Part shown: positions 1 to 64,000 of the stretch, piece by piece
Position numbering within the stretch: the stretch's first letter is position 1
Layout of the letters: each line of letters begins with the position of its first letter
Origin: Ensifer adhaerens
Lineage (GTDB): Bacteria; Pseudomonadota; Alphaproteobacteria; Rhizobiales; Rhizobiaceae
Direction: 5' to 3'
Length of the DNA: 64,000 nucleotides
NCBI RefSeq assembly: GCF_001270265.1
Contig: NZ_LGAP01000019.1
Location: forward strand, 1-64,000
Translations under genes and position numbers: made by a program
Notes under the pieces: generated by a model
Database searches by the model: none
What the model was told of the DNA's origin: nothing
The model's input: the letters and a program-made list of their open reading frames with translations, nothing else

Positions 1-281
1 CCGGCAAGCGCAAGGCGCTCTATGAGCCGGTGCACGGCTCGGCGCCGGACATTGCCGGCAAGGGCATCGCCAACCCGATCGCCATGATCGCCTCGTTTGC
101 CATGTGCCTGCGCTACTCCTTCAACCTTACGAAGGAAGCCGACAATCTGGAGAAGGCGATCGCCAATGTGCTCGACCAGGGCATCCGCACCGGCGACATC
201 ATGGCCGAAGGCGCCCGGCAGGTCGGTACCGTCGAGATGGGCGAAGCCATCCTCGCCGAGTTCAAGAGCCTGTCGGCCTGA
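1..281 (+). CDS. leuB: 3-isopropylmalate dehydrogenase, C-terminal part (truncated by window edge)
   Basis: Only the last ~93 residues are present; the first full codon is at base 3 and the stop is TGA at 279-281. The stretch [15 protein letters not shown] is the conserved C-terminal motif of isopropylmalate/isocitrate-type beta-decarboxylating dehydrogenases, and GKGIANP followed by the amphipathic tail (TGDIMAEG) fits LeuB rather than Icd. LeuB oxidatively decarboxylates 3-isopropylmalate in leucine biosynthesis in the cytoplasm. A strong hairpin follows 28 bases after the stop, so this is the last gene of its transcript. Confidence 0.93.
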
Positions 282-309
282 CTACTGCATAATTCCCGTC
301 ATCTTTTCA

Positions 310-339
310 AAACACCTCCGGAGCGATCCGGAGGTGTTT
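310..339 (+). terminator. Rho-independent-type hairpin after leuB
   Basis: A perfect 13-bp stem (AAACACCTCCGGA at 310-322 pairing with 327-339) is closed by a GCGA tetraloop at 323-326, with A- and T-rich ends. It lies between the leuB stop and the PAP2 gene, so it ends leuB transcription. The symmetric A/T ends could let it work in both directions. Confidence 0.85.
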
Positions 340-469
340 GCGTTCGGTGGTCTTGAATTTGGCGGCCAAACCGACACATGCAGGCAAATGCCGCGAGCAA
401 TAGGTGCGAAGAGGGGCAGCTCGGCATCTAAGCGCATTTTTTGCATGCAGATCGTTTGGAAAGGCAATC

Positions 470-1144
470 ATGAACCGACCGCTCGCATCAACCGGATGGA
501 TCCTCTTGACGACGCTGATCCTCGTGCTCGCTTTCATCCCGCTCGATCCGTTTCTCTCGGAGCGGGCGCAGGCCCTGCCCGAGAGCATCATCGCCTTCAA
601 CCGCCTGATCACCGACTTCGGCACCTTCGGCTGGATGATCTATCTCTCGGGTCTGGCCCTTGCCGTCGCCTTCATCCTCAGGCGTGTGGTCCGACGCGAG
701 CCGCTTCAACGCAAGGCCCGCACCGTGCGCAATCTTGCTGCCTATTTTTTCCTGACCATCGGCACCGCCAGCGTGCTGGTTCACGCGCTGAAGGTCCTGA
801 TCGGTCGCGCAAGGCCGGAACTTCTGGTCGATCTGGGCGCCTACAGCCTGACGCCATTTACCGGCGACACCCTGTTCGAGAGCTTTCCATCGGGCCATTC
901 GACCGCGGCGGGCGCCTTCTTCGGGGTCTTTGCCATGCTGCTGCCGAAGCTGCGGCCGCTCTTTTTCACACTGGCACTGGTGATCGGGGCCTCGCGCGTC
1001 ATCGTCGGCGCCCACTATCCGAGCGACGTTGCCGCCGGGTTGCTGCTCGGCCTCTGGACCTCGCTGATGGTGGCGTTTCTCTTTGCCAAGCGCGGCTGGC
1101 TTTTCCGCCCCGACGAGGCGGGCTGGCCGATCCCCAAGGGCTGA
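470..1144 (+). CDS. PAP2-family membrane phosphatase
   Basis: This is a 224-residue membrane protein of the type 2 phosphatidic acid phosphatase family. The three family motifs are present in order: KVLIGRARP near residue 108 (KX6RP), PSGHS near 140, and SRVIVGAHYPSD near 175 (SRX5HX3D). The two His and the Arg residues form the usual phosphatase site. Hydrophobic segments start at about residues 8, 50, 85, 145 and 190. The start at 470 is chosen because GGAAAGG sits just upstream and the MNRPLAST N-terminus leads straight into TM1; an in-frame start at 404 has no such site. Likely substrates are lipid phosphates such as undecaprenyl diphosphate or phosphatidate; the sequence does not decide. 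It is a single gene, with the transporter gene converging on it. Confidence 0.85.
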   Translation: MNRPLASTGWILLTTLILVLAFIPLDPFLSERAQALPESIIAFNRLITDFGTFGWMIYLSGLALAVAFILRRVVRREPLQRKARTVRNLAAYFFLTIGTASVLVHALKVLIGRARPELLVDLGAYSLTPFTGDTLFESFPSGHSTAAGAFFGVFAMLLPKLRPLFFTLALVIGASRVIVGAHYPSDVAAGLLLGLWTSLMVAFLFAKRGWLFRPDEAGWPIPKG

Positions 1145-1157
1145 GACACCCGCCCAT

Positions 1158-1186
1158 AAAAAAGCCGGCGCGGAAGACCGCGCCGG
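1158..1186 (-). terminator. Rho-independent terminator of the MFS transporter
   Basis: On the minus strand a 9-bp perfect GC stem (CCGGCGCGG, arms 1165-1173 and 1178-1186) with a 4-base loop is followed by a run of six T (complement of 1158-1163). It lies about 36 bases past the stop of the leftward MFS gene. Confidence 0.85.
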
Positions 1187-1221
1187 AGTCAGGAGAGCCG
1201 TGATGCCTCTCGGGGAAGTCT

Positions 1222-3111
1222 TTAGTCCATCGCGTGGATGTCGCGATCCTTGGTTTCCGGCAGGAACAGCATGCCGATTACCAGGGTGATGCCCGCAAAC
1301 ACGATCGGGTACCAGAGACCGTAGTAGATATCGCCCTGGGCCGCGCTCATCGCGAAGGCCGTTGCCGGCAGCAGGCCACCGAACCAACCGTTGCCGATAT
1401 GGTAGGGCAGGGACATGCCGGTGTAGCGGATGCGGGTCGGGAACAGTTCGACCAGCAGGGCGGCGATCGGGCCGTAGACCATCGTCACATAGATGACGAG
1501 AACGGTCAGAACGGCGATGATCATCGTCCAGTTGACGTTGGCGGGATCCGCCACCATCGCGAAGCTGCCAGCCTTGGCAATCGTGTAGACGGCCATTTCG
1601 GTAGCAGCACCAACCTCGTCCTTCGTCAAGAGCTTGTCGGCGATCAGCTTGTCGGCCGGAACCATGGTCTTTTCGCCGCCGCGAACGGCAGCGGCATCAA
1701 GGACCAGTTCCGGGTTGGCGGCAACAAAACCGTCGAGCTTGGATTCCGGAACCTTTGCCGCGCCACGAACAAGCGGATAGCCGGCATCGTGCAGAGCCAT
1801 GTTGACCTGCTTTTCGAAGGCACCGTTTGCAGCCTTGGCGCCATCGCCTGCGGCGACCGCGTCGTAGCTGTTGATCGTGGTTTCTCCGACCTTGACCGTT
1901 GCTGCGGTCCCGGCGGCTGCCGTCGTTACGACGTCGTAGGGGACCGAGTTCTTGGTCAGGAACGCCGTTGCGATGTCGCACGAGGTCGTGAACTTGGCCG
2001 TACCGGTCGGGTTGAACTGGAACTTGCAGTCGCCCGGTGCGGCGGTCACGGTTGCCCGTACCGTTGCCTGGGCCTGAGCGAGCGCCGGGTTACCGGCCCA
2101 GGTCAATGCCTTGAACAGCGGGAAGTAGGTGAGCATGGCAAGCAGCAGGCCGGCCATGATGATCGGCTTGCGGCCGATCTTGTCGGAGAGCCAACCGAAG
2201 AGCACGAAGAAGCCCGTACCGATCAGCAGCGAGGCGGCGACCATGATGTTGGCCGACTGACCGTCCACCTTGAGCACGCCCGTCAGGAAGAACAGCGCGT
2301 AGAACTGACCGGAGTACCAGACGACGGCCTGGCCGACGACGGCGCCGAACAGTGCCAGAAGCGCGATCTTCGCGTTCTTCCACTGGCCGAAGGCTTCCGA
2401 CAGCGGTGCCTTGGAACCCTTGCCCTCTTCCTTCATCTTCTTGAAGGCCGGCGACTCGTTCATCTTCAGGCGGATCCAGACGGAAACGCCGAGAAGCGCG
2501 ACCGAGACGAGGAACGGAATGCGCCAGCCCCAGGCAGCAAAGGCTTCCTTGCCGACCAGGAACTGGACGAGCAGGATCACCACCAGCGACAGGAACAGAC
2601 CGAGCGTCGCCGTCGTCTGGATCCAGGATGTGAAGTAACCGCGGCGTCCGTGCGGCGCATGCTCGGCCACATAAGTGGCAGCACCGCCATATTCGCCACC
2701 GAGCGCCAGGCCCTGAAGCATACGCAGGACGATGAGCAGGATCGGCGCGGCGATGCCGATGGAGGCAGCGCCAGGCAGGATGCCGACCAGGAAGGTCGAC
2801 AGACCCATGATCAGGATCGTCACCAGGAATGTGTACTTGCGGCCGACGAGGTCACCGAGACGACCGAAGACCAGAGCACCGAACGGGCGAACCAGGAAGC
2901 CCGCGGCGAACGCCAGAAGCGCGAAGATGTTTCGCGTCGTTTCCGGATAGGAGCTGAAGAAGGTCGCACCGATGTAAACGGCAAGCGAACCGTAGAGATA
3001 GAAATCGTACCATTCGAACACGGTACCAAGCGATGAGGCGAAGATGACCTTCTTCTCCTCGCCGGTCATTGGACGCGCTTTTACGTCGTCCGCTGTCGCG
3101 ACATTTGCCAT
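1222..3111 (-). CDS. MFS transporter, MHS (metabolite:H+ symporter) type, with a large periplasmic insert
   Basis: This 629-residue inner-membrane transporter has the sugar-porter/MHS signature: EWYDFYLYG in TM1, GRLGDLVGRK in loop 2-3, RMLQGLALGGEYGGA in TM4, and the mirrored GWLSDKIGRK in loop 8-9. Twelve TM segments can be traced. Between TM9 and TM10 (about residues 340-520) lies a hydrophilic, Ala/Thr/Val-rich domain of ~180 residues with two Cys residues, which topology places in the periplasm; ordinary MHS proteins are ~430-450 residues. The ATG at 3111 has GGAGG 8-9 bases upstream; an in-frame extension to 3132 has no ribosome site. The substrate is unknown; MHS relatives carry dicarboxylates, shikimate or betaines. 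It stands alone, with its own terminator. Confidence 0.85.
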   Translation of the reverse strand: MANVATADDVKARPMTGEEKKVIFASSLGTVFEWYDFYLYGSLAVYIGATFFSSYPETTRNIFALLAFAAGFLVRPFGALVFGRLGDLVGRKYTFLVTILIMGLSTFLVGILPGAASIGIAAPILLIVLRMLQGLALGGEYGGAATYVAEHAPHGRRGYFTSWIQTTATLGLFLSLVVILLVQFLVGKEAFAAWGWRIPFLVSVALLGVSVWIRLKMNESPAFKKMKEEGKGSKAPLSEAFGQWKNAKIALLALFGAVVGQAVVWYSGQFYALFFLTGVLKVDGQSANIMVAASLLIGTGFFVLFGWLSDKIGRKPIIMAGLLLAMLTYFPLFKALTWAGNPALAQAQATVRATVTAAPGDCKFQFNPTGTAKFTTSCDIATAFLTKNSVPYDVVTTAAAGTAATVKVGETTINSYDAVAAGDGAKAANGAFEKQVNMALHDAGYPLVRGAAKVPESKLDGFVAANPELVLDAAAVRGGEKTMVPADKLIADKLLTKDEVGAATEMAVYTIAKAGSFAMVADPANVNWTMIIAVLTVLVIYVTMVYGPIAALLVELFPTRIRYTGMSLPYHIGNGWFGGLLPATAFAMSAAQGDIYYGLWYPIVFAGITLVIGMLFLPETKDRDIHAMD

Positions 3112-3282
3112 TTTGTTTATCCTCCACTCCAAAACAGCCCATTGGAGCGCCCATTGGCTGGCTCGGACATTCCTCCCTTGAACGTCCGAACGTGGTGCGC
3201 ATGATCACAGGATGTCAGAAAAGAGGCCCCCTAGGCAGGGATGCTTTCGGCTTATGACTTTGGTCTAAGAAGCCTCAGGACC

Positions 3283-4545
3283 TCAGGCCCTAAGGGCTGC
3301 CGCCGGCGATTGCCGGTAGGCGAGCACGGCCGGCAGCATGGCGAGACAGGCGGCGAAGGCGAGAATGGCGGAGACAAGAAATCCGTCGCCGGCGGTGAAC
3401 ATGACAGGCATGGCAACGCCGCTCTCGCCGGAAAGATATCCGGCTATCAACTTGGCGGCGCCGAAGCCGAGCGCGAAACCGATGAGCACGCCGGCTGCGG
3501 TCAGCGCAAACAGTTCGCTCCAGACAATGACAAGTACCGCCGTGCGCGGCGCGCCGAATGCCCTAAGCGCCCCGATCTGCCGTCGGCGCTGGCCGACATG
3601 CAGGATCGTGACGAGCAGGATCGCGGCTGCGACCAGAACCTGGGCGCCCGTCGTTACCCCTACGAGCACCCGCTTGGCGTCGCCGAGCGTGGCATAGAGG
3701 TTCGTCAGCACTTCGCCGGGAAAGACCGCCAGCGTCATGTTACTGCGGTAGTCCTGCCGGAGCTTGTAGGCATCGGCGATCGATTTGGGTTTGACGAGGA
3801 TTGCCGGCAGGCCGGGCGTCGCCTTGCTCCAATCTTCGTCGAGCACCGCGTCCGCATCGATATGCGGGTGGTCCACCTCTGCACCGGGCGCGGTCTCGTC
3901 ATGCGGGTGGTCGTCGTGGCCATCGGCATCTTGGTGTTCGGCCGCCGCCATTCCATGCAGCGCCCAGACGGCCTGCATCGGCACAAGAATGGCTCGGTCC
4001 CAGGCGGTATCAGTGGGTTTGAGCCGTCCGACGATGCGATAGGCGAGTTCCGTGTGGGCGTGACCGCCGAGTTCGGCAAATCCGTGGGTGGGCTTGACCG
4101 CATAGCCGATCGGCAGATCGACGGCAGCACCTGCAACCGCCTCGCCGAGGGCGGCAAAGACACGGCCCTCGGCAAGCTGTTCGAGTTCGCCGACCAGCCC
4201 GGTGGAGGTACCGACGACGGCATAACCACCAAAACTGTCGCCGAAACCGACCGGCGCTGCGGAGGCAACGCGCGGATCGGCGAGAAGACGGGGCAGGACC
4301 GTGCCCTCCATCAGCGGCAGCGGCGAGGGCTGCAGGAAGATCGATGAAAGCACGAGCTGCGTCTCGCTGCCAGGCGCGCCGATCACGAGGTCGAACTTGT
4401 CGGCGGCGCGCGCGCTGCCGAGACGAAGGGCGCGCTCCTGCAAGGTGACGGCAACGCCGAGCGCTGTTGCCAGCGCGACCAACAACACGACCACGAGGGA
4501 ACCGGCCCAGAGACGACGCAGATCCGCAAGGATGAAGCCGATCAT
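3283..4545 (-). CDS. MacB/FtsX-type ABC transporter permease with a His/Asp-rich periplasmic segment
   Basis: This 420-residue permease has the MacB/LolC layout: one N-terminal TM (about residues 12-34), a large periplasmic domain, and three C-terminal TMs (from about residue 285), with the cytoplasmic loop RRRQIGALRAFGAPR typical of the FtsX domain. Residues ~200-232 form a His/Asp-rich run (HDDHPHDET, DHPHIDAD) that could bind a divalent metal such as zinc. It overlaps the ATPase gene by 4 bases (ATGA), so the two are translationally coupled. MacB-like systems do not import; they use ATP to do mechanical work on periplasmic or envelope partners. What this one acts on is not shown; a metal link is my inference from the His-rich run only. 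Confidence 0.8.
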   Translation of the reverse strand: MIGFILADLRRLWAGSLVVVLLVALATALGVAVTLQERALRLGSARAADKFDLVIGAPGSETQLVLSSIFLQPSPLPLMEGTVLPRLLADPRVASAAPVGFGDSFGGYAVVGTSTGLVGELEQLAEGRVFAALGEAVAGAAVDLPIGYAVKPTHGFAELGGHAHTELAYRIVGRLKPTDTAWDRAILVPMQAVWALHGMAAAEHQDADGHDDHPHDETAPGAEVDHPHIDADAVLDEDWSKATPGLPAILVKPKSIADAYKLRQDYRSNMTLAVFPGEVLTNLYATLGDAKRVLVGVTTGAQVLVAAAILLVTILHVGQRRRQIGALRAFGAPRTAVLVIVWSELFALTAAGVLIGFALGFGAAKLIAGYLSGESGVAMPVMFTAGDGFLVSAILAFAACLAMLPAVLAYRQSPAAALRA

Positions 4546-5231
4546 GCTGCGCGCTCCTCGATCACGCCGTCCTCGACGATACGCCCGGCGGCAAGCCGGA
4601 TGCGGCGATCCATGCGTCGCGACAGCGCCAACTCGTGCGTCGCGACGATCAGGGTGCAGCCGCTTTCGGTGGAAAGCTCAAGCAGCAGATCGCCGACGGC
4701 ATCGCCGGCGTCGCTATCGAGGCTGGCGGTGGGCTCGTCGGCAATAACCACCCCCGGCTTGCGTAACAGGGCGCGGGCAATCGCCACGCGCTGCATCTCG
4801 CCGCGCGACATGGTCTCGATCATCTGCGTCGGCCGGGCGAGGCCGACGCGCAGCAGCAAATGTTCTGCACGCGCGCCGACATCACGGGTCATGGCGCCGG
4901 AGAGCCTTGCCGGCAGCAGAACGTTTTCCAGCGCGCTGAGGCCGGGGAAAAGGTGAAAATCCTGCAGGACGAGGCCGATATTGGCACCGCGCCAGCGATC
5001 GCGGCCACCTTCGGAGAGCGCGCAAATATCCACACCGCCCCAGAGGACACGGCCTTGCCCGGCGCGCTCGAGCCCGGTCAGGATGCTGATCAGGGTACTT
5101 TTTCCGGACCCGGACGCACCGGTGAGCGCCACACGGCTGCCGGCGGTGACGCTGAGGCTGTCGATCGCCAGAGCCGGCGCCGCAAGTCCGGGAAAGCTGA
5201 CATCGACCCCTGCGAGCTGAAGACCAAGCAT
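4542..5231 (-). CDS. ABC transporter ATP-binding protein (LolD/MacB type)
   Basis: This is a 229-residue nucleotide-binding subunit. It shows Walker A GASGSGKST (near residue 38), Q-loop VLQDFHLFPG, the signature MSRGEMQRVAIARAL (a variant of LSGGQ), Walker B VVIADEPTAS and the switch His in VATHELAL. The length and the FHLFPGLSALENV segment fit the LolD/MacB group. It is the middle gene of a leftward three-gene operon: the exported protein gene ends 4 bases upstream and the permease overlaps it downstream. It would drive the permease at 3283-4545. Confidence 0.9.
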   Translation of the reverse strand: MLGLQLAGVDVSFPGLAAPALAIDSLSVTAGSRVALTGASGSGKSTLISILTGLERAGQGRVLWGGVDICALSEGGRDRWRGANIGLVLQDFHLFPGLSALENVLLPARLSGAMTRDVGARAEHLLLRVGLARPTQMIETMSRGEMQRVAIARALLRKPGVVIADEPTASLDSDAGDAVGDLLLELSTESGCTLIVATHELALSRRMDRRIRLAAGRIVEDGVIEERAA

Positions 5232-5234
5232 GCG

Positions 5235-5699
5235 CTAGACCGCGTAGAACTGGGATGAGCGCAGGCGCAGCAGGCTGACAAAACCCGTCTCCGGGTCCGT
5301 CCAGGAGCCGACCTCCAGCGTCCCGCGAACCTCGATCGTCTGGCCGGGCGGCACGAAGGTCTGCTTCTCCCCGAGATAGACGACGACGATGTTGTCCGGC
5401 CAGTCGGAATCCGACGAACAGAACGGACAAAGGGCCATCGGGATCTCTGTCAGCACGAAGAACGCCGCCTCGGCCTTGAGCGGCGGCGCCATGAAGCCGC
5501 GCATGCGGACTTCCTGGCCGGCAAGGCTCTTTACCTTTTGCGAGAATTCCAGACCGAGCACGCTCACCTTGCCGTAAAGCTCATCGAAGGTGAGGCTGTC
5601 GTCGGCCAGGGCAGGGCGCCCGTCGATCGCAACAGCCACGCCGGCGATCAGGCCGAGCACGGCTCGACGGCTCAAGGAGATGGAAGTCGGTAGGGTCAT
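5235..5699 (-). CDS. Exported (Tat-type signal) protein, first gene of the ABC operon
   Basis: This 154-residue protein starts with a twin-arginine-like signal (SLSRRAVLGLIAG, ending near ALA-DD at residue ~33), so it is likely exported to the periplasm. The mature part has an OB-fold-like beta pattern (VRMRGFMAPP, TIEVRGTLEVG) and a CPFC motif in ALCPFCSSDSDWPDN. It resembles small uncharacterised exported proteins of the DUF3299 type that I recall beside MacB-like ABC genes; that assignment is tentative. CPFC could be a thiol or metal site. It is 4 bases upstream of the ATPase gene, which suggests that it is the periplasmic partner of that transporter. I see no Zur-like palindrome upstream, so zinc control is not supported. 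Confidence 0.7.
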   Translation of the reverse strand: MTLPTSISLSRRAVLGLIAGVAVAIDGRPALADDSLTFDELYGKVSVLGLEFSQKVKSLAGQEVRMRGFMAPPLKAEAAFFVLTEIPMALCPFCSSDSDWPDNIVVVYLGEKQTFVPPGQTIEVRGTLEVGSWTDPETGFVSLLRLRSSQFYAV

Positions 5700-5768
5700 C
5701 GTCTCATCGCCAATGGTGCCCCCGGCGGCACCTGAGCACCCCGCCGGCAGGAATGAACGTCAAGTGAA

Positions 5769-5796
5769 GCCTCCTCCCCGGTCTGAGGGAGGAGGC
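5769..5796 (-). terminator. Hairpin downstream of the alkaline phosphatase gene
   Basis: A perfect 10-bp stem (GCCTCCTCCC at 5769-5778 with 5787-5796) and an 8-base loop lie 14 bases past the stop of the leftward phosphatase gene. The T-tract on the minus strand is poor, so it may be a weak or Rho-assisted terminator. Confidence 0.55.
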
Positions 5797-5809
5797 AGGT
5801 TTCAAACGA

Positions 5810-7561
5810 TCAGTTGGTCTGCTTCACGCCGAGAGCAAGCGCGTCGACGAGAACGCGATAGACGTCGCTCTGCTCCATGTAACCCCTGAAGCCTTCGCTC
5901 CCCGGGCCTTCCGACTGCAACACGACGTCATCGACCGTGTGCTGGCCGGTGCTTTCGTCCTTCGGCAGGATGCCGACGCGCAGGACCGCGCCGGGCATGT
6001 CCTTATAGGCTTCGTTGGCGACATACTCGTCCTTCTCGTTCTTCACCGCCGGCTCGAACGGGCCATCCAGCTTGGGGCTGAAGGTTTCGTAGTAGTCGGG
6101 GAAGTTGGAGACGAACATCGCCAGGCGGCGGCTCGCATCGATCTTGTCGGGGTAGCCGTCCTTGTTCTCGTCGGTGTAGTTCGGGAAGCCTGCCGAAGCG
6201 CCTGTTTTGACCTTGTCGCGGCCTTCCTTGCCCTCGACGGTGTCATCGATGATGCCGAGCAGCGAGACGCCATGGGTATGGTCGCCGGTAACGACGACCA
6301 GGGTATCCGGGTTGTTCTTTGCAAACTCGCGGGCAACGCCGACAGCCTGGTCGAACTCGATGGTCTCGACGACCGCGCGTTCCATGTCGAGCGGATGGCT
6401 CATCTTGTCGATCGAAGCGCCCTCAACCATCAGGAAGAAGCCGTCTTCATTCTTCGACAGCCGGTCGAGCGCCGTCTTCGTCATGTCGACCAGACCTGGC
6501 TGGCCCGGAAACTTTTCGGCCGTACCCTTCTTCAGGAATTCGCGATCAAGCGTCACGTCCATGTTGCCCGTGTGGAACAAGCCGAGAAGCTTGCCGTCGG
6601 CAGGCGCATTGGCGAGTTCGGTCTTGTCGGTGGCGAGCGCATAGCCGGCCTCCTGGAACAGCTTGATGTAGTCCTGGTTGTCCTTGCGCTTGGAGCCGGG
6701 CGTCTCCTTGCCAAGGAAATAGGCCGAGCCGCCGCCAAGGATGACCTCCGGCTTGACGTCGTAGATCATGCCGACGATTTCGGCCTTGTCGTTGCGGTTG
6801 CGCGTATGGGAGACGACGGCTGCCGGGGTGGCATCCTCGATTTCCGAGGTGGTGACGAGGCCGATCGACTTCTGCGTCTGGCGGCGCAGCGCCTCCGCGA
6901 TGGTTTCGACGCGCGGATCGTCGAGGCTGTCGGGCGTGCGGTCGCCATAGACGCCGACGGCGTTGATCACGGTCTTGTGGCCGGTCATGTAGGCCGACAT
7001 GGTGTTGGCACTGTCGGTGTCGATCGAATTGGTGGCCGACGTGCCGATGAAGGCCATGCGCTCGAGGTCGTCCATGTTGAGGCGGCCATTGGCCTTACCC
7101 TCGGTCATGCCCTTCGACATGATGCGGGCGGCGGTGCGGTGCGCGACCGAAAGGCCGTCGCCCAAAAGGAAGATCACGTTCTTGACCTTCGGCTGTTCGG
7201 CCGTGGCAAAGACGTCCCAGGTCACGGTCTTCGTCTCTCCGCCGGCCGTCACTTCGACCTTGTAGCTGCCCGGTACGCCGATGATTGCATTGCGCAGCAG
7301 CAGCGCCGAACCGAGTTCCTTGTCTTCCTTGCCCTTTTCCATCGCGACATAGGCGGCTTCGGCACCGAGCGCTGCCTTGTAGTCCTGGCCGTTGACGGTC
7401 ACCTTGATGTCTTCGGCCTTGACCGCACCCTTGAGCTCGACCTTGAAATCGAACGGCGAACCGGCAAGTATCGTCGCGCGATCAATGGGATAGACGTCCG
7501 CGGCCTGGGCGGCGTGGGCCAGAACCGTCGTGGCAAAGAGGGTGGCTAGAAGCGTGCGCAT
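5810..7561 (-). CDS. Alkaline phosphatase (PhoA superfamily), periplasmic
   Basis: This 583-residue protein has a Sec signal peptide (MRTLLATLFATTVLAHAAQA, cleavage before ADV). An N-terminal beta domain (~residues 22-130) precedes the catalytic core. VIFLLGDGLS carries the first metal Asp, DSANTMSAYMTG holds the nucleophile region (ATNSIDTDSANT), VEGASIDKMSH and TGDHTHG hold the remaining metal ligands. It hydrolyses phosphomonoesters in the periplasm to supply phosphate. The start at 7561 is chosen for the signal peptide and AAAGGGA upstream; the in-frame extension to 7657 would bury the signal and run through the Pho box. A Pho box 50 bases upstream indicates PhoB control under phosphate starvation. 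The symbol phoA is withheld because the added N-terminal domain differs from E. coli PhoA. Confidence 0.88.
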   Translation of the reverse strand: MRTLLATLFATTVLAHAAQAADVYPIDRATILAGSPFDFKVELKGAVKAEDIKVTVNGQDYKAALGAEAAYVAMEKGKEDKELGSALLLRNAIIGVPGSYKVEVTAGGETKTVTWDVFATAEQPKVKNVIFLLGDGLSVAHRTAARIMSKGMTEGKANGRLNMDDLERMAFIGTSATNSIDTDSANTMSAYMTGHKTVINAVGVYGDRTPDSLDDPRVETIAEALRRQTQKSIGLVTTSEIEDATPAAVVSHTRNRNDKAEIVGMIYDVKPEVILGGGSAYFLGKETPGSKRKDNQDYIKLFQEAGYALATDKTELANAPADGKLLGLFHTGNMDVTLDREFLKKGTAEKFPGQPGLVDMTKTALDRLSKNEDGFFLMVEGASIDKMSHPLDMERAVVETIEFDQAVGVAREFAKNNPDTLVVVTGDHTHGVSLLGIIDDTVEGKEGRDKVKTGASAGFPNYTDENKDGYPDKIDASRRLAMFVSNFPDYYETFSPKLDGPFEPAVKNEKDEYVANEAYKDMPGAVLRVGILPKDESTGQHTVDDVVLQSEGPGSEGFRGYMEQSDVYRVLVDALALGVKQTN

Positions 7562-7610
7562 GGCAATCGTCCCTTTGAGGTGTCGGATTGCGCGGTCGTA
7601 ACGCCCGGCC

Positions 7611-7628
7611 ATGACAGCGCCATGACAT
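7611..7628 (-). promoter_or_regulatory. Pho box (PhoB operator) of the alkaline phosphatase gene
   Basis: Read on the minus strand the site is ATGTCATGGCGCTGTCAT: two 7-base repeats (6/7 and 7/7 matches to CTGTCAT) with a 4-base spacer, the known PhoB layout. It sits 50 bases upstream of the phosphatase start codon, pointing towards it. Confidence 0.8.
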
Positions 7629-7664
7629 TTGCGATCACGTTTGCGGGCGCCAAGCATCGCACGC

Positions 7665-7692
7665 TTGACTCGCCGATAGAAACAATTATTAG
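7665..7692 (+). promoter_or_regulatory. Candidate housekeeping-type promoter of the asd leader
   Basis: TTGACT at 7665-7670 and TATTAG at 7687-7692 are separated by 16 bases, close to the CTTGAC/CTATAT-like pattern of rhizobial RpoD promoters. Initiation near 7699 would leave a leader of ~250 bases before asd. It lies back to back with the phosphatase Pho box. Confidence 0.45.
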
Positions 7693-7716
7693 GAGCCTCG
7701 GAAAGGAAGGCATTCC

Positions 7717-7836
7717 ATGCTTCGCCGCGAACACAACTTCGCTGACAGCAACGTCCTGGCAGAAATCGCCGGGCAGGATATGCATTTTCCAGCTTCCTTC
7801 AAAACAACGGCCAAAACGACGACGAAAACCGTCTGA
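7717..7836 (+). CDS. Candidate 39-residue Thr/Lys-rich leader peptide upstream of asd
   Basis: This short frame has a strong ribosome site (AAGGAAGG ending ~7 bases before the ATG). It begins MLRREHNFAD and ends FKTTAKTTTKTV, so nine of the last eleven residues before the final Val are six Thr and three Lys. Asd lies on the common path to Lys, Met and Thr, so a leader whose translation senses Thr-tRNA or Lys-tRNA would make sense, as thrL does in enterobacteria. A GC hairpin (7859-7875) follows 22 bases after its stop. The whole idea is inference; the frame could also be a chance product of an AC-rich stretch. Confidence 0.4.
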   Translation: MLRREHNFADSNVLAEIAGQDMHFPASFKTTAKTTTKTV

Positions 7837-7858
7837 CGTCTCTGGCCCTCCGCTCTCT

Positions 7859-7910
7859 CCCCGGTTTGGCCGGGGACAGGAACCCTCGCGGCGGATCGCG
7901 CGGTTTCCCC
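7859..7910 (+). promoter_or_regulatory. Hairpins in the asd leader, possible attenuator
   Basis: CCCCGG (7859-7864) pairs with CCGGGG (7870-7875) across TTTGG. Just downstream a second weaker fold (AACC...GGTT, GCG...CGC, about 7881-7905) is followed by TTTCCCCC. Neither has a long T run, so a classical terminator is not certain. They sit between the mini-ORF and the asd ribosome site. Confidence 0.3.
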
Positions 7911-7950
7911 CTCCACCCGACGAGGAGAGACAGAAAAGAGAGCTTAGATC

Positions 7951-8985
7951 ATGGGTTTCAAGATTGCAGTCGCAGGCGCCACCGGCAATGTCGGCCGGGA
8001 GATGCTGAACATCCTTTCGGAACGCGGCTTTCCCGCCGATGAAGTGGTCGCCCTGGCTTCCGCTCGTTCCCAGGGCACGGAAGTTTCCTTCGGCGACAAG
8101 ACGCTCAAGGTCAAGAACCTCGAAAACTACGATTTCTCCGATACCGATATCTGCCTGATGTCGGCCGGCGGCGCGGTATCGCTGAAGTATTCGCCGAAGA
8201 TCGGCCAGCAGGGTTGCGTCGTCATCGACAACTCCTCGGCCTGGCGCTACGACGCCGAAGTGCCGCTGATCGTGCCGGAAGTGAACCCGGACGCGATCTC
8301 GCTCTTCACCAAGAAGAACATCATCGCCAACCCGAATTGCTCGACCGCTCAGCTCGTCGTCGCGCTGAAGCCGCTGCACGACCACGCCAAGATCAAGCGC
8401 GTCGTGGTTTCGACCTACCAGTCGGTTTCCGGCGCGGGCAAGGACGGCATGGATGAACTCTTCAACCAGACCCGTGCGGTCTTTGTTGCCGACCCGATCG
8501 AATCGAAGAAGTTCACCAAGCGCATCGCCTTCAACGTCATTCCGCACATCGACGTCTTCATGGAAGACGGCTACACCAAGGAAGAGTGGAAGGTTCTGGC
8601 CGAAACCAAGAAGATGCTGGATCCGAAGATCAAGGTGACCTGCACTGCCGTGCGCGTTCCTGTTTTCATCGGCCATTCGGAATCGGTCAACATCGAGTTC
8701 GAAAACGAGATCACCGCTGACGAGGCGCGCGACATCCTGCGCGAAGCACCGGGTTGCCTGGTCGTCGACAAGCACGAGAACGGCGGCTACGTCACGCCTT
8801 ACGAGTGCGCCGGCGAAGACGCGACCTACATCTCGCGCATCCGCGAAGACGCAACCGTCGAAAACGGCCTCAACATCTGGGTCGTTTCCGACAACCTGCG
8901 CAAGGGTGCTGCACTCAACGCGATTCAGATCGCCGAGTTGCTGATCAACCGCGGTCTGATCCGCGCCAAGAAGCAGGCCGCCTGA
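7951..8985 (+). CDS. asd: Aspartate-semialdehyde dehydrogenase
   Basis: This 344-residue cytoplasmic enzyme reduces beta-aspartyl phosphate to aspartate semialdehyde with NADPH, for Lys/DAP, Met and Thr. GATGNVGREM near residue 10 is the NADP-binding turn, NPNCSTAQ holds the catalytic Cys (~130), and RVPVFIGHSE holds the catalytic His (~240). Length is normal for the family. The start follows AAAGAGAG. Its 389-base upstream gap (to the phosphatase start) carries a promoter, a mini-ORF and hairpins, described separately. A terminator follows. Confidence 0.95.
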   Translation: MGFKIAVAGATGNVGREMLNILSERGFPADEVVALASARSQGTEVSFGDKTLKVKNLENYDFSDTDICLMSAGGAVSLKYSPKIGQQGCVVIDNSSAWRYDAEVPLIVPEVNPDAISLFTKKNIIANPNCSTAQLVVALKPLHDHAKIKRVVVSTYQSVSGAGKDGMDELFNQTRAVFVADPIESKKFTKRIAFNVIPHIDVFMEDGYTKEEWKVLAETKKMLDPKIKVTCTAVRVPVFIGHSESVNIEFENEITADEARDILREAPGCLVVDKHENGGYVTPYECAGEDATYISRIREDATVENGLNIWVVSDNLRKGAALNAIQIAELLINRGLIRAKKQAA

Positions 8986-9012
8986 ACGAACAGGCGGTAA
9001 AGCGCAAATAAG

Positions 9013-9050
9013 AACCCCGCCTGGCCCGTTATCGGCCTGCGGGGTTTCCT
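9013..9050 (+). terminator. Terminator of asd
   Basis: AACCCCGC (9013-9020) pairs with GCGGGGTT (9039-9046), with an inner GGCC/GGCC pairing, followed by TTCCTGTTT. It begins 28 bases after the asd stop. Confidence 0.7.
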
Positions 9051-9079
9051 GTTTCACGGGTCCGTGTGAAAAATTGATC

Positions 9080-9095
9080 GGATTCACGTGAAACC
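9080..9095. other. Degenerate parS-like palindrome
   Basis: GGATTCACGTGAAACC matches the ParB site TGTTTCACGTGAAACA at 13 of 16 positions with the CACGTG core intact. It lies in the asd-transglycosylase gap, about 28 kb from parAB. It may bind ParB weakly. Confidence 0.45.
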
Positions 9096-9193
9096 ATTAG
9101 GGAATTTCCGCCCATGAGGGGCGGGTGACAGAGCCGGCGACGGCTGGCATCTTTCGTAACGGCAACCAGATTCGGGCAATGACGGGGTATTTC

Positions 9194-10015
9194 ATGCACA
9201 CGGCAAAGTGCGTAGCGATTGGGCTTGCGGCCCTGATTTCAACGGCGATCCTTCCGGCGACCGCTTCGGCGGCACAGTGCGGCAACGACGGCAGCGGTTT
9301 TGCAGCCTGGATGACGCAGTTCAAGCAGGAAGCCGCCGGCAACGGCATCAGCCCTGCAGTGCTCGACAAGGCGCTCTCCGGCGTTTCGTACAACAAGGCG
9401 ACGATCCGCGCCGACCGTGGCCAGAAGAGCTTCAAGCTCTCGCTCAGCCAGTTCATGCAGAAGCGCGGCGGCCAGACGATCATTTCGCGCGGCAAGAAGA
9501 TGAAGGCCCAAAACGCGGCGCTCTTTAACAGCATCGAGCAGCGCTACGGCGTGCCGGCCGGCCCGCTGATCGCCATCTGGGGCATGGAAACCGGCTTCGG
9601 CGGCTTCATGGGCAAGGAGCATACGCTCTCTGCCGTTTCGACGCTCGCCTATGACTGCCGCCGCTCCGACTACTTCACCAACCAGCTCTACGCGGCACTG
9701 CAACTCGTCCAGCGCGGCGATCTCAGCCCGGCTGCACGGGGTGCTGCCCATGGTGAAATCGGACAGACCCAGTTCCTTCCGGCCAACGTGCTGAAATTCG
9801 GCGTCGACGGCGACGGCAACGGCCATATCGACATGGTTCGTTCGAAGGCGGACGCGCTTGCTTCGACCGCCAACTTCCTGCGTGGACACGGCTGGCAGCC
9901 GGGCGCTGGATATCAGCCGGGACAGGCGAATTTCGGCGCGATCCAGGGTTGGAACGCCGCCAGCGTCTACCAGCAGGCCATCGCCATCATCGGCACGGAA
10001 ATCGACGGCGACTGA
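9194..10015 (+). CDS. Lytic murein transglycosylase (MltB/SLT_2 type)
   Basis: This 273-residue exported protein has a signal peptide ending ATASA-AQC. The SLT_2 domain fills the rest: the catalytic Glu is in IWGMETGFGGF, and GEIGQTQFLPANVLKFGVDGDGNG is the family's conserved substrate-groove segment. It cleaves the MurNAc-GlcNAc bond of peptidoglycan to the 1,6-anhydro product in the periplasm. No peptidoglycan-binding domain follows, as in the short alphaproteobacterial forms. The start is uncertain: 9194 has ACGGGG upstream, while an ATG at 9179 would add MTGYF; neither changes the mature protein. A terminator follows. Confidence 0.85.
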   Translation: MHTAKCVAIGLAALISTAILPATASAAQCGNDGSGFAAWMTQFKQEAAGNGISPAVLDKALSGVSYNKATIRADRGQKSFKLSLSQFMQKRGGQTIISRGKKMKAQNAALFNSIEQRYGVPAGPLIAIWGMETGFGGFMGKEHTLSAVSTLAYDCRRSDYFTNQLYAALQLVQRGDLSPAARGAAHGEIGQTQFLPANVLKFGVDGDGNGHIDMVRSKADALASTANFLRGHGWQPGAGYQPGQANFGAIQGWNAASVYQQAIAIIGTEIDGD

Positions 10016-10044
10016 TCGCCACGATCAGAGATTTGCAGATGACG

Positions 10045-10073
10045 AAGCCCGGTTCGAAAGGACCGGGCTTTTT
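10045..10073 (+). terminator. Terminator of the lytic transglycosylase gene
   Basis: AAGCCCGGT (10045-10053) pairs perfectly with ACCGGGCTT (10062-10070), followed by TTT. It lies between two convergent genes. Confidence 0.85.
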
Positions 10074-10085
10074 CGTTGATGTCGA

Positions 10086-10733
10086 TCACATGCCGGGACG
10101 GGCAAAATCGCCGGTCTTCGGATCCATCACCCAGAGCTCGCCGGTTGAGATGTCGAACCAGGCACCGTGAAGCTGGAGCTTGCCCTTCGATTCGAGAATT
10201 TGAACGCAGGGGAAGGTGCGCAGATTGGCGATCGAGTTTCGGATCGAGACCCGTTCCAGCGCCCGCTGCCGCTCGGCCTGGGTCATCACGTCGTTGCTCT
10301 GGATCTGCTCGGCGGACGGCTTCAAGAGGTTCATCCAGCGGCCGATGAAATCACCCGGCGACAAGGGCTCGGCATCCAGGTCGAGTGCAGCCTTGATGCC
10401 GCCGCAGCGGCCATGGCCCATGACGACGATGTCGCTGACGCGCAACGACTGGACCGCAAATTCCAGAGCTGCCGACGTCGAATGGTAGTGACCGTCGGGC
10501 TCGTAGGGCGGCATGAGATTGGCGACGTTGCGCACGACGAAGAGCTCGCCCGGACCGCTGTCGAAGATCGTCTCGGGCGCTGCCCGGGAGTCACAACAGG
10601 CGATGACCATGGTCTTGGGTTTCTGCCCGCTGTCCGCCAATGTCTTGTAACGCTGCTGCTGTTCACTGAAACGACCGCTCATAAAGTTGCGATAGCCGTT
10701 CAGAAGGTGGTCCGGAAAACGCTGCATATCCAT
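10086..10733 (-). CDS. Beta-class carbonic anhydrase
   Basis: This 215-residue cytoplasmic zinc enzyme interconverts CO2 and bicarbonate. The zinc and catalytic residues are visible: CCDSR near residue 46 (Cys ligand, Asp-Arg dyad) and MGHGRCGG near 105 (His and Cys ligands). RNVANLMPPY and HSTSAALEFAV are conserved family segments. Length is normal. It is a single leftward gene; the gap to pdxY downstream of the latter's stop is 69 bases, so the two may share a transcript. Confidence 0.92.
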   Translation of the reverse strand: MDMQRFPDHLLNGYRNFMSGRFSEQQQRYKTLADSGQKPKTMVIACCDSRAAPETIFDSGPGELFVVRNVANLMPPYEPDGHYHSTSAALEFAVQSLRVSDIVVMGHGRCGGIKAALDLDAEPLSPGDFIGRWMNLLKPSAEQIQSNDVMTQAERQRALERVSIRNSIANLRTFPCVQILESKGKLQLHGAWFDISTGELWVMDPKTGDFARPGM

Positions 10734-10802
10734 CGGTTACCCCGCTGCTGTCGAGAGTTCAATCCACCAAGCCGTCCGACGGCGTGCCGTGAACAGCTTC
10801 TT

Positions 10803-11684
10803 CTATTTCCGGCGCATCTGGCTCGGATGCAGCAGGCGCCGCATCTGCACCATCGCCATCGGCGTCGAGAGGCTCGACGCATCCTGTTCGAGCGTCAGTT
10901 CATCGGCGCCGCGCTTGACCGTGCGCGCGATAATTTCGAAAACGCTGGCCGTGGCCATCTGGAGCGCGCGCTCCTCGGACAGTCCTTCCAGCAGACGCGC
11001 CAGGAACACCGCCGTCAGCAGGTCGCCCGTGCCGTTCGGCGGGTTCTCGATCAGCCGATGCTCGGCAAGGAGCGCGTGGTTGCCGGAGAGATAGAGGTTT
11101 CCCGTGCCGCCGTTCATCATCGGGATCGCCGAGGTGACGAGCATCCGCGAAGGACCGAGCGCCAGCGCCGCATCAAGAATTGCCGCGTTGGTCTCAAGCG
11201 TCGCGCCGGCCAGCCAGGCCAGTTCGAAGCGGTTGGGCGTGGCGAGGCTTGCAAGCGGCAACAGCCGGTCGCGGATGGCGGTCGCCGTCGCCTCGGGCAC
11301 GTAGAGCCCTTCGGCGTCGCCGATCACCGGGTCGCAGGCGTAGACGAGATCCGGATTGCGGGCGCGCAGGGCGGTGACCAGCCGGGCAACGCCGTCTGCC
11401 TGCCCTGCCGAGCCAAGATAGCCGGAGAGCACCGCCCGAACCTCGCCGGCCCAGGGCGCCTGAGCCAGATCGTCGATCACCGACTGGAACTCCGCGTCGG
11501 GTATCGTGATGCGCGTCGAACGGCCATGGCCAGGATGCCAGGGCAGAATGACGGTCGGCAGAGCCCAGACGGGATGGCCAAGTGTCTCCAGGGCGAAGAC
11601 AACCGCCCGATTGCCGACGGTACCGCGAACCACATGACTAGAAATGACGATGACGGCACCAGGCAAGGAGGGCATTTCGGGCAT
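10803..11684 (-). CDS. pdxY: Pyridoxal kinase
   Basis: This ~293-residue ribokinase-fold enzyme phosphorylates pyridoxal in the PLP salvage pathway. VIVISSHVVRGTVGNRA near the N-terminus is the PdxY/PdxK substrate-binding segment, and NGTGDLLTAVFLARLLEG carries the GTGD anion hole with the catalytic Asp. VYACDPVIGD is the central ribokinase motif. The start is ambiguous: ATG 11684 and ATG 11675 are close, and a GTG at 11720 is also in frame; I use 11684, which has AAGGA at a long spacing. It lies upstream of the carbonic anhydrase gene on the same strand. Confidence 0.88.
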   Translation of the reverse strand: MPEMPSLPGAVIVISSHVVRGTVGNRAVVFALETLGHPVWALPTVILPWHPGHGRSTRITIPDAEFQSVIDDLAQAPWAGEVRAVLSGYLGSAGQADGVARLVTALRARNPDLVYACDPVIGDAEGLYVPEATATAIRDRLLPLASLATPNRFELAWLAGATLETNAAILDAALALGPSRMLVTSAIPMMNGGTGNLYLSGNHALLAEHRLIENPPNGTGDLLTAVFLARLLEGLSEERALQMATASVFEIIARTVKRGADELTLEQDASSLSTPMAMVQMRRLLHPSQMRRK

Positions 11685-11966
11685 CGGCCAGTCCAATCCT
11701 TCGATTTGAACTCTGATCACCGACTGTCACCGCCATGTCAACAGGCGATGGCAGACAGGTTCCGCACAAGCCGCTGGCGTTTTCGTGCTTTTTCATCGAA
11801 ATTCGAGCAATTTTCGCCAATTTGCCTTCGATTTAAATGGATTTAAGCTGTTTTCGCGTGAGATTCTCCGACTTTTGGCTCGTTTTTGCCGAAATCGTCA
11901 TAAAAAGCGGTCGCCATTAGCCATGGTTCTGATAGGGTCTAGCCTATCATGAATGGGAGAAACTTC
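11685..11966. other. Divergent promoter region between pdxY and NAD-GDH
   Basis: A 282-base AT-richer gap with runs such as GATTTAAATGGATTTAA near 11829. It holds a weak Pho-box-like pair (11724-11741) and a perfect inverted repeat next to the gdh start (11930-11949). No small gene is convincing. Confidence 0.6.
11930..11949. repeat. Inverted repeat just upstream of the NAD-GDH start
   Basis: TGATAGG (11930-11936) and CCTATCA (11943-11949) are perfect 7-base arms around GTCTAG. The repeat ends 17 bases before the chosen start codon and just before the ribosome site, a place where an operator or a translation-blocking hairpin could act. Confidence 0.5.
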
Positions 11967-14900
11967 ATGGGCGTGAAATACAATCCGAAGCGGGACAGAC
12001 ACATCGACGCAGCGAAGGCGGCCGCCACCAAACTGGGCTCCGACGCGCTGGCGCCGGAGATCCTCTTCGGCGGGGCCAGCAACGACGACCTCGATCTCTA
12101 TTCGGCGGACATGCTGGCACTGACGGCGGCCCATGCGAGAAGCGAACTCGCACGCTGGGACGGCGGCAAACCTCAGGTTTCGGTTGAAACAGTGGCCGGC
12201 GTCGCGCCTGGCGGCACCGAAGTTTCGATCATTGCGGTCACCGAACACAACATGCCGTTCCTCTATGATTCGGTCATGGGCGAGGTGACGAGCACCCACC
12301 GCGACATCCATCTCGCGATCCATCCCATTCTGGTCCAGGAGCCGGGCAAGCCCATCAAGCTGTTCGATCCGGATGAACCGAGCGATCCTGCGCATCGGAT
12401 CAGCCATATCCAGATCCACCTGAGCAAGTTGACGCCGGCGGAGGCGCAATCGCTGAGCAACCGCATCCGCGACGTGCTCGATCAGGTTCACCAGGCCGTG
12501 CACGACTGGCCGGCAATGACGACACTGCTCGATCAGGCGATGCAGGAGCTCGAGGACTACAACGCCTCGCGCAAGAAGAGCGACCGCGACGAAGCGCTGG
12601 CGTTCCTCCGCTGGCTCAGGGACAACAACTTCACCTTCCTCGGCATGCGCGAATACACCTATTCCGGCAAGGGCGGGAAGGCGACGGTCGAGCGCGGCAA
12701 GGGCAGGGGCCTCGGCATCCTTTCCAATCCCGATGTGCGCGTGCTGCGCCAGGGCCAGGACGCGGTTCTGACCACCCCTGAAATTCTGGCCTTCCTCGAA
12801 AGCCCGGATTTCCTGATCGTCACCAAGGCCAATGTGAAGTCGGTCGTGCACCGCCGCGCCTATATGGATTACATCGGCGTCAAGCGTTTCGATGCCGACG
12901 GCAATGTCGCCGGCGAACTGCGCATCGTCGGCCTGTTCACCTCCTCGGCCTATACCCGCCAGGCTGCGGAAATCCCGCTCTTGCGCCACAAGATCGAGAA
13001 GATCGTCGATCATTTCGGCTACGATCCGCAGAGCCACTCCGGCAAGATGCTGGACAACACGCTGGAATCCTACCCGCGTGACGACCTCTTCCAGATCGAC
13101 GTCGGTCTGCTGGCCGCGTTCTGCGAACAGATCAACGAGCTGGGAGACCGTCCGCGCATCCGCGTTCTGCCGCGCATCGACCATTTCGACCGCTTCGTTT
13201 CGGTCATCGTCTTCGTGCCGCGCGAACAATATGATTCCGATGTTCGCGAGAAGATCGGGGACTATCTGAAGACCGCCTATGACGGCCGCGTTTCGGCCTA
13301 TTACCCGGCCTTCCCCGAAGGCGGCCTGGCGCGCGTGCACTTCATCATCGGCCGCTCCGCTGGCAAGACCCCGCGCATTCCGCAGGCCAAGCTCGAGGAG
13401 GCCGTACGCGGCATCGTCACGCGCTGGATCGATCGCTTCGACCTGCTTGCCCGCAAGGACGGTATAGAGCTCAGCGTTGGCGGAGCCTACCAGGCGGCCT
13501 TCGCACCGGCCGAAGCCTATGCCGATCTCGCCGATATCGCCGCCTGCAAGGCGGAAGATCCGATCCGGATCTCGTTCTACCACTACAACCGTCCGGTCAA
13601 CCGTCCGGACACGGCGGAGCTGAAGATCTTCCACGCCGGCGAGCCCGTATCGCTTTCGCGCCGCGTGCCGCTGCTCGAAAACCTCGGCTTCCGGGTCATA
13701 AGCGAGCAGACCTACGACCTCAACGTCGGCAAGCATGGTGAAGACCAGCGTCTCGTCGTCCTGCACGACATGGAACTGATCCATCGCGACGGCCATGCGC
13801 TCAATCTCGACAAATCGGGCGCAGCGCTCGAGGAAGCCTTCCTCGCCGCCTGGAACGGCACCATCGAGGACGACAACTTCAACAGGCTGATCCTGCTCGC
13901 CGGTCTGAACGCCCGCGAAGTGACGGTGTTGCGCGCCTATGCCCGCTACCTGCGCCAGGCCGGCATCACCTATTCGCAAGGCTATATCGCCGACACGCTG
14001 AACAAATATCCTGATATTGCCGCCGATATCTTCAAGCTGTTCGTGACCCGTATGGACCCGGCGATCGAGGAAAAGCCGCGCGCCAAGAAATGCAACGCCC
14101 TTTTCGCGTCGATCGAGACCGCACTGTCGGCGGTACCGAGCCTCGACGAGGACCGGATCCTGCGCCGCTACGTCAACGCGATCGAGGCGACGCTCCGGAC
14201 CAACTACTTCCAGAAGGACGCTGACGGAAAGCCGCGCGCGGTGCTTGCCTTCAAGCTCGACCCCAAGCAGCTCGAGGGCCTGCCGGAGCCGCGTCCGTTC
14301 CGCGAGATCTTCGTCTACGGCACCGAAGTCGAAGGTGTGCACTTACGCTTCGGCAAGGTCGCCCGTGGCGGTCTTCGCTGGTCCGACCGGGCACAGGACT
14401 ACCGGACTGAAGTGCTGGGCCTGGTGAAGGCGCAGCAGGTCAAGAACGCCGTCATCGTGCCCGTCGGCGCCAAGGGTGGCTTCTATCCGAAGCAGCTGCC
14501 GGTCGGCGGCAGCCGCGACGAGGTGTTCAAGGCCGGTACCGAGGCCTACAAAACCTTTATCCGCACCATGCTGTCGGTCACCGACAACATCGTCGGCCAG
14601 GATGTCGTGCCGCCGGCCGACACCCTGCGCCGCGACGGTGACGATCCCTATTTCGTCGTCGCCGCCGACAAGGGCACCGCCACCTTCTCCGACACCGCCA
14701 ACGGCCTCGCCCAGGAAGCGGGATTCTGGCTGGACGACGCGTTCGCTTCGGGCGGATCGGCCGGCTACGACCACAAGAAGATGGGCATCACCGCGCGGGG
14801 CGCCTGGGAAACCGTCAAGCGGCACTTCCGCGAGATGGACATCGACATCCAGACGACGCCCTTCACCGTCGCCGGCGTCGGCGACATGTCGGGCGACGTG

Positions 14901-16760
14901 TTCGGCAACGGCATGCTGCTTTCCGAAAAGATCCGTCTGCTTGCGGCCTTCGACCACCGCGACATCTTCATCGATCCGGCAGCGGATACCGATGTTTCCT
15001 TCGCCGAGCGCAAGCGCATGTTCGCCCTGCCGCGCTCGAGCTGGCAGGACTATGATCGCAAGACGCTTTCCGAAGGCGGCATGATCATTTCCCGCGCCGA
15101 AAAATCGGTGACGCTGACACCGGAAGCCATGGCTGCGATCGGCATCGACAAGCAAAAGGCCACGCCGTTCGAGATCATGAACGCGATCCTGAAGAGCCAG
15201 GTGGATCTCCTCTGGTTCGGCGGTATCGGTACCTATGTGCGCGGCAGCAACGAGACGGATGCAGAAGTCGGCGACCGCGCCAATGACGCGATCCGCGTGA
15301 CCGCCGAAGAGGTTCGTTCCCGTGTCATCGGCGAGGGCGCAAATCTCGGTGTCACGCAGAAGGGCCGTATCGGCTTCGGCCTGAACGGCGGCCGCTGCAA
15401 CTCCGACGCCATCGACAACTCGGCGGGCGTCAACTCGTCCGACGTCGAGGTCAATATCAAGATCGCACTGGCCTCCGCGATGCGCGACGGTCGCCTGACA
15501 CGCCAGAAGCGCAACACGCTGCTGGCGTCGATGACCGAGGAAGTCGGCCATCTCGTGCTGCGCAACAACTATGAGCAGTCTCTGGCGATCTCGCTCACCG
15601 AGCTGCAGGGTGCCGGCAACCGGACGACCCTCGGCCGCCTGATGACGCGGCTCGAGGCCGACGGCCATCTCAACCGCAAGGTCGAGACGCTACCGACCGA
15701 CCAGGCCATGACCGAGCGCTATCAGGCGGGCAAGCCACTGACGCGCGCGGAGATTGGCGTGCTGCTCTCCTACTCGAAGCTGGTGCTGTTCGACGAGCTG
15801 ATCGCCAGCGCGCTTCCCGACGACCCGTATTTCACGACGACGCTGGAACGCTACTTTCCGGGCAAGATGCGCAAGGCCTATGCCGGCGACATCCACGGCC
15901 ACCGGCTGCGCCGCGAGATCATCGCGACGGTGCTGGCCAACGAAACCATCAATCGCGGCGGCCCCGCCTTCGTTTCGACCTTGACGGACGCGACCGGCTT
16001 CCTCTCGGCAGACGTCGTCAAGGCGGCGGTTCTGGCACTTGACGGCTTCGATCTGCCGCGGATCTATGACGAGATCGACGCTCTGGACAACCGCATCAGC
16101 GGCGTCCTCCAGAACGCGCTCTATCAGGAAGTTGGGCGCATCTTCGCGCTTGTCACGGAGCGGGTATTGCGCACCCACGCGGCAACGGGCTCGGTCTCCG
16201 AGGCCGTGACGCGTCTGCGCGACGGGCTGCAGAAGCTCCGCGGTACCATGCGCACCGCGATTTCGGGCGAAACCGCCGACGAGGCTCGGACAAAGACCGC
16301 CGCCTTCGTCGAGGGTGGCGTGCCGGAAAAACTGGCGGACGAGATCTCGGAACTCGCGCTGATGACTCTCGTGCCGGAAATCATGCAGATCGCCGCTGAA
16401 ACCGGCGAAACGCTGAGCCGCACGGCGCAGGGCTATTTTGCCGTCACGGAAACGCTGCGGGTCAACCGCCTTCTGGCGGCGGCCGATCGTGTACCGGCGA
16501 GCGAGCAGTTCGAGGCAATGGCGCTGTCGCGCGCGGTCTCCGATATTGCCGGCGCCCGACGCGACATCACGGCAGCGGCCTTGCGCGAGCAGAAGAGCGA
16601 GCGCAATCCGGTCCAGGCCTGGCAGGAAAACGACCGCGAACGCGTTTCACGCGCCGGCGGCCAACTGACGCTCCTGACCGAGAAGGGCGAGACCACGCTT
16701 GCCAAGATTACCGTTGCGGCGGGTCTGCTCAACGACCTTGCACGCGGCAGGGCGAAATGA
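11967..16760 (+). CDS. NAD-specific glutamate dehydrogenase, large (180-kDa) class
   Basis: This 1597-residue enzyme deaminates glutamate to 2-oxoglutarate and ammonia with NAD. It has long regulatory N-terminal domains (ACT-like segments through ~residue 700), then the catalytic core with RGGLRWSDR near 800, KGGFYPKQLP near 835 (substrate Lys) and GVGDMSGDVFGNGM near 970 (dinucleotide fold), and a helical C-terminal domain. Length fits the ~1600-residue family. ATG 11967 is preferred over ATG 11949 because GGGAGA lies 6 bases upstream and MGVKYNPK is the usual N-terminus. It stands alone; a pair of hairpins separates it from the transporter downstream. Large antisense frames over it are composition artefacts. 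Confidence 0.95.
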   Translation: MGVKYNPKRDRHIDAAKAAATKLGSDALAPEILFGGASNDDLDLYSADMLALTAAHARSELARWDGGKPQVSVETVAGVAPGGTEVSIIAVTEHNMPFLYDSVMGEVTSTHRDIHLAIHPILVQEPGKPIKLFDPDEPSDPAHRISHIQIHLSKLTPAEAQSLSNRIRDVLDQVHQAVHDWPAMTTLLDQAMQELEDYNASRKKSDRDEALAFLRWLRDNNFTFLGMREYTYSGKGGKATVERGKGRGLGILSNPDVRVLRQGQDAVLTTPEILAFLESPDFLIVTKANVKSVVHRRAYMDYIGVKRFDADGNVAGELRIVGLFTSSAYTRQAAEIPLLRHKIEKIVDHFGYDPQSHSGKMLDNTLESYPRDDLFQIDVGLLAAFCEQINELGDRPRIRVLPRIDHFDRFVSVIVFVPREQYDSDVREKIGDYLKTAYDGRVSAYYPAFPEGGLARVHFIIGRSAGKTPRIPQAKLEEAVRGIVTRWIDRFDLLARKDGIELSVGGAYQAAFAPAEAYADLADIAACKAEDPIRISFYHYNRPVNRPDTAELKIFHAGEPVSLSRRVPLLENLGFRVISEQTYDLNVGKHGEDQRLVVLHDMELIHRDGHALNLDKSGAALEEAFLAAWNGTIEDDNFNRLILLAGLNAREVTVLRAYARYLRQAGITYSQGYIADTLNKYPDIAADIFKLFVTRMDPAIEEKPRAKKCNALFASIETALSAVPSLDEDRILRRYVNAIEATLRTNYFQKDADGKPRAVLAFKLDPKQLEGLPEPRPFREIFVYGTEVEGVHLRFGKVARGGLRWSDRAQDYRTEVLGLVKAQQVKNAVIVPVGAKGGFYPKQLPVGGSRDEVFKAGTEAYKTFIRTMLSVTDNIVGQDVVPPADTLRRDGDDPYFVVAADKGTATFSDTANGLAQEAGFWLDDAFASGGSAGYDHKKMGITARGAWETVKRHFREMDIDIQTTPFTVAGVGDMSGDVFGNGMLLSEKIRLLAAFDHRDIFIDPAADTDVSFAERKRMFALPRSSWQDYDRKTLSEGGMIISRAEKSVTLTPEAMAAIGIDKQKATPFEIMNAILKSQVDLLWFGGIGTYVRGSNETDAEVGDRANDAIRVTAEEVRSRVIGEGANLGVTQKGRIGFGLNGGRCNSDAIDNSAGVNSSDVEVNIKIALASAMRDGRLTRQKRNTLLASMTEEVGHLVLRNNYEQSLAISLTELQGAGNRTTLGRLMTRLEADGHLNRKVETLPTDQAMTERYQAGKPLTRAEIGVLLSYSKLVLFDELIASALPDDPYFTTTLERYFPGKMRKAYAGDIHGHRLRREIIATVLANETINRGGPAFVSTLTDATGFLSADVVKAAVLALDGFDLPRIYDEIDALDNRISGVLQNALYQEVGRIFALVTERVLRTHAATGSVSEAVTRLRDGLQKLRGTMRTAISGETADEARTKTAAFVEGGVPEKLADEISELALMTLVPEIMQIAAETGETLSRTAQGYFAVTETLRVNRLLAAADRVPASEQFEAMALSRAVSDIAGARRDITAAALREQKSERNPVQAWQENDRERVSRAGGQLTLLTEKGETTLAKITVAAGLLNDLARGRAK

Positions 16761-16788
16761 CACAGTCCGCCCCGGGCTAGCCCGTTTG

Positions 16789-16808
16789 GACCGGAGGACC
16801 CTCCGGTC
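16789..16808 (+). terminator. Perfect hairpin after NAD-GDH
   Basis: GACCGGAGG (16789-16797) and CCTCCGGTC (16800-16808) are perfect complements with a 2-base centre. It sits 28 bases after the gdh stop. There is no T run, so termination would be inefficient or Rho-assisted. Confidence 0.5.
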
Positions 16809-16835
16809 TCGATGAGCGAGAAATCACGATCTTTC

Positions 16836-16867
16836 TGCGCCGCGCGTTCACTTGAACGCACGGCGCA
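16836..16867 (+). repeat. Long hairpin in the NAD-GDH/UMF1 gap
   Basis: TGCGCCG-C-GCGTTC (16836-16849) pairs with GAACGC-A-CGGCGCA (16854-16867): 13 base pairs with one mismatch and a 4-base loop. It ends 9 bases before the ribosome site of the next gene, so it may modulate its translation or stabilise the upstream mRNA. Confidence 0.5.
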
Positions 16868-16887
16868 GTCATTTCCGGGAGGGGCAA

Positions 16888-18315
16888 TTGGCGATTTCGG
16901 CGGACAGAACTGCAGACAAACCTGCAACGACGCGTCGCGGCATTGTCGGATGGATGCTGTTCGACTGGGCGGCACAGCCCTTCTTCACCGTGATCACCAC
17001 CTTCATCTTCGGCCCTTATTTCGTCTCCCGGCTGACGGAGGATCATGCTGTCGGCCAGGCTATGTGGGGCTATACGCTCACCGTTTCCGGCATCATCATC
17101 GCCATTCTCTCCCCGGTTCTCGGCTCGATCGCCGACGCCACCGGGCCGCGGAAACCCTGGATCGGCTTTTTCGCCGTCATCAAGATCGTATCGCTGGCGA
17201 TGCTTTGGTTTGCCGCACCCGGATCGCCGATCATCTACGCCGCCATCTTCATGGTGCTGGCCACCGTCGCCGCCGAATTCTCGATCGTCTTCAACGATTC
17301 GATGATGACGCGACTGGTGGACGAGAAGGACGTCGGCCGCATTTCCAACATCGCCTGGGGGCTCGGCTATCTCGGCGGCATGATCGTGCTCATCGCCGTC
17401 GTCGCGCTCTTGGCTGGCAGCCCGGAAGACGGCAAGACGGCGGCCGGTATCGATCCGCTGTTCGGGCTCGACCCGGCAAAGGGCGAGGACGCGCGTATCA
17501 CCGGACCGATATCGGCGCTCTGGTACCTCGTCTTCATCATCCCGATGTTCCTCTTCACCCCGGATGCGACCAAGGCGACCATGTCGCTCCGCAAGGCGAC
17601 CGTCACTGGCCTGCGAGAACTGAAGGGCACACTTGGCGAACTCAAGGAAAGATCGGGCATTTTCCGTTTCCTGATCGCACGCATGATCTTCCAGGATGGC
17701 GTCAATGGGCTCCTGGCGCTCGGCGGCACTTTTGCCGCAGCAATGTTCGGCTGGCGAACCCTGGAACTCGGCATTTACGGCATCATCTTGAACGTCGTCG
17801 CGATCGGCGGCTGTCTCTATGCGAGCAGGCTCGATACGCGGCTCGGCTCCAAGGTCATCGTTACCGCAAGCCTCGTGTGTCTCATCATCGCGACACTCGG
17901 CATCGTCTCGACCGGACCCGGCTTCACCGCCTTCGGCCTTTTGCCTTTGCCGACGGAGGATTCCGGGGGCCTGTTCGGCACCGCTGCCGAGAAGGCCTAT
18001 ATCCTCTACGGTCTGCTGGTCGGCATCGCCTTCGGTCCGGTTCAGGCCTCGTCGCGCTCTTATCTCGCCCGCAGCGTCAGCCTGGACGAGGCGGGGCGTT
18101 ACTTTGGCCTCTATGCACTTTCCGGCCGCGCGACATCGTTCCTCGCCCCAGCATCCGTCGCCACGATCACGCTTGCGACCGGCTCGGCCCGCATCGGCAT
18201 GATGGCGCTCATCGCCTTCCTTGTCGTCGGCCTCCTGATCCTCCTGCGCACGCCCTATCCGGCGAATGCCGAGCACAAGAAAGCCGCCGCATCCTGGGGA
18301 CGCGACGGCCTGTAA
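16888..18315 (+). CDS. MFS transporter, UMF1 (Atg22-like) family
   Basis: This ~475-residue inner-membrane protein has 12 TM segments. The N-terminal GWMLFDWAAQPFFTVITTFIFGPYF and SPVLGSIADATGPRKPWI, and the repeat-2 segment NGLLALGGTFAAAMFGW, are characteristic of the UMF1/Atg22-like branch, thought to export amino acids or small metabolites. The start is a TTG at 16888, chosen for the strong GGGAGGGG 3-11 bases upstream; another in-frame TTG at 16852 lies inside a hairpin. It follows NAD-GDH on the same strand after two hairpins. A link with glutamate metabolism is possible, but only by position. Confidence 0.8.
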   Translation: MAISADRTADKPATTRRGIVGWMLFDWAAQPFFTVITTFIFGPYFVSRLTEDHAVGQAMWGYTLTVSGIIIAILSPVLGSIADATGPRKPWIGFFAVIKIVSLAMLWFAAPGSPIIYAAIFMVLATVAAEFSIVFNDSMMTRLVDEKDVGRISNIAWGLGYLGGMIVLIAVVALLAGSPEDGKTAAGIDPLFGLDPAKGEDARITGPISALWYLVFIIPMFLFTPDATKATMSLRKATVTGLRELKGTLGELKERSGIFRFLIARMIFQDGVNGLLALGGTFAAAMFGWRTLELGIYGIILNVVAIGGCLYASRLDTRLGSKVIVTASLVCLIIATLGIVSTGPGFTAFGLLPLPTEDSGGLFGTAAEKAYILYGLLVGIAFGPVQASSRSYLARSVSLDEAGRYFGLYALSGRATSFLAPASVATITLATGSARIGMMALIAFLVVGLLILLRTPYPANAEHKKAAASWGRDGL

Positions 18316-18376
18316 CTGTCAGTGAAAGACTTGGGGGCAATTCCGGGAGCCGTGAAAACGGCCTTCCGGAAGAGCC

Positions 18377-19987
18377 TTAATGGCGGAAGTGGCGCATGCC
18401 GGTGAAGACCATGGTAACGCCATGCTCATCGGCGGCGGCAATCACCTCTTCGTCGCGCATCGAACCGCCCGGCTGGATCACCGCCGTAGCACCGGCAGCG
18501 ATCGCCGAGAGCAGACCGTCCGCGAACGGCAGGAATGCCTCGGAGGCCACGGCGGAGCCCTTGGTGAGCGGCGTTGCAAGGCCCAGCGCCTTGGCGGCTT
18601 CCTCGGCCTTGATCGCGGCGATGCGGGCGGAATCGACGCGGCTCATCTGGCCGGCGCCGATGCCTGCGGTCTGGCCGTCCTTGGCATAGACGACGGCGTT
18701 CGACTTCACATGCTTTGCCACCTTGAAGGCAAACTTCATGTCTTCCAATTCCTGCGCTGTCGGTGCCCGCTTGGTCACCACCTTCAGCTCCAGGTCCTCG
18801 ACCATGCCGTTGTCGCGGGTCTGGACGAGAAGGCCGCCGGATACGGTTTTGGCAGAAAGGCCGGGGATGCGCGGATCCGGCAGGGCGCCCGTGGTCAAGA
18901 GCCGCAGGTTCGGCTTGCGGGCGATGACGGCCTTGGCTTCGTCGCTGACCTCAGGCGCGATGATCACTTCGGTGAAGAGCTTGACGATCTCTTCGGCCGT
19001 TTCCGCATCGAGCATCTGGTTGAGCGCGATGATGCCACCGAAGGCGGACGTGGAATCGCAGGCAAGCGCCCGTCGGTAGGCCTCGACCAGCGTCGGAGCC
19101 GTTGCCACGCCGCAAGGGTTGGCATGCTTGATGATCGCAACCGCCGGGGCCTTTTCCGGCAGGAACTCGGCGACGAGTTCAAAGGCGGCATCGGTATCGT
19201 TGATGTTGTTGTAGGAAAGCTGCTTGCCCTGCAGCAGCTTAGCTGTGGCGACGCCCGGGCGGTTCTCGCCGGTGACGTAGAAGCCCGCCTTCTGGTGCGG
19301 ATTTTCGCCGTAGCGCATCTCTTCCTTCAAGACGCCGCCGAGAACGCGGTGGCGCGGCATCGGCGTATCGAGCGCCTCGGCAAACCAGTTGGAGATGGCC
19401 GCGTCATAGGCCGCCGTGCGGGCATAGGCCTTGGCCGCCATCTTCTGGCGGAACGCATAGGTCGTTGCGCCCGATGCAAGCTCTTCGAGCAGGACCGGAT
19501 AGTCGGTCGGATCGGTGACGATGGTGACATAGGCGTGGTTCTTGGCGGATGCGCGGATCATTGCCGGGCCACCGATATCGATGTTTTCGACCGTCGTCGG
19601 ATAATCGCCGCCCTGTGCGCGAACCTCCTCGAAGGGATAGAGATTGATCACCGCCAGATCGATCGCGGTGATGCCGTGCGCCGACATGGCCGCCTGGTGC
19701 TCGGCATCGTCGCGGATCGCCAGCAGACCGCCGTGGACGCCCGGGTGAAGGGTCTTTACCCGACCGTCCATGACCTCGGGAAAACCCGTCAGTTCCGAGA
19801 CGTCGCTGACCGGAAGGCCGGCCTGCGACAACGCCTTGTGCGTGCCGCCGGTCGAAACCAGACGCACGCCTTTTTCGTGGAGCGCACGGGCAAGCTCGAC
19901 GACACCGGTCTTGTCCGACACGGAGAGAAGAGCGGTCCGGACTGGAAGCTCGTTCGGGGCGGGAATTTTCTTGGAGGCGACAGCCAT
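18377..19987 (-). CDS. purH: Bifunctional AICAR transformylase/IMP cyclohydrolase
   Basis: This 536-residue enzyme catalyses the last two steps of IMP synthesis. The N-terminal MGS-like IMP cyclohydrolase domain (~1-200) starts [20 protein letters not shown] and includes STGGTHKAL. The AICAR transformylase domain follows, with [10 protein letters not shown] (catalytic Lys-His) and [18 protein letters not shown] 19987 has AGGAG 8 bases upstream; an in-frame extension to 20038 lacks one. It is last in a leftward run htpX-rsmB-heparinase-purH. Confidence 0.96.
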
Positions 19988-20127
19988 CAACCATGCTCCT
20001 TTGGCGGCGCCGGACGCCCGGGAGGATGCTCCGGCCATTGGGATGGCTGCCCGTTAGCATAGCTTGCCGGCCGAAGGAACCTCGGGAAGCGCACATCCTA
20101 AAATAAGGAGCTCGATTGGCTCGCGAG

Positions 20128-21813
20128 TCAGTTCGTGCGCGAGAAGGTCCATTGGATCTCGGGCTGCCTGGCAACGGCGAAGGTGACCGTCAGCTGCGAC
20201 GAGGCGCGAATGCCGGAGGGATCGGCAAAGAAGATGTCTTCCTCGACTGCCAGCTCGCCATCCTGGCAGGCGAACAGCCAGACTTCGCCATCGGGCGCCG
20301 TCAGGTAGATTTCGCGGCCGTTGTTCTGGCGAATGGTGACGGCCGGGTGGATATGGAAGCGGGCGACAGCGACGGCCGCGTTCGTTTCTTCAGGGTCGCT
20401 GCCATCGGCACGCGAAAGCCGGTCGCGCCCGCGGATCATCCGACCGCCGTTCAGCACGCCGATGTCGCGCTCATGCAGGAGCCCGAAGGACGAGAGGTAG
20501 CCGTCATGGTTTGCCGTGACGGATTCGAGACGGCCCGGTTCGTCCTTGCGCTCCACGACGACGCGCGAGACGCCGCTGGTCATGATCGGCCCGAGAAACC
20601 GTGACTGCGAGAAGCGTGAGGACGACGTGTCGTTGACCGTCACGGTGGAATGCGCGGCGGTCATCCGTGCCATCTGGCGGAATCGCTCGCCGGCAAACTT
20701 CGGCGCACCCGAATTGATCACGAACCGCGTCTTGCCGGAGGACATTTCGAACGAGAGGCATCCGGCATGGGCGCTGCGCGAAAGATCGACGGAAAGCGGC
20801 CGGCCGGTATCGACGATGACGACGGTGTTGTCGATCGACAGCCGCTCGTAATGGGCGTGCGGCAGCGAGTGAAACGGTTCGCCGGCGGTTTCGTCGTAGC
20901 GCAGCACCGAGGCAAGCTCATGCGCCAGCACCGAGGTCGCACCGTTGAAGAGCGCCAGTTCGCCACCCTGGTGGCGGAAGAAGCGCAATGCCGGATACAT
21001 CCGGTCGATGCAGGAAATGAGACGCGACGGCACATCATGCCCAAGATTGACATAGGTCTGGCGCAGCGGCAGCAGGTCGAGCAGCAGCTCCAGCCCGGCA
21101 CGTGGACTGCGCGAGAAGTGGCTGCCATCGGCGAGGATCTGACGGTCGAGCTCAAAGTCGAGGTGACGCGACGCCTTGCGGATGGCCGAAGGCGTCGATG
21201 GCATCGAGACTGAGGCCATGGCAAGCGCCATCCGCACGCGAAGGCGAGCCTCGCCATCACCGACCGTTTCGGCGATGTGGCGGAGATAGCGGACCTGAAA
21301 GGCAAGGCTTTTCAGGAACCGGCGATAGAAGCCGTGCTCGGCATTGCGCAGGACCACCGGCGAGTGCGACAGCCACGCGATGATGCGCTGGGCGATGACG
21401 TCAGCATCCCAGGCAATGTCACCGAAGTTGCGGCCGTGAGTAGCGATCCAGTCGTCGACGATCTGCCGTAGGCGCACGAAACCGGCATCCTCCCGGATTG
21501 CCCGCAAATGCCTGAGCCAGCCGAACGAATGCAGGCGGACGGCAAATTCCAGCGACGGCAGATCGATCTCGAAGGGCGATTCGCCTTCGGTGTCGAGCAC
21601 CCGGCCCGCCAGTGGAAAGCGGCCCTCGAGGATCTCCTCGGCGACGAACGGATCGACGGCCCGCAGATCCGTCGGCGCGACGATCAGGCGGCTGGGCGTC
21701 GAACCGGTAAAACGCAGCGACGAGACACGGCCGACCGAAAGACGGCGCGACACGCGGCGCCAGCCTTCACGCGCATACAGATAGGAAAGCCTTCGCCTGC
21801 CGGAAAACACCAT
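20128..21813 (-). CDS. Heparinase II/III-like protein
   Basis: This 561-residue protein has the two-part layout of the heparinase II/III family: a helical N-terminal half (FVRLRQIVDDWIATHG, WLSHSPVVLRN) and a beta-rich C-terminal half (from ~residue 310) with HAGCLSFEMSSGKTRFVINSG and AAHSTVTVNDTSSSRF, where the His/Tyr region forms the lyase site in characterised members. No signal peptide is evident. It is conserved next to purH in rhizobia as I recall it. The substrate is unknown; a polysaccharide or cell-surface glycan is likely. The ATG at 21813 has no clear ribosome site, so the start is uncertain. Confidence 0.8.
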   Translation of the reverse strand: MVFSGRRRLSYLYAREGWRRVSRRLSVGRVSSLRFTGSTPSRLIVAPTDLRAVDPFVAEEILEGRFPLAGRVLDTEGESPFEIDLPSLEFAVRLHSFGWLRHLRAIREDAGFVRLRQIVDDWIATHGRNFGDIAWDADVIAQRIIAWLSHSPVVLRNAEHGFYRRFLKSLAFQVRYLRHIAETVGDGEARLRVRMALAMASVSMPSTPSAIRKASRHLDFELDRQILADGSHFSRSPRAGLELLLDLLPLRQTYVNLGHDVPSRLISCIDRMYPALRFFRHQGGELALFNGATSVLAHELASVLRYDETAGEPFHSLPHAHYERLSIDNTVVIVDTGRPLSVDLSRSAHAGCLSFEMSSGKTRFVINSGAPKFAGERFRQMARMTAAHSTVTVNDTSSSRFSQSRFLGPIMTSGVSRVVVERKDEPGRLESVTANHDGYLSSFGLLHERDIGVLNGGRMIRGRDRLSRADGSDPEETNAAVAVARFHIHPAVTIRQNNGREIYLTAPDGEVWLFACQDGELAVEEDIFFADPSGIRASSQLTVTFAVARQPEIQWTFSRTN

Positions 21814-21849
21814 CAACGCCCGCTGGTTTCCTCATTCCTGAAGCAAGCC

Positions 21850-22010
21850 GCTCGAGACGTCCGAACGGATGCATCGGCTTCGCGCCAGTATCGCTAGCGC
21901 ATGCCTGCCCGAAAATCCCTATTCGATTTTCGGAAGGCACGATGCGCGGTTTCAAGTGCCAGAGCGTCCTTGCCTGTCCGAACGGACGCGCGGCGCTCCG
22001 CGTGACTCCG
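21850..22010. repeat. Composite palindromic intergenic element
   Basis: It lies in the 332-base rsmB-heparinase gap. A nested cruciform runs from 21897 to 21947: GCGCAT/ATGCGC outside, GCCT/AGGC, then CCGAAAATC/GATTTTCGG inside. A second fold pairs GCGTCC (21964-21969) with GGACGC (21984-21989) around GTCCGAACGGAC. This layout resembles dispersed palindromic intergenic repeats that I recall from rhizobial genomes. The rest of the gap (22011-22145) is AT-rich, with TTTTATC/GATAAAA inverted arms, and holds no gene that I can support. Confidence 0.55.
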
Positions 22011-22145
22011 GATGGTGCCGGAAAGATCATTAAACTTTTATCAATTGTATCGTCTTTGATAGGCCCGTGGCCTTAAAGCGTCAATTGACACGATAAAACA
22101 GCCCGTGTCCGAGGCCTTCCGGACGGCAACTCGACTTTTCCAGAC

Positions 22146-23558
22146 TTATTTACGACGAATCACTGCGGCGTAGAATCCGTCGAGTCCACCGGCGAACGGC
22201 GGATCGAGCGGGAACATCGACGGCGTGGTGCGCACTTCACCGAGCGGGGTGATCGCATCTTCAAGGCCCTGCCAATCCTTGGCCAGAACCGGCACGCGCT
22301 CATAGGCGTCGCCCGCCGCGACCACCCGGGCGACCACTTCCTCGCCTTCGCGCGGGTCGAGCGAGCAATTGGAGAAGACGACGATCCCGCCCGGCTTGAC
22401 CACCGTCAGCGCATGACGCAGCAAACGCTCCTGCAGCAGCGCGAGCTTTTCGATGTCTTCCGGCCCCTTGGTCCAAAGCACATCCGGGTGACGCCTCGTC
22501 GTTCCGGTCGACGAACAGGGGGCGTCGAGCAAGGCGGCGTCGAAGAGGTCGTCCGGCCGAAAATCGGCCATGTTGGTTTCCTTCATCGACGCCTCAAGGC
22601 GCAACCGCTCAAGATTGCCCTTCAACCGCCGCAGCCGGCTTGACGATTGGTCAAGCGCTGTCACCTCGGCACCGGCGAGGATCAGCTGTGCCGTCTTGCC
22701 GCCGGGTGCTGCACAGAGATCGACCACGCTCTTGCCGGCGAGCGATCCAAAGAGGCGGGCAGGAATGGATGCCGCCGCATCCTGGACCCACCATTCGCCA
22801 TCGGTGAATCCGGCTAAGGAAGGGATCGAGCCGGAGAATTCGGCAAGGCGGACTGAGCCTGTCGGCAGCACCGTACCGCCAAGCCGGTCGGCCCAGGCAT
22901 CGGGGTCGGACTTTACCGTCACATCGATCGCCGCCGGCGTCAGCTGGGCCTCGGCGATCAGATCGGCCTGCTCGCGTCCATAACGCTCGACGAGCCTGTC
23001 GAAGAACCAGTCCGGCATCGCCGGAACGGTCCGCAAGCTCTCCAGAATCGCTTCCTTTTCGCGCGACAGGCGACGAAGAACGGCATTGACCAGATTGGCA
23101 AACCGACGGTTCCGCGGGTCGGCCTGCGCCTGCTCGACGGCCAAATCGACGGCGGAATGATCAGGAACGTCGAGATAGAGGATCTGTGCTGCCGCCACTG
23201 CGAGAACGTGATCGAGGGCTCGGGCGCCTTCCGGAAGCGGCGTCTGCAGCATCGAACCGATTGCCGACTGGATGCGCGGCAGGTGGCGCAATGCCGAATT
23301 GAGAATGGCGCGCACCAGCGCCCGGTCGGCCTCGTTCAGTTCGCGGTAGGCCGGATTTCCATGCTCGTGATCGAGCATGCCATCGAGCGACGTCTTGCGA
23401 TCGACGACCGCCGCCAGGATCTTGGCGGCCGCCTGTCGCGTCCGCAAGCCCGGCTTTTCCGGGCCGCGCGGCTGTTGCGCCGGTTTCGTCGATCTCGCCG
23501 GCTCCTTGCGCGAGCGGTTTTGTTTCGGACGTGAATCGTTGTTGTTTTCGGCAGACAT
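22146..23558 (-). CDS. rsmB: RsmB/NOP-family RNA (cytosine-5) methyltransferase
   Basis: This 470-residue protein has an N-terminal NusB-like helical domain (about 40-180) and a C-terminal SAM-dependent methyltransferase domain. Motif I is DLCAAPGGKTAQL, motif IV is DAPCSSTGTTRRHPDV with the catalytic Cys, and motif VI is FSNCSLDPREGEE with the second Cys. The first ~40 residues are basic and disordered. The family methylates C967 of 16S rRNA; the exact target here is inferred. The start at 23558 overlaps the htpX stop by one base (TGATG), so the two are translationally coupled. Confidence 0.88.
   Translation of the reverse strand: MSAENNNDSRPKQNRSRKEPARSTKPAQQPRGPEKPGLRTRQAAAKILAAVVDRKTSLDGMLDHEHGNPAYRELNEADRALVRAILNSALRHLPRIQSAIGSMLQTPLPEGARALDHVLAVAAAQILYLDVPDHSAVDLAVEQAQADPRNRRFANLVNAVLRRLSREKEAILESLRTVPAMPDWFFDRLVERYGREQADLIAEAQLTPAAIDVTVKSDPDAWADRLGGTVLPTGSVRLAEFSGSIPSLAGFTDGEWWVQDAAASIPARLFGSLAGKSVVDLCAAPGGKTAQLILAGAEVTALDQSSSRLRRLKGNLERLRLEASMKETNMADFRPDDLFDAALLDAPCSSTGTTRRHPDVLWTKGPEDIEKLALLQERLLRHALTVVKPGGIVVFSNCSLDPREGEEVVARVVAAGDAYERVPVLAKDWQGLEDAITPLGEVRTTPSMFPLDPPFAGGLDGFYAAVIRRK
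22804..22821. repeat. Copy 1 of an 18-base repeat (GTGAATCCGGCTAAGGAA)
   Basis: This 18-mer lies inside rsmB, where it is read on the minus strand as the peptide SLAGF with a rare TTA Leu codon. The identical 18-mer occurs in mnmE (41723-41740), and its first 15 bases occur again at 42830-42844. Confidence 0.5.
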
Positions 23559-24520
23559 CAGGACCAGGGACCTTTCGGCGGTTCGGAACCACCGCGACCC
23601 CAACCGGTAGAGGGAACAGAGCGCGATTTGCGCACCGGATTATCAGCACGAACCGGCGGCGTCGACCCCATGGACATGTCCTGCGCCATCTGTTGCAGGG
23701 CGGCAATCCGGTTTTCGGTGTTCGGATGGGTCGAAAACAGGTTATCCATGCGCTCGCCGGAGAGCGGATTGATGATGAACATATGCGCGGTCGCCGGATT
23801 GCGCTCGGCATCGTCATTGTGAATCCGGTGGGCGGCGCCGGCGATCTTCTGCAGCGCCGAGGCCAGAGCCAACGGCTTGCCGCAGATCTCGGCACCACGG
23901 CGGTCGGCGGAGTATTCGCGCGTGCGGCTGATCGCCATCTGCACCAGCATGGCCGCGAGCGGCGCGACGATCATTGCAACCAGCACCCCGATGAAACCGA
24001 GCGGATTGTTGTTGCTCTCACGGTTGCCGCCAAAGAAGAAGGCGAAGTTGCCCAGCATCGAGATCGCCCCGGCAAGCGTCGCCGTCAACGTCATCGTCAG
24101 GGTATCGCGATATTGGACGTGGGCAAGTTCATGCGCCATGACGCCGGCGACCTCGTCATAGGAAAGCGCCTTGAGCAGGCCGGTCGAAGCGGCAACAGCG
24201 GCATTCTCAGGGTTGCGCCCGGTGGCAAAAGCATTCGGCTGCGGGCTGTCGATGACATAGACCCGCGGCATCGGCAGGCCGGCATTCTTCGCGAGATCGC
24301 GCACGATGCCGTAATATTCCGGTGCGCTGCGTTCATCGACCTCCTGCGCACGGTACATGCGCAGCACCATGCGGTCGGAATTCCAGTAGGAGAAAAAATT
24401 CATACCAGCTGCCATGACGAAGGCGATCATCATGCCGCCACGTCCACCGATGGCGAAGCCGACCGCCATGAACAGGGCGGTCATCACTGCGAGCAGCATG
24501 GCGGTGCGAACGAGGTTCAT
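23558..24520 (-). CDS. htpX: Membrane metalloprotease HtpX
   Basis: This 320-residue zinc protease of the inner membrane degrades misfolded membrane proteins. Two N-terminal TMs (~residues 4-50) precede the M48 catalytic domain with [10 protein letters not shown] (HExxH), two further hydrophobic segments, and [13 protein letters not shown], where the third zinc ligand Glu lies. Near the C-terminus [14 protein letters not shown] is a conserved HtpX segment. Length is typical plus a short Pro-rich tail. It is the first gene of the leftward run coupled to rsmB. Confidence 0.95.
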
Positions 24521-24541
24521 GAACAGGCTCCGGGTGGTCGA

Positions 24542-24557
24542 CGTTTCACGTGAATCA
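24542..24557. other. parS-like site
   Basis: CGTTTCACGTGAATCA matches TGTTTCACGTGAAACA at 14 of 16 positions with the core intact. It lies 22 bases upstream of htpX in the divergent htpX/DUF1674 gap. Confidence 0.6.
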
Positions 24558-24645
24558 GGGTTTCCGTTCAGGCAACGGCGTCTTATATGATGGGTGCAAA
24601 TGCCCCGTTCTTCAATACAGATGCACGAATCCGGATACTGGCGAG

Positions 24646-24846
24646 ATGCAGAACGACAACGACAATGCCCCCGACCGCCCGAAAAAGCCGCTGCCTGCCG
24701 CTGCCTTGCGCGCGCTGAAGGAAGCAGAGGAACGGCGACAGGCGGAAGCGGAGAAGCTTATGCCGACGGAGATCGGCGGCCGCGGCGGCGCCGACCCGGC
24801 ACGCTTCGGTGATTGGGAAATCAAGGGCCGGGCGATCGATTTCTGA
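24646..24846 (+). CDS. DUF1674 / SDHAF4-like small protein
   Basis: This 66-residue protein ends in [17 protein letters not shown] followed by KGRAIDF, the signature of DUF1674 (consensus P-EIGG-x-GPEPTRYGDWE-KGR-x-DF), homologous to mitochondrial SDHAF4. Eukaryotic SDHAF4 binds flavinylated SdhA and helps succinate dehydrogenase assembly; a similar role here is inferred. The N-terminal half is charged and likely disordered. The ATG at 24646 is used; an in-frame GTG at 24550 would start inside the parS-like site. Sdh genes are not in the window. Confidence 0.8.
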
Positions 24847-25163
24847 AAAAGCTCTCCCGCCGCGCGAATTGACGTGAAGGAATATTTTCCGTCTTTTCAG
24901 ATCGTTCGCGCTTGAATCCTCACATTTGGCGGTCGTAGACGTCGAGGCCCCTCACGGAGCGTGCCGACAAATCCGTCGCGCATGCTCGTCCCGAGTTTGA
25001 CAGGGGTCGATCGAAAAACGGCCCTTGGTCATATCAATGTGCCCCGTTCGCCTGGGAAACGCCGCTTAACTTCAATTGGAATCCGGCTCATCAACGCCTG
25101 TCGGGCAATCCTGTCTTCGGTACGGCTCGCCCCAGCGATCGACCATCAAAGCACGTGAAACAA
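24847..25163. other. Unassigned 317-base intergenic region
   Basis: It lies between the DUF1674 gene and the acs terminator. It contains several stretches that look like TTGAC-type promoter elements (TTGACG near 24870, TTTGACA near 24998) but no convincing partner -10, no recognisable RNA family, and one short open frame (24961-25158) without a ribosome site. The last bases include the right half of a parS site (CACGTGAAACA). Confidence 0.5.
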
Positions 25164-25190
25164 AAAAGGGCGGCCCGAAGCCGCCCTTTT
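25164..25190 (-). terminator. Terminator of acs
   Basis: A perfect 11-bp stem, AAAAGGGCGGC (25164-25174) with GCCGCCCTTTT (25180-25190), and a 5-base loop. On the minus strand the loop reads TTCGG and a run of six T follows. It lies just past the acs stop and could also end rightward transcription. Confidence 0.9.
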
Positions 25191-25206
25191 CACTGTCTTT
25201 TGTTGC

Positions 25207-27156
25207 TTAAGCCTTGTTCTGCCGGTTGGCGATCAGGTCTTCCACTACCGCCGGATCGGCGAGCGTCGAGGTGTCGCCGAGCGCGCCGAAATCATCCTCG
25301 GCGATCTTGCGCAGGATGCGGCGCATGATCTTGCCCGAGCGGGTCTTCGGCAGGCCGGGGGCAAACTGGATCTTGTCCGGCGTGGCGATCGGGCCGATTT
25401 CCGAGCGGACATGCTTCACCAGCGCCTGACGCAGATCGTCATTGCCGACTTCGCCGGCCATCAGCGAGACGTAGCAATAGATGCCCTGTCCCTTGATCGG
25501 GTGCGGATAGCCGACGACGGCAGCCTCGGACACAAGATGGTGCGAGACGAGCGCCGATTCGACCTCCGCCGTGCCCAGACGGTGACCCGAGACGTTGAGT
25601 ACGTCGTCAACGCGGCCGGTGATCCAATAATATCCGTCCTCGTCGCGGCGGCAGCCGTCGCCGGTGAAGTACTTGCCCTTGTAGGTGGCGAAGTAGGTCT
25701 GGCCGAAGCGCGCATGGTCGCCGTAGATCGTGCGCATCTGGCCGGGCCAGCTGTCGGTGATGCAGAGGTTGCCGTCGGCCGGTCCCTCGAGCACGTTGCC
25801 TTCGTTGTCGACCAGCTGCGGCTGGACGCCGAAGAAAGGCCGCGTTGCCGAACCGGGCTTGAGATCCGTCGCACCGGGCAGCGGCGTGATCAGGATGCCG
25901 CCGGTTTCCGTCTGCCACCAGGTGTCGACGATCGGCGACTTCTGATCGCCAACGACGTTGTAGTACCATTCCCAGGCTTCGGGATTGATCGGTTCGCCGA
26001 CCGAACCGAGCAGGCGGAGCGACGAGCGCGAGGCGCGCTTGACGAAATCGTCACCGGCGCCCATCAGCGAGCGGATCGCCGTCGGCGCGGTGTAGAAGAC
26101 GTTGACCTTGTGCTTGTCGATGACTTCCCAGAAGCGGCCGGCATCGGGGAAGTTCGGAACGCCCTCGAACATCACCGTGGTCGCGGCATTGGCGAGCGGT
26201 CCGTAGACGATGTAGGAATGCCCCGTCACCCAGCCGACATCGGCGGTGCACCAGTAGATATCGCCGTCGCGATAATCGAAGACATATTCGTGGGTCATCG
26301 AGGCGTAGACGAGGTAACCGCCGGTGGTGTGCAGCACGCCCTTCGGTTTGCCGGTCGAGCCCGAGGTGTAGAGGATGAACAGCGGGTCTTCCGCCTTCAT
26401 CTTCGCCGGCTCGCAATGCGGCTTCACCGTGGCGATTTCCTGGTGGTACCAGAGGTCGCGGCCCGGCGCCCAACCGATCTTGCCGCCGGTGCGGCGCACG
26501 ACCAGCACCTTGTTGACGATCACATGCTGCTTGGCGGCGATATCGATCGCGGTGTCGGTGTTTTCCTTCAGCGGCACCGGCTTGCCGCCGCGCACGCCCT
26601 CGTCACAGGTGATGACGAAGGTGCTCTCGCAATCGACGATGCGGCCGGCAAGCGCGTCCGGCGAGAAGCCGCCGAAGACGACCGAATGAATGGCACCGAT
26701 GCGGGCGCAGGCAAGCATCGCATAGGATGCTTCCGGGATCATCGGCATGTAGATGGTGACGCGGTCACCCTTCTTGACGCCGTGTTTCTTCAAGACGTTG
26801 GCAAGACGACAAACCTGCTCGTAGAGCTGGTTGTAGGTGATCTTCTTGTCGATATAGGGGTTGTCGCCTTCCCAGATGATCGCGGTCTTTTCGCCGTGCG
26901 TCTTCAGATGGCGGTCGATGCAGTTATAGGAGACGTTGGTAAGGCCGTCCTCATACCACTTGATCGAGACTTTACCCTTGAAAGAGGTGTTCTTGACCTT
27001 GGTATAGGGCTTGAACCAGTCGATCCGTTTGCCGTGTTTGCCCCAGAACTTGGCTGGGTCCGAGACACTTTCCTCATACCACTTCAGATAGGTCGCGTTA
27101 TCGAGCAGCGTCCGGCTCTTGGCAGACTTCAACACCGGATAGAGTTTGGCGGACAT
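25207..27156 (-). CDS. acs: Acetyl-CoA synthetase
   Basis: This 649-residue AMP-forming enzyme converts acetate, ATP and CoA to acetyl-CoA. The A3 motif [12 protein letters not shown], the A5/A7 region TWWQTETGG and [17 protein letters not shown], and the C-terminal [11 protein letters not shown] with the catalytic, normally acetylated Lys are all present. Length matches Acs (~650). ATG 27156 is chosen because GGGAGGA lies 5-6 bases upstream; a longer in-frame extension to 27384 overlaps the start of trcR and is not credible. It is divergent from trcR. Confidence 0.96.
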
Positions 27157-27382
27157 TCTTTCCTCCCTGCGCATTCCTGTCTGGGGTTCCCTCTCCCGGG
27201 GACCCCGCCTCGGCGACGAGTCATAGCAGGTCAAAGCCGCGCCGCAATTAGACAAAAGGACATTTGGAACTGGAGAATTGCAATTTTGCGACAACGACGT
27301 TATAGAGGCGCTCAATTCCCGGAAATCAGTGGTAGACTCCACGGCCCGCGACACCGGCGCGGCGGACAAAAGGACTATATCC

Positions 27383-28084
27383 ATGGCTCAGCAACTGCTT
27401 ATGCCCAAGGCAACAGCCGTCTGGCTCGTCGACAATACAGCATTGTCGTTCGAACAGATTGCCACATTCTGCAAGCTGCATCCGCTCGAAGTGAAGGCTA
27501 TCGCAGATGGTGAATCGGCGCAGGGCATCAAGGGTCTAGATCCAATCGCAACCGGACAGCTGTCACGCGACGAGATCGCCCGCGCCGAGGCAAATCCGAA
27601 CCACAAGCTGAAGCTTTCGGAGCCGAAAGTCCGCGTTCCCGATTCCAAGCGCAAGGGCCCGCGCTACACGCCGGTCTCCAAGCGCCAGGATCGACCGAAC
27701 GCCATTCTCTGGCTGGTTCGCAACCATCCCGAGCTGAAGGACGCCCAGATTTCCCGCCTCGTCGGCACCACCAAGTCGACGATCGAGCAGATCCGCGAGC
27801 GCACTCACTGGAACTCGACGAACCTGACGCCGATGGATCCGGTCACACTCGGCCTGTGCTCGCAGATCGATCTCGACCTCGAGGTCGAACGCGCCGCCAA
27901 GGGCCGTCCGCTGCCGACCGCCGCCGAGCTCGGCGCAACGCTCGAAGCAGCGCAGGAAACCGAAAAGCTCAACTTCAGCTACGAGCGCGAAGAAGAGAAG
28001 GAAATCGATGCCGATGCCGTCTTCGCCAAGCTCAAGTCGCTGAAGTCGGATCGCAAGGACGAGGACGAAGACGATCACTATTGA
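27383..28084 (+). CDS. trcR: Cell-cycle transcriptional regulator TrcR (DUF1013)
   Basis: This 233-residue protein matches the DUF1013 family, named TrcR in alphaproteobacteria and tied to cell-cycle transcription. Visible parts are an N-terminal helix-turn-helix-like region ([21 protein letters not shown], near residue 11), a basic linker ([16 protein letters not shown]), a second HTH-like region ([23 protein letters not shown]) and an acidic tail ([17 protein letters not shown]). ATG 27383 has AAAAGGA 8 bases upstream. A strong terminator follows. Confidence 0.85.
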
Positions 28085-28105
28085 TCGACTTGTCATGACC
28101 TGACG

Positions 28106-28137
28106 AAAAAGCCCGGATCACTCGATCCGGGCTTTTT
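28106..28137. terminator. Bidirectional terminator between trcR and ectC
   Basis: A perfect 14-bp stem (28106-28119 with 28124-28137) around the loop ACTC has A5 on one side and T6 on the other. It serves convergent trcR and ectC. Confidence 0.93.
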
Positions 28138-28149
28138 TGTTCGCAGGTT

Positions 28150-28536
28150 TCAATAGGCCGAACCGGATTGATCCCTGAGATTATGCCGCTCGGTCCCCTT
28201 GAGCGGCGGATTGAAGACGCTGACGAGGATCAGATCCTCGTCCTTTCCTCCCCGCAGAAAATGCTTGTCGTGCTGATCGAGCACATAGATGTCGCCCTGA
28301 CGAATGGGAAAGACATTGCCCTGCATATCCCCCACCTCACCCTGGCCGGCGATGCAGTAGCAGGCCTCGAGATGATTGCGGTATTCCAGCAGCGAAACGG
28401 TGTTGGCGCGAACGATGGTGTGGCAGACCGTAAAGCCCATGCCATCCTTTTCCGTCAGCAGGCGGTGACTGGTGCCGCTCCCCCATTCGACGAAGTGATC
28501 GGTGGCCTCGATATCCTGCAGGCTGCGCACGAACAT
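28150..28536 (-). CDS. ectC: Ectoine synthase, stand-alone gene
   Basis: This 128-residue cupin matches EctC along its length. Residues known to bind iron or substrate in studied EctC proteins are kept: Thr40, Tyr52, His55, Glu57, and Tyr84/His92 (numbered 85/93 there) in YVLDQHDKH. EctC cyclises N-gamma-acetyl-diaminobutyrate to the osmoprotectant ectoine. No ectA or ectB is nearby, so it may act on an imported or differently made precursor, or have another substrate. AGGAGG lies 8 bases before the ATG. It diverges from a LysR gene across 137 bases. Confidence 0.85.
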
Positions 28537-28552
28537 GTGCTATATCCTCCTA

Positions 28553-28648
28553 TGAGAAATTCTTACATGACGAAGACCGGAATGCGTTCTCGTGATGTTG
28601 AAATCCTTATCCCACGGGACTTCTCGATAGAAAAACGACGATTTCTCA
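28553..28648. promoter_or_regulatory. Symmetric 8-base inverted repeats in the ectC/LysR control region
   Basis: TGAGAAAT at 28553-28560 and ATTTCTCA at 28641-28648 are exact complements, lying 17 and 26 bases outside the ectC and LysR start codons. Their placement suggests a pair of regulator sites at a divergent promoter, possibly for the LysR protein. Confidence 0.4.
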
Positions 28649-28673
28649 AGAGATAGTTGAGGAGAATTTGCAG

Positions 28674-29552
28674 ATGCTTCCGCCACTCGGCATGCTTCGC
28701 GCCTTCGAGGCCGCCGCCCGATTGGCCAGTTTCTCACGCGCGGCCGACGAATTGAATGTGACGCACGCCGCGGTCAGCCACCAGATCCGACTGCTGGAGG
28801 AATGGTTCGGCCGGCCGCTGTTCCTGAGGGAAAAACGCGGCGTGCGGCTCCTAGAGGATGCCGAGCGGCTGGCGGATATCTTGACGTCGTGTTTCGACCG
28901 CATCGCGATCGAGACGGAGATATTGCGAGCCAATGCCAAGTCGTCGATCACCGTCGCCTGCATCCCGTCGATCGCCACGCGCTGGCTCATACCAGCGCTC
29001 AGCGATTTCCTCGAACGGCACCCGGACATCGATGTAAAGGTAATCTACGCGATGGCCGAGCAGAGGCTGCGGGAGACGGGTTGCGACGTGCTCATCACCC
29101 TCGGTGCCGACCTATCCGTCGGGACTCAATGCGACCGGCTGTTTTCACGCGTGAACCGCCCGGTCGCCAGCCCTCGTTACATCGAGCGCAAAGGCGCGCT
29201 CGACACACCAGAGGCAATCACCACCGCGGACCTGCTTCACGACGAGACGACCGCGCGGTGGCAAGAGTGGTTTGCGACAGCCGGCCTGCCCATGGCCCGA
29301 CCGCCGCAGCGCGGTCCGGTCTTCCAGGACTTCAACCTGCTGGCGACGGCCGTGATCGCCGGCCATGGCGTGGCGCTCTGCCCGGTCGAAGTCTTTCGCC
29401 GCGAGATCGAGCGTGGCGATCTCCTCATCCTCTCGCAGATAGCCACGCTTGAAGACGAGAGCTACTTTCTCATCACCAAAAGCACGCGCAGCAAACCGGT
29501 GGCAGCCTTCAGCGCGTGGTTCAGTTCTGTCGTTCGACCGGGGGCACCTTAG
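28674..29552 (+). CDS. LysR-family transcriptional regulator (GcvA-like)
   Basis: This 292-residue regulator has the N-terminal winged helix LRAFEAAARLASFSRAADELNVTHAAVSHQIRLLEEWFGRPLF, typical of the GcvA/AmpR group, then a periplasmic-binding-protein-like effector domain (from ~residue 90, SSITVACIPSIATRWLIPAL). ATG 28674 is preferred over the TTG at 28668 because GAGGAG is 9 bases upstream of the ATG but too close to the TTG. LysR genes usually control the divergent neighbour, here ectC; this is inference. Confidence 0.88.
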   Translation: MLPPLGMLRAFEAAARLASFSRAADELNVTHAAVSHQIRLLEEWFGRPLFLREKRGVRLLEDAERLADILTSCFDRIAIETEILRANAKSSITVACIPSIATRWLIPALSDFLERHPDIDVKVIYAMAEQRLRETGCDVLITLGADLSVGTQCDRLFSRVNRPVASPRYIERKGALDTPEAITTADLLHDETTARWQEWFATAGLPMARPPQRGPVFQDFNLLATAVIAGHGVALCPVEVFRREIERGDLLILSQIATLEDESYFLITKSTRSKPVAAFSAWFSSVVRPGAP

Positions 29553-29561
29553 GAAGGACGA

Positions 29562-31469
29562 TCAGATGCCAATGCCCTTCGCGTGCAGCACCGCCGCGAT
29601 CTCGTCGAGGATCGCCGGATCGTCGATGGTCGCCGGCATTTTCCACGGTTGGCGATCGGCAATCTTCTGGATCGTCGCGCGCAGGATCTTGCCGGATCGG
29701 GTTTTCGGCAGGCGCTTGACGCACATCGCCGTCCGGAAGGCGGCAACCGGCCCGATGCGATCGCGCACCAGGCTGATGACCTCTCGCTCGATCTCGGATG
29801 TTTCACGGGAAACATTGGAGTTGATGACCAGAAAACCGGCAGGGATCTGCCCCTTCAGATCGTCGGCAATGCCGATGACCGCGCATTCCGCGACATCCGG
29901 GTGGCTGGCGCACACTTCCTCCATGGCGCCCGTCGACAGTCGGTGGCCGGCGACATTGATGATGTCGTCCGTGCGCGCCATGATGAAGACATAACCATCA
30001 TCGTCGAGGTAGCCGGCATCGGCCGTCTTGTAGTAGCCGGGGAACTCCTCGAGATAGGCTGCGCGGAACCGATGGTCGGCATTCCAGAGCGTCGGCAGAC
30101 AACCCGGCGGTAGGGGCAGCTTGACCACGACATTGCCCAATGTGCCCGCTTCGACCGGATGACCGGCATCGTCGAGAATCTGAACATCGTAGCCGGGCAG
30201 CGGTACGGCCGGCGATCCGTATTTGACGGGTAGAAGTCCGAGCCCAAGCGGGTTCCCGGCAACCGGCCAGCCCGTTTCCGTCTGCCACCAATGGTCGATG
30301 ATCGGTACGCCCAAGGCCCTTTCGGCCCAACGGATGGTGTCGGGATCGGCCCGTTCGCCAGCCAGAAACAACGCGCGAAACTGCTGGAGATCATAGTTCG
30401 CGACCAGCGCGGCATCAGGATCTTCCTTGCGGATGGCGCGCAGCGCTGTCGGGGCGGTGAACATGACGACCACGCCGTGTTCCGCAATGATCCGCCAGTA
30501 GGTGCCGGGATCCGGCGTGCCGACGGGCTTGCCTTCGAACAGGATCGAGGTGTTGCCGTTCAGAAGCGGGCCATAGACGATGAACGAATGCCCGACGACC
30601 CAGCCGATGTCGGACGCGGCCCAGAAGACTTCGCCCGGCTGAACGCCGAAGAAATTCTGCATCGACCATTTCAACGCAACCATATGGCCGCCATTATCGC
30701 GCACGACTCCCTTCGGCTGGCCGGTGGTGCCGGAGGTATAGAGAACGTAAAGCGGATCGGTGGACGCCACCGGCGTGCAGCCGGCTTCGTCGCCGGCCTC
30801 CTTTGCCGCCGCGAGTGCTGAGGCATAGTCGATATCGCGCACCGGCGTCATGTCGGCCTCAAGCATGTCGCGCTGGTAGACGAGGCAATGTGCCGGCTTG
30901 TGTTCGGCGATCGTCAGCGCCGCATCAAGCAGCGGCTTGTAGGCGACGGTGCGGCCGGGCTCGATGCCGCAGCTGGCAGAAACGATCAGTTTGGCCTGGC
31001 AATCGTCGATGCGAACGGCAAGCTCGTTGGCGGCGAAGCCGCCAAACACCACCGAGTGCACGGCGCCGACGCGGGCGGCGGCAAGCATCGCCACCGCGGC
31101 CTGCGGGATCATCGGCATATAGATGATGATGCGATCGCCTTTGTCGACGCCGAGCTTGCGATAGACGGCCGCCAGCGCTTTGACGTCGTCGAGCAGCGCG
31201 CCATAGGAGATGCGCTCGATGCTGGACGTGACCGGGCTGTCGTAGATGAAGGCGATCTGCTCGCCGCGTCCCGCCTCGACATGCCGGTCCAGGCAATTGT
31301 AGCAGCTGTTGGTCACCCCATCGGGAAACCAGTGGCCGTAGATGCCAGCTTCAGCCTCGAAGGCACGCTCCGGTCTTTCGAACCAGTCGATCGCCTCTGC
31401 GGCCTCTGACCAGAACCCCTCCGGATCCGTCTTCCACGCGCCATACACTTCGGAATAGCGGCTCGCCAT
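29562..31469 (-). CDS. prpE: Propionyl-CoA synthetase (PrpE-type acyl-CoA synthetase)
   Basis: This 635-residue AMP-forming synthetase is related to Acs but has PrpE traits: YTSGTTGQPKGVVRDNGGH in the A3 region, RYSEVYGAWKTDPEGFW at the N-terminus and MARTDDIINVAGHRL near residue 515. The C-terminal KTRSGKILRAT holds the catalytic Lys. It probably activates propionate (or another short acid) to its CoA ester. ATG 31469 has GGGAGGAG 8 bases upstream. Its sequence NVSRETSE encodes a near-perfect parS (29799-29814). Confidence 0.88.
   Translation of the reverse strand: MASRYSEVYGAWKTDPEGFWSEAAEAIDWFERPERAFEAEAGIYGHWFPDGVTNSCYNCLDRHVEAGRGEQIAFIYDSPVTSSIERISYGALLDDVKALAAVYRKLGVDKGDRIIIYMPMIPQAAVAMLAAARVGAVHSVVFGGFAANELAVRIDDCQAKLIVSASCGIEPGRTVAYKPLLDAALTIAEHKPAHCLVYQRDMLEADMTPVRDIDYASALAAAKEAGDEAGCTPVASTDPLYVLYTSGTTGQPKGVVRDNGGHMVALKWSMQNFFGVQPGEVFWAASDIGWVVGHSFIVYGPLLNGNTSILFEGKPVGTPDPGTYWRIIAEHGVVVMFTAPTALRAIRKEDPDAALVANYDLQQFRALFLAGERADPDTIRWAERALGVPIIDHWWQTETGWPVAGNPLGLGLLPVKYGSPAVPLPGYDVQILDDAGHPVEAGTLGNVVVKLPLPPGCLPTLWNADHRFRAAYLEEFPGYYKTADAGYLDDDGYVFIMARTDDIINVAGHRLSTGAMEEVCASHPDVAECAVIGIADDLKGQIPAGFLVINSNVSRETSEIEREVISLVRDRIGPVAAFRTAMCVKRLPKTRSGKILRATIQKIADRQPWKMPATIDDPAILDEIAAVLHAKGIGI
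29799..29814. other. parS-like site inside prpE
   Basis: TGTTTCACGGGAAACA differs from the 16-base ParB site at one position, in the central CACGTG (T to G). It is read through as NVSRET in PrpE. Confidence 0.55.
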
Positions 31470-31603
31470 ATCCGTTCTCCTCCCAATGCATGCCGGGCAA
31501 TGCCCGGCCTCCTCTTGCACAAGGATAGGCTAATGAGAACGAAGGTGAACCCCGACGAAAGCGTAATACCAACCTGCGCTGATATCATGCGACGTTTTGG
31601 CTT

Positions 31604-32281
31604 TCAGCGCGATCCGAAGATCGCCGAACCGACGCGCACGCTGGTGGCGCCGAACTGCACTGCCGTTTCGAAATCCCCGGACATGCCCATCGACAGCCTG
31701 TCGAGCTGGCATTCGCGGCCAAGCTTCGCCAGCAGCGCAAAGTGCGGGCCGGGGTTCTCGTCGACCGGCGGAATGCACATCAGCCCCTCGATCGCGATAT
31801 CGAGCTCCTCACGGCAGAAGGTCACGAAGGCGACGGTTTCCGCGGGCGCAATGCCGGCCTTCTGCGGTTCCAGCCCGGTATTGACCTGGATGTAGAGACG
31901 AAGCTTCCTGTCCTGGCGCTTCATTTCCGCCGAGATCGCCCGCGCAATCTTCTCGCGATCAACAGTTTCGATGACGTCGAAGAGCGCAACGGCTTCGGCC
32001 GCCTTGTTGGATTGCAACGGCCCGATCAGATGCAGCACCAGATCCGGTGTTTCGCCCTTCAGCAGCGGCCATTTGCCCTGTGCTTCCTGCACGCGGTTTT
32101 CGCCGAACACGCGCTGGCCAGCCTCGATCACCGGACGGATCGCGTCAGTGTCGAATGTCTTGGAAACGGCAACGAGGCTGACGGCATTTTTCGGGCGCTT
32201 TGCCGCCTTCTCCGCCGTGTGAATCCGGCTCACGACATCGTGCAACCGTTCTTGAACTTCCATGGACTTATTCTCCGACAT
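31604..32281 (-). CDS. YggS/PROSC-family PLP-binding protein
   Basis: This 225-residue cytoplasmic protein binds PLP through the Lys of LVAVSKTF (near residue 40) and matches the PLPBP family: FGENRVQEAQGKW, HLIGPLQSNKA, IQVNTGLEPQKAG, LSMGMSGDFETAVQFGATSVRVGSAIFG. The family keeps vitamin B6 and amino-acid pools in balance and has no known catalytic activity. The start at 32281 has GGAAG upstream; a longer in-frame extension runs into the leuS control region. It diverges from leuS. Confidence 0.92.
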   Translation of the reverse strand: MSENKSMEVQERLHDVVSRIHTAEKAAKRPKNAVSLVAVSKTFDTDAIRPVIEAGQRVFGENRVQEAQGKWPLLKGETPDLVLHLIGPLQSNKAAEAVALFDVIETVDREKIARAISAEMKRQDRKLRLYIQVNTGLEPQKAGIAPAETVAFVTFCREELDIAIEGLMCIPPVDENPGPHFALLAKLGRECQLDRLSMGMSGDFETAVQFGATSVRVGSAIFGSR

Positions 32282-32487
32282 AACGACTTCCGGACGATGA
32301 CCTAGCGGATTAGGCAAACTTGCGCGCCTTGCCAAGGCCATCGCCGTAGAACCCGGCCCAAATCCGCCAAAGTGTCGAGCCAAACCCTTCGAAAACTTGA
32401 CCACCAAGCGGTTTCATGATGAAGGTCACCCCAACTATCATGAGGGCGCTCCCTTGCCCCGCAGAACTTCCGGAACACCTAAAAGAC

Positions 32488-35118
32488 ATGTCTACAGAAC
32501 GATATAATCCGCGTGATGCCGAGCCGCGTTGGCAGCAGGAATGGGAAAACGGCCAGGTCTTCCAGACCGAGAACGATGATCCGCGCGAAAAATATTACGT
32601 GCTCGAGATGTTTCCCTATCCGTCCGGGCGCATCCACATGGGCCACGTGCGCAACTACACGATGGGTGACGTTGTCGCCCGCTACAAGCGCGCCCGCGGT
32701 TTCAACGTGCTTCACCCCATGGGTTGGGATGCATTCGGCATGCCGGCCGAAAACGCCGCCATGGAGCGCGGCGTGCACCCGGCCAGCTGGACCTACCAGA
32801 ACATTGCCTCAATGAAGGCGCAGCTGAAGGTCATGGGGCTCTCGCTCGACTGGAACCGCGAGTTCGCGACCTGCGACCCGGCCTACTATCAGCGCCAGCA
32901 GCACCTGTTCGTCGATTTTCTCGAAAAGGGCTTGGTCTACCGCAAGCAGTCCAAGGTCAACTGGGACCCGGTCGACAATACCGTTCTCGCCAACGAGCAG
33001 GTCATTGACGGCCGCGGCTGGCGTTCCGGCGCGCTCGTCGAGCAGCGCGAGCTGACGCAGTGGTTCTTCCGCATCACCGACTTCAGCCAGGAGCTGCTGG
33101 ACGCTCTGGACACGCTGGACCAGTGGCCGGAAAAAGTGCGCCTGATGCAGAAGAACTGGATCGGCCGCTCCGAAGGTCTGTCCATTCGCTGGCAGATCGT
33201 CGAGGGAACCGCTGCCCCGGAAACCACGGAACTGACCGTTTACACCACCCGTCCGGACACGCTGTTCGGCGCATCCTTCCTGGCGATCTCGGCCGATCAC
33301 CCGCTTGCCCAGCAGGCGGCCGCAAAGGATCCGGCAATCGCGGCCTTCTGCGACGAGTTCCGGCGCGCCGGAACCTCGCTGGCAGCGCTCGAGACCGCTG
33401 AAAAGAAGGGCATGGACACCGGTATCCGCGCCAGGCACCCGCTCGACGAAAGCTGGGAGCTGCCGGTTTACGTCGCCAATTTTGTCCTGATGGACTACGG
33501 CACGGGCGCGATCTTCGGTTGCCCGTCCGGTGACCAGCGCGACCTCGACTTCGCCCGCAAGTACGACCTTCCGGTCGTTCCGGTGGTCATGCCGCGGGAT
33601 GCCGATGCCGCCAGCTTCACGATCGGCGACGAAGCCTATATCGGCGACGGCGTGATGATCAATTCGCGCTTCCTCGACGGCCTGTCGACGGAACACGCCT
33701 TCGAAACCGTGGCGGCGAAGCTGGAAAAGGACATGCTGGCCGGATCACCACGCGCCGAACGCAAGGTCAATTTCCGCCTGCGCGACTGGGGCATTTCCCG
33801 TCAGCGCTATTGGGGCTGCCCGATCCCGGTCATCCATTGCGATGACTGTGGCGTCGTACCGGTTCCCAAGGCCGACCTGCCTGTCATCCTGCCGCCGGAT
33901 GTCACCTTCGACAAGCCGGGCAACCCCCTCGACCGTCACCCAACCTGGCGGCATGTGGCCTGCCCGCATTGCGGCAAGGACGCGCGTCGCGAGACCGACA
34001 CGATGGACACCTTCGTCGATTCGTCCTGGTACTTCACGCGCTTTACAGCACCTTGGGAGGACAATCCGACCGATCCGAAGGCGGCCAACCACTGGCTGCC
34101 CGTCGATCAGTATATCGGCGGCATCGAGCACGCGATCCTGCACCTGCTCTACTCACGCTTCTTTACCCGCGCGATGAAGGCCACCGGCCACGTCGCCCTC
34201 GACGAACCGTTCAAGGGCCTGTTCACCCAGGGCATGGTCGTGCACGAGACCTACAGCCGCGGCGAAGGCGCCCAGCGCGAATGGATCACGCCTGCGGAAA
34301 TCCGCATTGACGAGGTCGACGGACAGCGCCGCGCCGTTCTGCTCGAGACCGGTGAAGACATCACGATCGGTTCGATCGAGAAGATGTCGAAGTCGAAGAA
34401 GAACGTTGTCGATCCAGACGATATCATTGCCTCCTACGGCGCCGACACCGCACGCTTCTTCGTGCTCTCCGACTCGCCGCCCGACCGTGACGTCATCTGG
34501 TCCGAGGCAGGTGTTGAAGGCGCCCACCGCTTCGTTCAACGCGTCTGGCGCCTGATCGGCGAGGCGGCGGAAACGCTTCGCGCCACAGAAGCGGCGCCAG
34601 CACACGACGGCGCCGGGCTTGCTGTTTCGCAAGCCGCCCACAGGACGCTGCGCGCCGTTGAAGCCGATTACGACAAGCTGGCCTTCAACAAGGCCGTGGC
34701 GCGCATCTATGAGCTCGTGAACGTGCTTGCAGCGCCGTTGACCCAGCTTGCTGCCGGCAAGGCCGATCCGGCGCTGACGGCCGCGGCAAAGGATGCAACG
34801 TCGATCCTGGTCAACCTGATCGCCCCGATGATGCCGCACCTTGCCGAAGAATGCTGGCAGGCGATCGGCGGCAAGGGTCTGATTGCCGAAAGCGGTTGGC
34901 CGAAGTTTGATGCAGCGCTTGTCGTCGAGAATGAAGTCACGCTGCCGGTCCAGATCAACGGCAAGAAGCGCGCCGATTTGACAATCGCGCGCGATGCAGA
35001 TCAGACTACGATCGAAAATGCAGTTCTCGCTCTCGATGCCGTCAGATCCGTTCTCAACGGCAGCAGCCCCAAGAAAATCATCGTCGTGCCTCAGAGGATC
35101 GTCAATGTCGTTGTCTGA
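32488..35118 (+). CDS. leuS: Leucyl-tRNA synthetase
   Basis: This 876-residue class I synthetase charges tRNA-Leu. HMGH in [19 protein letters not shown] is the HIGH motif, KMSKSKKN is the KMSKS loop, and the CP1 editing domain (about 220-420) shows [13 protein letters not shown] and [15 protein letters not shown], the latter with the editing Asp. A zinc-ribbon-like CPHCGK occurs near residue 495. ATG 32488 fits family N-termini ([12 protein letters not shown]), although its ribosome site is weak; an in-frame extension to 32416 is not credible. It overlaps lptE by 14 bases. Confidence 0.97.
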
Positions 35119-35629
35119 TAGAGCTGGCTCCCGCATCCGGTCGATCCCGATGCTGGCTGGTGTTCTTATGTTGACCGCGCTCGCCGGCTGCCAGGTCAAG
35201 CCGCTTTATTCCGACGCCGTCGGCACATCGGCGGCGCTTGCGTCGATCGAAATCTCCGATGCCGACGACCGCGTCGAGCAGGAAGTGCGCAACGCATTGA
35301 TCTTCCTGGCCGCTGGCGGCCAGGGCGAACCCGTGAACCCGCAATATCACCTCGCGCTGAACGTCACGACACGTGCCATGGGCGTGCTCTATGATCAGGC
35401 GAGGGACCGGGCAGGGGCAGGGCGTATCGTCGTCAAGGCCGACTACAATCTGTCCAAGACCGGCACGGGCGAAACCATCAAATCGGGCAACCGGACCGCT
35501 GTCGCGCTTGTCGACTTCCCGGTGCAGGAGTTTGCCAAGGTCCGCGCCGTCCGCGATGGTGAGAACCGCGCTGCAAAGGAACTGGCAGAGCTGATCCGGG
35601 CTGACATCGCCGCGGCCCTCAGCCGCTAG
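35105..35629 (+). CDS. lptE: LPS-assembly lipoprotein LptE
   Basis: This 174-residue outer-membrane lipoprotein has a signal peptide ending in the lipobox LAGC, with Cys29 as the modified residue. It matches the alphaproteobacterial LptE family, which plugs the LptD barrel and helps place LPS in the outer membrane. It lies between leuS and holA, the usual order, starts inside the leuS end and has AGAGGA 6 bases upstream. Residues QVKPLYSD and a basic helix at the C-terminus ([20 protein letters not shown]) are typical. Confidence 0.88.
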
Positions 35630-35641
35630 GCCGGTGGTGGA

Positions 35642-36676
35642 ATGAGCGAAGTCAAGTCGCACGAATTCGACTCTTTCCTTCAGAAGTCAGCGGGACTCTA
35701 TCGCCTGTTTGTCCTCTACGGGCCAGACCGCGGTCTGGTCTCGGAGCGGGCAGGGGCGATCGCCTCGCGCAGCGGCGTTCCGCTCGACGATCCTTTTTCC
35801 ATCACGAAACTCGACGCCGGGGATCTGCAACAGAGCCCCGGCCGCTTGCTCGACGAGGTCAACTCGATCGGACTCTTCGGCGGCGAAAAACTCGTCTGGG
35901 TGCGAGGCGCCGCCAACGAGAAGGCGCTCGTCGATGCCCTGCAGATTCTGGCCGGCGAGCCGCCCACCGGCAGCTATGTTCTCGTCGAAGCGGGCGATCT
36001 CAAGAAGGGATCGGCGCTACGCAAGGTCGCCGAGACGGCGCGTTCGATCGCGACCATCGCCTGCTATAGCGACGATGCCCGCAGCCTGCAGGCCTTGATC
36101 GACAAGGAACTCGGCGAGGAAAAGCTCGGCATTACCCCGGCTGCACGCGAGCGGCTGATGGAGGCGCTTGGTGGTGACCGCCTGGCCTCGCGCAACGAAG
36201 TGCGCAAGCTGGCGCTCTATTGCCGCGGCAAGGCGACGGTCGACGAATCGGATGTGACCGACATTGTCGGTGATGCCAGCGCCATCTCTGTCGATGATGC
36301 GGTGGATGCAGTCCTGAAAGGTGATCTTGACGGTCTGATGCACGCAATGCAGAAGATAACCACGTCAAAAACGCCCGCCTTCCTCGTTTTGCAGGGGTGC
36401 CTCAGGCAGTTTCAGCAGCTTGATTTGATGCGTGCCGAAATGGACGCCAGCCGTCAGCAGGCCGGCCAGGTTATCGCCACCATGGGCCGGCACCTGCATT
36501 TTCGCCGCAAGCCCATCATCGAAGCCGCTCTCAGGCATTGGTCTTCGCCGGCGATCCGCCGCGAACTGACACGGCTGCAGAATACGATCTACCAGAGCCG
36601 TACGCGCCAGAGCCTCGAAGAGAGCATGGTGCTGCAGAACCTGATGGCGATTGCCGTACAATCAGGCAGGCGCTAG
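35642..36676 (+). CDS. holA: DNA polymerase III subunit delta
   Basis: This 344-residue clamp-loader subunit opens the beta sliding clamp. The N-terminal AAA+-like domain (~20-145: LFVLYGPDRGLVSERAG, GGEKLVWVRGA) lacks a working P-loop, as expected for delta, and is followed by the helical collar domain (from ~210). The 12-base gap after lptE implies co-transcription with leuS-lptE. The composite repeat at 36671-36796 follows. Confidence 0.92.
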   Translation: MSEVKSHEFDSFLQKSAGLYRLFVLYGPDRGLVSERAGAIASRSGVPLDDPFSITKLDAGDLQQSPGRLLDEVNSIGLFGGEKLVWVRGAANEKALVDALQILAGEPPTGSYVLVEAGDLKKGSALRKVAETARSIATIACYSDDARSLQALIDKELGEEKLGITPAARERLMEALGGDRLASRNEVRKLALYCRGKATVDESDVTDIVGDASAISVDDAVDAVLKGDLDGLMHAMQKITTSKTPAFLVLQGCLRQFQQLDLMRAEMDASRQQAGQVIATMGRHLHFRRKPIIEAALRHWSSPAIRRELTRLQNTIYQSRTRQSLEESMVLQNLMAIAVQSGRR

Positions 36677-36796
36677 CGCATTTTCAGGAAAAGTGCGAAG
36701 CGGTTTTCCGTCAGGAAATGCTTGGAAACAAAGAGATAGGGCGTTTCTGCGACTCCGTTTAAACCGGAAACGCACTAAGCACCCGCTTTCGCGGGC
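36671..36796. repeat. Composite palindromic element between holA and parB
   Basis: Three folds lie in tandem: GCATTTTC-GGAAAA with TTTTCC-GGAAATGC (about 36678-36720), GCGTTTC with GAAACGC (about 36741-36772, with GTTTAAAC inside), and CCCGC-TTTC-GCGGG (36782-36795). The first two match, as I recall, a palindromic repeat dispersed through Rhizobiales intergenic regions. Convergent holA and parB both end here, so it may also act as a shared terminator. Confidence 0.6.
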
Positions 36797-36843
36797 GCAG
36801 GTCAACATGTAACGATAGTCGGGAAAACCGGAGAGCTTCGCTC

Positions 36844-37731
36844 TCAACGGCGCTCGAGCAGACGGCAGATCTCTTCGAGCTGATCAAGCGTCTTGTAGGA
36901 AATCCTGAGGTGCCCGCCTGAGGCCTTATGGCTGACGGTCACTTCGAGCCCGAGGCTGTCGGACAATGTCCGCTCCAGTGCCAGCGTATCGGCGTCTTTC
37001 TCGTCACGACGTGCGGTCTTTGCATAGTTGGGGTCGTTCTGCGCCCGAATATCGTTCTGCGCCAGCCGTTCGGCGTCGCGAACCGAAAGACCCTTGGCGA
37101 CGATGCTACGCGCCAGCGTCGCCGGGTCCGACGTCGGGATCAGCGCACGCGCATGGCCGGCCGACAGGCTCCCATCCGACAACATATCCCGCACCGGCTC
37201 GGGCAGCTTCAAGAGTCGCAGACTGTTGGCGACATGACTGCGGCTCTTGCCGATGATCTCGCCGAGGTCGTTCTGCGTATAGCCGTGCTCGGCAATCAGC
37301 TGCTCGTAACCAAGTGCTTCGTCGAGCGGGTTGAGGTCTGAGCGCTGCACGTTCTCGACGATCGCTATTTCGAGCGCCGTGCGATCATCGACGTCGCGGA
37401 TAATAACGGGAATCTCGGTAAATCCGGCAAGCTGCGCCGCGCGCCAGCGGCGTTCCCCAGCGATGATCTCGTAGCGGTCAGCGCCGATCGTGCGGGCAAC
37501 GACCGGCTGGACGATGCCGTGCTGTCGAATGGAGCTGGCGAGGTCCTGCAGTTCACCTTCGTCGAACTGCCGACGCGGGTTTCTCGGGTTTCGTGCTACG
37601 AACTCTATCGGTACACGCCGATCGGGGTTGACCGGGGCAGGGGCAGCGCCGGCCTGTATCGGCTGGTCCATCTCGCCGATCAAAGCAGCCAGACCGCGAC
37701 CAAGCCTTCTCTTCGAGCTGTCGTCGTTCAT
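36844..37731 (-). CDS. parB: Chromosome partitioning protein ParB
   Basis: This 295-residue CTP-dependent DNA-sliding clamp loads at parS. The N-terminus RRLGRGLAALIGE is the ParA-contact segment, PRRQFDEGELQDLASSIRQHG and ERRWRAAQLAGF form the CTP-binding domain, NDLGEIIGKSRSHVANSLRLL is the parS-reading helix-turn-helix, and the C-terminal helix dimerises. ATG 37731 has GGGTGAT upstream. It is 35 bases after parA on the same strand, and its targets are scattered nearby. Confidence 0.96.
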   Translation of the reverse strand: MNDDSSKRRLGRGLAALIGEMDQPIQAGAAPAPVNPDRRVPIEFVARNPRNPRRQFDEGELQDLASSIRQHGIVQPVVARTIGADRYEIIAGERRWRAAQLAGFTEIPVIIRDVDDRTALEIAIVENVQRSDLNPLDEALGYEQLIAEHGYTQNDLGEIIGKSRSHVANSLRLLKLPEPVRDMLSDGSLSAGHARALIPTSDPATLARSIVAKGLSVRDAERLAQNDIRAQNDPNYAKTARRDEKDADTLALERTLSDSLGLEVTVSHKASGGHLRISYKTLDQLEEICRLLERR

Positions 37732-37766
37732 AGTATCACCCGATTTAAATTCCGGAACCGAAACAA

Positions 37767-38561
37767 TTATGCGGCCTTGCGCTGCCGCTCGCGCTGGATA
37801 ACTTCCGATGCGAGCTGAAGATAGGCTTGGCTGCCCGCGCATTTCAGATCGTAAAGGATCGCTGGCTTACCATAGGAAGGCGCTTCCGATACACGCACGT
37901 TCCGCGGAATGAGCGTGTGGTAGACCTTATCGCCAAGATGGGTGCGCACATCGCTCACCACCTGCTGTGCCAGATTGTTGCGCGAATCGAACATCGTCAG
38001 CACGATGCCCTGAATATCCAGGCTCGGGTTGACGGTTCTGCGCACCTGATCGACAGTCTCCAGCAACTGGCTCAAACCTTCCAGCGCGAAGAATTCACAC
38101 TGCAGCGGCACCAGCACCGAATGCGCGGCGGCCATGGCGTTCATCGTCAGCAGGTTGAAGGATGGCGGGCAGTCAACGAGAACGTAGGAATACTCCAATG
38201 CCTCCGGGCTCGCCAACGCCTTGCGCAACCGAAAGGCGCGGTCGGCTTCGCGCGAGATTTCCATCTCGACGCCGAGCAGATCCATCGTCGACGGGACGAT
38301 GGCGAGATTCGGCACCGCCGTCTGCTGAACGATCTCACCGATCGAATGCGATCCAACCATCAACTCGTAGGACGAGAGGTGGCGATCGCGACGCTGAATG
38401 CCGAGACCCGTGCTGGCGTTGCCCTGCGGATCCAGGTCGACGATCAGTACTTTCTCGCCAATGGCGGCAAGTGCCGTTGCCAGATTGATCGCAGTCGTCG
38501 TTTTACCGACGCCGCCCTTCTGGTTTGCTATCGTGATGATCCGATTTTTTGCGCCAAACAT
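37767..38561 (-). CDS. parA: Chromosome partitioning ATPase ParA (Soj)
   Basis: This ~264-residue ATPase binds DNA non-specifically and moves ParB-parS complexes to the new pole. The deviant Walker A NQKGGVGKTTTAINLA, switch VLIVDLDPQGN and LVDCPPSFN are clear. ATG 38561 is preferred; an in-frame TTG at 38576 lies right after the rsmG stop. The order mnmG-rsmG-parA-parB, with short gaps or overlaps, points to one operon. Confidence 0.96.
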   Translation of the reverse strand: MFGAKNRIITIANQKGGVGKTTTAINLATALAAIGEKVLIVDLDPQGNASTGLGIQRRDRHLSSYELMVGSHSIGEIVQQTAVPNLAIVPSTMDLLGVEMEISREADRAFRLRKALASPEALEYSYVLVDCPPSFNLLTMNAMAAAHSVLVPLQCEFFALEGLSQLLETVDQVRRTVNPSLDIQGIVLTMFDSRNNLAQQVVSDVRTHLGDKVYHTLIPRNVRVSEAPSYGKPAILYDLKCAGSQAYLQLASEVIQRERQRKAA

Positions 38562-38576
38562 GTTTCCGCTCGCCAA

Positions 38577-39218
38577 TCACTGAGTTCTTCGCGAAAGATT
38601 TGCGATCTCGAGCACAACAGAATCTGGCTCGACAATGCTTGGATGTTTTACCAGATCAAATTCATAGCGGCCAACGGCTTTGTCGATCTCGCGCTGGTAA
38701 TCCCGCCCTTTATGGAAGTAGGCGACGGTTTTACCACCTTCTGCCATCATCCACGGCGACGAATAGTCGAGCAACAGGCTCAGATCAGCCAGCGCACGGG
38801 CGGATATCGCGTCACATTTCGGTGCGACGGAGCTCGCATCCTCGATTCGAATCGGATGAACCGATCCTCGCGCACCGGTTTCCATCAGAGCGACACGCAG
38901 GAAGGCGGCTTTCTTATTGTTGCTTTCGATCAAATGCACCCATCCGTCGGAGAACTCCTGGAGATAGATGGCGGTAATCACGCCGGGAAATCCACCACCG
39001 CTGCCGAGGTCGACCCAGGTCTTTGGATCCGGCGCCAGTTGCGCCAGCTGCAGGCTGTCGACGATATGCCGACGCCATAAGTCCTCAAGAGTGGAGGGCG
39101 CAATCAGATTGATAGACTTCGCCCATTTCTGAAACAGCGCGGCGAAGTGTTCTAGCCGTTCATTCGTTTCACGTGAAACACGCAGTCCGTTCAAGCCAGC
39201 GAAAGGACTCGTCTTCAT
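38577..39218 (-). CDS. rsmG: 16S rRNA (guanine-527-N7) methyltransferase
   Basis: This 213-residue SAM-dependent enzyme methylates G527 of 16S r[15 protein letters not shown] is the SAM-binding motif I, followed by [27 protein letters not shown] is also conserved in RsmG. It overlaps mnmG by 4 bases (ATGA). Residues VSRET (15-19) are the translation of a parS site at 39165-39180. Confidence 0.95.
39165..39180. other. parS site inside rsmG
   Basis: CGTTTCACGTGAAACA matches 15 of 16 positions of the ParB consensus. It lies in the rsmG N-terminal codons, ~600 bases upstream of parA. Confidence 0.85.
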
Positions 39219-41098
39219 TGCGCATCCACCTTTTCTTCCCGTTCAACGGAGCGGTTCATTCGTTTCAACCAGGCCAGGATCAACGAGGCCGCAGCCGGTG
39301 TCATCCCATCCACCTTCAATGCCTGGGCCAGATTCCGCGGTGCTTGCACCGTCAGCTTCTGCTTCAGCTCGTTCGATAGACCAGCCAGAGCCGAAAAGTC
39401 AAAATCAGCCGGAATGACCATTCTCTCCTCGCGGCGTATGCCGGCAATGTCGGACGCCTGGCGGTCCATATAAACGGCATAGGCTGCGTCGATTTCGAGC
39501 GCTTCCACCACCGTCGACGGAATGTCCTTCAACTCGGGCCACAGCGGTATCAATGCGCTGACGGTCTGTTCGGGATAGGACAGGAGCTCAAACGCCGTCC
39601 GCCGCTGGCCATCCTGGTTCAGCTTGAGGCCATGTCGGTTGCCTTCGGCCGGCGTCACCGACAACTGCTTGAGCAGTGCGCGACCGCTGTCAAACTGCGA
39701 CTTCCACTCATAAAAACGCGCCTGCCGTGCTTCAGACACGCAACCGATCTCGATTGCTTTTGGCGTAAGGCGCATGTCCGCATTGTCGGCGCGAAGAGAC
39801 AATCGATATTCGGCGCGCGATGTAAACATGCGATAGGGCTCGGTAATGCCCCGCGAGGTGAGATCGTCGACCATCACGCCAATGTAGGAGTCGGTACGGC
39901 TGAAGATAACGGTCTCGCGTCCCGTTGCAGCTTTCGCGGCATTCAAGCCGGCGACGAGGCCCTGCGCGCCAGCCTCCTCGTAGCCGGTGGTGCCGTTGAT
40001 CTGGCCGGCCAGGAACAGCCCGGGCATCTTGCGCACAGTGAGAGTCGCATCCAGCTCGCGCGGATCGACGTGGTCATACTCGATCGCGTAACCCGGCTGC
40101 AGGATGGAGACGTCCTCGAGGCCAGGGATGGTTCGGATAAACGCGTCCTGGACGTCCGCCGGCAAGGACGTCGAGATGCCGTTGGGATAGACGGTATCGT
40201 CATCAAGGCCCTCCGGCTCCAGAAAGATCTGATGGCCATCGCGCTCGCCAAAGCGGACGATCTTGTCTTCGATCGAAGGGCAATAGCGTGGGCCGACACC
40301 CTCAATCTGCCCGGAATACATCGCCGACTTGCCAATGTTATCCGCAATGATCTTATGCGTCGCTTCGGTCGTTCGCGTCACACCGCAGTCGATCTGTCGG
40401 TTGACGATCCGATCCGTCATGAAGGAGAAGGGGACCGGTTCCTCATCCGGACCTTGGCGGCCGACGCGGTCCCAGTCGATTGTCCTGCCGTCCAGCCGCG
40501 CCGGCGTCCCGGTCTTCAGCCGCCCCAAGCGAAGCCCGTAGCGAGCCAGTGTCGCAGACAGTCCAAGGGACGGCTCTTCGCCGACCCGGCCGGCGGGTAT
40601 CTTCTGGTCGCCGATATGGATCAAACCCTTCAGGAAGGTCCCGGTGGTAAGCACAACCGCTGCGGCGCCAAAGGACCTACCGTCCTTCATCACCACTCCA
40701 GCAATCTTGCCATCCTGTTCGATGAGATCGAAAGCATCGCCCTCGACCACAGTCAGATTTTTGGTGGCAGCAATCTCGCTCTGCATGGCTTCACGATAGA
40801 GCTTACGGTCCGCTTGCGTGCGCGGGCCGCGAACGGCCGGCCCCTTGCGCCGATTGAGCAGCCGAAATTGGATACCAGCCGCATCGGCGATGCGTCCCAT
40901 CAGGCCGTCAAGCGCATCGATTTCGCGGACGAGATGGCCTTTGCCAAGACCACCAATGGCCGGGTTGCAGGACATCACGCCAATCGTCGACGCCTTGTGG
41001 GTGATCAGAGCGGTTCGCGCACCGAGGCGCGCCGAGGCGGCCGCAGCTTCGCAGCCGGCGTGACCTCCACCAATGACGATGACGTCAAAATGGACCAT
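39215..41098 (-). CDS. mnmG: tRNA uridine-5-carboxymethylaminomethyl modification enzyme MnmG
   Basis: This 627-residue flavoprotein works with MnmE to modify the wobble uridine of several tRNAs. The FAD fold is [14 protein letters not shown] at the N-terminus; [33 protein letters not shown] and [10 protein letters not shown] are family segments, and the helical C-terminal domain has ARIP-type [18 protein letters not shown] 41098 is used (GGAG 9 bases upstream); a GTG at 41116 is in frame. It overlaps rsmG. A parS site lies 39 bases upstream. Confidence 0.96.
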
Positions 41099-41136
41099 TT
41101 CTCTATCTCCGATCACAACGCATTCCGGCTTCGAAT

Positions 41137-41152
41137 CGTTTCACGTGAAACA
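41137..41152. other. parS site in the mnmE-mnmG gap
   Basis: CGTTTCACGTGAAACA, 15 of 16 matches to the ParB site, lies between the mnmE stop and the mnmG start. Confidence 0.88.
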
Positions 41153-41193
41153 CTTCGCATGACTCGCTGGCGTTGTATTGTTTTAGTCGAACA

Positions 41194-42519
41194 TCATTTG
41201 CCGATACAGAATTCGGAAAATATCACATCCAGCAGGTTTTCAACATCCACGCGTCCGGTGATGCGCCCGATAGCATCGCCCGCGACGCGAAGCAGCTCGG
41301 CTTGTATGTCCAGCCCGTTCTGATGCAGGCTCAGACTTTGCGATAGCGCGGCACTCGCTTGGCGCAAACAATCCACGTGTCTGCGCCTCGAGGGAATGGA
41401 AAGCGCAGTAACACCAGATAAATCAGGGAGATAGCCCGCTATCGCGTTCAAGAGCAGATCCATGCCGGCGCCGGTCGTTGTCGAAATCGCCACGTCAGCG
41501 ACGGCATGGGTATCGCCATTATTGCGGTCGATCTTGGTTGCAACCTTCAAGACGGGCACCTCCTTCAAACCGAGGTCGTCGAGAGTGCCGAAGCCCATCG
41601 TCGTCTCCGACAGAAGCAGAACCAAATCGGCGCTGGCAATCACATCGCGCGCGCGGCGAATGCCTTCCCGTTCCACCGTCTCATCCGTCTCCCGCAGCCC
41701 GGCGGTATCGAAGAGCTTCACCGTGAATCCGGCTAAGGAAAGGTCGACAGACAGGACGTCGCGGGTCGTGCCAGCAATCTCGGTCACGATCGCGATATCT
41801 CGCTTTGCCAGAGCATTGAGCAGACTGGACTTGCCGGCGTTGGGTTCGCCGGCGATGACGATCTTGAGACCATCCCGAATGATTTCACCAATCGGCGCCT
41901 GCGCGATATGCGCGTCGATCTCCTGGCGCAGCAGTTCCATGTCTTTCCAGATCCGATCGCTGACCGAGCCTGGAACGTCGTCCTCATCGGCGAAGTCGAG
42001 CTCCGCCTCGATCATTGCACGGGCGTGCGTGAGACGTTTGGCCCAATCGTCGTAGACCTTTGACTGGCCGCCGGCGGAATGCTCCAGCGCCAGACGACGC
42101 TGCATCTCTGTCTCGGCGACGATCAGGTCCGACAGTCCCTCTATCTCAACGAGATCCATCTTGCCGTTCTGAAACGCCCGCCGTGAAAACTCTCCGGCCT
42201 CGGCATGGCGCAGGCCTTCAAAGCCTGACAGTTCGTGCAACAGCGTTTGAACGACAGCGCGGCCGCCATGTACCTGCAGTTCGGCGCAGTCTTCGCCGGT
42301 AAACGAGGCAGGGCCGCGGAAGTAGATGACGAGGCCGCTGTCAATCGTGAAACCGTTGCGGGAACGAATCGGTTTCAACGACGCGATGCGTTGTTCGGGA
42401 ACAGCGCCGCACAATGCGGCGAGCACAGCGGTGGTTTCTGATCCGCTGATGCGGATCACCGCCACGCCCGCCGGCAATGCCCCGCTGGATAGCGCATATA
42501 TAGTATCCGCCGATGGCAT
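41194..42519 (-). CDS. mnmE: tRNA modification GTPase MnmE
   Basis: This 441-residue GTPase has an N-terminal formyl-THF-binding domain (DTIYALSSGALPAGVAVIRISG), a helical domain holding an inserted G domain with GEPNAGKSS (G1), DTAGLRE (G3) and ATKIDRN (G4), and the C-terminal CIGK with the conserved Cys. It pairs with MnmG, encoded next. Length is normal. The Leu-Ala-Gly-Phe stretch at 41723-41740 carries copy 2 of the 18-base repeat. Confidence 0.96.
   Translation of the reverse strand: MPSADTIYALSSGALPAGVAVIRISGSETTAVLAALCGAVPEQRIASLKPIRSRNGFTIDSGLVIYFRGPASFTGEDCAELQVHGGRAVVQTLLHELSGFEGLRHAEAGEFSRRAFQNGKMDLVEIEGLSDLIVAETEMQRRLALEHSAGGQSKVYDDWAKRLTHARAMIEAELDFADEDDVPGSVSDRIWKDMELLRQEIDAHIAQAPIGEIIRDGLKIVIAGEPNAGKSSLLNALAKRDIAIVTEIAGTTRDVLSVDLSLAGFTVKLFDTAGLRETDETVEREGIRRARDVIASADLVLLLSETTMGFGTLDDLGLKEVPVLKVATKIDRNNGDTHAVADVAISTTTGAGMDLLLNAIAGYLPDLSGVTALSIPSRRRHVDCLRQASAALSQSLSLHQNGLDIQAELLRVAGDAIGRITGRVDVENLLDVIFSEFCIGK
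41723..41740. repeat. Copy 2 of the 18-base repeat
   Basis: Identical to 22804-22821 over 18 bases. On the coding strand it reads SLAGF with the same TTA and GGA codons as in rsmB, though the proteins are unrelated. Confidence 0.5.
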
Positions 42520-42715
42520 CGTTTCACCTGAGATCCAATGAGGTTGTCCGCTCTACGCGCCCGGAACAAGGTTCAAGCGGGCTTGTCGCTCCTCATTTGG
42601 ACTACAGGATGAAACGCGGTGGTCAGCGTCCCCGGCAGTCCAGAGGTGTCGAACGGTTGGGAGCTTATGACGAATAGTCGGGAAAAGATCAAGCCTGGCC
42701 GTCGGTCACCGCTCG

Positions 42716-42731
42716 TGTTTCACGTGAATCA
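42716..42731. other. parS site upstream of mnmE
   Basis: TGTTTCACGTGAATCA matches 15 of 16 positions of the ParB consensus; the same A-to-T change at position 14 occurs at 24542-24557. Confidence 0.8.
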
Positions 42732-42829
42732 CCGTCCTGGCTCTCGCGGCTTGGACTTGAAACGCTCAAAACTCGTTGCGATAGCGAATCGAAAGGCGAT
42801 CTGACCGGGTCTATCGGATGTGAATCCGG

Positions 42830-42844
42830 CTAAGCGACTGGGCT
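42830..42844. repeat. Copy 3 (15 bases) of the repeat
   Basis: GTGAATCCGGCTAAG, in non-coding DNA, matches the first 15 bases of the copies in rsmB and mnmE. Confidence 0.5.
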
Positions 42845-42880
42845 TGAAAAGGCCAAAATAGTCGCGCGTCAAGGAACAAA

Positions 42881-42910
42881 GAGACCGGGCAAGAAAACTT
42901 GCCCGGTCTC
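42881..42910 (-). terminator. Terminator of rho
   Basis: A perfect 13-bp stem, GAGACCGGGCAAG (42881-42893) with 42898-42910, around AAAA. On the minus strand TTTGTTCC follows. It lies 26 bases past the rho stop. Confidence 0.8.
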
Positions 42911-42936
42911 AATCACGATATCGGCGGTCGGCCGTA

Positions 42937-44202
42937 TCAGGTGTTCATCGAGTCGAAGAAGTCGCCGTTGTTCTTCGTCTGCTTCAGCTTGTCGATCAGG
43001 AACTCGATCGCATCGGTGGTGCCCATCGGCGCCAGTATCCGGCGAAGGACGAAGATCTTCTGGAGATCCTGCCGCGGAACGAGCAGGTCTTCCTTACGCG
43101 TACCGGACTTGAGAATGTCCATCGCCGGGAAGATGCGCTTGTCGGCGACCTTGCGGTCGAGCACGATTTCGGAGTTGCCGGTACCCTTGAACTCTTCGAA
43201 GATGACTTCGTCCATGCGGCTGCCGGTATCGATCAGCGCCGTGGCGATGATGGTCAAGGAACCGCCTTCTTCGATGTTACGGGCAGCACCGAAGAAGCGC
43301 TTCGGCCTCTGCAGGGCGTTGGCATCGACACCGCCGGTCAGGACCTTGCCGGATGACGGAACAACGGTGTTGTAGGCGCGACCGAGGCGGGTGATGCTGT
43401 CGAGAAGGATAACGACGTCGCGGCCGTGTTCGACCAGGCGCTTTGCCTTTTCGATCACCATTTCGGCGACCTGGACGTGGCGCGTTGCCGGCTCGTCGAA
43501 GGTGGAGGAAACCACTTCGCCCTTCACGGAGCGCTGCATGTCGGTGACTTCTTCCGGCCGTTCGTCGATCAGCAGAACGATCAGGTAACATTCCGGATGG
43601 TTTGCGGTGATCGAGTGGGCGATGTTCTGCAGGAGAACCGTCTTACCGGTGCGCGGCGGAGCGACGATCAGACCACGCTGGCCCTTGCCGAGCGGAGCGA
43701 CCAGGTCGATCACGCGGGCAGAAAGGTCCTTCGACGTCGGGACGTCGAGTTCCATCTTGAAGCGCTCGTTCGGATAGAGCGGCGTCAGGTTGTCGAAGTG
43801 AACCTTGTGACGGATCTTTTCCGGATCGTCGAAATTGATGGTGTTGACCTTCAGAAGCGCGAAGTAGCGTTCGCCTTCCTTCGGCCCGCGGATCGGTCCC
43901 TCGACCGTGTCGCCGGTCTTCAGCGAGAAGCGGCGGATCTGGGAGGGCGAGATGTAGATATCGTCCGGACCGGGAAGGTAGTTGGCATTGGCAGAGCGCA
44001 GAAAGCCGAATCCGTCCTGCAGAACCTCAACGACGCCTTCACCGATGATTTCGATATCCTGGGCCGCGAGCATCTTGAGGATTGCGAACATCAACTCCTG
44101 CTTGCGCATGGTGCTCGCATTTTCCACCTCGAGCTCTTCGGCAACGGCCAGAAGATCGGTTGGCGTCTTGTTCTTAAGTTCTTGTAGCTTCATTTCAGCC
44201 AT
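42937..44202 (-). CDS. rho: Transcription termination factor Rho
   Basis: This 421-residue hexameric RNA helicase ends transcription. The N-terminal Rho-N domain ([21 protein letters not shown]) and the cold-shock-like RNA-binding domain ([21 protein letters not shown]) precede the ATPase core with [19 protein letters not shown] (Walker A) and [15 protein letters not shown] (Walker B); [19 protein letters not shown] lies near the R-loop. The start at 44202 gives the usual [10 protein letters not shown]. The ~190-base leader is consistent with autoregulation and contains a parS-like site. Confidence 0.97.
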
Positions 44203-44332
44203 GAAGAATCCATGTTTCGTATGGGAATGGAAAGACGGCGTGTTTTCTGAAGGGAGCTGCGGCAGGAGGGGGCAGGCTCTGGTCTTTGTCACAAGCCATG
44301 AAGAGGAGATGGCAGAAAATAGCGATTCACGT

Positions 44333-44348
44333 GAAACGCCGCAAGGGG
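44333..44348. other. Degenerate parS-like site upstream of rho
   Basis: CGATTCACGTGAAACG matches 13 of 16 positions with an intact core and right arm nearly complete. It lies in the rho-hemJ gap. Confidence 0.55.
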
Positions 44349-44394
44349 CTGTCGAAAATTAGCGACAACTATCGCAATTCGCAACCGATAAAAT

Positions 44395-44934
44395 TCAGAA
44401 CGGCTTCACCACCACCATGATGACGATCAGGATCATCAGCAGCGTCGGGGCCTCGTTCATCAGCCGCCAGTAGCGCGCGGTGCGACGATTTTCGTCCCGC
44501 TGGAACGCCCGCACCGCCCGACTGAAGCGCATGTGTACCACAGTCAGCATCACCACGAACAGGAGCTTGGCGTGAAGCCAGCCGCCCTGGAAACCATAAA
44601 CGCTCCAGGCGAGGTAAAGCCCGAGCACCCAGGAAATCATCATTGCCGGATTCATGATGACCTTCAGCAACCGCTGTTCCATCATCTTGAAGGTTTCCGA
44701 CTGTTCGGAGCCCGGGGATGCGTCGGTGTGGTAGATGAACAGCCGCGGCATGTAGAGCAGCGCCGCCATCCACGACATCACCGCGATCACGTGAAGCGCC
44801 TTGATCCAGAGGTAGAGGCTCTCCGGCTGCCAGACGAAAAGCCCGACGAGCAGTGCGGCAAAACCGCCAATCGCAACCATCGCTCTGAGCCGCGCCCGGT
44901 TACCCGGCCCGCTATCCGTCTGGCGTTCACTCAT
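44395..44934 (-). CDS. hemJ: Protoporphyrinogen IX oxidase HemJ
   Basis: This 179-residue inner-membrane protein has four to five TM segments and the HemJ/UPF0093 features YLWIKALHVIAVMSWMAALLYMPRLFIYH (with the conserved His in KALHV) and FKMMEQRLLKVIMNPAM. HemJ oxidises protoporphyrinogen IX to protoporphyrin IX in bacteria lacking HemG/HemY. It overlaps hemE by one base (TGATG), so two haem genes are coupled, which supports the call. Confidence 0.9.
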   Translation of the reverse strand: MSERQTDSGPGNRARLRAMVAIGGFAALLVGLFVWQPESLYLWIKALHVIAVMSWMAALLYMPRLFIYHTDASPGSEQSETFKMMEQRLLKVIMNPAMMISWVLGLYLAWSVYGFQGGWLHAKLLFVVMLTVVHMRFSRAVRAFQRDENRRTARYWRLMNEAPTLLMILIVIMVVVKPF

Positions 44935-45965
44935 CAGCGTGCTCCGCGAACTCGTGCGACCAAGGCCGAGACGTTCGCCGGATCGGCCTGCGGCGTGATC
45001 CCGTGTCCGAGATTGAAGATCAGCGGCCCGTTGCCGAGCGCATCAAGAATACGATCGATGCCCTGTTCCAGGGCGACGCCACCCGCGACGACCCGCATCG
45101 GATCGAGGTTGCCCTGAACCGGGCCGTCTTTCTGCAAATCGACTGCAAAGGACAGTGGGACGGTCCAATCGAGGCCGATAGCGTCCGCACCCGTCTTCCG
45201 GCGATAATGCTTCAGGAGGAGCCCTGCGCCCTTGGCAAATGCAATGATCTTCGCCTGCGGACGTCGCGCCCGCACCGAAGCGATCATTCGGGCGACCGGC
45301 CTGACCGCAAATCGTTCGAATTCCTCTTCGCCGAGAACACCGGCCCAGGAATCGAAAATCTGCACGGCGTCGGCGCCGGCATCGATCTGCTCGACCAGAT
45401 AGTCGGCCGACACATCCGCAAGAAACGTCAAAAGCCGTTCGAAGGCTTCAGGGTTTTTGTAGGCGAACAGTCGGGCAGGAGCCTGATCCGGTGTTCCCTG
45501 GCCGGCGATCATGTAGGTGGCAACCGTCCAGGGCGCACCGCAAAATCCAAGCAGCGTCGTTTCCGTCGGAAGCTCTCCACGCAAACGCGACACCGTCTCG
45601 AAGACCGGTTTCAGATGATTGGAGATAGCGTCCGCTTTCAAAGCATTGATGCCGTCGACGTCGATCGGATCCATTCTCGGCCCATGGCCTTCCTCGAAAC
45701 GAACGTTGCGCTTCAGCGCGTCCGGGATCACCAGGATATCGGAAAACAGAATGGCTGCGTCAAAAGCATAACGACGGATCGGTTGCAGCGTCACTTCGAC
45801 GGCAAGATCGGGCGTGTAACAGAGATCGAGGAAGCTCCCGGCGACAGCCCGCGTCGCTCGATATTCCGGAAGGTACCGGCCGGCTTGGCGCATCAGCCAG
45901 ACGGGAGGCGGATTGACCGTCTTCCCGTCCAAAACCTCCAGAACTTTCCTTCGTGTCTCGGCCAC
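44934..45965 (-). CDS. hemE: Uroporphyrinogen decarboxylase
   Basis: This 343-residue enzyme decarboxylates uroporphyrinogen III to coproporphyrinogen [20 protein letters not shown] holds the substrate-binding Arg residues; [14 protein letters not shown] carries the catalytic Asp; [14 protein letters not shown] is conserved. The start is GTG 45965 with GGGAG 8-9 bases upstream, giving [12 protein letters not shown]; an in-frame TTG at 45992 precedes the ribosome site and lies in the oriC flank. HemE flanks the origin in Caulobacter and rhizobia. Confidence 0.95.
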
Positions 45966-46371
45966 GGATGGTCTCTCCCAATATAAAATCAAAGATATTT
46001 AGACTCTTTCTATTTCTTAGAGTCGGTGGGTATCAAGGATTAAAAGATCACCACACTTCATCCACGGCTGCCCGATCGGATCGATCCGGGCGGGAGGCAA
46101 AGCGGGGCCCTTGGCGGCATTTCGTGGATAAGTGCAAAATTTCAATTTAAATCAGAGGATTGCCAGCCCCGGAAGAAAGCGAATTGCTGTGGACAATGAG
46201 TCGAAACACGTGACACTTTGTCATCGCCGTGAGTCTTGTCCACATCCTCTGCGAAGCTTTCTTCGGCGTTGCACCAATTGTGAATAAGTCGGCGGTTTTC
46301 CCGTTGCCTGGCGCGCCGCGGCGCCGTCAGCCATTTTTATCCCGGTTTATCAACAGCACCCGGAGAATTGC
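45966..46371. other. Chromosomal replication origin (oriC), putative
   Basis: This 406-base gap between divergent hemE and ppsR carries several DnaA-box-like 9-mers: TTATCCACG (minus, 46123-46131), TTGTCCACA (minus, 46188-46196), TTGTCCACA (plus, 46236-46244), TTATTCACA (minus, 46279-46287), TTATCAACA (plus, 46347-46355), and a weaker TCATCCACG (46058-46066). AT-rich tracts at 45981-46020 and 46131-46152 could be the unwinding element. In Caulobacter the origin is beside hemE, and the S. meliloti origin has been placed at hemE too. parAB and parS lie within 10 kb. Confidence 0.85.
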
Positions 46372-47193
46372 GTGGAGAACAAGAAAAACTACTTCCACCT
46401 GCATCTGATCTCCGATTCGACGGGGGAGACCTTGATCGCGGCGGGGCGTGCGGCGGCGGCGCAATTCCAGGCGTCGCATGCGCTTGAACATGTCTATCCG
46501 CTGATCAGGAATCGCCGGCAGTTGCTGCAGGTTCTCGACGCCATCGATGGAGCGCCCGGCATCGTGCTCTACACGATCGTCGATCGCGAACTGGCCGACA
46601 TCATCGACCAGCGCTGCCGGGAGATGGGTGTGCCCTGCGTCTCGGTTCTCGATCCGATCATCGAACTGTTCCAGTCCTATCTCGGTTCGCCGTCGCGGCG
46701 CCGCTCCGGCGCGCAGCACGTGATGGACGCCGACTATTTCGCCCGCATCGACGCGTTGAATTTCACCATGGACCATGACGACGGTCAGCTGCCGGCCGAT
46801 TTCGATGACGCCGATGTCGTGCTGATCGGCATCAGCCGTACATCGAAGACGCCGACATCGATCTATCTCGCCAACCGAGGCATCAAGACGGCCAATATTC
46901 CGATCGTCCCCGGCGTGCCGCTGCCCGACCGGCTGATGACGGCAACCAAGCCTTTGGTCGTCGGCCTGATTGCGACTGCCGATCGCATTTCCCAGGTTCG
47001 CCAGCATCGGGTGCTCGGCACCACGCAGGGCTTTCACGGTGATCAATATACGGATAGGGCGGCGATCGCCGAGGAGCTGAAATATGCCCGCGCGCTCTGC
47101 GCGCGCAACAACTGGCCGATCATCGACGTCACTCGCCGCTCGATCGAGGAAACCGCTGCCGCAATTGTTGCCCTGCGCCCGCGGCTGCGATAG
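46372..47193 (+). CDS. Pyruvate,phosphate dikinase regulatory protein (PPSR/DUF299 kinase-phosphorylase)
   Basis: This 273-residue protein belongs to the bifunctional regulators that phosphorylate and dephosphorylate a Thr of pyruvate-phosphate dikinase or PEP synthase with ADP and phosphate. [13 protein letters not shown] is the N-terminal family motif and [20 protein letters not shown] is the P-loop region. The start is GTG 46372 with GGAG 7 bases upstream. It is the first gene rightward of oriC. Confidence 0.9.
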
Positions 47194-47221
47194 AGCGAAT
47201 CCGAACAATTCGGGAACTTCG

Positions 47222-47824
47222 ATGATGACACCTTCACTCGTCCTGGCTTCAGCAAGCCCGTTCCGTCGTGCGCTGCTGGAAAATGCCGGGTTGGTGTTTA
47301 CAGCGCGCGCCGCCGAGATCGACGAGCGCGCGCTTGAAAAGCCGCTCGAAGAAGAAGGTGCCGCTCCTGAAGACGTGGCGGTGAGGCTTGCCGAAGCCAA
47401 GGCAAGAGATGTCGCCAGGCACTTTCCTGAGGCTCTGGTGATCGGCTCCGACCAGACCATGTCGCTCGGACAGCGGGTCTATCACAAGCCGAAGGACATG
47501 GCGGAAGCCGGACAACATCTCTTGTCACTCGCCGGCAGGACCCATCGCCTGAACAGCGCGATCGTTCTCGTGCGCGGCGAGCAGATCATCTGGCGCCACG
47601 TCTCGTCGGCACATATGTCTGTGCGTATGCTGACGCCGGAATTTGTCGACCGCCATTTGCAGCGCGTCGGAAGCAAGGCCTTGTCCAGCGTCGGCGCCTA
47701 CCAGCTGGAGGGCGAGGGCATCCAGCTGTTCGAAAAGATCGAGGGTGACTATTTCACCATCCTCGGTCTTCCGATGCTGCCGCTGCTCGCAAAACTTCGG
47801 GAATTGGGAACGATCGATGCGTGA
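47222..47824 (+). CDS. maf: Maf-family nucleoside triphosphate pyrophosphatase
   Basis: This 200-residue protein has the Maf motif [17 protein letters not shown] at the N-terminus, [10 protein letters not shown] (catalytic Asp) near residue 78 and [22 protein letters not shown]. Maf proteins hydrolyse non-canonical or modified NTPs; SDQTMSLG rather than SDTVV suggests the YceF-like (7-methyl-GTP) group. It overlaps aroE by 8 bases. Position next to ppsR and aroE is the usual order in rhizobia. Confidence 0.9.
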
Positions 47825-48677
47825 TTCACGTGAAACATTTGTTAACCACGCCTTCGTCACCGGCTATCCGATCAAGCATTCCAGGTCGCCGTTGATCCAT
47901 GGCTATTGGCTGAAACAGCTCGGGATAGAGGGCAGCTACCGCGCGCACGAGGTAAGGCCGGAAGACTTTTCCGCCTTCGTCGCAGAGTTGAAACAAGGCA
48001 CGGCCGGCTTTTGCGGCGGCAACGTCACCATCCCGCACAAGGAAGTTGCCCATCGGCTGGCAGATCGCCCGGATGATCTCTGTCTGGAACTCGGCGCTGC
48101 CAATACGCTTTGGATCGAAGCCGGCGACGTTCACGCCACGAACACCGATGGCCGAGGGTTCGTCGCCAATCTTGACGAGCAGTCAGCCGGTTGGGACCAA
48201 TGTTCGACCGCGGTCGTGCTCGGCGCCGGCGGCGCCAGCCGCGCCGTCATCCAGGCCGTGCGCGACCGGGGCATCAAGACGATCCATGTCGTCAACCGCA
48301 CAGTGGCAAGGGCTGAGGAATTGTCCGACCGTTTTGGATCTGCCGTGCACGCACATCCGATGGAGGCATTGAGCGAAGTGATGACGGGCGCCGGCCTCTT
48401 CATCAACACCACGTCTCTCGGCATGGATGGCCAGGACGCGCCGCAGATCGATTTCACCGTCATGGCTGGCGATGCCGTGGTGACCGATATCGTCTACGTC
48501 CCGTTGAAGACACCTTTGCTTCGCCAGGCGGAGGAGCAAGGTTTTACCATTGTCGACGGTCTCGGCATGTTGCTGCACCAGGCCGTACCCGGTTTCGAGC
48601 TCTGGTTCGGTCGCCGGCCCGTCGTCGACGCCACACTTCGACAACTCGTCATCGATGACATGGGATCGCACGCATGA
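47817..48677 (+). CDS. aroE: Shikimate dehydrogenase
   Basis: This 286-residue NADP enzyme reduces 3-dehydroshikimate in aromatic amino-acid synthesis. [12 protein letters not shown] and [10 protein letters not shown] (catalytic Lys) form the substrate site, NTDGRGF carries the Asp, and [13 protein letters not shown] is the NADP-binding turn, followed by HVVNRT. ATG 47817 has GGGAA 6 bases upstream. A parS site at 47822-47837 covers codons 2-7, read as RDSRET. It overlaps coaE by 4 bases. Confidence 0.94.
47822..47837. other. parS site across the maf stop and aroE N-terminus
   Basis: TGATTCACGTGAAACA matches 15 of 16 positions of the ParB consensus. It contains the maf stop codon and aroE codons 2-7, about 1.5 kb from oriC on the side away from parAB. 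Confidence 0.82.
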
Positions 48678-49273
48678 TGATTGTCGGCCTGACCGGATCG
48701 ATCGCCATGGGCAAGTCGACGACCGCGCAGATGTTCCGCGAGTTCGGCGTGCCGGTCAACGATGCCGATGAAGTGGTGCACGCGCTTTATCGCGGCGAAG
48801 CCGTCGCGCCTGTTGAGGCCGTTTTCCCTGGGACTGTCAGGGAAGGGGCGATCGATCGGGCCGAACTGTCCCGGCAGTTGTTGGCAGCACCCGAAAGGCT
48901 GCGCGAACTCGAGAGCATCGTGCATCCGCTCGTTCGCCGGAAAGAGCGCGAGTTCCTCGACAGGAATGCCGCGGCCAACGCGGCCTTTGTCGTGCTCGAT
49001 ATTCCGCTGCTGTTTGAAACGGGAGCCGAGGCGCGTGTCGATCGGGTGGTTGTCGTTAGCTGCGCACCCGACATTCAAAGAGAACGGGCGATGAAGCGCC
49101 CCGGCATGACCGAAGCGAAATTTGCCATGATCCTGGCGCGTCAGGTGCCGGACAGTCAGAAGCGCGAACGCGCCGACTACATCGTCGATACCAGCGACAG
49201 CTTCGATAACACACGCCAACAGGTGAGGGCGATCGTCGACGATCTCACCCAAAATGGAGCGCCCGATGCGTGA
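48674..49273 (+). CDS. coaE: Dephospho-CoA kinase
   Basis: This 199-residue P-loop kinase performs the last step of CoA synthesis. [13 protein letters not shown] is the Walker A region, VNDADEVVH holds the catalytic Asp, and [10 protein letters not shown] and [10 protein letters not shown] are family segments. It overlaps aroE by 4 bases and dnaQ by 8, indicating an operon with maf, aroE and dnaQ. Confidence 0.94.
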
Positions 49274-49973
49274 GATCATTTTCGATACGGAAACGACCGG
49301 CCTCGACAATCGCGAGGACCGGGTGATCGAAATCGGTGGCGTCGAGCTGGAAAACCAGTTTCCGACCGGTCGTACGCTGCATATCTTCATCAATCCCGGC
49401 AATCGCAAGGTTCATCCGGATGCGCTTGCCATTCACGGCATCACCGACGAGTTCCTGAAGGACAAGCCGGCCTTTGCCGATGTGGCCCAGCAGATTGTCG
49501 ACTTCTTCGGCGACGCCCGCTGGGTGGCGCACAATGCCACCTTCGACATGGGCTTCATCAATACGGAGTTCGGCCGCATCGGGCTTCCGGCCATTGCCGG
49601 CGAACGGGTGACGGATACGCTTGCTCTCGCCCGCCGCAAGCATCCGATGGGCCCGAACTCGCTCGACGCGCTCTGCCGTCGCTACGGCATCGACAATTCC
49701 CATCGCGCCAAGCACGGCGCACTGCTCGACTCCGAGCTTCTTGCTGAAGTTTATATCGAGATGCTCGGCGGTCGTCAGGCCGCGCTCGGCCTGGTGTCGA
49801 GCAACAAGGTCGCGGGACAAACCGTCGAACACGACGATGCGCCGATCGCCATCGCGCAGCGCCCACGGCCGTTGCCGAACCGCTTGTCGGAAGCGGATGA
49901 GGCAGCTCATGCCGCGCTGGTCGCCAAGATGGGGGCCAAGGCGATCTGGGCCAAATACGACCTGCAGAAATGA
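49266..49973 (+). CDS. dnaQ: DNA polymerase III subunit epsilon (3'-5' exonuclease)
   Basis: This 235-residue proofreading subunit has the exonuclease motifs FDTETTGLD (ExoI), AHNATFDMGF (ExoII) and KHGALLDSELLAEVY (ExoIII, with catalytic His and Asp). The C-terminal tail (~190-235) is the polymerase-binding part. ATG 49266 has GGAG 6 bases upstream; an ATG at 49254 is too early. The operon ends at the terminator that follows. Confidence 0.95.
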   Translation: MREIIFDTETTGLDNREDRVIEIGGVELENQFPTGRTLHIFINPGNRKVHPDALAIHGITDEFLKDKPAFADVAQQIVDFFGDARWVAHNATFDMGFINTEFGRIGLPAIAGERVTDTLALARRKHPMGPNSLDALCRRYGIDNSHRAKHGALLDSELLAEVYIEMLGGRQAALGLVSSNKVAGQTVEHDDAPIAIAQRPRPLPNRLSEADEAAHAALVAKMGAKAIWAKYDLQK

Positions 49974-50000
49974 AAAAAGCCCGGCTCGACCGGGCTTTTT
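49974..50000. terminator. Bidirectional terminator between dnaQ and secB
   Basis: AAAAAGCCCGG (49974-49984) pairs perfectly with CCGGGCTTTTT (49990-50000), loop CTCGA. T runs on both strands serve convergent dnaQ and secB. Confidence 0.92.
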
Positions 50001-50028
50001 CCTGATTACAATCCAGACTGAGCAGATA

Positions 50029-50532
50029 TCAGTTGGCGGTCTCGCTGGAGTTTGCGACCTGGGCGCGGACCTTTTCTTCGGCCATGCGCGGGGCGAACAT
50101 CTGAGCGAAATCGATCGGGTCGATCATCAGCGGCGGGAAACCGCCGTTGCGGGTCGCGTCGGCAACGATCTGGCGAGCGAACGGGAACAGCAGGCGCGGG
50201 CACTCGATGAAGAGCAGTGGCAGCATGTGTTCCTGCGGGAAGCCGGCAACACGGAAAACGCCGCCATAGGAGAGCTCGACATTGAACAGGACGCGCTCGC
50301 CGTCTTTCGCTTCCGCGTTCAGCGAGAGTACGACGTCGAAATCGGACTCCGCGAGCGGGTTCGCGTTGACGTTGACATTGATGTTGATCGACGGGGCATT
50401 GTCACGGGCCTGCAGCGAACGCGGTGCGCCCGGGTTCTCGAAGGAGAGATCCTTGACATACTGGGCGAGGATGTTGAGCGACGGGCTCTGCTGCGCGCTG
50501 CCGTTGCCGTTGGATGCGGTATCAGTCGTCAT
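50029..50532 (-). CDS. secB: Protein-export chaperone SecB
   Basis: This 167-residue tetrameric chaperone keeps preproteins unfolded and hands them to Sec[22 protein letters not shown] near residue 20, the beta-strand region [27 protein letters not shown] and [23 protein letters not shown] are family signatures. The N-terminus is polar and the C-terminus short. It converges on dnaQ. Confidence 0.95.
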
Positions 50533-50612
50533 TAGGGTTTCCTCGACTTCAATTCGGTGAGGCCATCTAGCATTTCGTCATAGGGCTTACAACCCTGCGC
50601 CACAGGCCCTTG

Positions 50613-51146
50613 CTATTGCCGACGACGCTCTTCGGACGGGTTGGGTTCGTCGTCATCGGTCCTCGAGAACTCGCCTTCGCCAAGGTCGATGACGCGCGGT
50701 TGCGCGCGCTCCTCCGGCGTTTGGCCCGGTCCGCGCCAGGACTGGCTCGACGCGGCCGTCACAACAGTCATTTTCGATCTCAAATAGCCGGCCACGGCAT
50801 GCCTGACAGGCGGCACAAACAGAAGCAGACCAAAGATGTCGCTGATGAAGCCGGGCACCATCAACAAAAGGGCTGCGACGAACATCAAGGCGCCGCCGAG
50901 GACCTCGCGGCCGGGATCACTGCCGCTGCGTGTTGCTTCCTGCACGCGCTTGATGACGGCGAAACCCTGAAGGCGAAGCAGCACGACCCCGGCAATCGCG
51001 CTCAACAGAACGAGCAGCAGCGTCATGGCCAAGCCGATCTCGCGGCCGACGATAACGAAGCCGGCAATCTCGGCAAGGGGCAGTCCAAGAATGACCAGGG
51101 GAATTAACATTGAGCGCATTGGCGGTGCCTGAAAGGGTCGTCGCAT
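50613..51146 (-). CDS. fxsA: FxsA-family membrane protein
   Basis: This 177-residue inner-membrane protein matches FxsA: hydrophobic segments LIPLVILGLPLAEIAGFVIVG and TLLLVLLSAIAGVVLL, GGALMFVAALLLMVPGFISDIFGLLLFVPPVR, and a polar C-terminal tail. FxsA overproduction relieves phage T7 exclusion by the F plasmid in E. coli; its normal role is unknown. The start at 51146 is favoured by GGAGG 5-6 bases upstream, although ATG 51119 also fits. It diverges from the Tim44-domain gene. Confidence 0.85.
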   Translation of the reverse strand: MRRPFQAPPMRSMLIPLVILGLPLAEIAGFVIVGREIGLAMTLLLVLLSAIAGVVLLRLQGFAVIKRVQEATRSGSDPGREVLGGALMFVAALLLMVPGFISDIFGLLLFVPPVRHAVAGYLRSKMTVVTAASSQSWRGPGQTPEERAQPRVIDLGEGEFSRTDDDEPNPSEERRRQ

Positions 51147-51249
51147 CGTCGCCTCCGATCTAAGGGTGCGACAACGCGGTTTGAATGATCTATCCTTGCG
51201 GACTATATGGAATAGCTACGAGAAATTCTAACAGCGGTTTCGGGTGGAA

Positions 51250-51954
51250 ATGGGCTCTTTCGACTTCATCACGTTTTTTTTCTTGATCGCCGCAGTGGTC
51301 ATCTTCCTGCAGTTGCGCAGCGTTCTCGGTCGCCGGACCGGCAGCGAACGGCCGCCGTTTGATCCTTATTCGCCGAGGGACATGAGCCAGGGGCCCGAAA
51401 AGGCCGACAATGGCAAGGTCGTCCAACTGCCGCGCCGCGACAATGCCGAGGACGATTCGGCCCGCTATGCCGCGATCGACGACTTCGCAAAGGCGGGGAC
51501 GCCGCTCAACGATCAGCTCCGCTCGCTGACCGACGCCGACGCAGGCTTCGACCCGAAGGAGTTCGTCAACGGCGCGAAAATGGCCTACGAGATGATCGTC
51601 ATGGCGTTTGCCGATGGCGACCGCAAGACGTTGAAGAACCTGCTGTCGCGGGAAGTCTTCGAAGGCTTCGATGCCGCGATTGCCGAGCGCGAACGCAAGG
51701 GCGAAGTGGTGAAATCCACCTTCGTCGGTATCGAGAAGGCCGATATCGTCCACGCCGAAGTCAAGGACAGCGAAGAGAACATCACGGTCCGGATCGTCAG
51801 CCAGTTGATCTCGGCGACCTACGACAAGCAGGGCGCCATCATCGATGGAGACGCGGAGTCGGTGGCCGAAGTCAACGATCTCTGGACGTTCTCGCGCGAC
51901 ATTCGCTCGCGTGATCCGAACTGGAAGCTGATCGCTACCGAATCCGAAAACTGA
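51250..51954 (+). CDS. Tim44/TimA-domain membrane-anchored protein
   Basis: This 234-residue protein has one N-terminal TM (DFITFFFLIAAVVIFLQL), a Pro-rich linker (RRTGSERPPFDPYSP), and a C-terminal Tim44-like domain (~85-230, from FVNGAKMAYEMIVMAFADGD). Mitochondrial Tim44 anchors Hsp70 at the import channel; the bacterial homologues are membrane-linked with unsettled roles. ATG 51250 starts MGSFDF, the family N-terminus. The 15-base gap to mltA suggests an operon. Confidence 0.87.
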   Translation: MGSFDFITFFFLIAAVVIFLQLRSVLGRRTGSERPPFDPYSPRDMSQGPEKADNGKVVQLPRRDNAEDDSARYAAIDDFAKAGTPLNDQLRSLTDADAGFDPKEFVNGAKMAYEMIVMAFADGDRKTLKNLLSREVFEGFDAAIAERERKGEVVKSTFVGIEKADIVHAEVKDSEENITVRIVSQLISATYDKQGAIIDGDAESVAEVNDLWTFSRDIRSRDPNWKLIATESEN

Positions 51955-51969
51955 TCGGAAGGGGCGACC

Positions 51970-53076
51970 ATGACGCTTCGACTTGAGCCTGTCACCTTCT
52001 CAGACTTGCCGGGGTGGCAGGACGACGATCCGACCGCGGTGATTGAAGCGCTGCGCCGCTGTCATCACCATGTCTCGACCGCAAAGCCTTATCGCACCGG
52101 TTCGCTTGGCATTTCGGTCAATGACTTGATGCCGGCGTTTTCGGCTGCAAGCGCAGACGTCGCCGACGCAGCTGCGGCGCGTGCGTTTTTCGAGCAACAG
52201 TTCGTCGCCTTCAGAATCCGGCCCGAAACTGGCAAGACCGGTTTCGTGACGGCGTTCTATGAACCCGAGATCGAAGTCCAGGCGAAACCGGACGAGATCT
52301 TCCGATACCCGATCTACCGGCGCCCGATCGATCTCGTCGATGTCGACGACACCAACCGGCCGACAGATATGGATCCTTATTTTGCCTTTGGCCGGCTGCA
52401 TGATGGCGTGGTCGGCGAGTATCCGGACCGCCGCGCGATCGAGCAGGGCTTTCTGGCGGGGCGGGGTCTGGAGATCGCCTATGCCAGATCGAAGGTCGAC
52501 GTGTTCTTCGTCCACGTCCAGGGCGCTGCCCGGCTCGTCTATCCCGATGGTTCGCGCCGGCGTATCACCTATGCCGCCAAGACCGGCCACTATTTTTCCC
52601 CGATCGGAAAGCTGCTGATCGATCGCGGCGAGATCGATGCCTCGACCGTCTCGATGATGAGCATCCGGGGCTGGCTCGCGGCCAATCCGGATCAGGTCGA
52701 CGAGGTCCTTTGGCACAATCGCTCCTTCATCTTCTTCCGCGAGGCGGAAGTCGAAGACGAGCGGCTGGGCCCGGTCGCCGCCGCCAAGGTTTCGCTGGAG
52801 CCGGGCCGGTCGCTTGCCGTCGATCGGCTGATCCATACCTTCGGCGTGCCCTTCTTCATCTCGAGCGAGAGCCTGACGCGACTTGATGCCGGACGGCCGT
52901 TTCGACGCCTGATGCTGGCGCTCGACACGGGGTCGGCCATCGTCGGCCCGGCCCGTGGCGACATCTTCACCGGGTCCGGCGATAGGGCCGGCGAGCTTGC
53001 GGGTGCGGTTCGCAACGAAGCCGATTTCTACATCTTCGTTCCTCGCGCGGCTGCGGCAAGATACGGCAATGGCTAG
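51970..53076 (+). CDS. mltA: Murein transglycosylase A
   Basis: This 368-residue lytic transglycosylase has the MltA barrel domain (FVTAFYEPEIEVQAKP, RRAIEQGFLAGRGLEIAY) and the C-terminal 3D domain, whose conserved Asp residues lie in MLALDTGSAIVGPARGDIFTGSG. It cleaves peptidoglycan to anhydro-muropeptides. No clear signal peptide or lipobox is visible at the N-terminus, unlike E. coli MltA. It overlaps the Smr gene by 8 bases. Confidence 0.9.
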   Translation: MTLRLEPVTFSDLPGWQDDDPTAVIEALRRCHHHVSTAKPYRTGSLGISVNDLMPAFSAASADVADAAAARAFFEQQFVAFRIRPETGKTGFVTAFYEPEIEVQAKPDEIFRYPIYRRPIDLVDVDDTNRPTDMDPYFAFGRLHDGVVGEYPDRRAIEQGFLAGRGLEIAYARSKVDVFFVHVQGAARLVYPDGSRRRITYAAKTGHYFSPIGKLLIDRGEIDASTVSMMSIRGWLAANPDQVDEVLWHNRSFIFFREAEVEDERLGPVAAAKVSLEPGRSLAVDRLIHTFGVPFFISSESLTRLDAGRPFRRLMLALDTGSAIVGPARGDIFTGSGDRAGELAGAVRNEADFYIFVPRAAAARYGNG

Positions 53077-53638
53077 GGGCAAGAAGCTTTCGGCGGAAGA
53101 GCGGATTCTATGGGGAAAGGTTGCGCGCACGACCAGGCCCATGCCCGGCCGCCTCGACGATCTCAGGGAATTTCTTGGCGAGGATGTTCCAGCCGAGCCC
53201 AAGGATGAGCCGCAAAAGGCGCAAGCCGCCACTCCGGCCGGTGGTACCGACGAACTGCAGGGAATTGCCCTCAGCAAGACCTCGAACGGCCGGCACCACT
53301 ATCCGCTTGAAAAACCCGTCAAGCGCAAGCTGTCGAAGGGGCACCTGGCGCTGGAGGCGCGGATCGATCTGCACGGAATGGTCCAGAGTGAAGCCCACGG
53401 CTTCCTTCTGCATTTTCTTTTGAGAGCGCACGAGCGCGGGCTGCGCCACGTTCTTGTTATCACCGGCAAGGGAACGTCGATCGGCAGCGATGGCGCGTTG
53501 AAGCGCGCCGTGCCGCTCTGGTTCTCGCTGCCGGAGTTCCGGCCATTGATCTCAAGCTACGAGCCCGCAGCGCGTAATCATGGTGGCGATGGCGCGCTTT
53601 ATGTCCGATTGGCGCGCAGCAAGGGGAGCGCCACGTGA
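53069..53638 (+). CDS. Smr-domain protein
   Basis: This 189-residue protein has a disordered charged N-terminal half and a C-terminal Smr domain (~95-185) with ARIDLHGM (LDxHG) and VLVITGKGTSIG (the GKG loop), as in MutS2 and YdaL-type proteins. Stand-alone Smr domains are often endonucleases that nick DNA or RNA; activity here is inferred. It is coupled to mltA upstream (8-base overlap) and to the XRE gene downstream (GTGA overlap). Confidence 0.87.
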   Translation: MARGKKLSAEERILWGKVARTTRPMPGRLDDLREFLGEDVPAEPKDEPQKAQAATPAGGTDELQGIALSKTSNGRHHYPLEKPVKRKLSKGHLALEARIDLHGMVQSEAHGFLLHFLLRAHERGLRHVLVITGKGTSIGSDGALKRAVPLWFSLPEFRPLISSYEPAARNHGGDGALYVRLARSKGSAT

Positions 53639-54012
53639 CCCCCTTCGGTGCGGCGGTGCGCGAGTTGCGGCGCAAGAAGGGCGTGTCGCAGAAACAGATG
53701 GCCGCAGCGATCGGCGTGTCGGCCGCCTATCTCTCGGCGCTTGAACATGGAAAGCGTGGCGCGCCGAGTTTCGATTTTCTGCAAAGGGTGGCCGGCTATT
53801 TCAACGTCATCTGGGACGAGGCCGAGGAATTGTTCCAGATCGCCCATGTCTCGGCGCCGAAAGTCGTGCTGGATACGTCCGGGCTGGCGCCGGAACACAC
53901 GGCCTTCGCCAACCGCTTGAGCGGGCAAATCCGCGATTTGTCCGTCGACACCATCCGTGCCCTGGAAGATGTTTTGGAAAAAGCCACATTTCCTGCTAAT
54001 GACAGGGGATGA
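53635..54012 (+). CDS. XRE-family helix-turn-helix regulator
   Basis: This 125-residue protein has a Cro/C1-type HTH at residues 4-60 (VRELRRKKGVSQKQMAAAIGVSAAYLSALEHGKRG) and a short C-terminal region without a recognised domain. The start is GTG 53635, overlapping the Smr stop, with AAGGGGAG 5 bases upstream. It is the last gene before gyrB and shares the transcript with Tim44-mltA-smr; its targets are unknown. Confidence 0.87.
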   Translation: MTPFGAAVRELRRKKGVSQKQMAAAIGVSAAYLSALEHGKRGAPSFDFLQRVAGYFNVIWDEAEELFQIAHVSAPKVVLDTSGLAPEHTAFANRLSGQIRDLSVDTIRALEDVLEKATFPANDRG

Positions 54013-54075
54013 ACAGCTGTTTTCCGGCCGCTGCGCGCGGTCCGGGATTTGGAACCGTGGACAAATTTTCTATAG

Positions 54076-56583
<2,508 letters not shown>

Positions 56584-56607
56584 TCGCGACCAGATCCCCG
56601 CTTATTG

Positions 56608-56640
56608 AGATCCCGGTGCCGCAAGGCTCCGGGATCTTTT
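56608..56640 (+). terminator. Terminator of gyrB
   Basis: AGATCCCGG (56608-56616) pairs with CCGGGATCT (56629-56637); inside, GCC-GCAA-GGC forms a second short stem with a GNRA loop. TTTTT follows. Confidence 0.9.
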
Positions 56641-56643
56641 TGT

Positions 56644-57240
56644 CTATTCCGCCTTGAAACGGCCTTCGAAGGCCAGTTCGGCAAGCGGCTTGCGCTGGCT
56701 CGGCTTCTCCCGTTCGCGCAGATCGTCCGGAAGCGTCGAAGGATCGGCAAGCCGGCCGATCGCCACCGCCGCCTCGACCCGGTAATAATCGGGGACGCCA
56801 AGGGTGGTCATCGCCTTGTCGCGATCGATGCCGGCCATCGCGTGTGCGTGCCAGCAGGCAACGGTTGTCTGAAGCGCAAGGCTGAACCAGGCCGCGCCGG
56901 GGTCGAAGGCATGGGTATAGGTCGCCCGCATCTCGCCGCTGGCTGCCTGCGTGTGGGTCTTCGAGATGACGATCACCAGCGCGGCGGCGTGCTTCGCCCA
57001 GCGCTGATTGCTCTCGTTCAGAATATCCAGCACGGCCGCGAAATGCTCGGTGCCGCGGCGGGCGTAGACGAACCGCCAGGGCTGGTTGTTGCTCGCCGAC
57101 GGCGCCCAGCGGGCGGCTTCAAGCAGCGAGAGCAACTCCTCCTCGCCGATCTCTTCTTGTGTGAACGCGCGCGGCGACCAGCGCTTCAGAAACATGGTGT
57201 CGATCGGATGGTCGGCGGTCCTGTGGTTGCTTTCCGTCAT
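56644..57240 (-). CDS. Nitroreductase-family flavoprotein
   Basis: This 198-residue FMN-dependent oxidoreductase has KRWSPRAF and ARWAPSASNNQPWRFVYARRG near the N-terminus (FMN phosphate and ring contacts) and AAWFSLALQTTVACWHAHAMAGID, typical of the family. Substrates are not predictable. ATG 57240 is used because GAGGT lies 6-7 bases upstream; ATG 57246 is too close to it. It diverges from gabD. Confidence 0.87.
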   Translation of the reverse strand: MTESNHRTADHPIDTMFLKRWSPRAFTQEEIGEEELLSLLEAARWAPSASNNQPWRFVYARRGTEHFAAVLDILNESNQRWAKHAAALVIVISKTHTQAASGEMRATYTHAFDPGAAWFSLALQTTVACWHAHAMAGIDRDKAMTTLGVPDYYRVEAAVAIGRLADPSTLPDDLREREKPSQRKPLAELAFEGRFKAE

Positions 57241-57456
57241 GAACATACCTCTGTTATCGTATCGGGAATCCCGTGGGAGGAGCGCCGCCATCGACGACAG
57301 TTGCCGCCGGGGAGCGAGGCCGTGTGGGCGAGATTCGCCGCGGACGCTACATGGGATCGCGGAGCTATGAAACCGGCTTTGCGCTCGAACCACCGATCGC
57401 TTCGCCGGCTCGATCCGGCATCACACCGGAATATGCAGAAACGGTGTTTCGGGTGA

Positions 57457-57486
57457 TTGTCGAGAGCGATAAAAAAGTTGTATAAG
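57457..57486 (+). promoter_or_regulatory. Candidate promoter of the gabD gene
   Basis: TTGTCG (57457-57462) and TATAAG (57481-57486) are 18 bases apart, about 33 bases before the start codon. The rest of the 278-base gap shows no gene that I can support. Confidence 0.45.
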
Positions 57487-57518
57487 TTCTGTAGATTTTT
57501 TCTGAGAGAGGACGCGCG

Positions 57519-58973
57519 ATGACTTTTAAGGACCCGTCACTGTTTCGCCAGGCTGCCTTGATTGGTGGCGAATGGATCGAAGCGGATGCCGCCAATGCGA
57601 TCGATGTGAACAATCCCGCAACCGGCGAGCTCATCGGCCGTGTGCCGAAGCTTGGAGGCAAGGAGACGAAGGCGGCGATCGAAGCGGCGCGTCTGGCGCA
57701 GAAGGGTTGGGCTGCCCGCACCGCCAAGGACCGCGCCGGCGTGCTTCGCCGCTGGTTCGAGCTGATGATCGAGAACAAGGACGATCTCGGCCGCATCCTC
57801 ACGCTCGAACAGGGCAAGCCGCTGGCCGAGGCCACCGGCGAAATCGTCTATGGCGCCAGCTTCGTCGAATGGTTCGCCGAAGAAGGGCGTCGCATCTATG
57901 GCGACCTGATCCCCGGCCACCAGCCGGACAAGCGCATCATGGTGATGAAGCAGCCGATCGGCGTCGTCGCCGCGATCACGCCCTGGAACTTCCCGAATGC
58001 GATGATCACCCGTAAGGCCGGCCCGGCCTTTGCCGCCGGCTGCGCCATGGTGCTGAAGCCGGCGTCGCAGACGCCGTTCTCGGCCATTGCGATCGCGGTT
58101 CTTGCCGAGCGCGCCGGCCTGCCCAAGGGACTGTTCAGTGTCGTCACCGGTTCGGCCCGCGAGATCGGCGCTGAGATGACCGCCAACCCGGTGGTGCGCA
58201 AGCTGACCTTTACCGGTTCGACCGAGGTTGGCGCGGAGCTCTATCGCCAGAGCGCCGGCACGATCAAGAAGCTCGGCCTGGAACTCGGCGGCAACGCACC
58301 CTTTATCGTCTTCGACGATGCCGATCTCGACGCGGCTGTCGAAGGTGCGCTGATCGCCAAGTTCCGCAACAACGGCCAGACCTGCGTCTGCGCCAACCGC
58401 ATCTATGTGCAGGACAAGGTCTATGATGCCTTCTCCGAAAAGCTGGCGGCGGCCGTTGCCAAGCTCAAGATCGGCAATGGTCTCGACCAGGGTGTCATCC
58501 TCGGCCCGCTGATCGACACGGCGGCGCTGGAGAAGGTGGAAGAGCATATCGCCGATGCCACTGCCAAGGGGGCTCGCGTGATCCAGGGCGGCAAACGCCA
58601 TGCGCTCGGCGGCACCTTCTTCGAGGCGACGGTCCTGGCCGATGTCACCCAGGCGATGGCAGTCGCCCGCGAGGAAACCTTCGGTCCGGTCGCGCCGCTG
58701 TTCCGCTTCAAGGACGAGAACGACGTTATCGAGTTGGCCAACGACACCGAGTTCGGGTTGGCCTCCTATTTCTACGCCAAGGACCTGGCGCGGGTGTTCC
58801 GTGTGGCCGAGGCGCTGGAATACGGCATGGTCGGGGTCAACACCGGGTTGATCTCCACCGCGGAAGCGCCGTTCGGCGGCGTCAAGCTCTCGGGTCTCGG
58901 TCGCGAAGGCTCGAAGTACGGGATCGAGGAATTCACCGAGATCAAATATGTCTGCCTCGGCGGCATCGCCTGA
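57519..58973 (+). CDS. gabD: NAD(P)-dependent succinate-semialdehyde dehydrogenase type aldehyde dehydrogenase
   Basis: This 484-residue aldehyde dehydrogenase is GabD-like: [20 protein letters not shown] (cofactor fold), [24 protein letters not shown] (catalytic Glu) and [14 protein letters not shown] (catalytic Cys in GQTCVCANR), with [24 protein letters not shown] at the end. GabD oxidises succinate semialdehyde; near relatives use 2-oxoglutarate semialdehyde or lactaldehyde. Being followed by an HpcH/HpaI aldolase, it may oxidise the aldehyde released by that enzyme. GAGAGG precedes the ATG. Confidence 0.85.
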
Positions 58974-59004
58974 CGCATTTGCGCGTTGATACGATCTAAT
59001 CGCG

Positions 59005-59036
59005 AAACCGGCCGGAAAGCTCTGGCCGGTTTTTTT
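59005..59036 (+). terminator. Terminator of gabD
   Basis: AAACCGGCC (59005-59013) pairs with GGCCGGTTT (59024-59032), followed by more T. Read-through to the aldolase gene is still possible. Confidence 0.85.
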
Positions 59037-59082
59037 GTTTGCCGGTACAGAGGTTGCAGTCGTGAAAAGAGGAGATGACGCG

Positions 59083-59889
59083 ATGCCGGCACCGACCAAT
59101 CCCTTCAAATCAGCCCTTCGCGAGCAGCGCTTTCAGCTCGGTCTCTGGGTCGCACTGGCGAGCCCCTATGCGGCCGAGGTCGTCTCCGGCAGCGGTTATG
59201 ACTGGCTGTTGATCGACGGCGAGCATGCGCCCAACGACCTGCCGTTGTTGTCGGCCCAGTTCCGGGCAGTGGCGGCATCGGCCAGCCATCCGATCGTCCG
59301 CCTTCCCGTCGGCGATACCGCGCTGATCAAGCAGATCCTCGATGTCGGCGTGCAGACGCTGCTCATTCCGATGGTCGAAAGCGTCGAGCAGGCGAAAGAG
59401 CTGGTGCGCGCAACCCGTTATCCCCCGCATGGCATTCGCGGCGTCGGCGCGGCACTGGCGCGCGCGTCGCAATTCGGCCGGATATCCGACTATCTTCACA
59501 CCGCAAACGACCAGATCTGCCTACTCCTGCAGATCGAGAGCCGTGCAGGCCTGGCGGCGATCGACGAGATTGCCGCCCTCGAAGGCGTCGACGGTCTGTT
59601 CATCGGACCATCGGATTTGGCCGCGGACATGGGCTACCTCGGCAGCCCGGGGCACCCGGAGGTGCGGGCAGCGATTATCGACGCTTTCACGCGCATCGAG
59701 AAGGCCGGAAAGGCGCGCGGAATCATGACGCTCGATCTCGCGCAGGCACGCGACTACCGCGATCTCGGTGCCGATTTCATGGCGATCGGCACCGACGTGA
59801 CATCGCTGGTTCGGGCGACGCAGGCGCTGCGTCAAGAATTTGCCGGCGAGGAAAGCTATAAGACGAACAAGCTGGAATCCGGCTACTGA
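59083..59889 (+). CDS. HpcH/HpaI-family class II aldolase
   Basis: This 268-residue aldolase has the family pattern QLGLWVALASPYAAEVVSGSGYDWLLIDGEHAPND (metal site at the C-end includes the Glu of DGEHAP), RLPVGD, LLIPMVESVEQAKELVRATRYPPHGIRGVG, LLLQIESRAGLAAIDEIAALEGVDGLFIGPSDLAADMG. Such enzymes split 2-keto-3-deoxy or 2-keto-4-hydroxy acids into pyruvate and an aldehyde. Substrate is undefined (heptanedioate, glucarate- or rhamnonate-type). ATG 59083 has AGAGGAG upstream. It converges on the next gene, overlapping it by 7 bases at the 3' ends. Confidence 0.85.
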   Translation: MPAPTNPFKSALREQRFQLGLWVALASPYAAEVVSGSGYDWLLIDGEHAPNDLPLLSAQFRAVAASASHPIVRLPVGDTALIKQILDVGVQTLLIPMVESVEQAKELVRATRYPPHGIRGVGAALARASQFGRISDYLHTANDQICLLLQIESRAGLAAIDEIAALEGVDGLFIGPSDLAADMGYLGSPGHPEVRAAIIDAFTRIEKAGKARGIMTLDLAQARDYRDLGADFMAIGTDVTSLVRATQALRQEFAGEESYKTNKLESGY

Positions 59890-60971
59890 TCGCAGATCGC
59901 GCCGAGCATCGGCATCGCAATGGTCGGGCTCCAGCGGCGGAGATCGGCGATCCGTCGCACGATCTTCTCAGTGTGATGGTTGGCGATATCGGCGAGCCGA
60001 TGGTCAAGGAACGGATTTCGGAAGCGGTCGAGCGTCGTCGCGACATAGCTGCTTGCCTGTTGTCCGAGACCGTTGGCGGCAAAGGCAGGTACGACTTCTT
60101 GGCCGTAGATATCTTCGAGCCGCCCGGCAATCTCCGTATCGGCAAGGATCTGCCGGACGGTTTCGCCGGGGTCGCGCGCCTGCCTGAGCCAGATGTCCGC
60201 GAGCACCGTGTGGCCGAGATTGAGGATATGAAGCTTCAGTTTTTCGTAAGGTGCGAGGTCGTCGACCATCAGCACGCATTCGTGCTCGCAAGGCTTCCTT
60301 AGGCCCGGTTGTCTCTCGATCGCCCATAAAGCGTAGGGCTCGGCCACAGCACCGGCCGGCTGGATCGGTTCCGAGACGATCCGGTCGACCAGCGTATTGG
60401 CCCAGACTATCTCGTTTGCCAGCCACTCGGAAAATCGGGGTTCGCCCAGCCGCTCGCCGGCGAGCTCCAGCACGATGGCTTTCAGCACGTCGCCATTGCG
60501 CGACACCAGCTCGCAGGGAAGGATGGTGAGCGGTTTGCCGCCGGCATCGAAGCGGGCTTTCAGAAGCAGCAGAAGTTTACCGGGAAACGACAATGGTACC
60601 CGCGCCGACAGGTCGTCTCCGAAGATGTCGTAGCCGGTATCGCCGGTATTCGAGATCAGGAACTCGGCCTCGTCCGCCACGATATTGCAAACGGCGTCCC
60701 AACTATCATCAGTCGACAGCGCACGGGCGACGCTTGTGACCCGCTCGACCCTGTCCACTGGCTTGCCGTCGGCAAGCCCGCGGATCGCAACCGGATAGCC
60801 CCCGGGCTGCGTCAATGCGGCCAGACGTCCTGTCCGCTCGGTCGAGCCTGTAGTTTGGACCACCGTGATGTGCCCAGGGGCCGCCTGCCGGTCCAGCGCC
60901 TCGCTGATGAAGAGATCGGCATGCGCCTGGAGAAAGCGGCTCGTTCCAAACTGCACAAACGGTGTCTTCAT
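59883..60971 (-). CDS. Mannitol dehydrogenase-family oxidoreductase (uronate/mannonate reductase-like)
   Basis: This 362-residue protein has an N-terminal NAD fold (FVQFGTSRFLQAHADLFISEAL) and a helical C-terminal domain with KLKLHILNLGHTVLADI, matching the K-x5-N-x2-H catalytic signature of the polyol/uronate dehydrogenase family. It is shorter than MtlK or UxuB (~480). The likely reaction is interconversion of a keto-sugar acid and an aldonate, or of a polyol and ketose; the sequence does not decide. It follows the GntR gene by 20 bases, so the two share an operon. Confidence 0.75.
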   Translation of the reverse strand: MKTPFVQFGTSRFLQAHADLFISEALDRQAAPGHITVVQTTGSTERTGRLAALTQPGGYPVAIRGLADGKPVDRVERVTSVARALSTDDSWDAVCNIVADEAEFLISNTGDTGYDIFGDDLSARVPLSFPGKLLLLLKARFDAGGKPLTILPCELVSRNGDVLKAIVLELAGERLGEPRFSEWLANEIVWANTLVDRIVSEPIQPAGAVAEPYALWAIERQPGLRKPCEHECVLMVDDLAPYEKLKLHILNLGHTVLADIWLRQARDPGETVRQILADTEIAGRLEDIYGQEVVPAFAANGLGQQASSYVATTLDRFRNPFLDHRLADIANHHTEKIVRRIADLRRWSPTIAMPMLGAICDQ

Positions 60972-60991
60972 GTCGCGGTCCAGTTAGCTGG

Positions 60992-61870
60992 CTATGGAAT
61001 AGATTGCAGCAAGGTCTCGCGTGCCGAGCGCAGATGTCGTCGGCAGGCTTCCTCGGCGCGTTTGGGATCGTGCGACCGGAGCGCTTCGATATAGGCAAGG
61101 TGCTCTTCCAGCGCCCTTGCGTTTCGCTGCCGGGCGTTGGTCTTGTTCCATTGGTAGTGATAGTGGAACACGATCGCGATGATGTCGTAAAAATCGATGA
61201 TGAAACGATTGCTCGACGACTTGTGCACCAAGAGGTGGAAGCGCTCGTCGAGCTCGGAGAATTCCTTGTAGCGGTTGTCGATGTCGGCCAGGATCTCGCG
61301 GTGCAGCGTCTCGATCTTGCTCAACTCCTGCCAGGCCGGATGGCTGTCCGGCAGCGCAACGAAGCTTGCGGCCGAGCGAAGCTCGAACATCTCGCGGACC
61401 TCGGTCAGCTCCAGCGCAAACTCGCGGGTGAAACCCTTGAGGATCCAGTGGCTGTTCGGTCGCTTCTCGATGAGCCCGAACCGGCTGAAGCGGATCAAAA
61501 ACTCCCGCACGCTTGTGGTGCCGGTGCCGATCTCGCGCGCCAGTTCCAATTCGTTGATCTGCATGCCCGGCTCGGCTCCACCGGCCAGAATCCGGCGCAT
61601 GAAGCTGCGCTCGATGATTTCGGCGAGCGAATCCGTTTCCTCCGCCGGGAAATAATCCTCCGGCTGCGGCTGGCGCAGCACGATCTTCTTGCGCTTGTCC
61701 CAAGTGATCAGCTTCGCCTCTTCGAAGCGGCCGAGAATGGCGCGCACCGTCGTCCGGCTGACGCCAAGCACCTGACCCAGCTCCGGTTCGGAGGGCAGCG
61801 AGGATGTCTCCGCCAGCACCTTCAGGCAGCGGTTATAGGCATCCTTGAAGACGGTGTTTTGCTTTGCCAT
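60992..61870 (-). CDS. GntR/FCD-family regulator with two apparent winged helices
   Basis: This 292-residue regulator is longer than usual (~230). Residues ~20-65 hold one GntR-type helix-turn-helix (LPSEPELGQVLGVSRTTVRAIL). Residues ~90-145 hold a second (GMQINELELAREIGTGTTSVREFLIRFSRFGLI), the type usually joined to an FCD ligand domain, which follows from ~150 (LTEVREMFELRSAASFVAL, HRE, DERFH, HLRSARE). FCD members sense carboxylates and sugar acids. It probably controls the divergent dehydratase gene and its own operon. Confidence 0.83.
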   Translation of the reverse strand: MAKQNTVFKDAYNRCLKVLAETSSLPSEPELGQVLGVSRTTVRAILGRFEEAKLITWDKRKKIVLRQPQPEDYFPAEETDSLAEIIERSFMRRILAGGAEPGMQINELELAREIGTGTTSVREFLIRFSRFGLIEKRPNSHWILKGFTREFALELTEVREMFELRSAASFVALPDSHPAWQELSKIETLHREILADIDNRYKEFSELDERFHLLVHKSSSNRFIIDFYDIIAIVFHYHYQWNKTNARQRNARALEEHLAYIEALRSHDPKRAEEACRRHLRSARETLLQSIP

Positions 61871-62069
61871 TGCCAGGGTCCGGCCGGTTCGGGTTGCACG
61901 GGCGACGAGCCGCTGATCGTAAGATCAGCTTTCGTCGGCCGCCGATCTAACCTGCCGGCGGGCGCTTGTCTTCGCCTCTCGTACGAAAATCATGACGTTT
62001 CTCCTGTGTTGCCACCGTGGCCGCGGTGCGCTTCGTTCGCCCGATACTTGCCTCGATGCATAATACCCA

Positions 62070-62098
62070 TTGACGGCAATCTGTCTATTGTGGATAAA
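62070..62098 (+). promoter_or_regulatory. Candidate promoter of the UxaA-like operon
   Basis: TTGACG (62070-62075) and GATAAA (62093-62098) are separated by 17 bases. The start codon is 53 bases further on. The rest of the 280-base GntR/UxaA gap has no supported gene. Confidence 0.5.
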
Positions 62099-62110
62099 AG
62101 ACAAATAGAC
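62083..62110. promoter_or_regulatory. Candidate operator: inverted repeat over the promoter
   Basis: GTCTATT (62083-62089) and AATAGAC (62104-62110) are perfect arms 14 bases apart, covering the spacer and -10 element of the promoter. A repressor bound here would block transcription; the divergent GntR/FCD protein is the natural candidate. Confidence 0.5.
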
Positions 62111-62150
62111 CCATCTCGAAATCGCAGAAGCTTTCACGGAGAAATTCAGA

Positions 62151-63656
62151 GTGTCTGTGCCGTCTTCAATCCTTCTGGCGCCTGAGGACAATGTGGTCGT
62201 AGCGACGCTGGCAATCGCTGCCGGCGAGGCTCTGCCTGGCGGCGTTCGGGCTGCGACGAAGATCGATCCCGGGCACAAAGTTGCGATACGGCCGATCCAT
62301 GCGGGCGATCCCGTGGTCAAATATGCCCAGGCGATCGGACGCGCGACCAGCGACATAGAAGCCGGCGAGCATGTCCATTCCCACAACCTCTCCTTTGATC
62401 AGGACCGGCTGGCGATCAGCCCACAAGGTGCGCCGGAAGAGGCGAGTGCCGCCGACAGGGCGCGCACGTTCATGGGCTATCGGCGCGGAGACGGACGGGC
62501 GGCGACGCGCAACTACATCGGCATCATTGCCAGCGTGAACTGTTCCACCACGGTCTGTCGGGCAATCGCCGAGGAGGCCAACAGGCGCATCCTGCCGAAA
62601 TATGATGGCATCGACGGCTTCGTACCGATCGTCCACGACCAGGGCTGCGGCATGTCTTCGACTGGCGACGGCATGATGAACCTGCACAGGACCCTGGCCG
62701 GCTATGCGCGGCACGTCAACTTCGGCGGCGCGCTGATGGTCGGGCTCGGTTGCGAGGTCAATCAGTTGACGCTCTACGGCCAGAGCGGGGCCGGGCAGGA
62801 AAAGCGCCATTTCAATATCCAGGAGGCCGGCGGCTCGCGGCGTTCGGTGGAGCGTGCGCTCGGCATTCTCGATGAAATCGCCGAGGAGGTCGGCAGGCAA
62901 CGTCGCGTCGCCATCCCAGTGAGCGAGATCATCGTTGGCCTGCAGTGCGGCGGCTCGGACGGTCTGTCGGGTATTACCGCCAACCCCGCGCTTGGTGCGG
63001 CGGTGGATATTCTGGCTGCTGCCGGCGGCACAGCCATCCTGTCGGAAACCTCGGAAATCTACGGTGCGGAACATCTGTTGCGCAGCCGCGCCGCCAACGG
63101 CGCGGTTGCCGCAAAGCTCGACGGACTGCTCGCCTGGTGGGAAAACTACGTCGCGCTGCATGGCGCCTCGCTCGACAACAATCCTTCGCCGGGCAACAAG
63201 CGCGGCGGCCTCACCACCATTCTGGAGAAGTCGCTGGGCGCGGTCGCCAAGGGCGGGCGCTCGCCGCTCAATGCGGTTTACGGCTATGCCGAACGCGTCA
63301 CCGAACACGGGCTCGTCTTCATGGATACGCCGGGCTACGACCCCGTGTCGGCGACCGGCCAGGTGGCCGGCGGTGCCAACGTGATCGCCTTTACCACCGG
63401 CCGCGGCAGCTGTTTCGGCTGTCGGCCCGCACCGTCGATCAAGCTGACCAGCAACACCGCGCTGTTCCGGGCGATGGAAGAAGACATGGACATCGATTGC
63501 GGCGTGATCGCATCCGGGGAGGCGACGATCGCCGGGCTCGGCCGCGAGATCTTCGATCTCATCATCGATACCGCTTCGGGAAAGAAGACCAAGAGCGAGC
63601 TTTTCGGCTACGGCGACAACGAATTCGTGCCCTGGCATCTCGGGGCGACACTCTGA
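62151..63656 (+). CDS. UxaA-family sugar-acid dehydratase (altronate/galactarate type)
   Basis: This 501-residue protein has the SAF domain at the N-terminus (~1-90: EDNVVVATLAIAAGEALPGG, GDPVVKYAQAIGRA, HVHSHNLSF) and the GARLM dehydratase core: GYRRGDGRAATRNYIGIIASVNCSTT, VHDQGCGM, LGCEVNQ, LQCGGSDGLSGITANPALG, and TTGRGSCFG near the end, with conserved Cys residues for the metal centre. These enzymes dehydrate altronate or galactarate to 2-keto-3-deoxy acids. The start is GTG 62151. It leads a rightward operon with an aldo/keto reductase. Confidence 0.87.
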   Translation: MSVPSSILLAPEDNVVVATLAIAAGEALPGGVRAATKIDPGHKVAIRPIHAGDPVVKYAQAIGRATSDIEAGEHVHSHNLSFDQDRLAISPQGAPEEASAADRARTFMGYRRGDGRAATRNYIGIIASVNCSTTVCRAIAEEANRRILPKYDGIDGFVPIVHDQGCGMSSTGDGMMNLHRTLAGYARHVNFGGALMVGLGCEVNQLTLYGQSGAGQEKRHFNIQEAGGSRRSVERALGILDEIAEEVGRQRRVAIPVSEIIVGLQCGGSDGLSGITANPALGAAVDILAAAGGTAILSETSEIYGAEHLLRSRAANGAVAAKLDGLLAWWENYVALHGASLDNNPSPGNKRGGLTTILEKSLGAVAKGGRSPLNAVYGYAERVTEHGLVFMDTPGYDPVSATGQVAGGANVIAFTTGRGSCFGCRPAPSIKLTSNTALFRAMEEDMDIDCGVIASGEATIAGLGREIFDLIIDTASGKKTKSELFGYGDNEFVPWHLGATL

Positions 63657-63695
63657 CGGTGTGATTTGCGCATCCTTGGAGGGAGGAGACAGGGA

Positions 63696-64000
63696 ATGCA
63701 GACGAGAAAGATCGGTGGCACCGACCTGTCGGTGACCGAATACAGTTTTGGCGCCGCCGGCCTTGGCGGGCTCTACCGCGAATGCACGCGCGAAGCGGCA
63801 ATGGAAACGCTGGAGGCTGCCTGGGCCGCCGGTTTGCGCTATTTCGACGTCGCGCCTTACTACGGCCTCGGGCTTGCCGAGCGGCGGGTCGGCGACTTCC
63901 TGCGCGACAAGCCGCGCGATGAGTTTGTGCTGTCCACCAAGGTCGGACGGCTGCTGCACCCCGTGCCGGAAGGTGAGGTGCCGGACTATTCCTACGTCAA
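63696..64000 (+). CDS. Aldo/keto reductase, N-terminal part (cut by window end)
   Basis: 101 codons are visible. QTRKIGGTDLSVTEYSFGAAGLGGLY and LRYFDVAPYYGLGLAERRVG carry the catalytic Asp and Tyr, and FVLSTKVGRLL the catalytic Lys. The form resembles D-threo-aldose (L-fucose) 1-dehydrogenase and pyridoxal dehydrogenase. That would oxidise an aldose to its lactone, fitting a non-phosphorylated sugar route with the dehydratase upstream. GGAGGGAGGAG precedes the ATG. Confidence 0.85.
   Translation, partial: MQTRKIGGTDLSVTEYSFGAAGLGGLYRECTREAAMETLEAAWAAGLRYFDVAPYYGLGLAERRVGDFLRDKPRDEFVLSTKVGRLLHPVPEGEVPDYSYV

Follow-up and report, generated by a model that had tools for sequence, protein, structure and literature searches.

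The asd locus and its leader frame

In the window, i.e., the whole 64,000-nucleotide stretch of Ensifer adhaerens DNA that was analyzed, a short open reading frame lies between a divergent alkaline phosphatase-like gene and asd (Table 1). The latter was identified by its match to the NCBIfam model PRK14874 (aspartate-semialdehyde dehydrogenase; 525 bits against a cutoff of 223). The C-terminal end of the leader frame is FKTTAKTTTKTV, comprising six threonine and three lysine codons. A preliminary description of this DNA had reported a 39-codon frame with a ribosome site and these codon counts, followed by hairpins between the frame and asd; the coordinates and the codon counts were confirmed, the ribosome site is AGGAAGG, and hairpins were found at 7859-7875 and 7879-7908.

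The putative alkaline phosphatase-like frame (5810-7657, reverse strand) was named by reading its sequence. In its longest form it starts at 7657, and this start almost touches the asd promoter; a start near 7561 is likelier and would give a signal peptide-like N-terminus (MRTLLATLF...). Directly 3' of asd lies an inverted repeat, AACCCCGC...GCGGGGTTT (9013-9047), which is probably the asd terminator.

Table 1. Features of the asd leader region (window coordinates).
Feature	Position	Strand	Basis and remarks
Promoter-like element: TTGACT (7665-7670), 16 nt, TATTAG (7687-7692)	7665-7692	+	Sequence and relatives
Shine-Dalgarno-like AGGAAGG of the leader frame	7704-7710	+	Sequence; ahead of the ATG
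Leader ORF	7717-7836	+	39 codons and TGA; reads MLRREHNFADSNVLAEIAGQDMHFPASFKTTAKTTTKTV
Putative sensing codons KTTAKTTTKT (codons 29-38)	7801-7830	+	6 Thr, 3 Lys; Thr plus Lys counts across relatives
r1, GGCCA, within the sensing codons	7809-7813	+	Contains the conserved Ala GCC; can pair with 7843-7847
r2, GUCUCUGGCC, one base past the stop codon	7838-7847	+	Partner of r1 or r3; swap tests, pair counts, folds
Anti-Shine-Dalgarno (anti-SD) arm, GCUCUCUCC	7852-7860	+	Predicted to pair with 7937-7943 (SD) or 7924-7930 (P4)
P3 hairpin, CCCCGG/CCGGGG	7859-7875	+	Incompatible with r2:r3; would fold once r2 is covered
r3, GGCCGGGGAC	7868-7877	+	10 pairs with r2; also the 3' side of P3; weaker on the tree
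P5 hairpin, GC-rich, without a U tract	7879-7908	+	Swap test, fold
GGAGAGA, alternative 3' arm for the anti-SD arm (P4)	7924-7930	+	Register ambiguous
AGAGAGC, likely Shine-Dalgarno sequence of asd	7937-7943	+	7 bases before the ATG; complements GCUCUCU 7852-7858
asd, aspartate-semialdehyde dehydrogenase, 344 aa	7951-8985	+	NCBIfam and Pfam profiles

Distribution of the Thr/Lys-rich frame

The regions upstream of asd were collected from 264 loci of relatives. No asd start was found at one of these (L243), and the remaining 263 yielded 245 unique regions, 244 of them free of N. The family-level search gave an Asd match in 243 of 247 genomes, and 100 regions were picked by hand among the matches listed. 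At each locus, frames with a stop 40-200 nt upstream of asd were considered, and the best was scored by the number of Thr and Lys codons among its last 14. At least five such codons were present in 226 of the 245 unique regions and at least seven in 211, while the reverse strand of the same regions never exceeded four. Scores of at least seven occurred in 211 of the 244 regions and in none of 976 dinucleotide shuffles; with a slightly different scoring window the result was 227/262 (duplicates included) against 2/1310 shuffles. Among the 190 possible pairs of amino acids, Lys and Thr ranked first for enrichment in the tail (244 regions). The enrichment is not a product of chance.

Carriers include Sinorhizobium, Rhizobium, Agrobacterium, Neorhizobium, Shinella, Ciceribacter, Hoeflea, Martelella, Mesorhizobium and Roseibium, and the order is called Hyphomicrobiales here on the basis of these named genera. 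In families of the order other than that of the window, 33 of 45 regions had at least five Thr or Lys codons and 30 at least seven, leaving 12 without a Thr/Lys-rich frame. In distant relatives the tail is rearranged and still rich in Thr and Lys (e.g., TTIKTKTTI and KTTTKTTKTTA). What is retained is the codon composition, the frame, a length of about 39 codons and the promoter, while the remainder of the peptide drifts. The first description had called for a search for a conserved frame with conserved Thr/Lys codons in otherwise divergent DNA, and the outcome of this check was clearly positive.

At class level, an Asd match was found in 103 of 114 genomes, and loci were drawn from best matches only (L265-L293). 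After removal of four loci with no asd start found and one from the same order (L265), 24 were left, and a Thr/Lys-rich frame precedes asd in three of these (L271, L272 and L292). In this limited sample the leader is mainly a feature of one order. Asd upstream regions without a Thr/Lys-rich frame (score below 5) made up 19 of the 245 unique regions, among them those of L078 and L090.

The leader was also sought elsewhere in the 7.46 Mb genome. A covariance model gave 114 bits at asd and nothing else above 16 (150 of 4321 candidates were scored in a first look); as the model includes the leader of the window itself, only the absence of other matches is informative. A degenerate K-T-T-x-K-T-T pattern had a single match in the genome, at the asd leader.

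Coding signal in the leader

For analysis of the frame itself, 173 core leaders were defined by at least five Thr or Lys codons, Val at the end and a stop codon 95-130 nt before asd. Over codons -36 to -14 the frame is open in 172 of the 173, against 104 and 90 for the other two frames. A Shine-Dalgarno-like sequence precedes the chosen start in 161, the start having been chosen partly for possessing one, and length centers on 38-39 codons (111/173). Variation by codon position follows no pattern in the N-terminal part (0.613/0.648/0.640), and in the tail it is highest at the third position (0.129/0.240/0.342). Pairwise comparison of tails gave 22901 synonymous and 48583 non-synonymous codon differences. 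Among 19 closely related Rhizobium leaders forming one clade, the corresponding numbers were 0 and 78, with no sign of synonymous drift; it is the wider comparison that provides the coding signal. All four Thr codons are in use at position -10; at position -9, 69 of the 173 leaders have Thr and 57 have Lys. End-product codons thus stay enriched while the rest of the peptide drifts, as expected of an attenuator.

Two codons are conserved at the level of bases: Ala GCC at -8 (130/173) and Val GTC at -1 (166/173, Val itself being a selection criterion). Retention of these particular codons would be expected if both serve RNA pairing. Together with the missing synonymous drift in the close clade, which also suits RNA pairing, this conservation could be taken to indicate a structured non-coding leader, either a riboswitch or a protein-binding RNA, in which the Thr and Lys codons are a by-product of an A-rich motif. 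Such a leader is very improbable given the near-universal openness of one frame, the rearranged but Thr/Lys-rich tails of distant relatives and the use of all four Thr codons at -10. Furthermore, none of 4227 Rfam models matched the window at its gathering score. Around asd, with E up to 10, there were four Rfam matches, all far below their cutoffs, and the possibility of a known riboswitch before asd was dropped as nothing in Rfam rose above cutoff.

Translation has been shown for a probable counterpart in a sister species. A short ORF (sORF) of Sinorhizobium meliloti 2011, SEP5, carries six Thr and three Lys codons towards its 3' end and is located in the 5'-UTR of a gene given as ‘aspartate dehydrogenase’, according to the relevant passages of PMC10117765 (2023); its translation was demonstrated there by Ribo-seq and by Western blot of a tagged fusion. 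This gene is presumably asd; together with the genus and the codon counts, it suggests that SEP5 is the counterpart of the window frame. A translated counterpart likewise argues against a non-coding leader.

A translated frame might alternatively encode a small protein that has a function of its own in trans, with asd a bystander. According to PMC10117765, the soluble fraction of S. meliloti contained tagged SEP5, and the species has a leader peptide, peTrpL, that functions in its own right. A protein of this type would be hard to reconcile with N-terminal two thirds that vary freely and without codon-position pattern, and the leader frame matched no Pfam or NCBIfam family above cutoff; this alternative is considered highly improbable. 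As the loci were collected through asd, the tie of the frame to that gene does not constitute an independent test.

A conserved promoter-like element upstream of the frame

The promoter that the first description had seen upstream of the frame is present as a promoter-like element, the TATTAG of which is 24 nt from the leader ATG. A strict sigma-70 consensus scan of 7000-8200 listed no promoter. For promoter and structure work the 173 core leaders were thinned at 90% identity to 89; these had been preselected for a Thr/Lys tail, and the counts hold for such leaders. TTGAC is found 140-200 nt upstream of the leader stop codon in 83 of the 89, compared with 2 of 89 on the reverse complement, and its distance to the leader start is mostly 49-56 nt among the core leaders. 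The asd transcript is predicted to start near 7699, so that the leader frame would lie almost at the 5' terminus of the mRNA. A short frame and a promoter at a fixed position are thus kept in the 5' leader of a biosynthetic gene, an arrangement shared with known attenuators.

Predicted competing helices in the leader RNA

The leader RNA contains several elements with alternative partners (Table 1). In the computed fold of the window leader, AGAGAGC before asd is paired with GCUCUCU of the anti-SD arm. In the predicted r2:r3 hairpin, the loop is the pyrimidine strand CUCUCUCCC (7853-7861), which is most of the anti-SD arm. The 89 leaders were divided into type R (ACCGUC before the stop codon; 45, including that of the window), type M (ACGGUC; 33) and 11 others.

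Pairing was examined by a swap test, in which partners were exchanged between species and native pairing was compared with swapped pairing. Across all leaders, r2:r3, the anti-SD arm with the region before asd, and r1:r2 each gave 0/5000, against 4770/5000, 3778/5000 and 1238/5000 for the controls (r2 with the region before asd, r2 with the anti-SD arm and r3 with the region before asd, respectively). When 21 pairings were assessed in each type separately, r2:r3 gave 0/2000 in R and 5/2000 in M, P4 (the anti-SD arm with the region before asd) gave 20/2000 and 3/2000, and P5 gave 0/2000 in both. The r1:r2 pairing was supported in R only (0/2000, with 411/2000 in M). A few pairings outside the model also had low values, i.e., r2:anti-SD (1/2000), r3:r4 (0/2000) and r1:r3 (45/2000) in R, and r1:anti-SD (14/2000) in M, and the swap test is therefore not perfectly specific. 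The motif GGCC recurs in the leaders of L018, L044, L088, L203 and others, within the ORF, after the stop codon, in P3 and often in the 3' portion of P5; its self-complementarity makes many pairings possible.

Pairs were also counted in an alignment (A1) of 50 of the 89 leaders, seven of them picked by hand for divergence, which was fitted to no structure. For r2:r3, 88.2% of cells were paired, compared with 32-67% when slid, and all five measures lay beyond 500 shuffles. P3 was paired in 89.7% of cells, and P3 and P4 together reached 87.6% (35-63% slid), with two of the five measures within the shuffles (44/500 and 31/500). A separate count gave 91% for P3 and, for P4, 84% against 87% when slid by -2; the register of P4 is ambiguous owing to the low complexity of both arms.

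Pair events were then placed on a tree built from the remaining columns of the leader itself. For r2:r3 there were 15 both-side, 74 one-side and 98 breaking events, compared with 12, 62 and 100 when slid by one. Both-side events numbered five for P3 (0-2 slid) and two for P4 (three when slid by -2). The tree count is supportive for P3 and weak for r2:r3 and P4. On a MAFFT alignment of the 89 sequences the consensus from RNAalifold was poor, and failure of the P5 part to align is the probable cause. By itself, the folding energy of 7695-7960 does not stand out (z -1.34, with 17 of 200 shuffles folding equally well).

Folding of complete and growing transcripts

At equilibrium, the full-length leaders prefer P3 and the anti-SD pairing, and r2:r3 is dominant in only 9 of 89. 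Freeing r2 in the equilibrium model raised access to the asd start in 7 of 89 leaders and lowered it in 20. Plain equilibrium folding thus failed as proof of a switch and counts against one. As finished transcripts disfavor r2:r3, any genuine switch would have to be kinetic, unless the model is incomplete.

In growing (truncated) transcripts, r2:r3 helices of at least five pairs were present in 87% of the 89 leaders when r3 had just been made and in 47% ten bases later. The proportion was 73-74% shortly before the partner of the anti-SD arm, 56% at its appearance and 11% thereafter. Mutually exclusive hairpins had been proposed as a check on the original reading, and the outcome is divided: competing helices are supported by the swaps, the pair counts and the truncated folds, but the equilibrium fold and the tree count speak against them or are weak.

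Masking of the asd ribosome site or termination

The position of the strand complementary to the anti-SD arm bears on how the leader would act on asd. In type R, the longest complement ends a median of 7 nt before the asd ATG, over the likely Shine-Dalgarno sequence, and GCUCUC and GAGAGC are both present in 36 of 45 leaders. In type M the median is 18 nt, so that the Shine-Dalgarno sequence itself is not covered, and the two motifs co-occur in 1 of 33. By complementarity, the anti-SD strand is able to mask the asd ribosome site in type R but not directly in type M. Control of translation is therefore likelier than termination in the genus, and less clearly so in type M.

The same Thr/Lys leader peptide could instead govern premature termination of transcription, at P5 or through Rho, as in the classic attenuators of the thrL type. 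P5 is a conserved GC-rich hairpin with strong swap-test values in both types, and in some species (L088 and L120) it is followed by UUUU or UUUUU. However, neither hairpin between the frame and asd has a long T run, a terminator scan of 7000-8200 returned none on the forward strand (two on the reverse), and a U run of at least four follows P5 in only 2 of 89 leaders, a rough count in which some of the automatic hairpin ends, including that of the window, are misplaced. The stem and U tract of an intrinsic terminator, which thrL-type attenuators possess, was thus not found between the leader frame and asd. In the inverted repeat downstream of asd, too, the T run is short; such runs may be usual here, and one may suffice.

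An antiterminator pairing of r2 with the 3' arm of P5 was hinted at by the truncated folds of three type M leaders (L088, L110 and L203), in which r2 is paired with the 3' part of P5. This candidate was rejected, as the swap test showed no native excess (733/2000 in R and 1842/2000 in M). In the truncated transcript of the window P5 is formed in both states, and termination would leave the pairing between the anti-SD arm and the stretch preceding asd without a role. Termination as the output is accordingly considered rather unlikely. The preliminary description noted that the terminator lacks a long T run. As the evidence leans towards a translational output in which the ribosome site of asd would be masked, this lack is probably not a defect.

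Proposed mechanism

The comparison of relatives shows the frame, selection of its codons, the position of the promoter and, within the limits given above, competing helices. A mechanism is proposed that adds to these ribosome stalling, an order of folding, a translational output and a response to starvation, all of which are inferred. Transcription would begin at the promoter just upstream, giving a short 5' end, and the leader frame would be translated. When Thr and Lys are plentiful, the ribosome would reach the stop codon and cover r2, leaving r3 to fold into P3. In this OFF state the anti-SD arm (7852-7858) would pair with 7937-7943, or with 7924-7930, and asd would be little translated. 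If Thr or Lys is short, the ribosome would stall in codons 29-38 and leave r2 free to pair with r3 while the RNA is being made; the hairpin loop would then hold the anti-SD arm, and asd would be translated. Should no ribosome translate the leader, r1:r2 could form and the OFF fold would remain.

The comparative evidence on frame, codons and helices supports the original reading of a Thr/Lys leader-peptide attenuator before asd. Taking both outputs together, the leader is very probably a genuine Thr/Lys leader-peptide regulator of asd. That it acts in cis as an asd attenuator, reading charged tRNA-Thr and tRNA-Lys through co-transcriptional refolding and with a translational output, is the more specific and still fairly likely interpretation. 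The odds appear even that, across the Hyphomicrobiales, it is a translational attenuator for two amino acids in which the r2:r3 loop hides the anti-SD strand; in such an attenuator no terminator would be needed.

Relation to known systems

The first description knew of no such leader for rhizobial asd, but SEP5 is already in print as ‘possibly a leader peptide’ and as ‘conserved only in Sinorhizobium’ (PMC10117765). Since SEP5 has the same codon counts, the idea of a leader peptide is not new and is known from a sister species. The restriction to Sinorhizobium is contradicted by the spread of the frame over the order. The passages on SEP5 in PMC10117765 contain no RNA switch or promoter comparison, both of which are given here. 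No other description of this sORF was found in searches of the open-access PMC library, and the passages obtained from PMC1273637, PMC4117421, PMC4833913 and PMC2965389 contain no asd leader; in those from PMC4117421, ‘asd’ denotes anti-Shine-Dalgarno. The new elements are thus the wide conservation over the order, the conserved promoter and the competing RNA helices.

Three known systems invite comparison. In S. meliloti, the trp attenuator rnTrpL/peTrpL has a leaderless sORF of 14 amino acids for Trp and attenuates transcription, and its RNA and peptide are reported to act in trans (PMC10117765). It shares with the window leader an amino acid-specific leader peptide and the genus; the window leader differs in its 39 codons with a Shine-Dalgarno sequence, in its Thr and Lys codons and in having no visible terminator. 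The thrL leader of E. coli thrABC senses Thr and Ile and has an intrinsic terminator at its end. The asd leader resembles it in being a short frame with end-product codons and alternative hairpins before a biosynthetic gene, but has Thr and Lys codons, precedes asd and shows no U tract. In ermC the leader senses an antibiotic-stalled ribosome. Translation attenuation of this kind is alike in that the position of the ribosome on the leader frame decides whether the downstream ribosome site is masked, although the signal for the asd leader would be the supply of aminoacyl-tRNA.

Asd makes the last common intermediate of lysine, diaminopimelate (for the cell wall), threonine, methionine and isoleucine, and its control therefore sets wall and protein synthesis together. 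Only about the last dozen codons of the leader are kept, and a comparison based on full-length peptides would therefore overlook it; what had been described as a sORF of a single genus becomes an element of many genera. If the proposed mechanism is true, a single leader frame would monitor the two routes that diverge from aspartate semialdehyde, and control of this branch point by the position of a ribosome on a leader would extend across a large order in which plant symbionts and plant pathogens are numerous.
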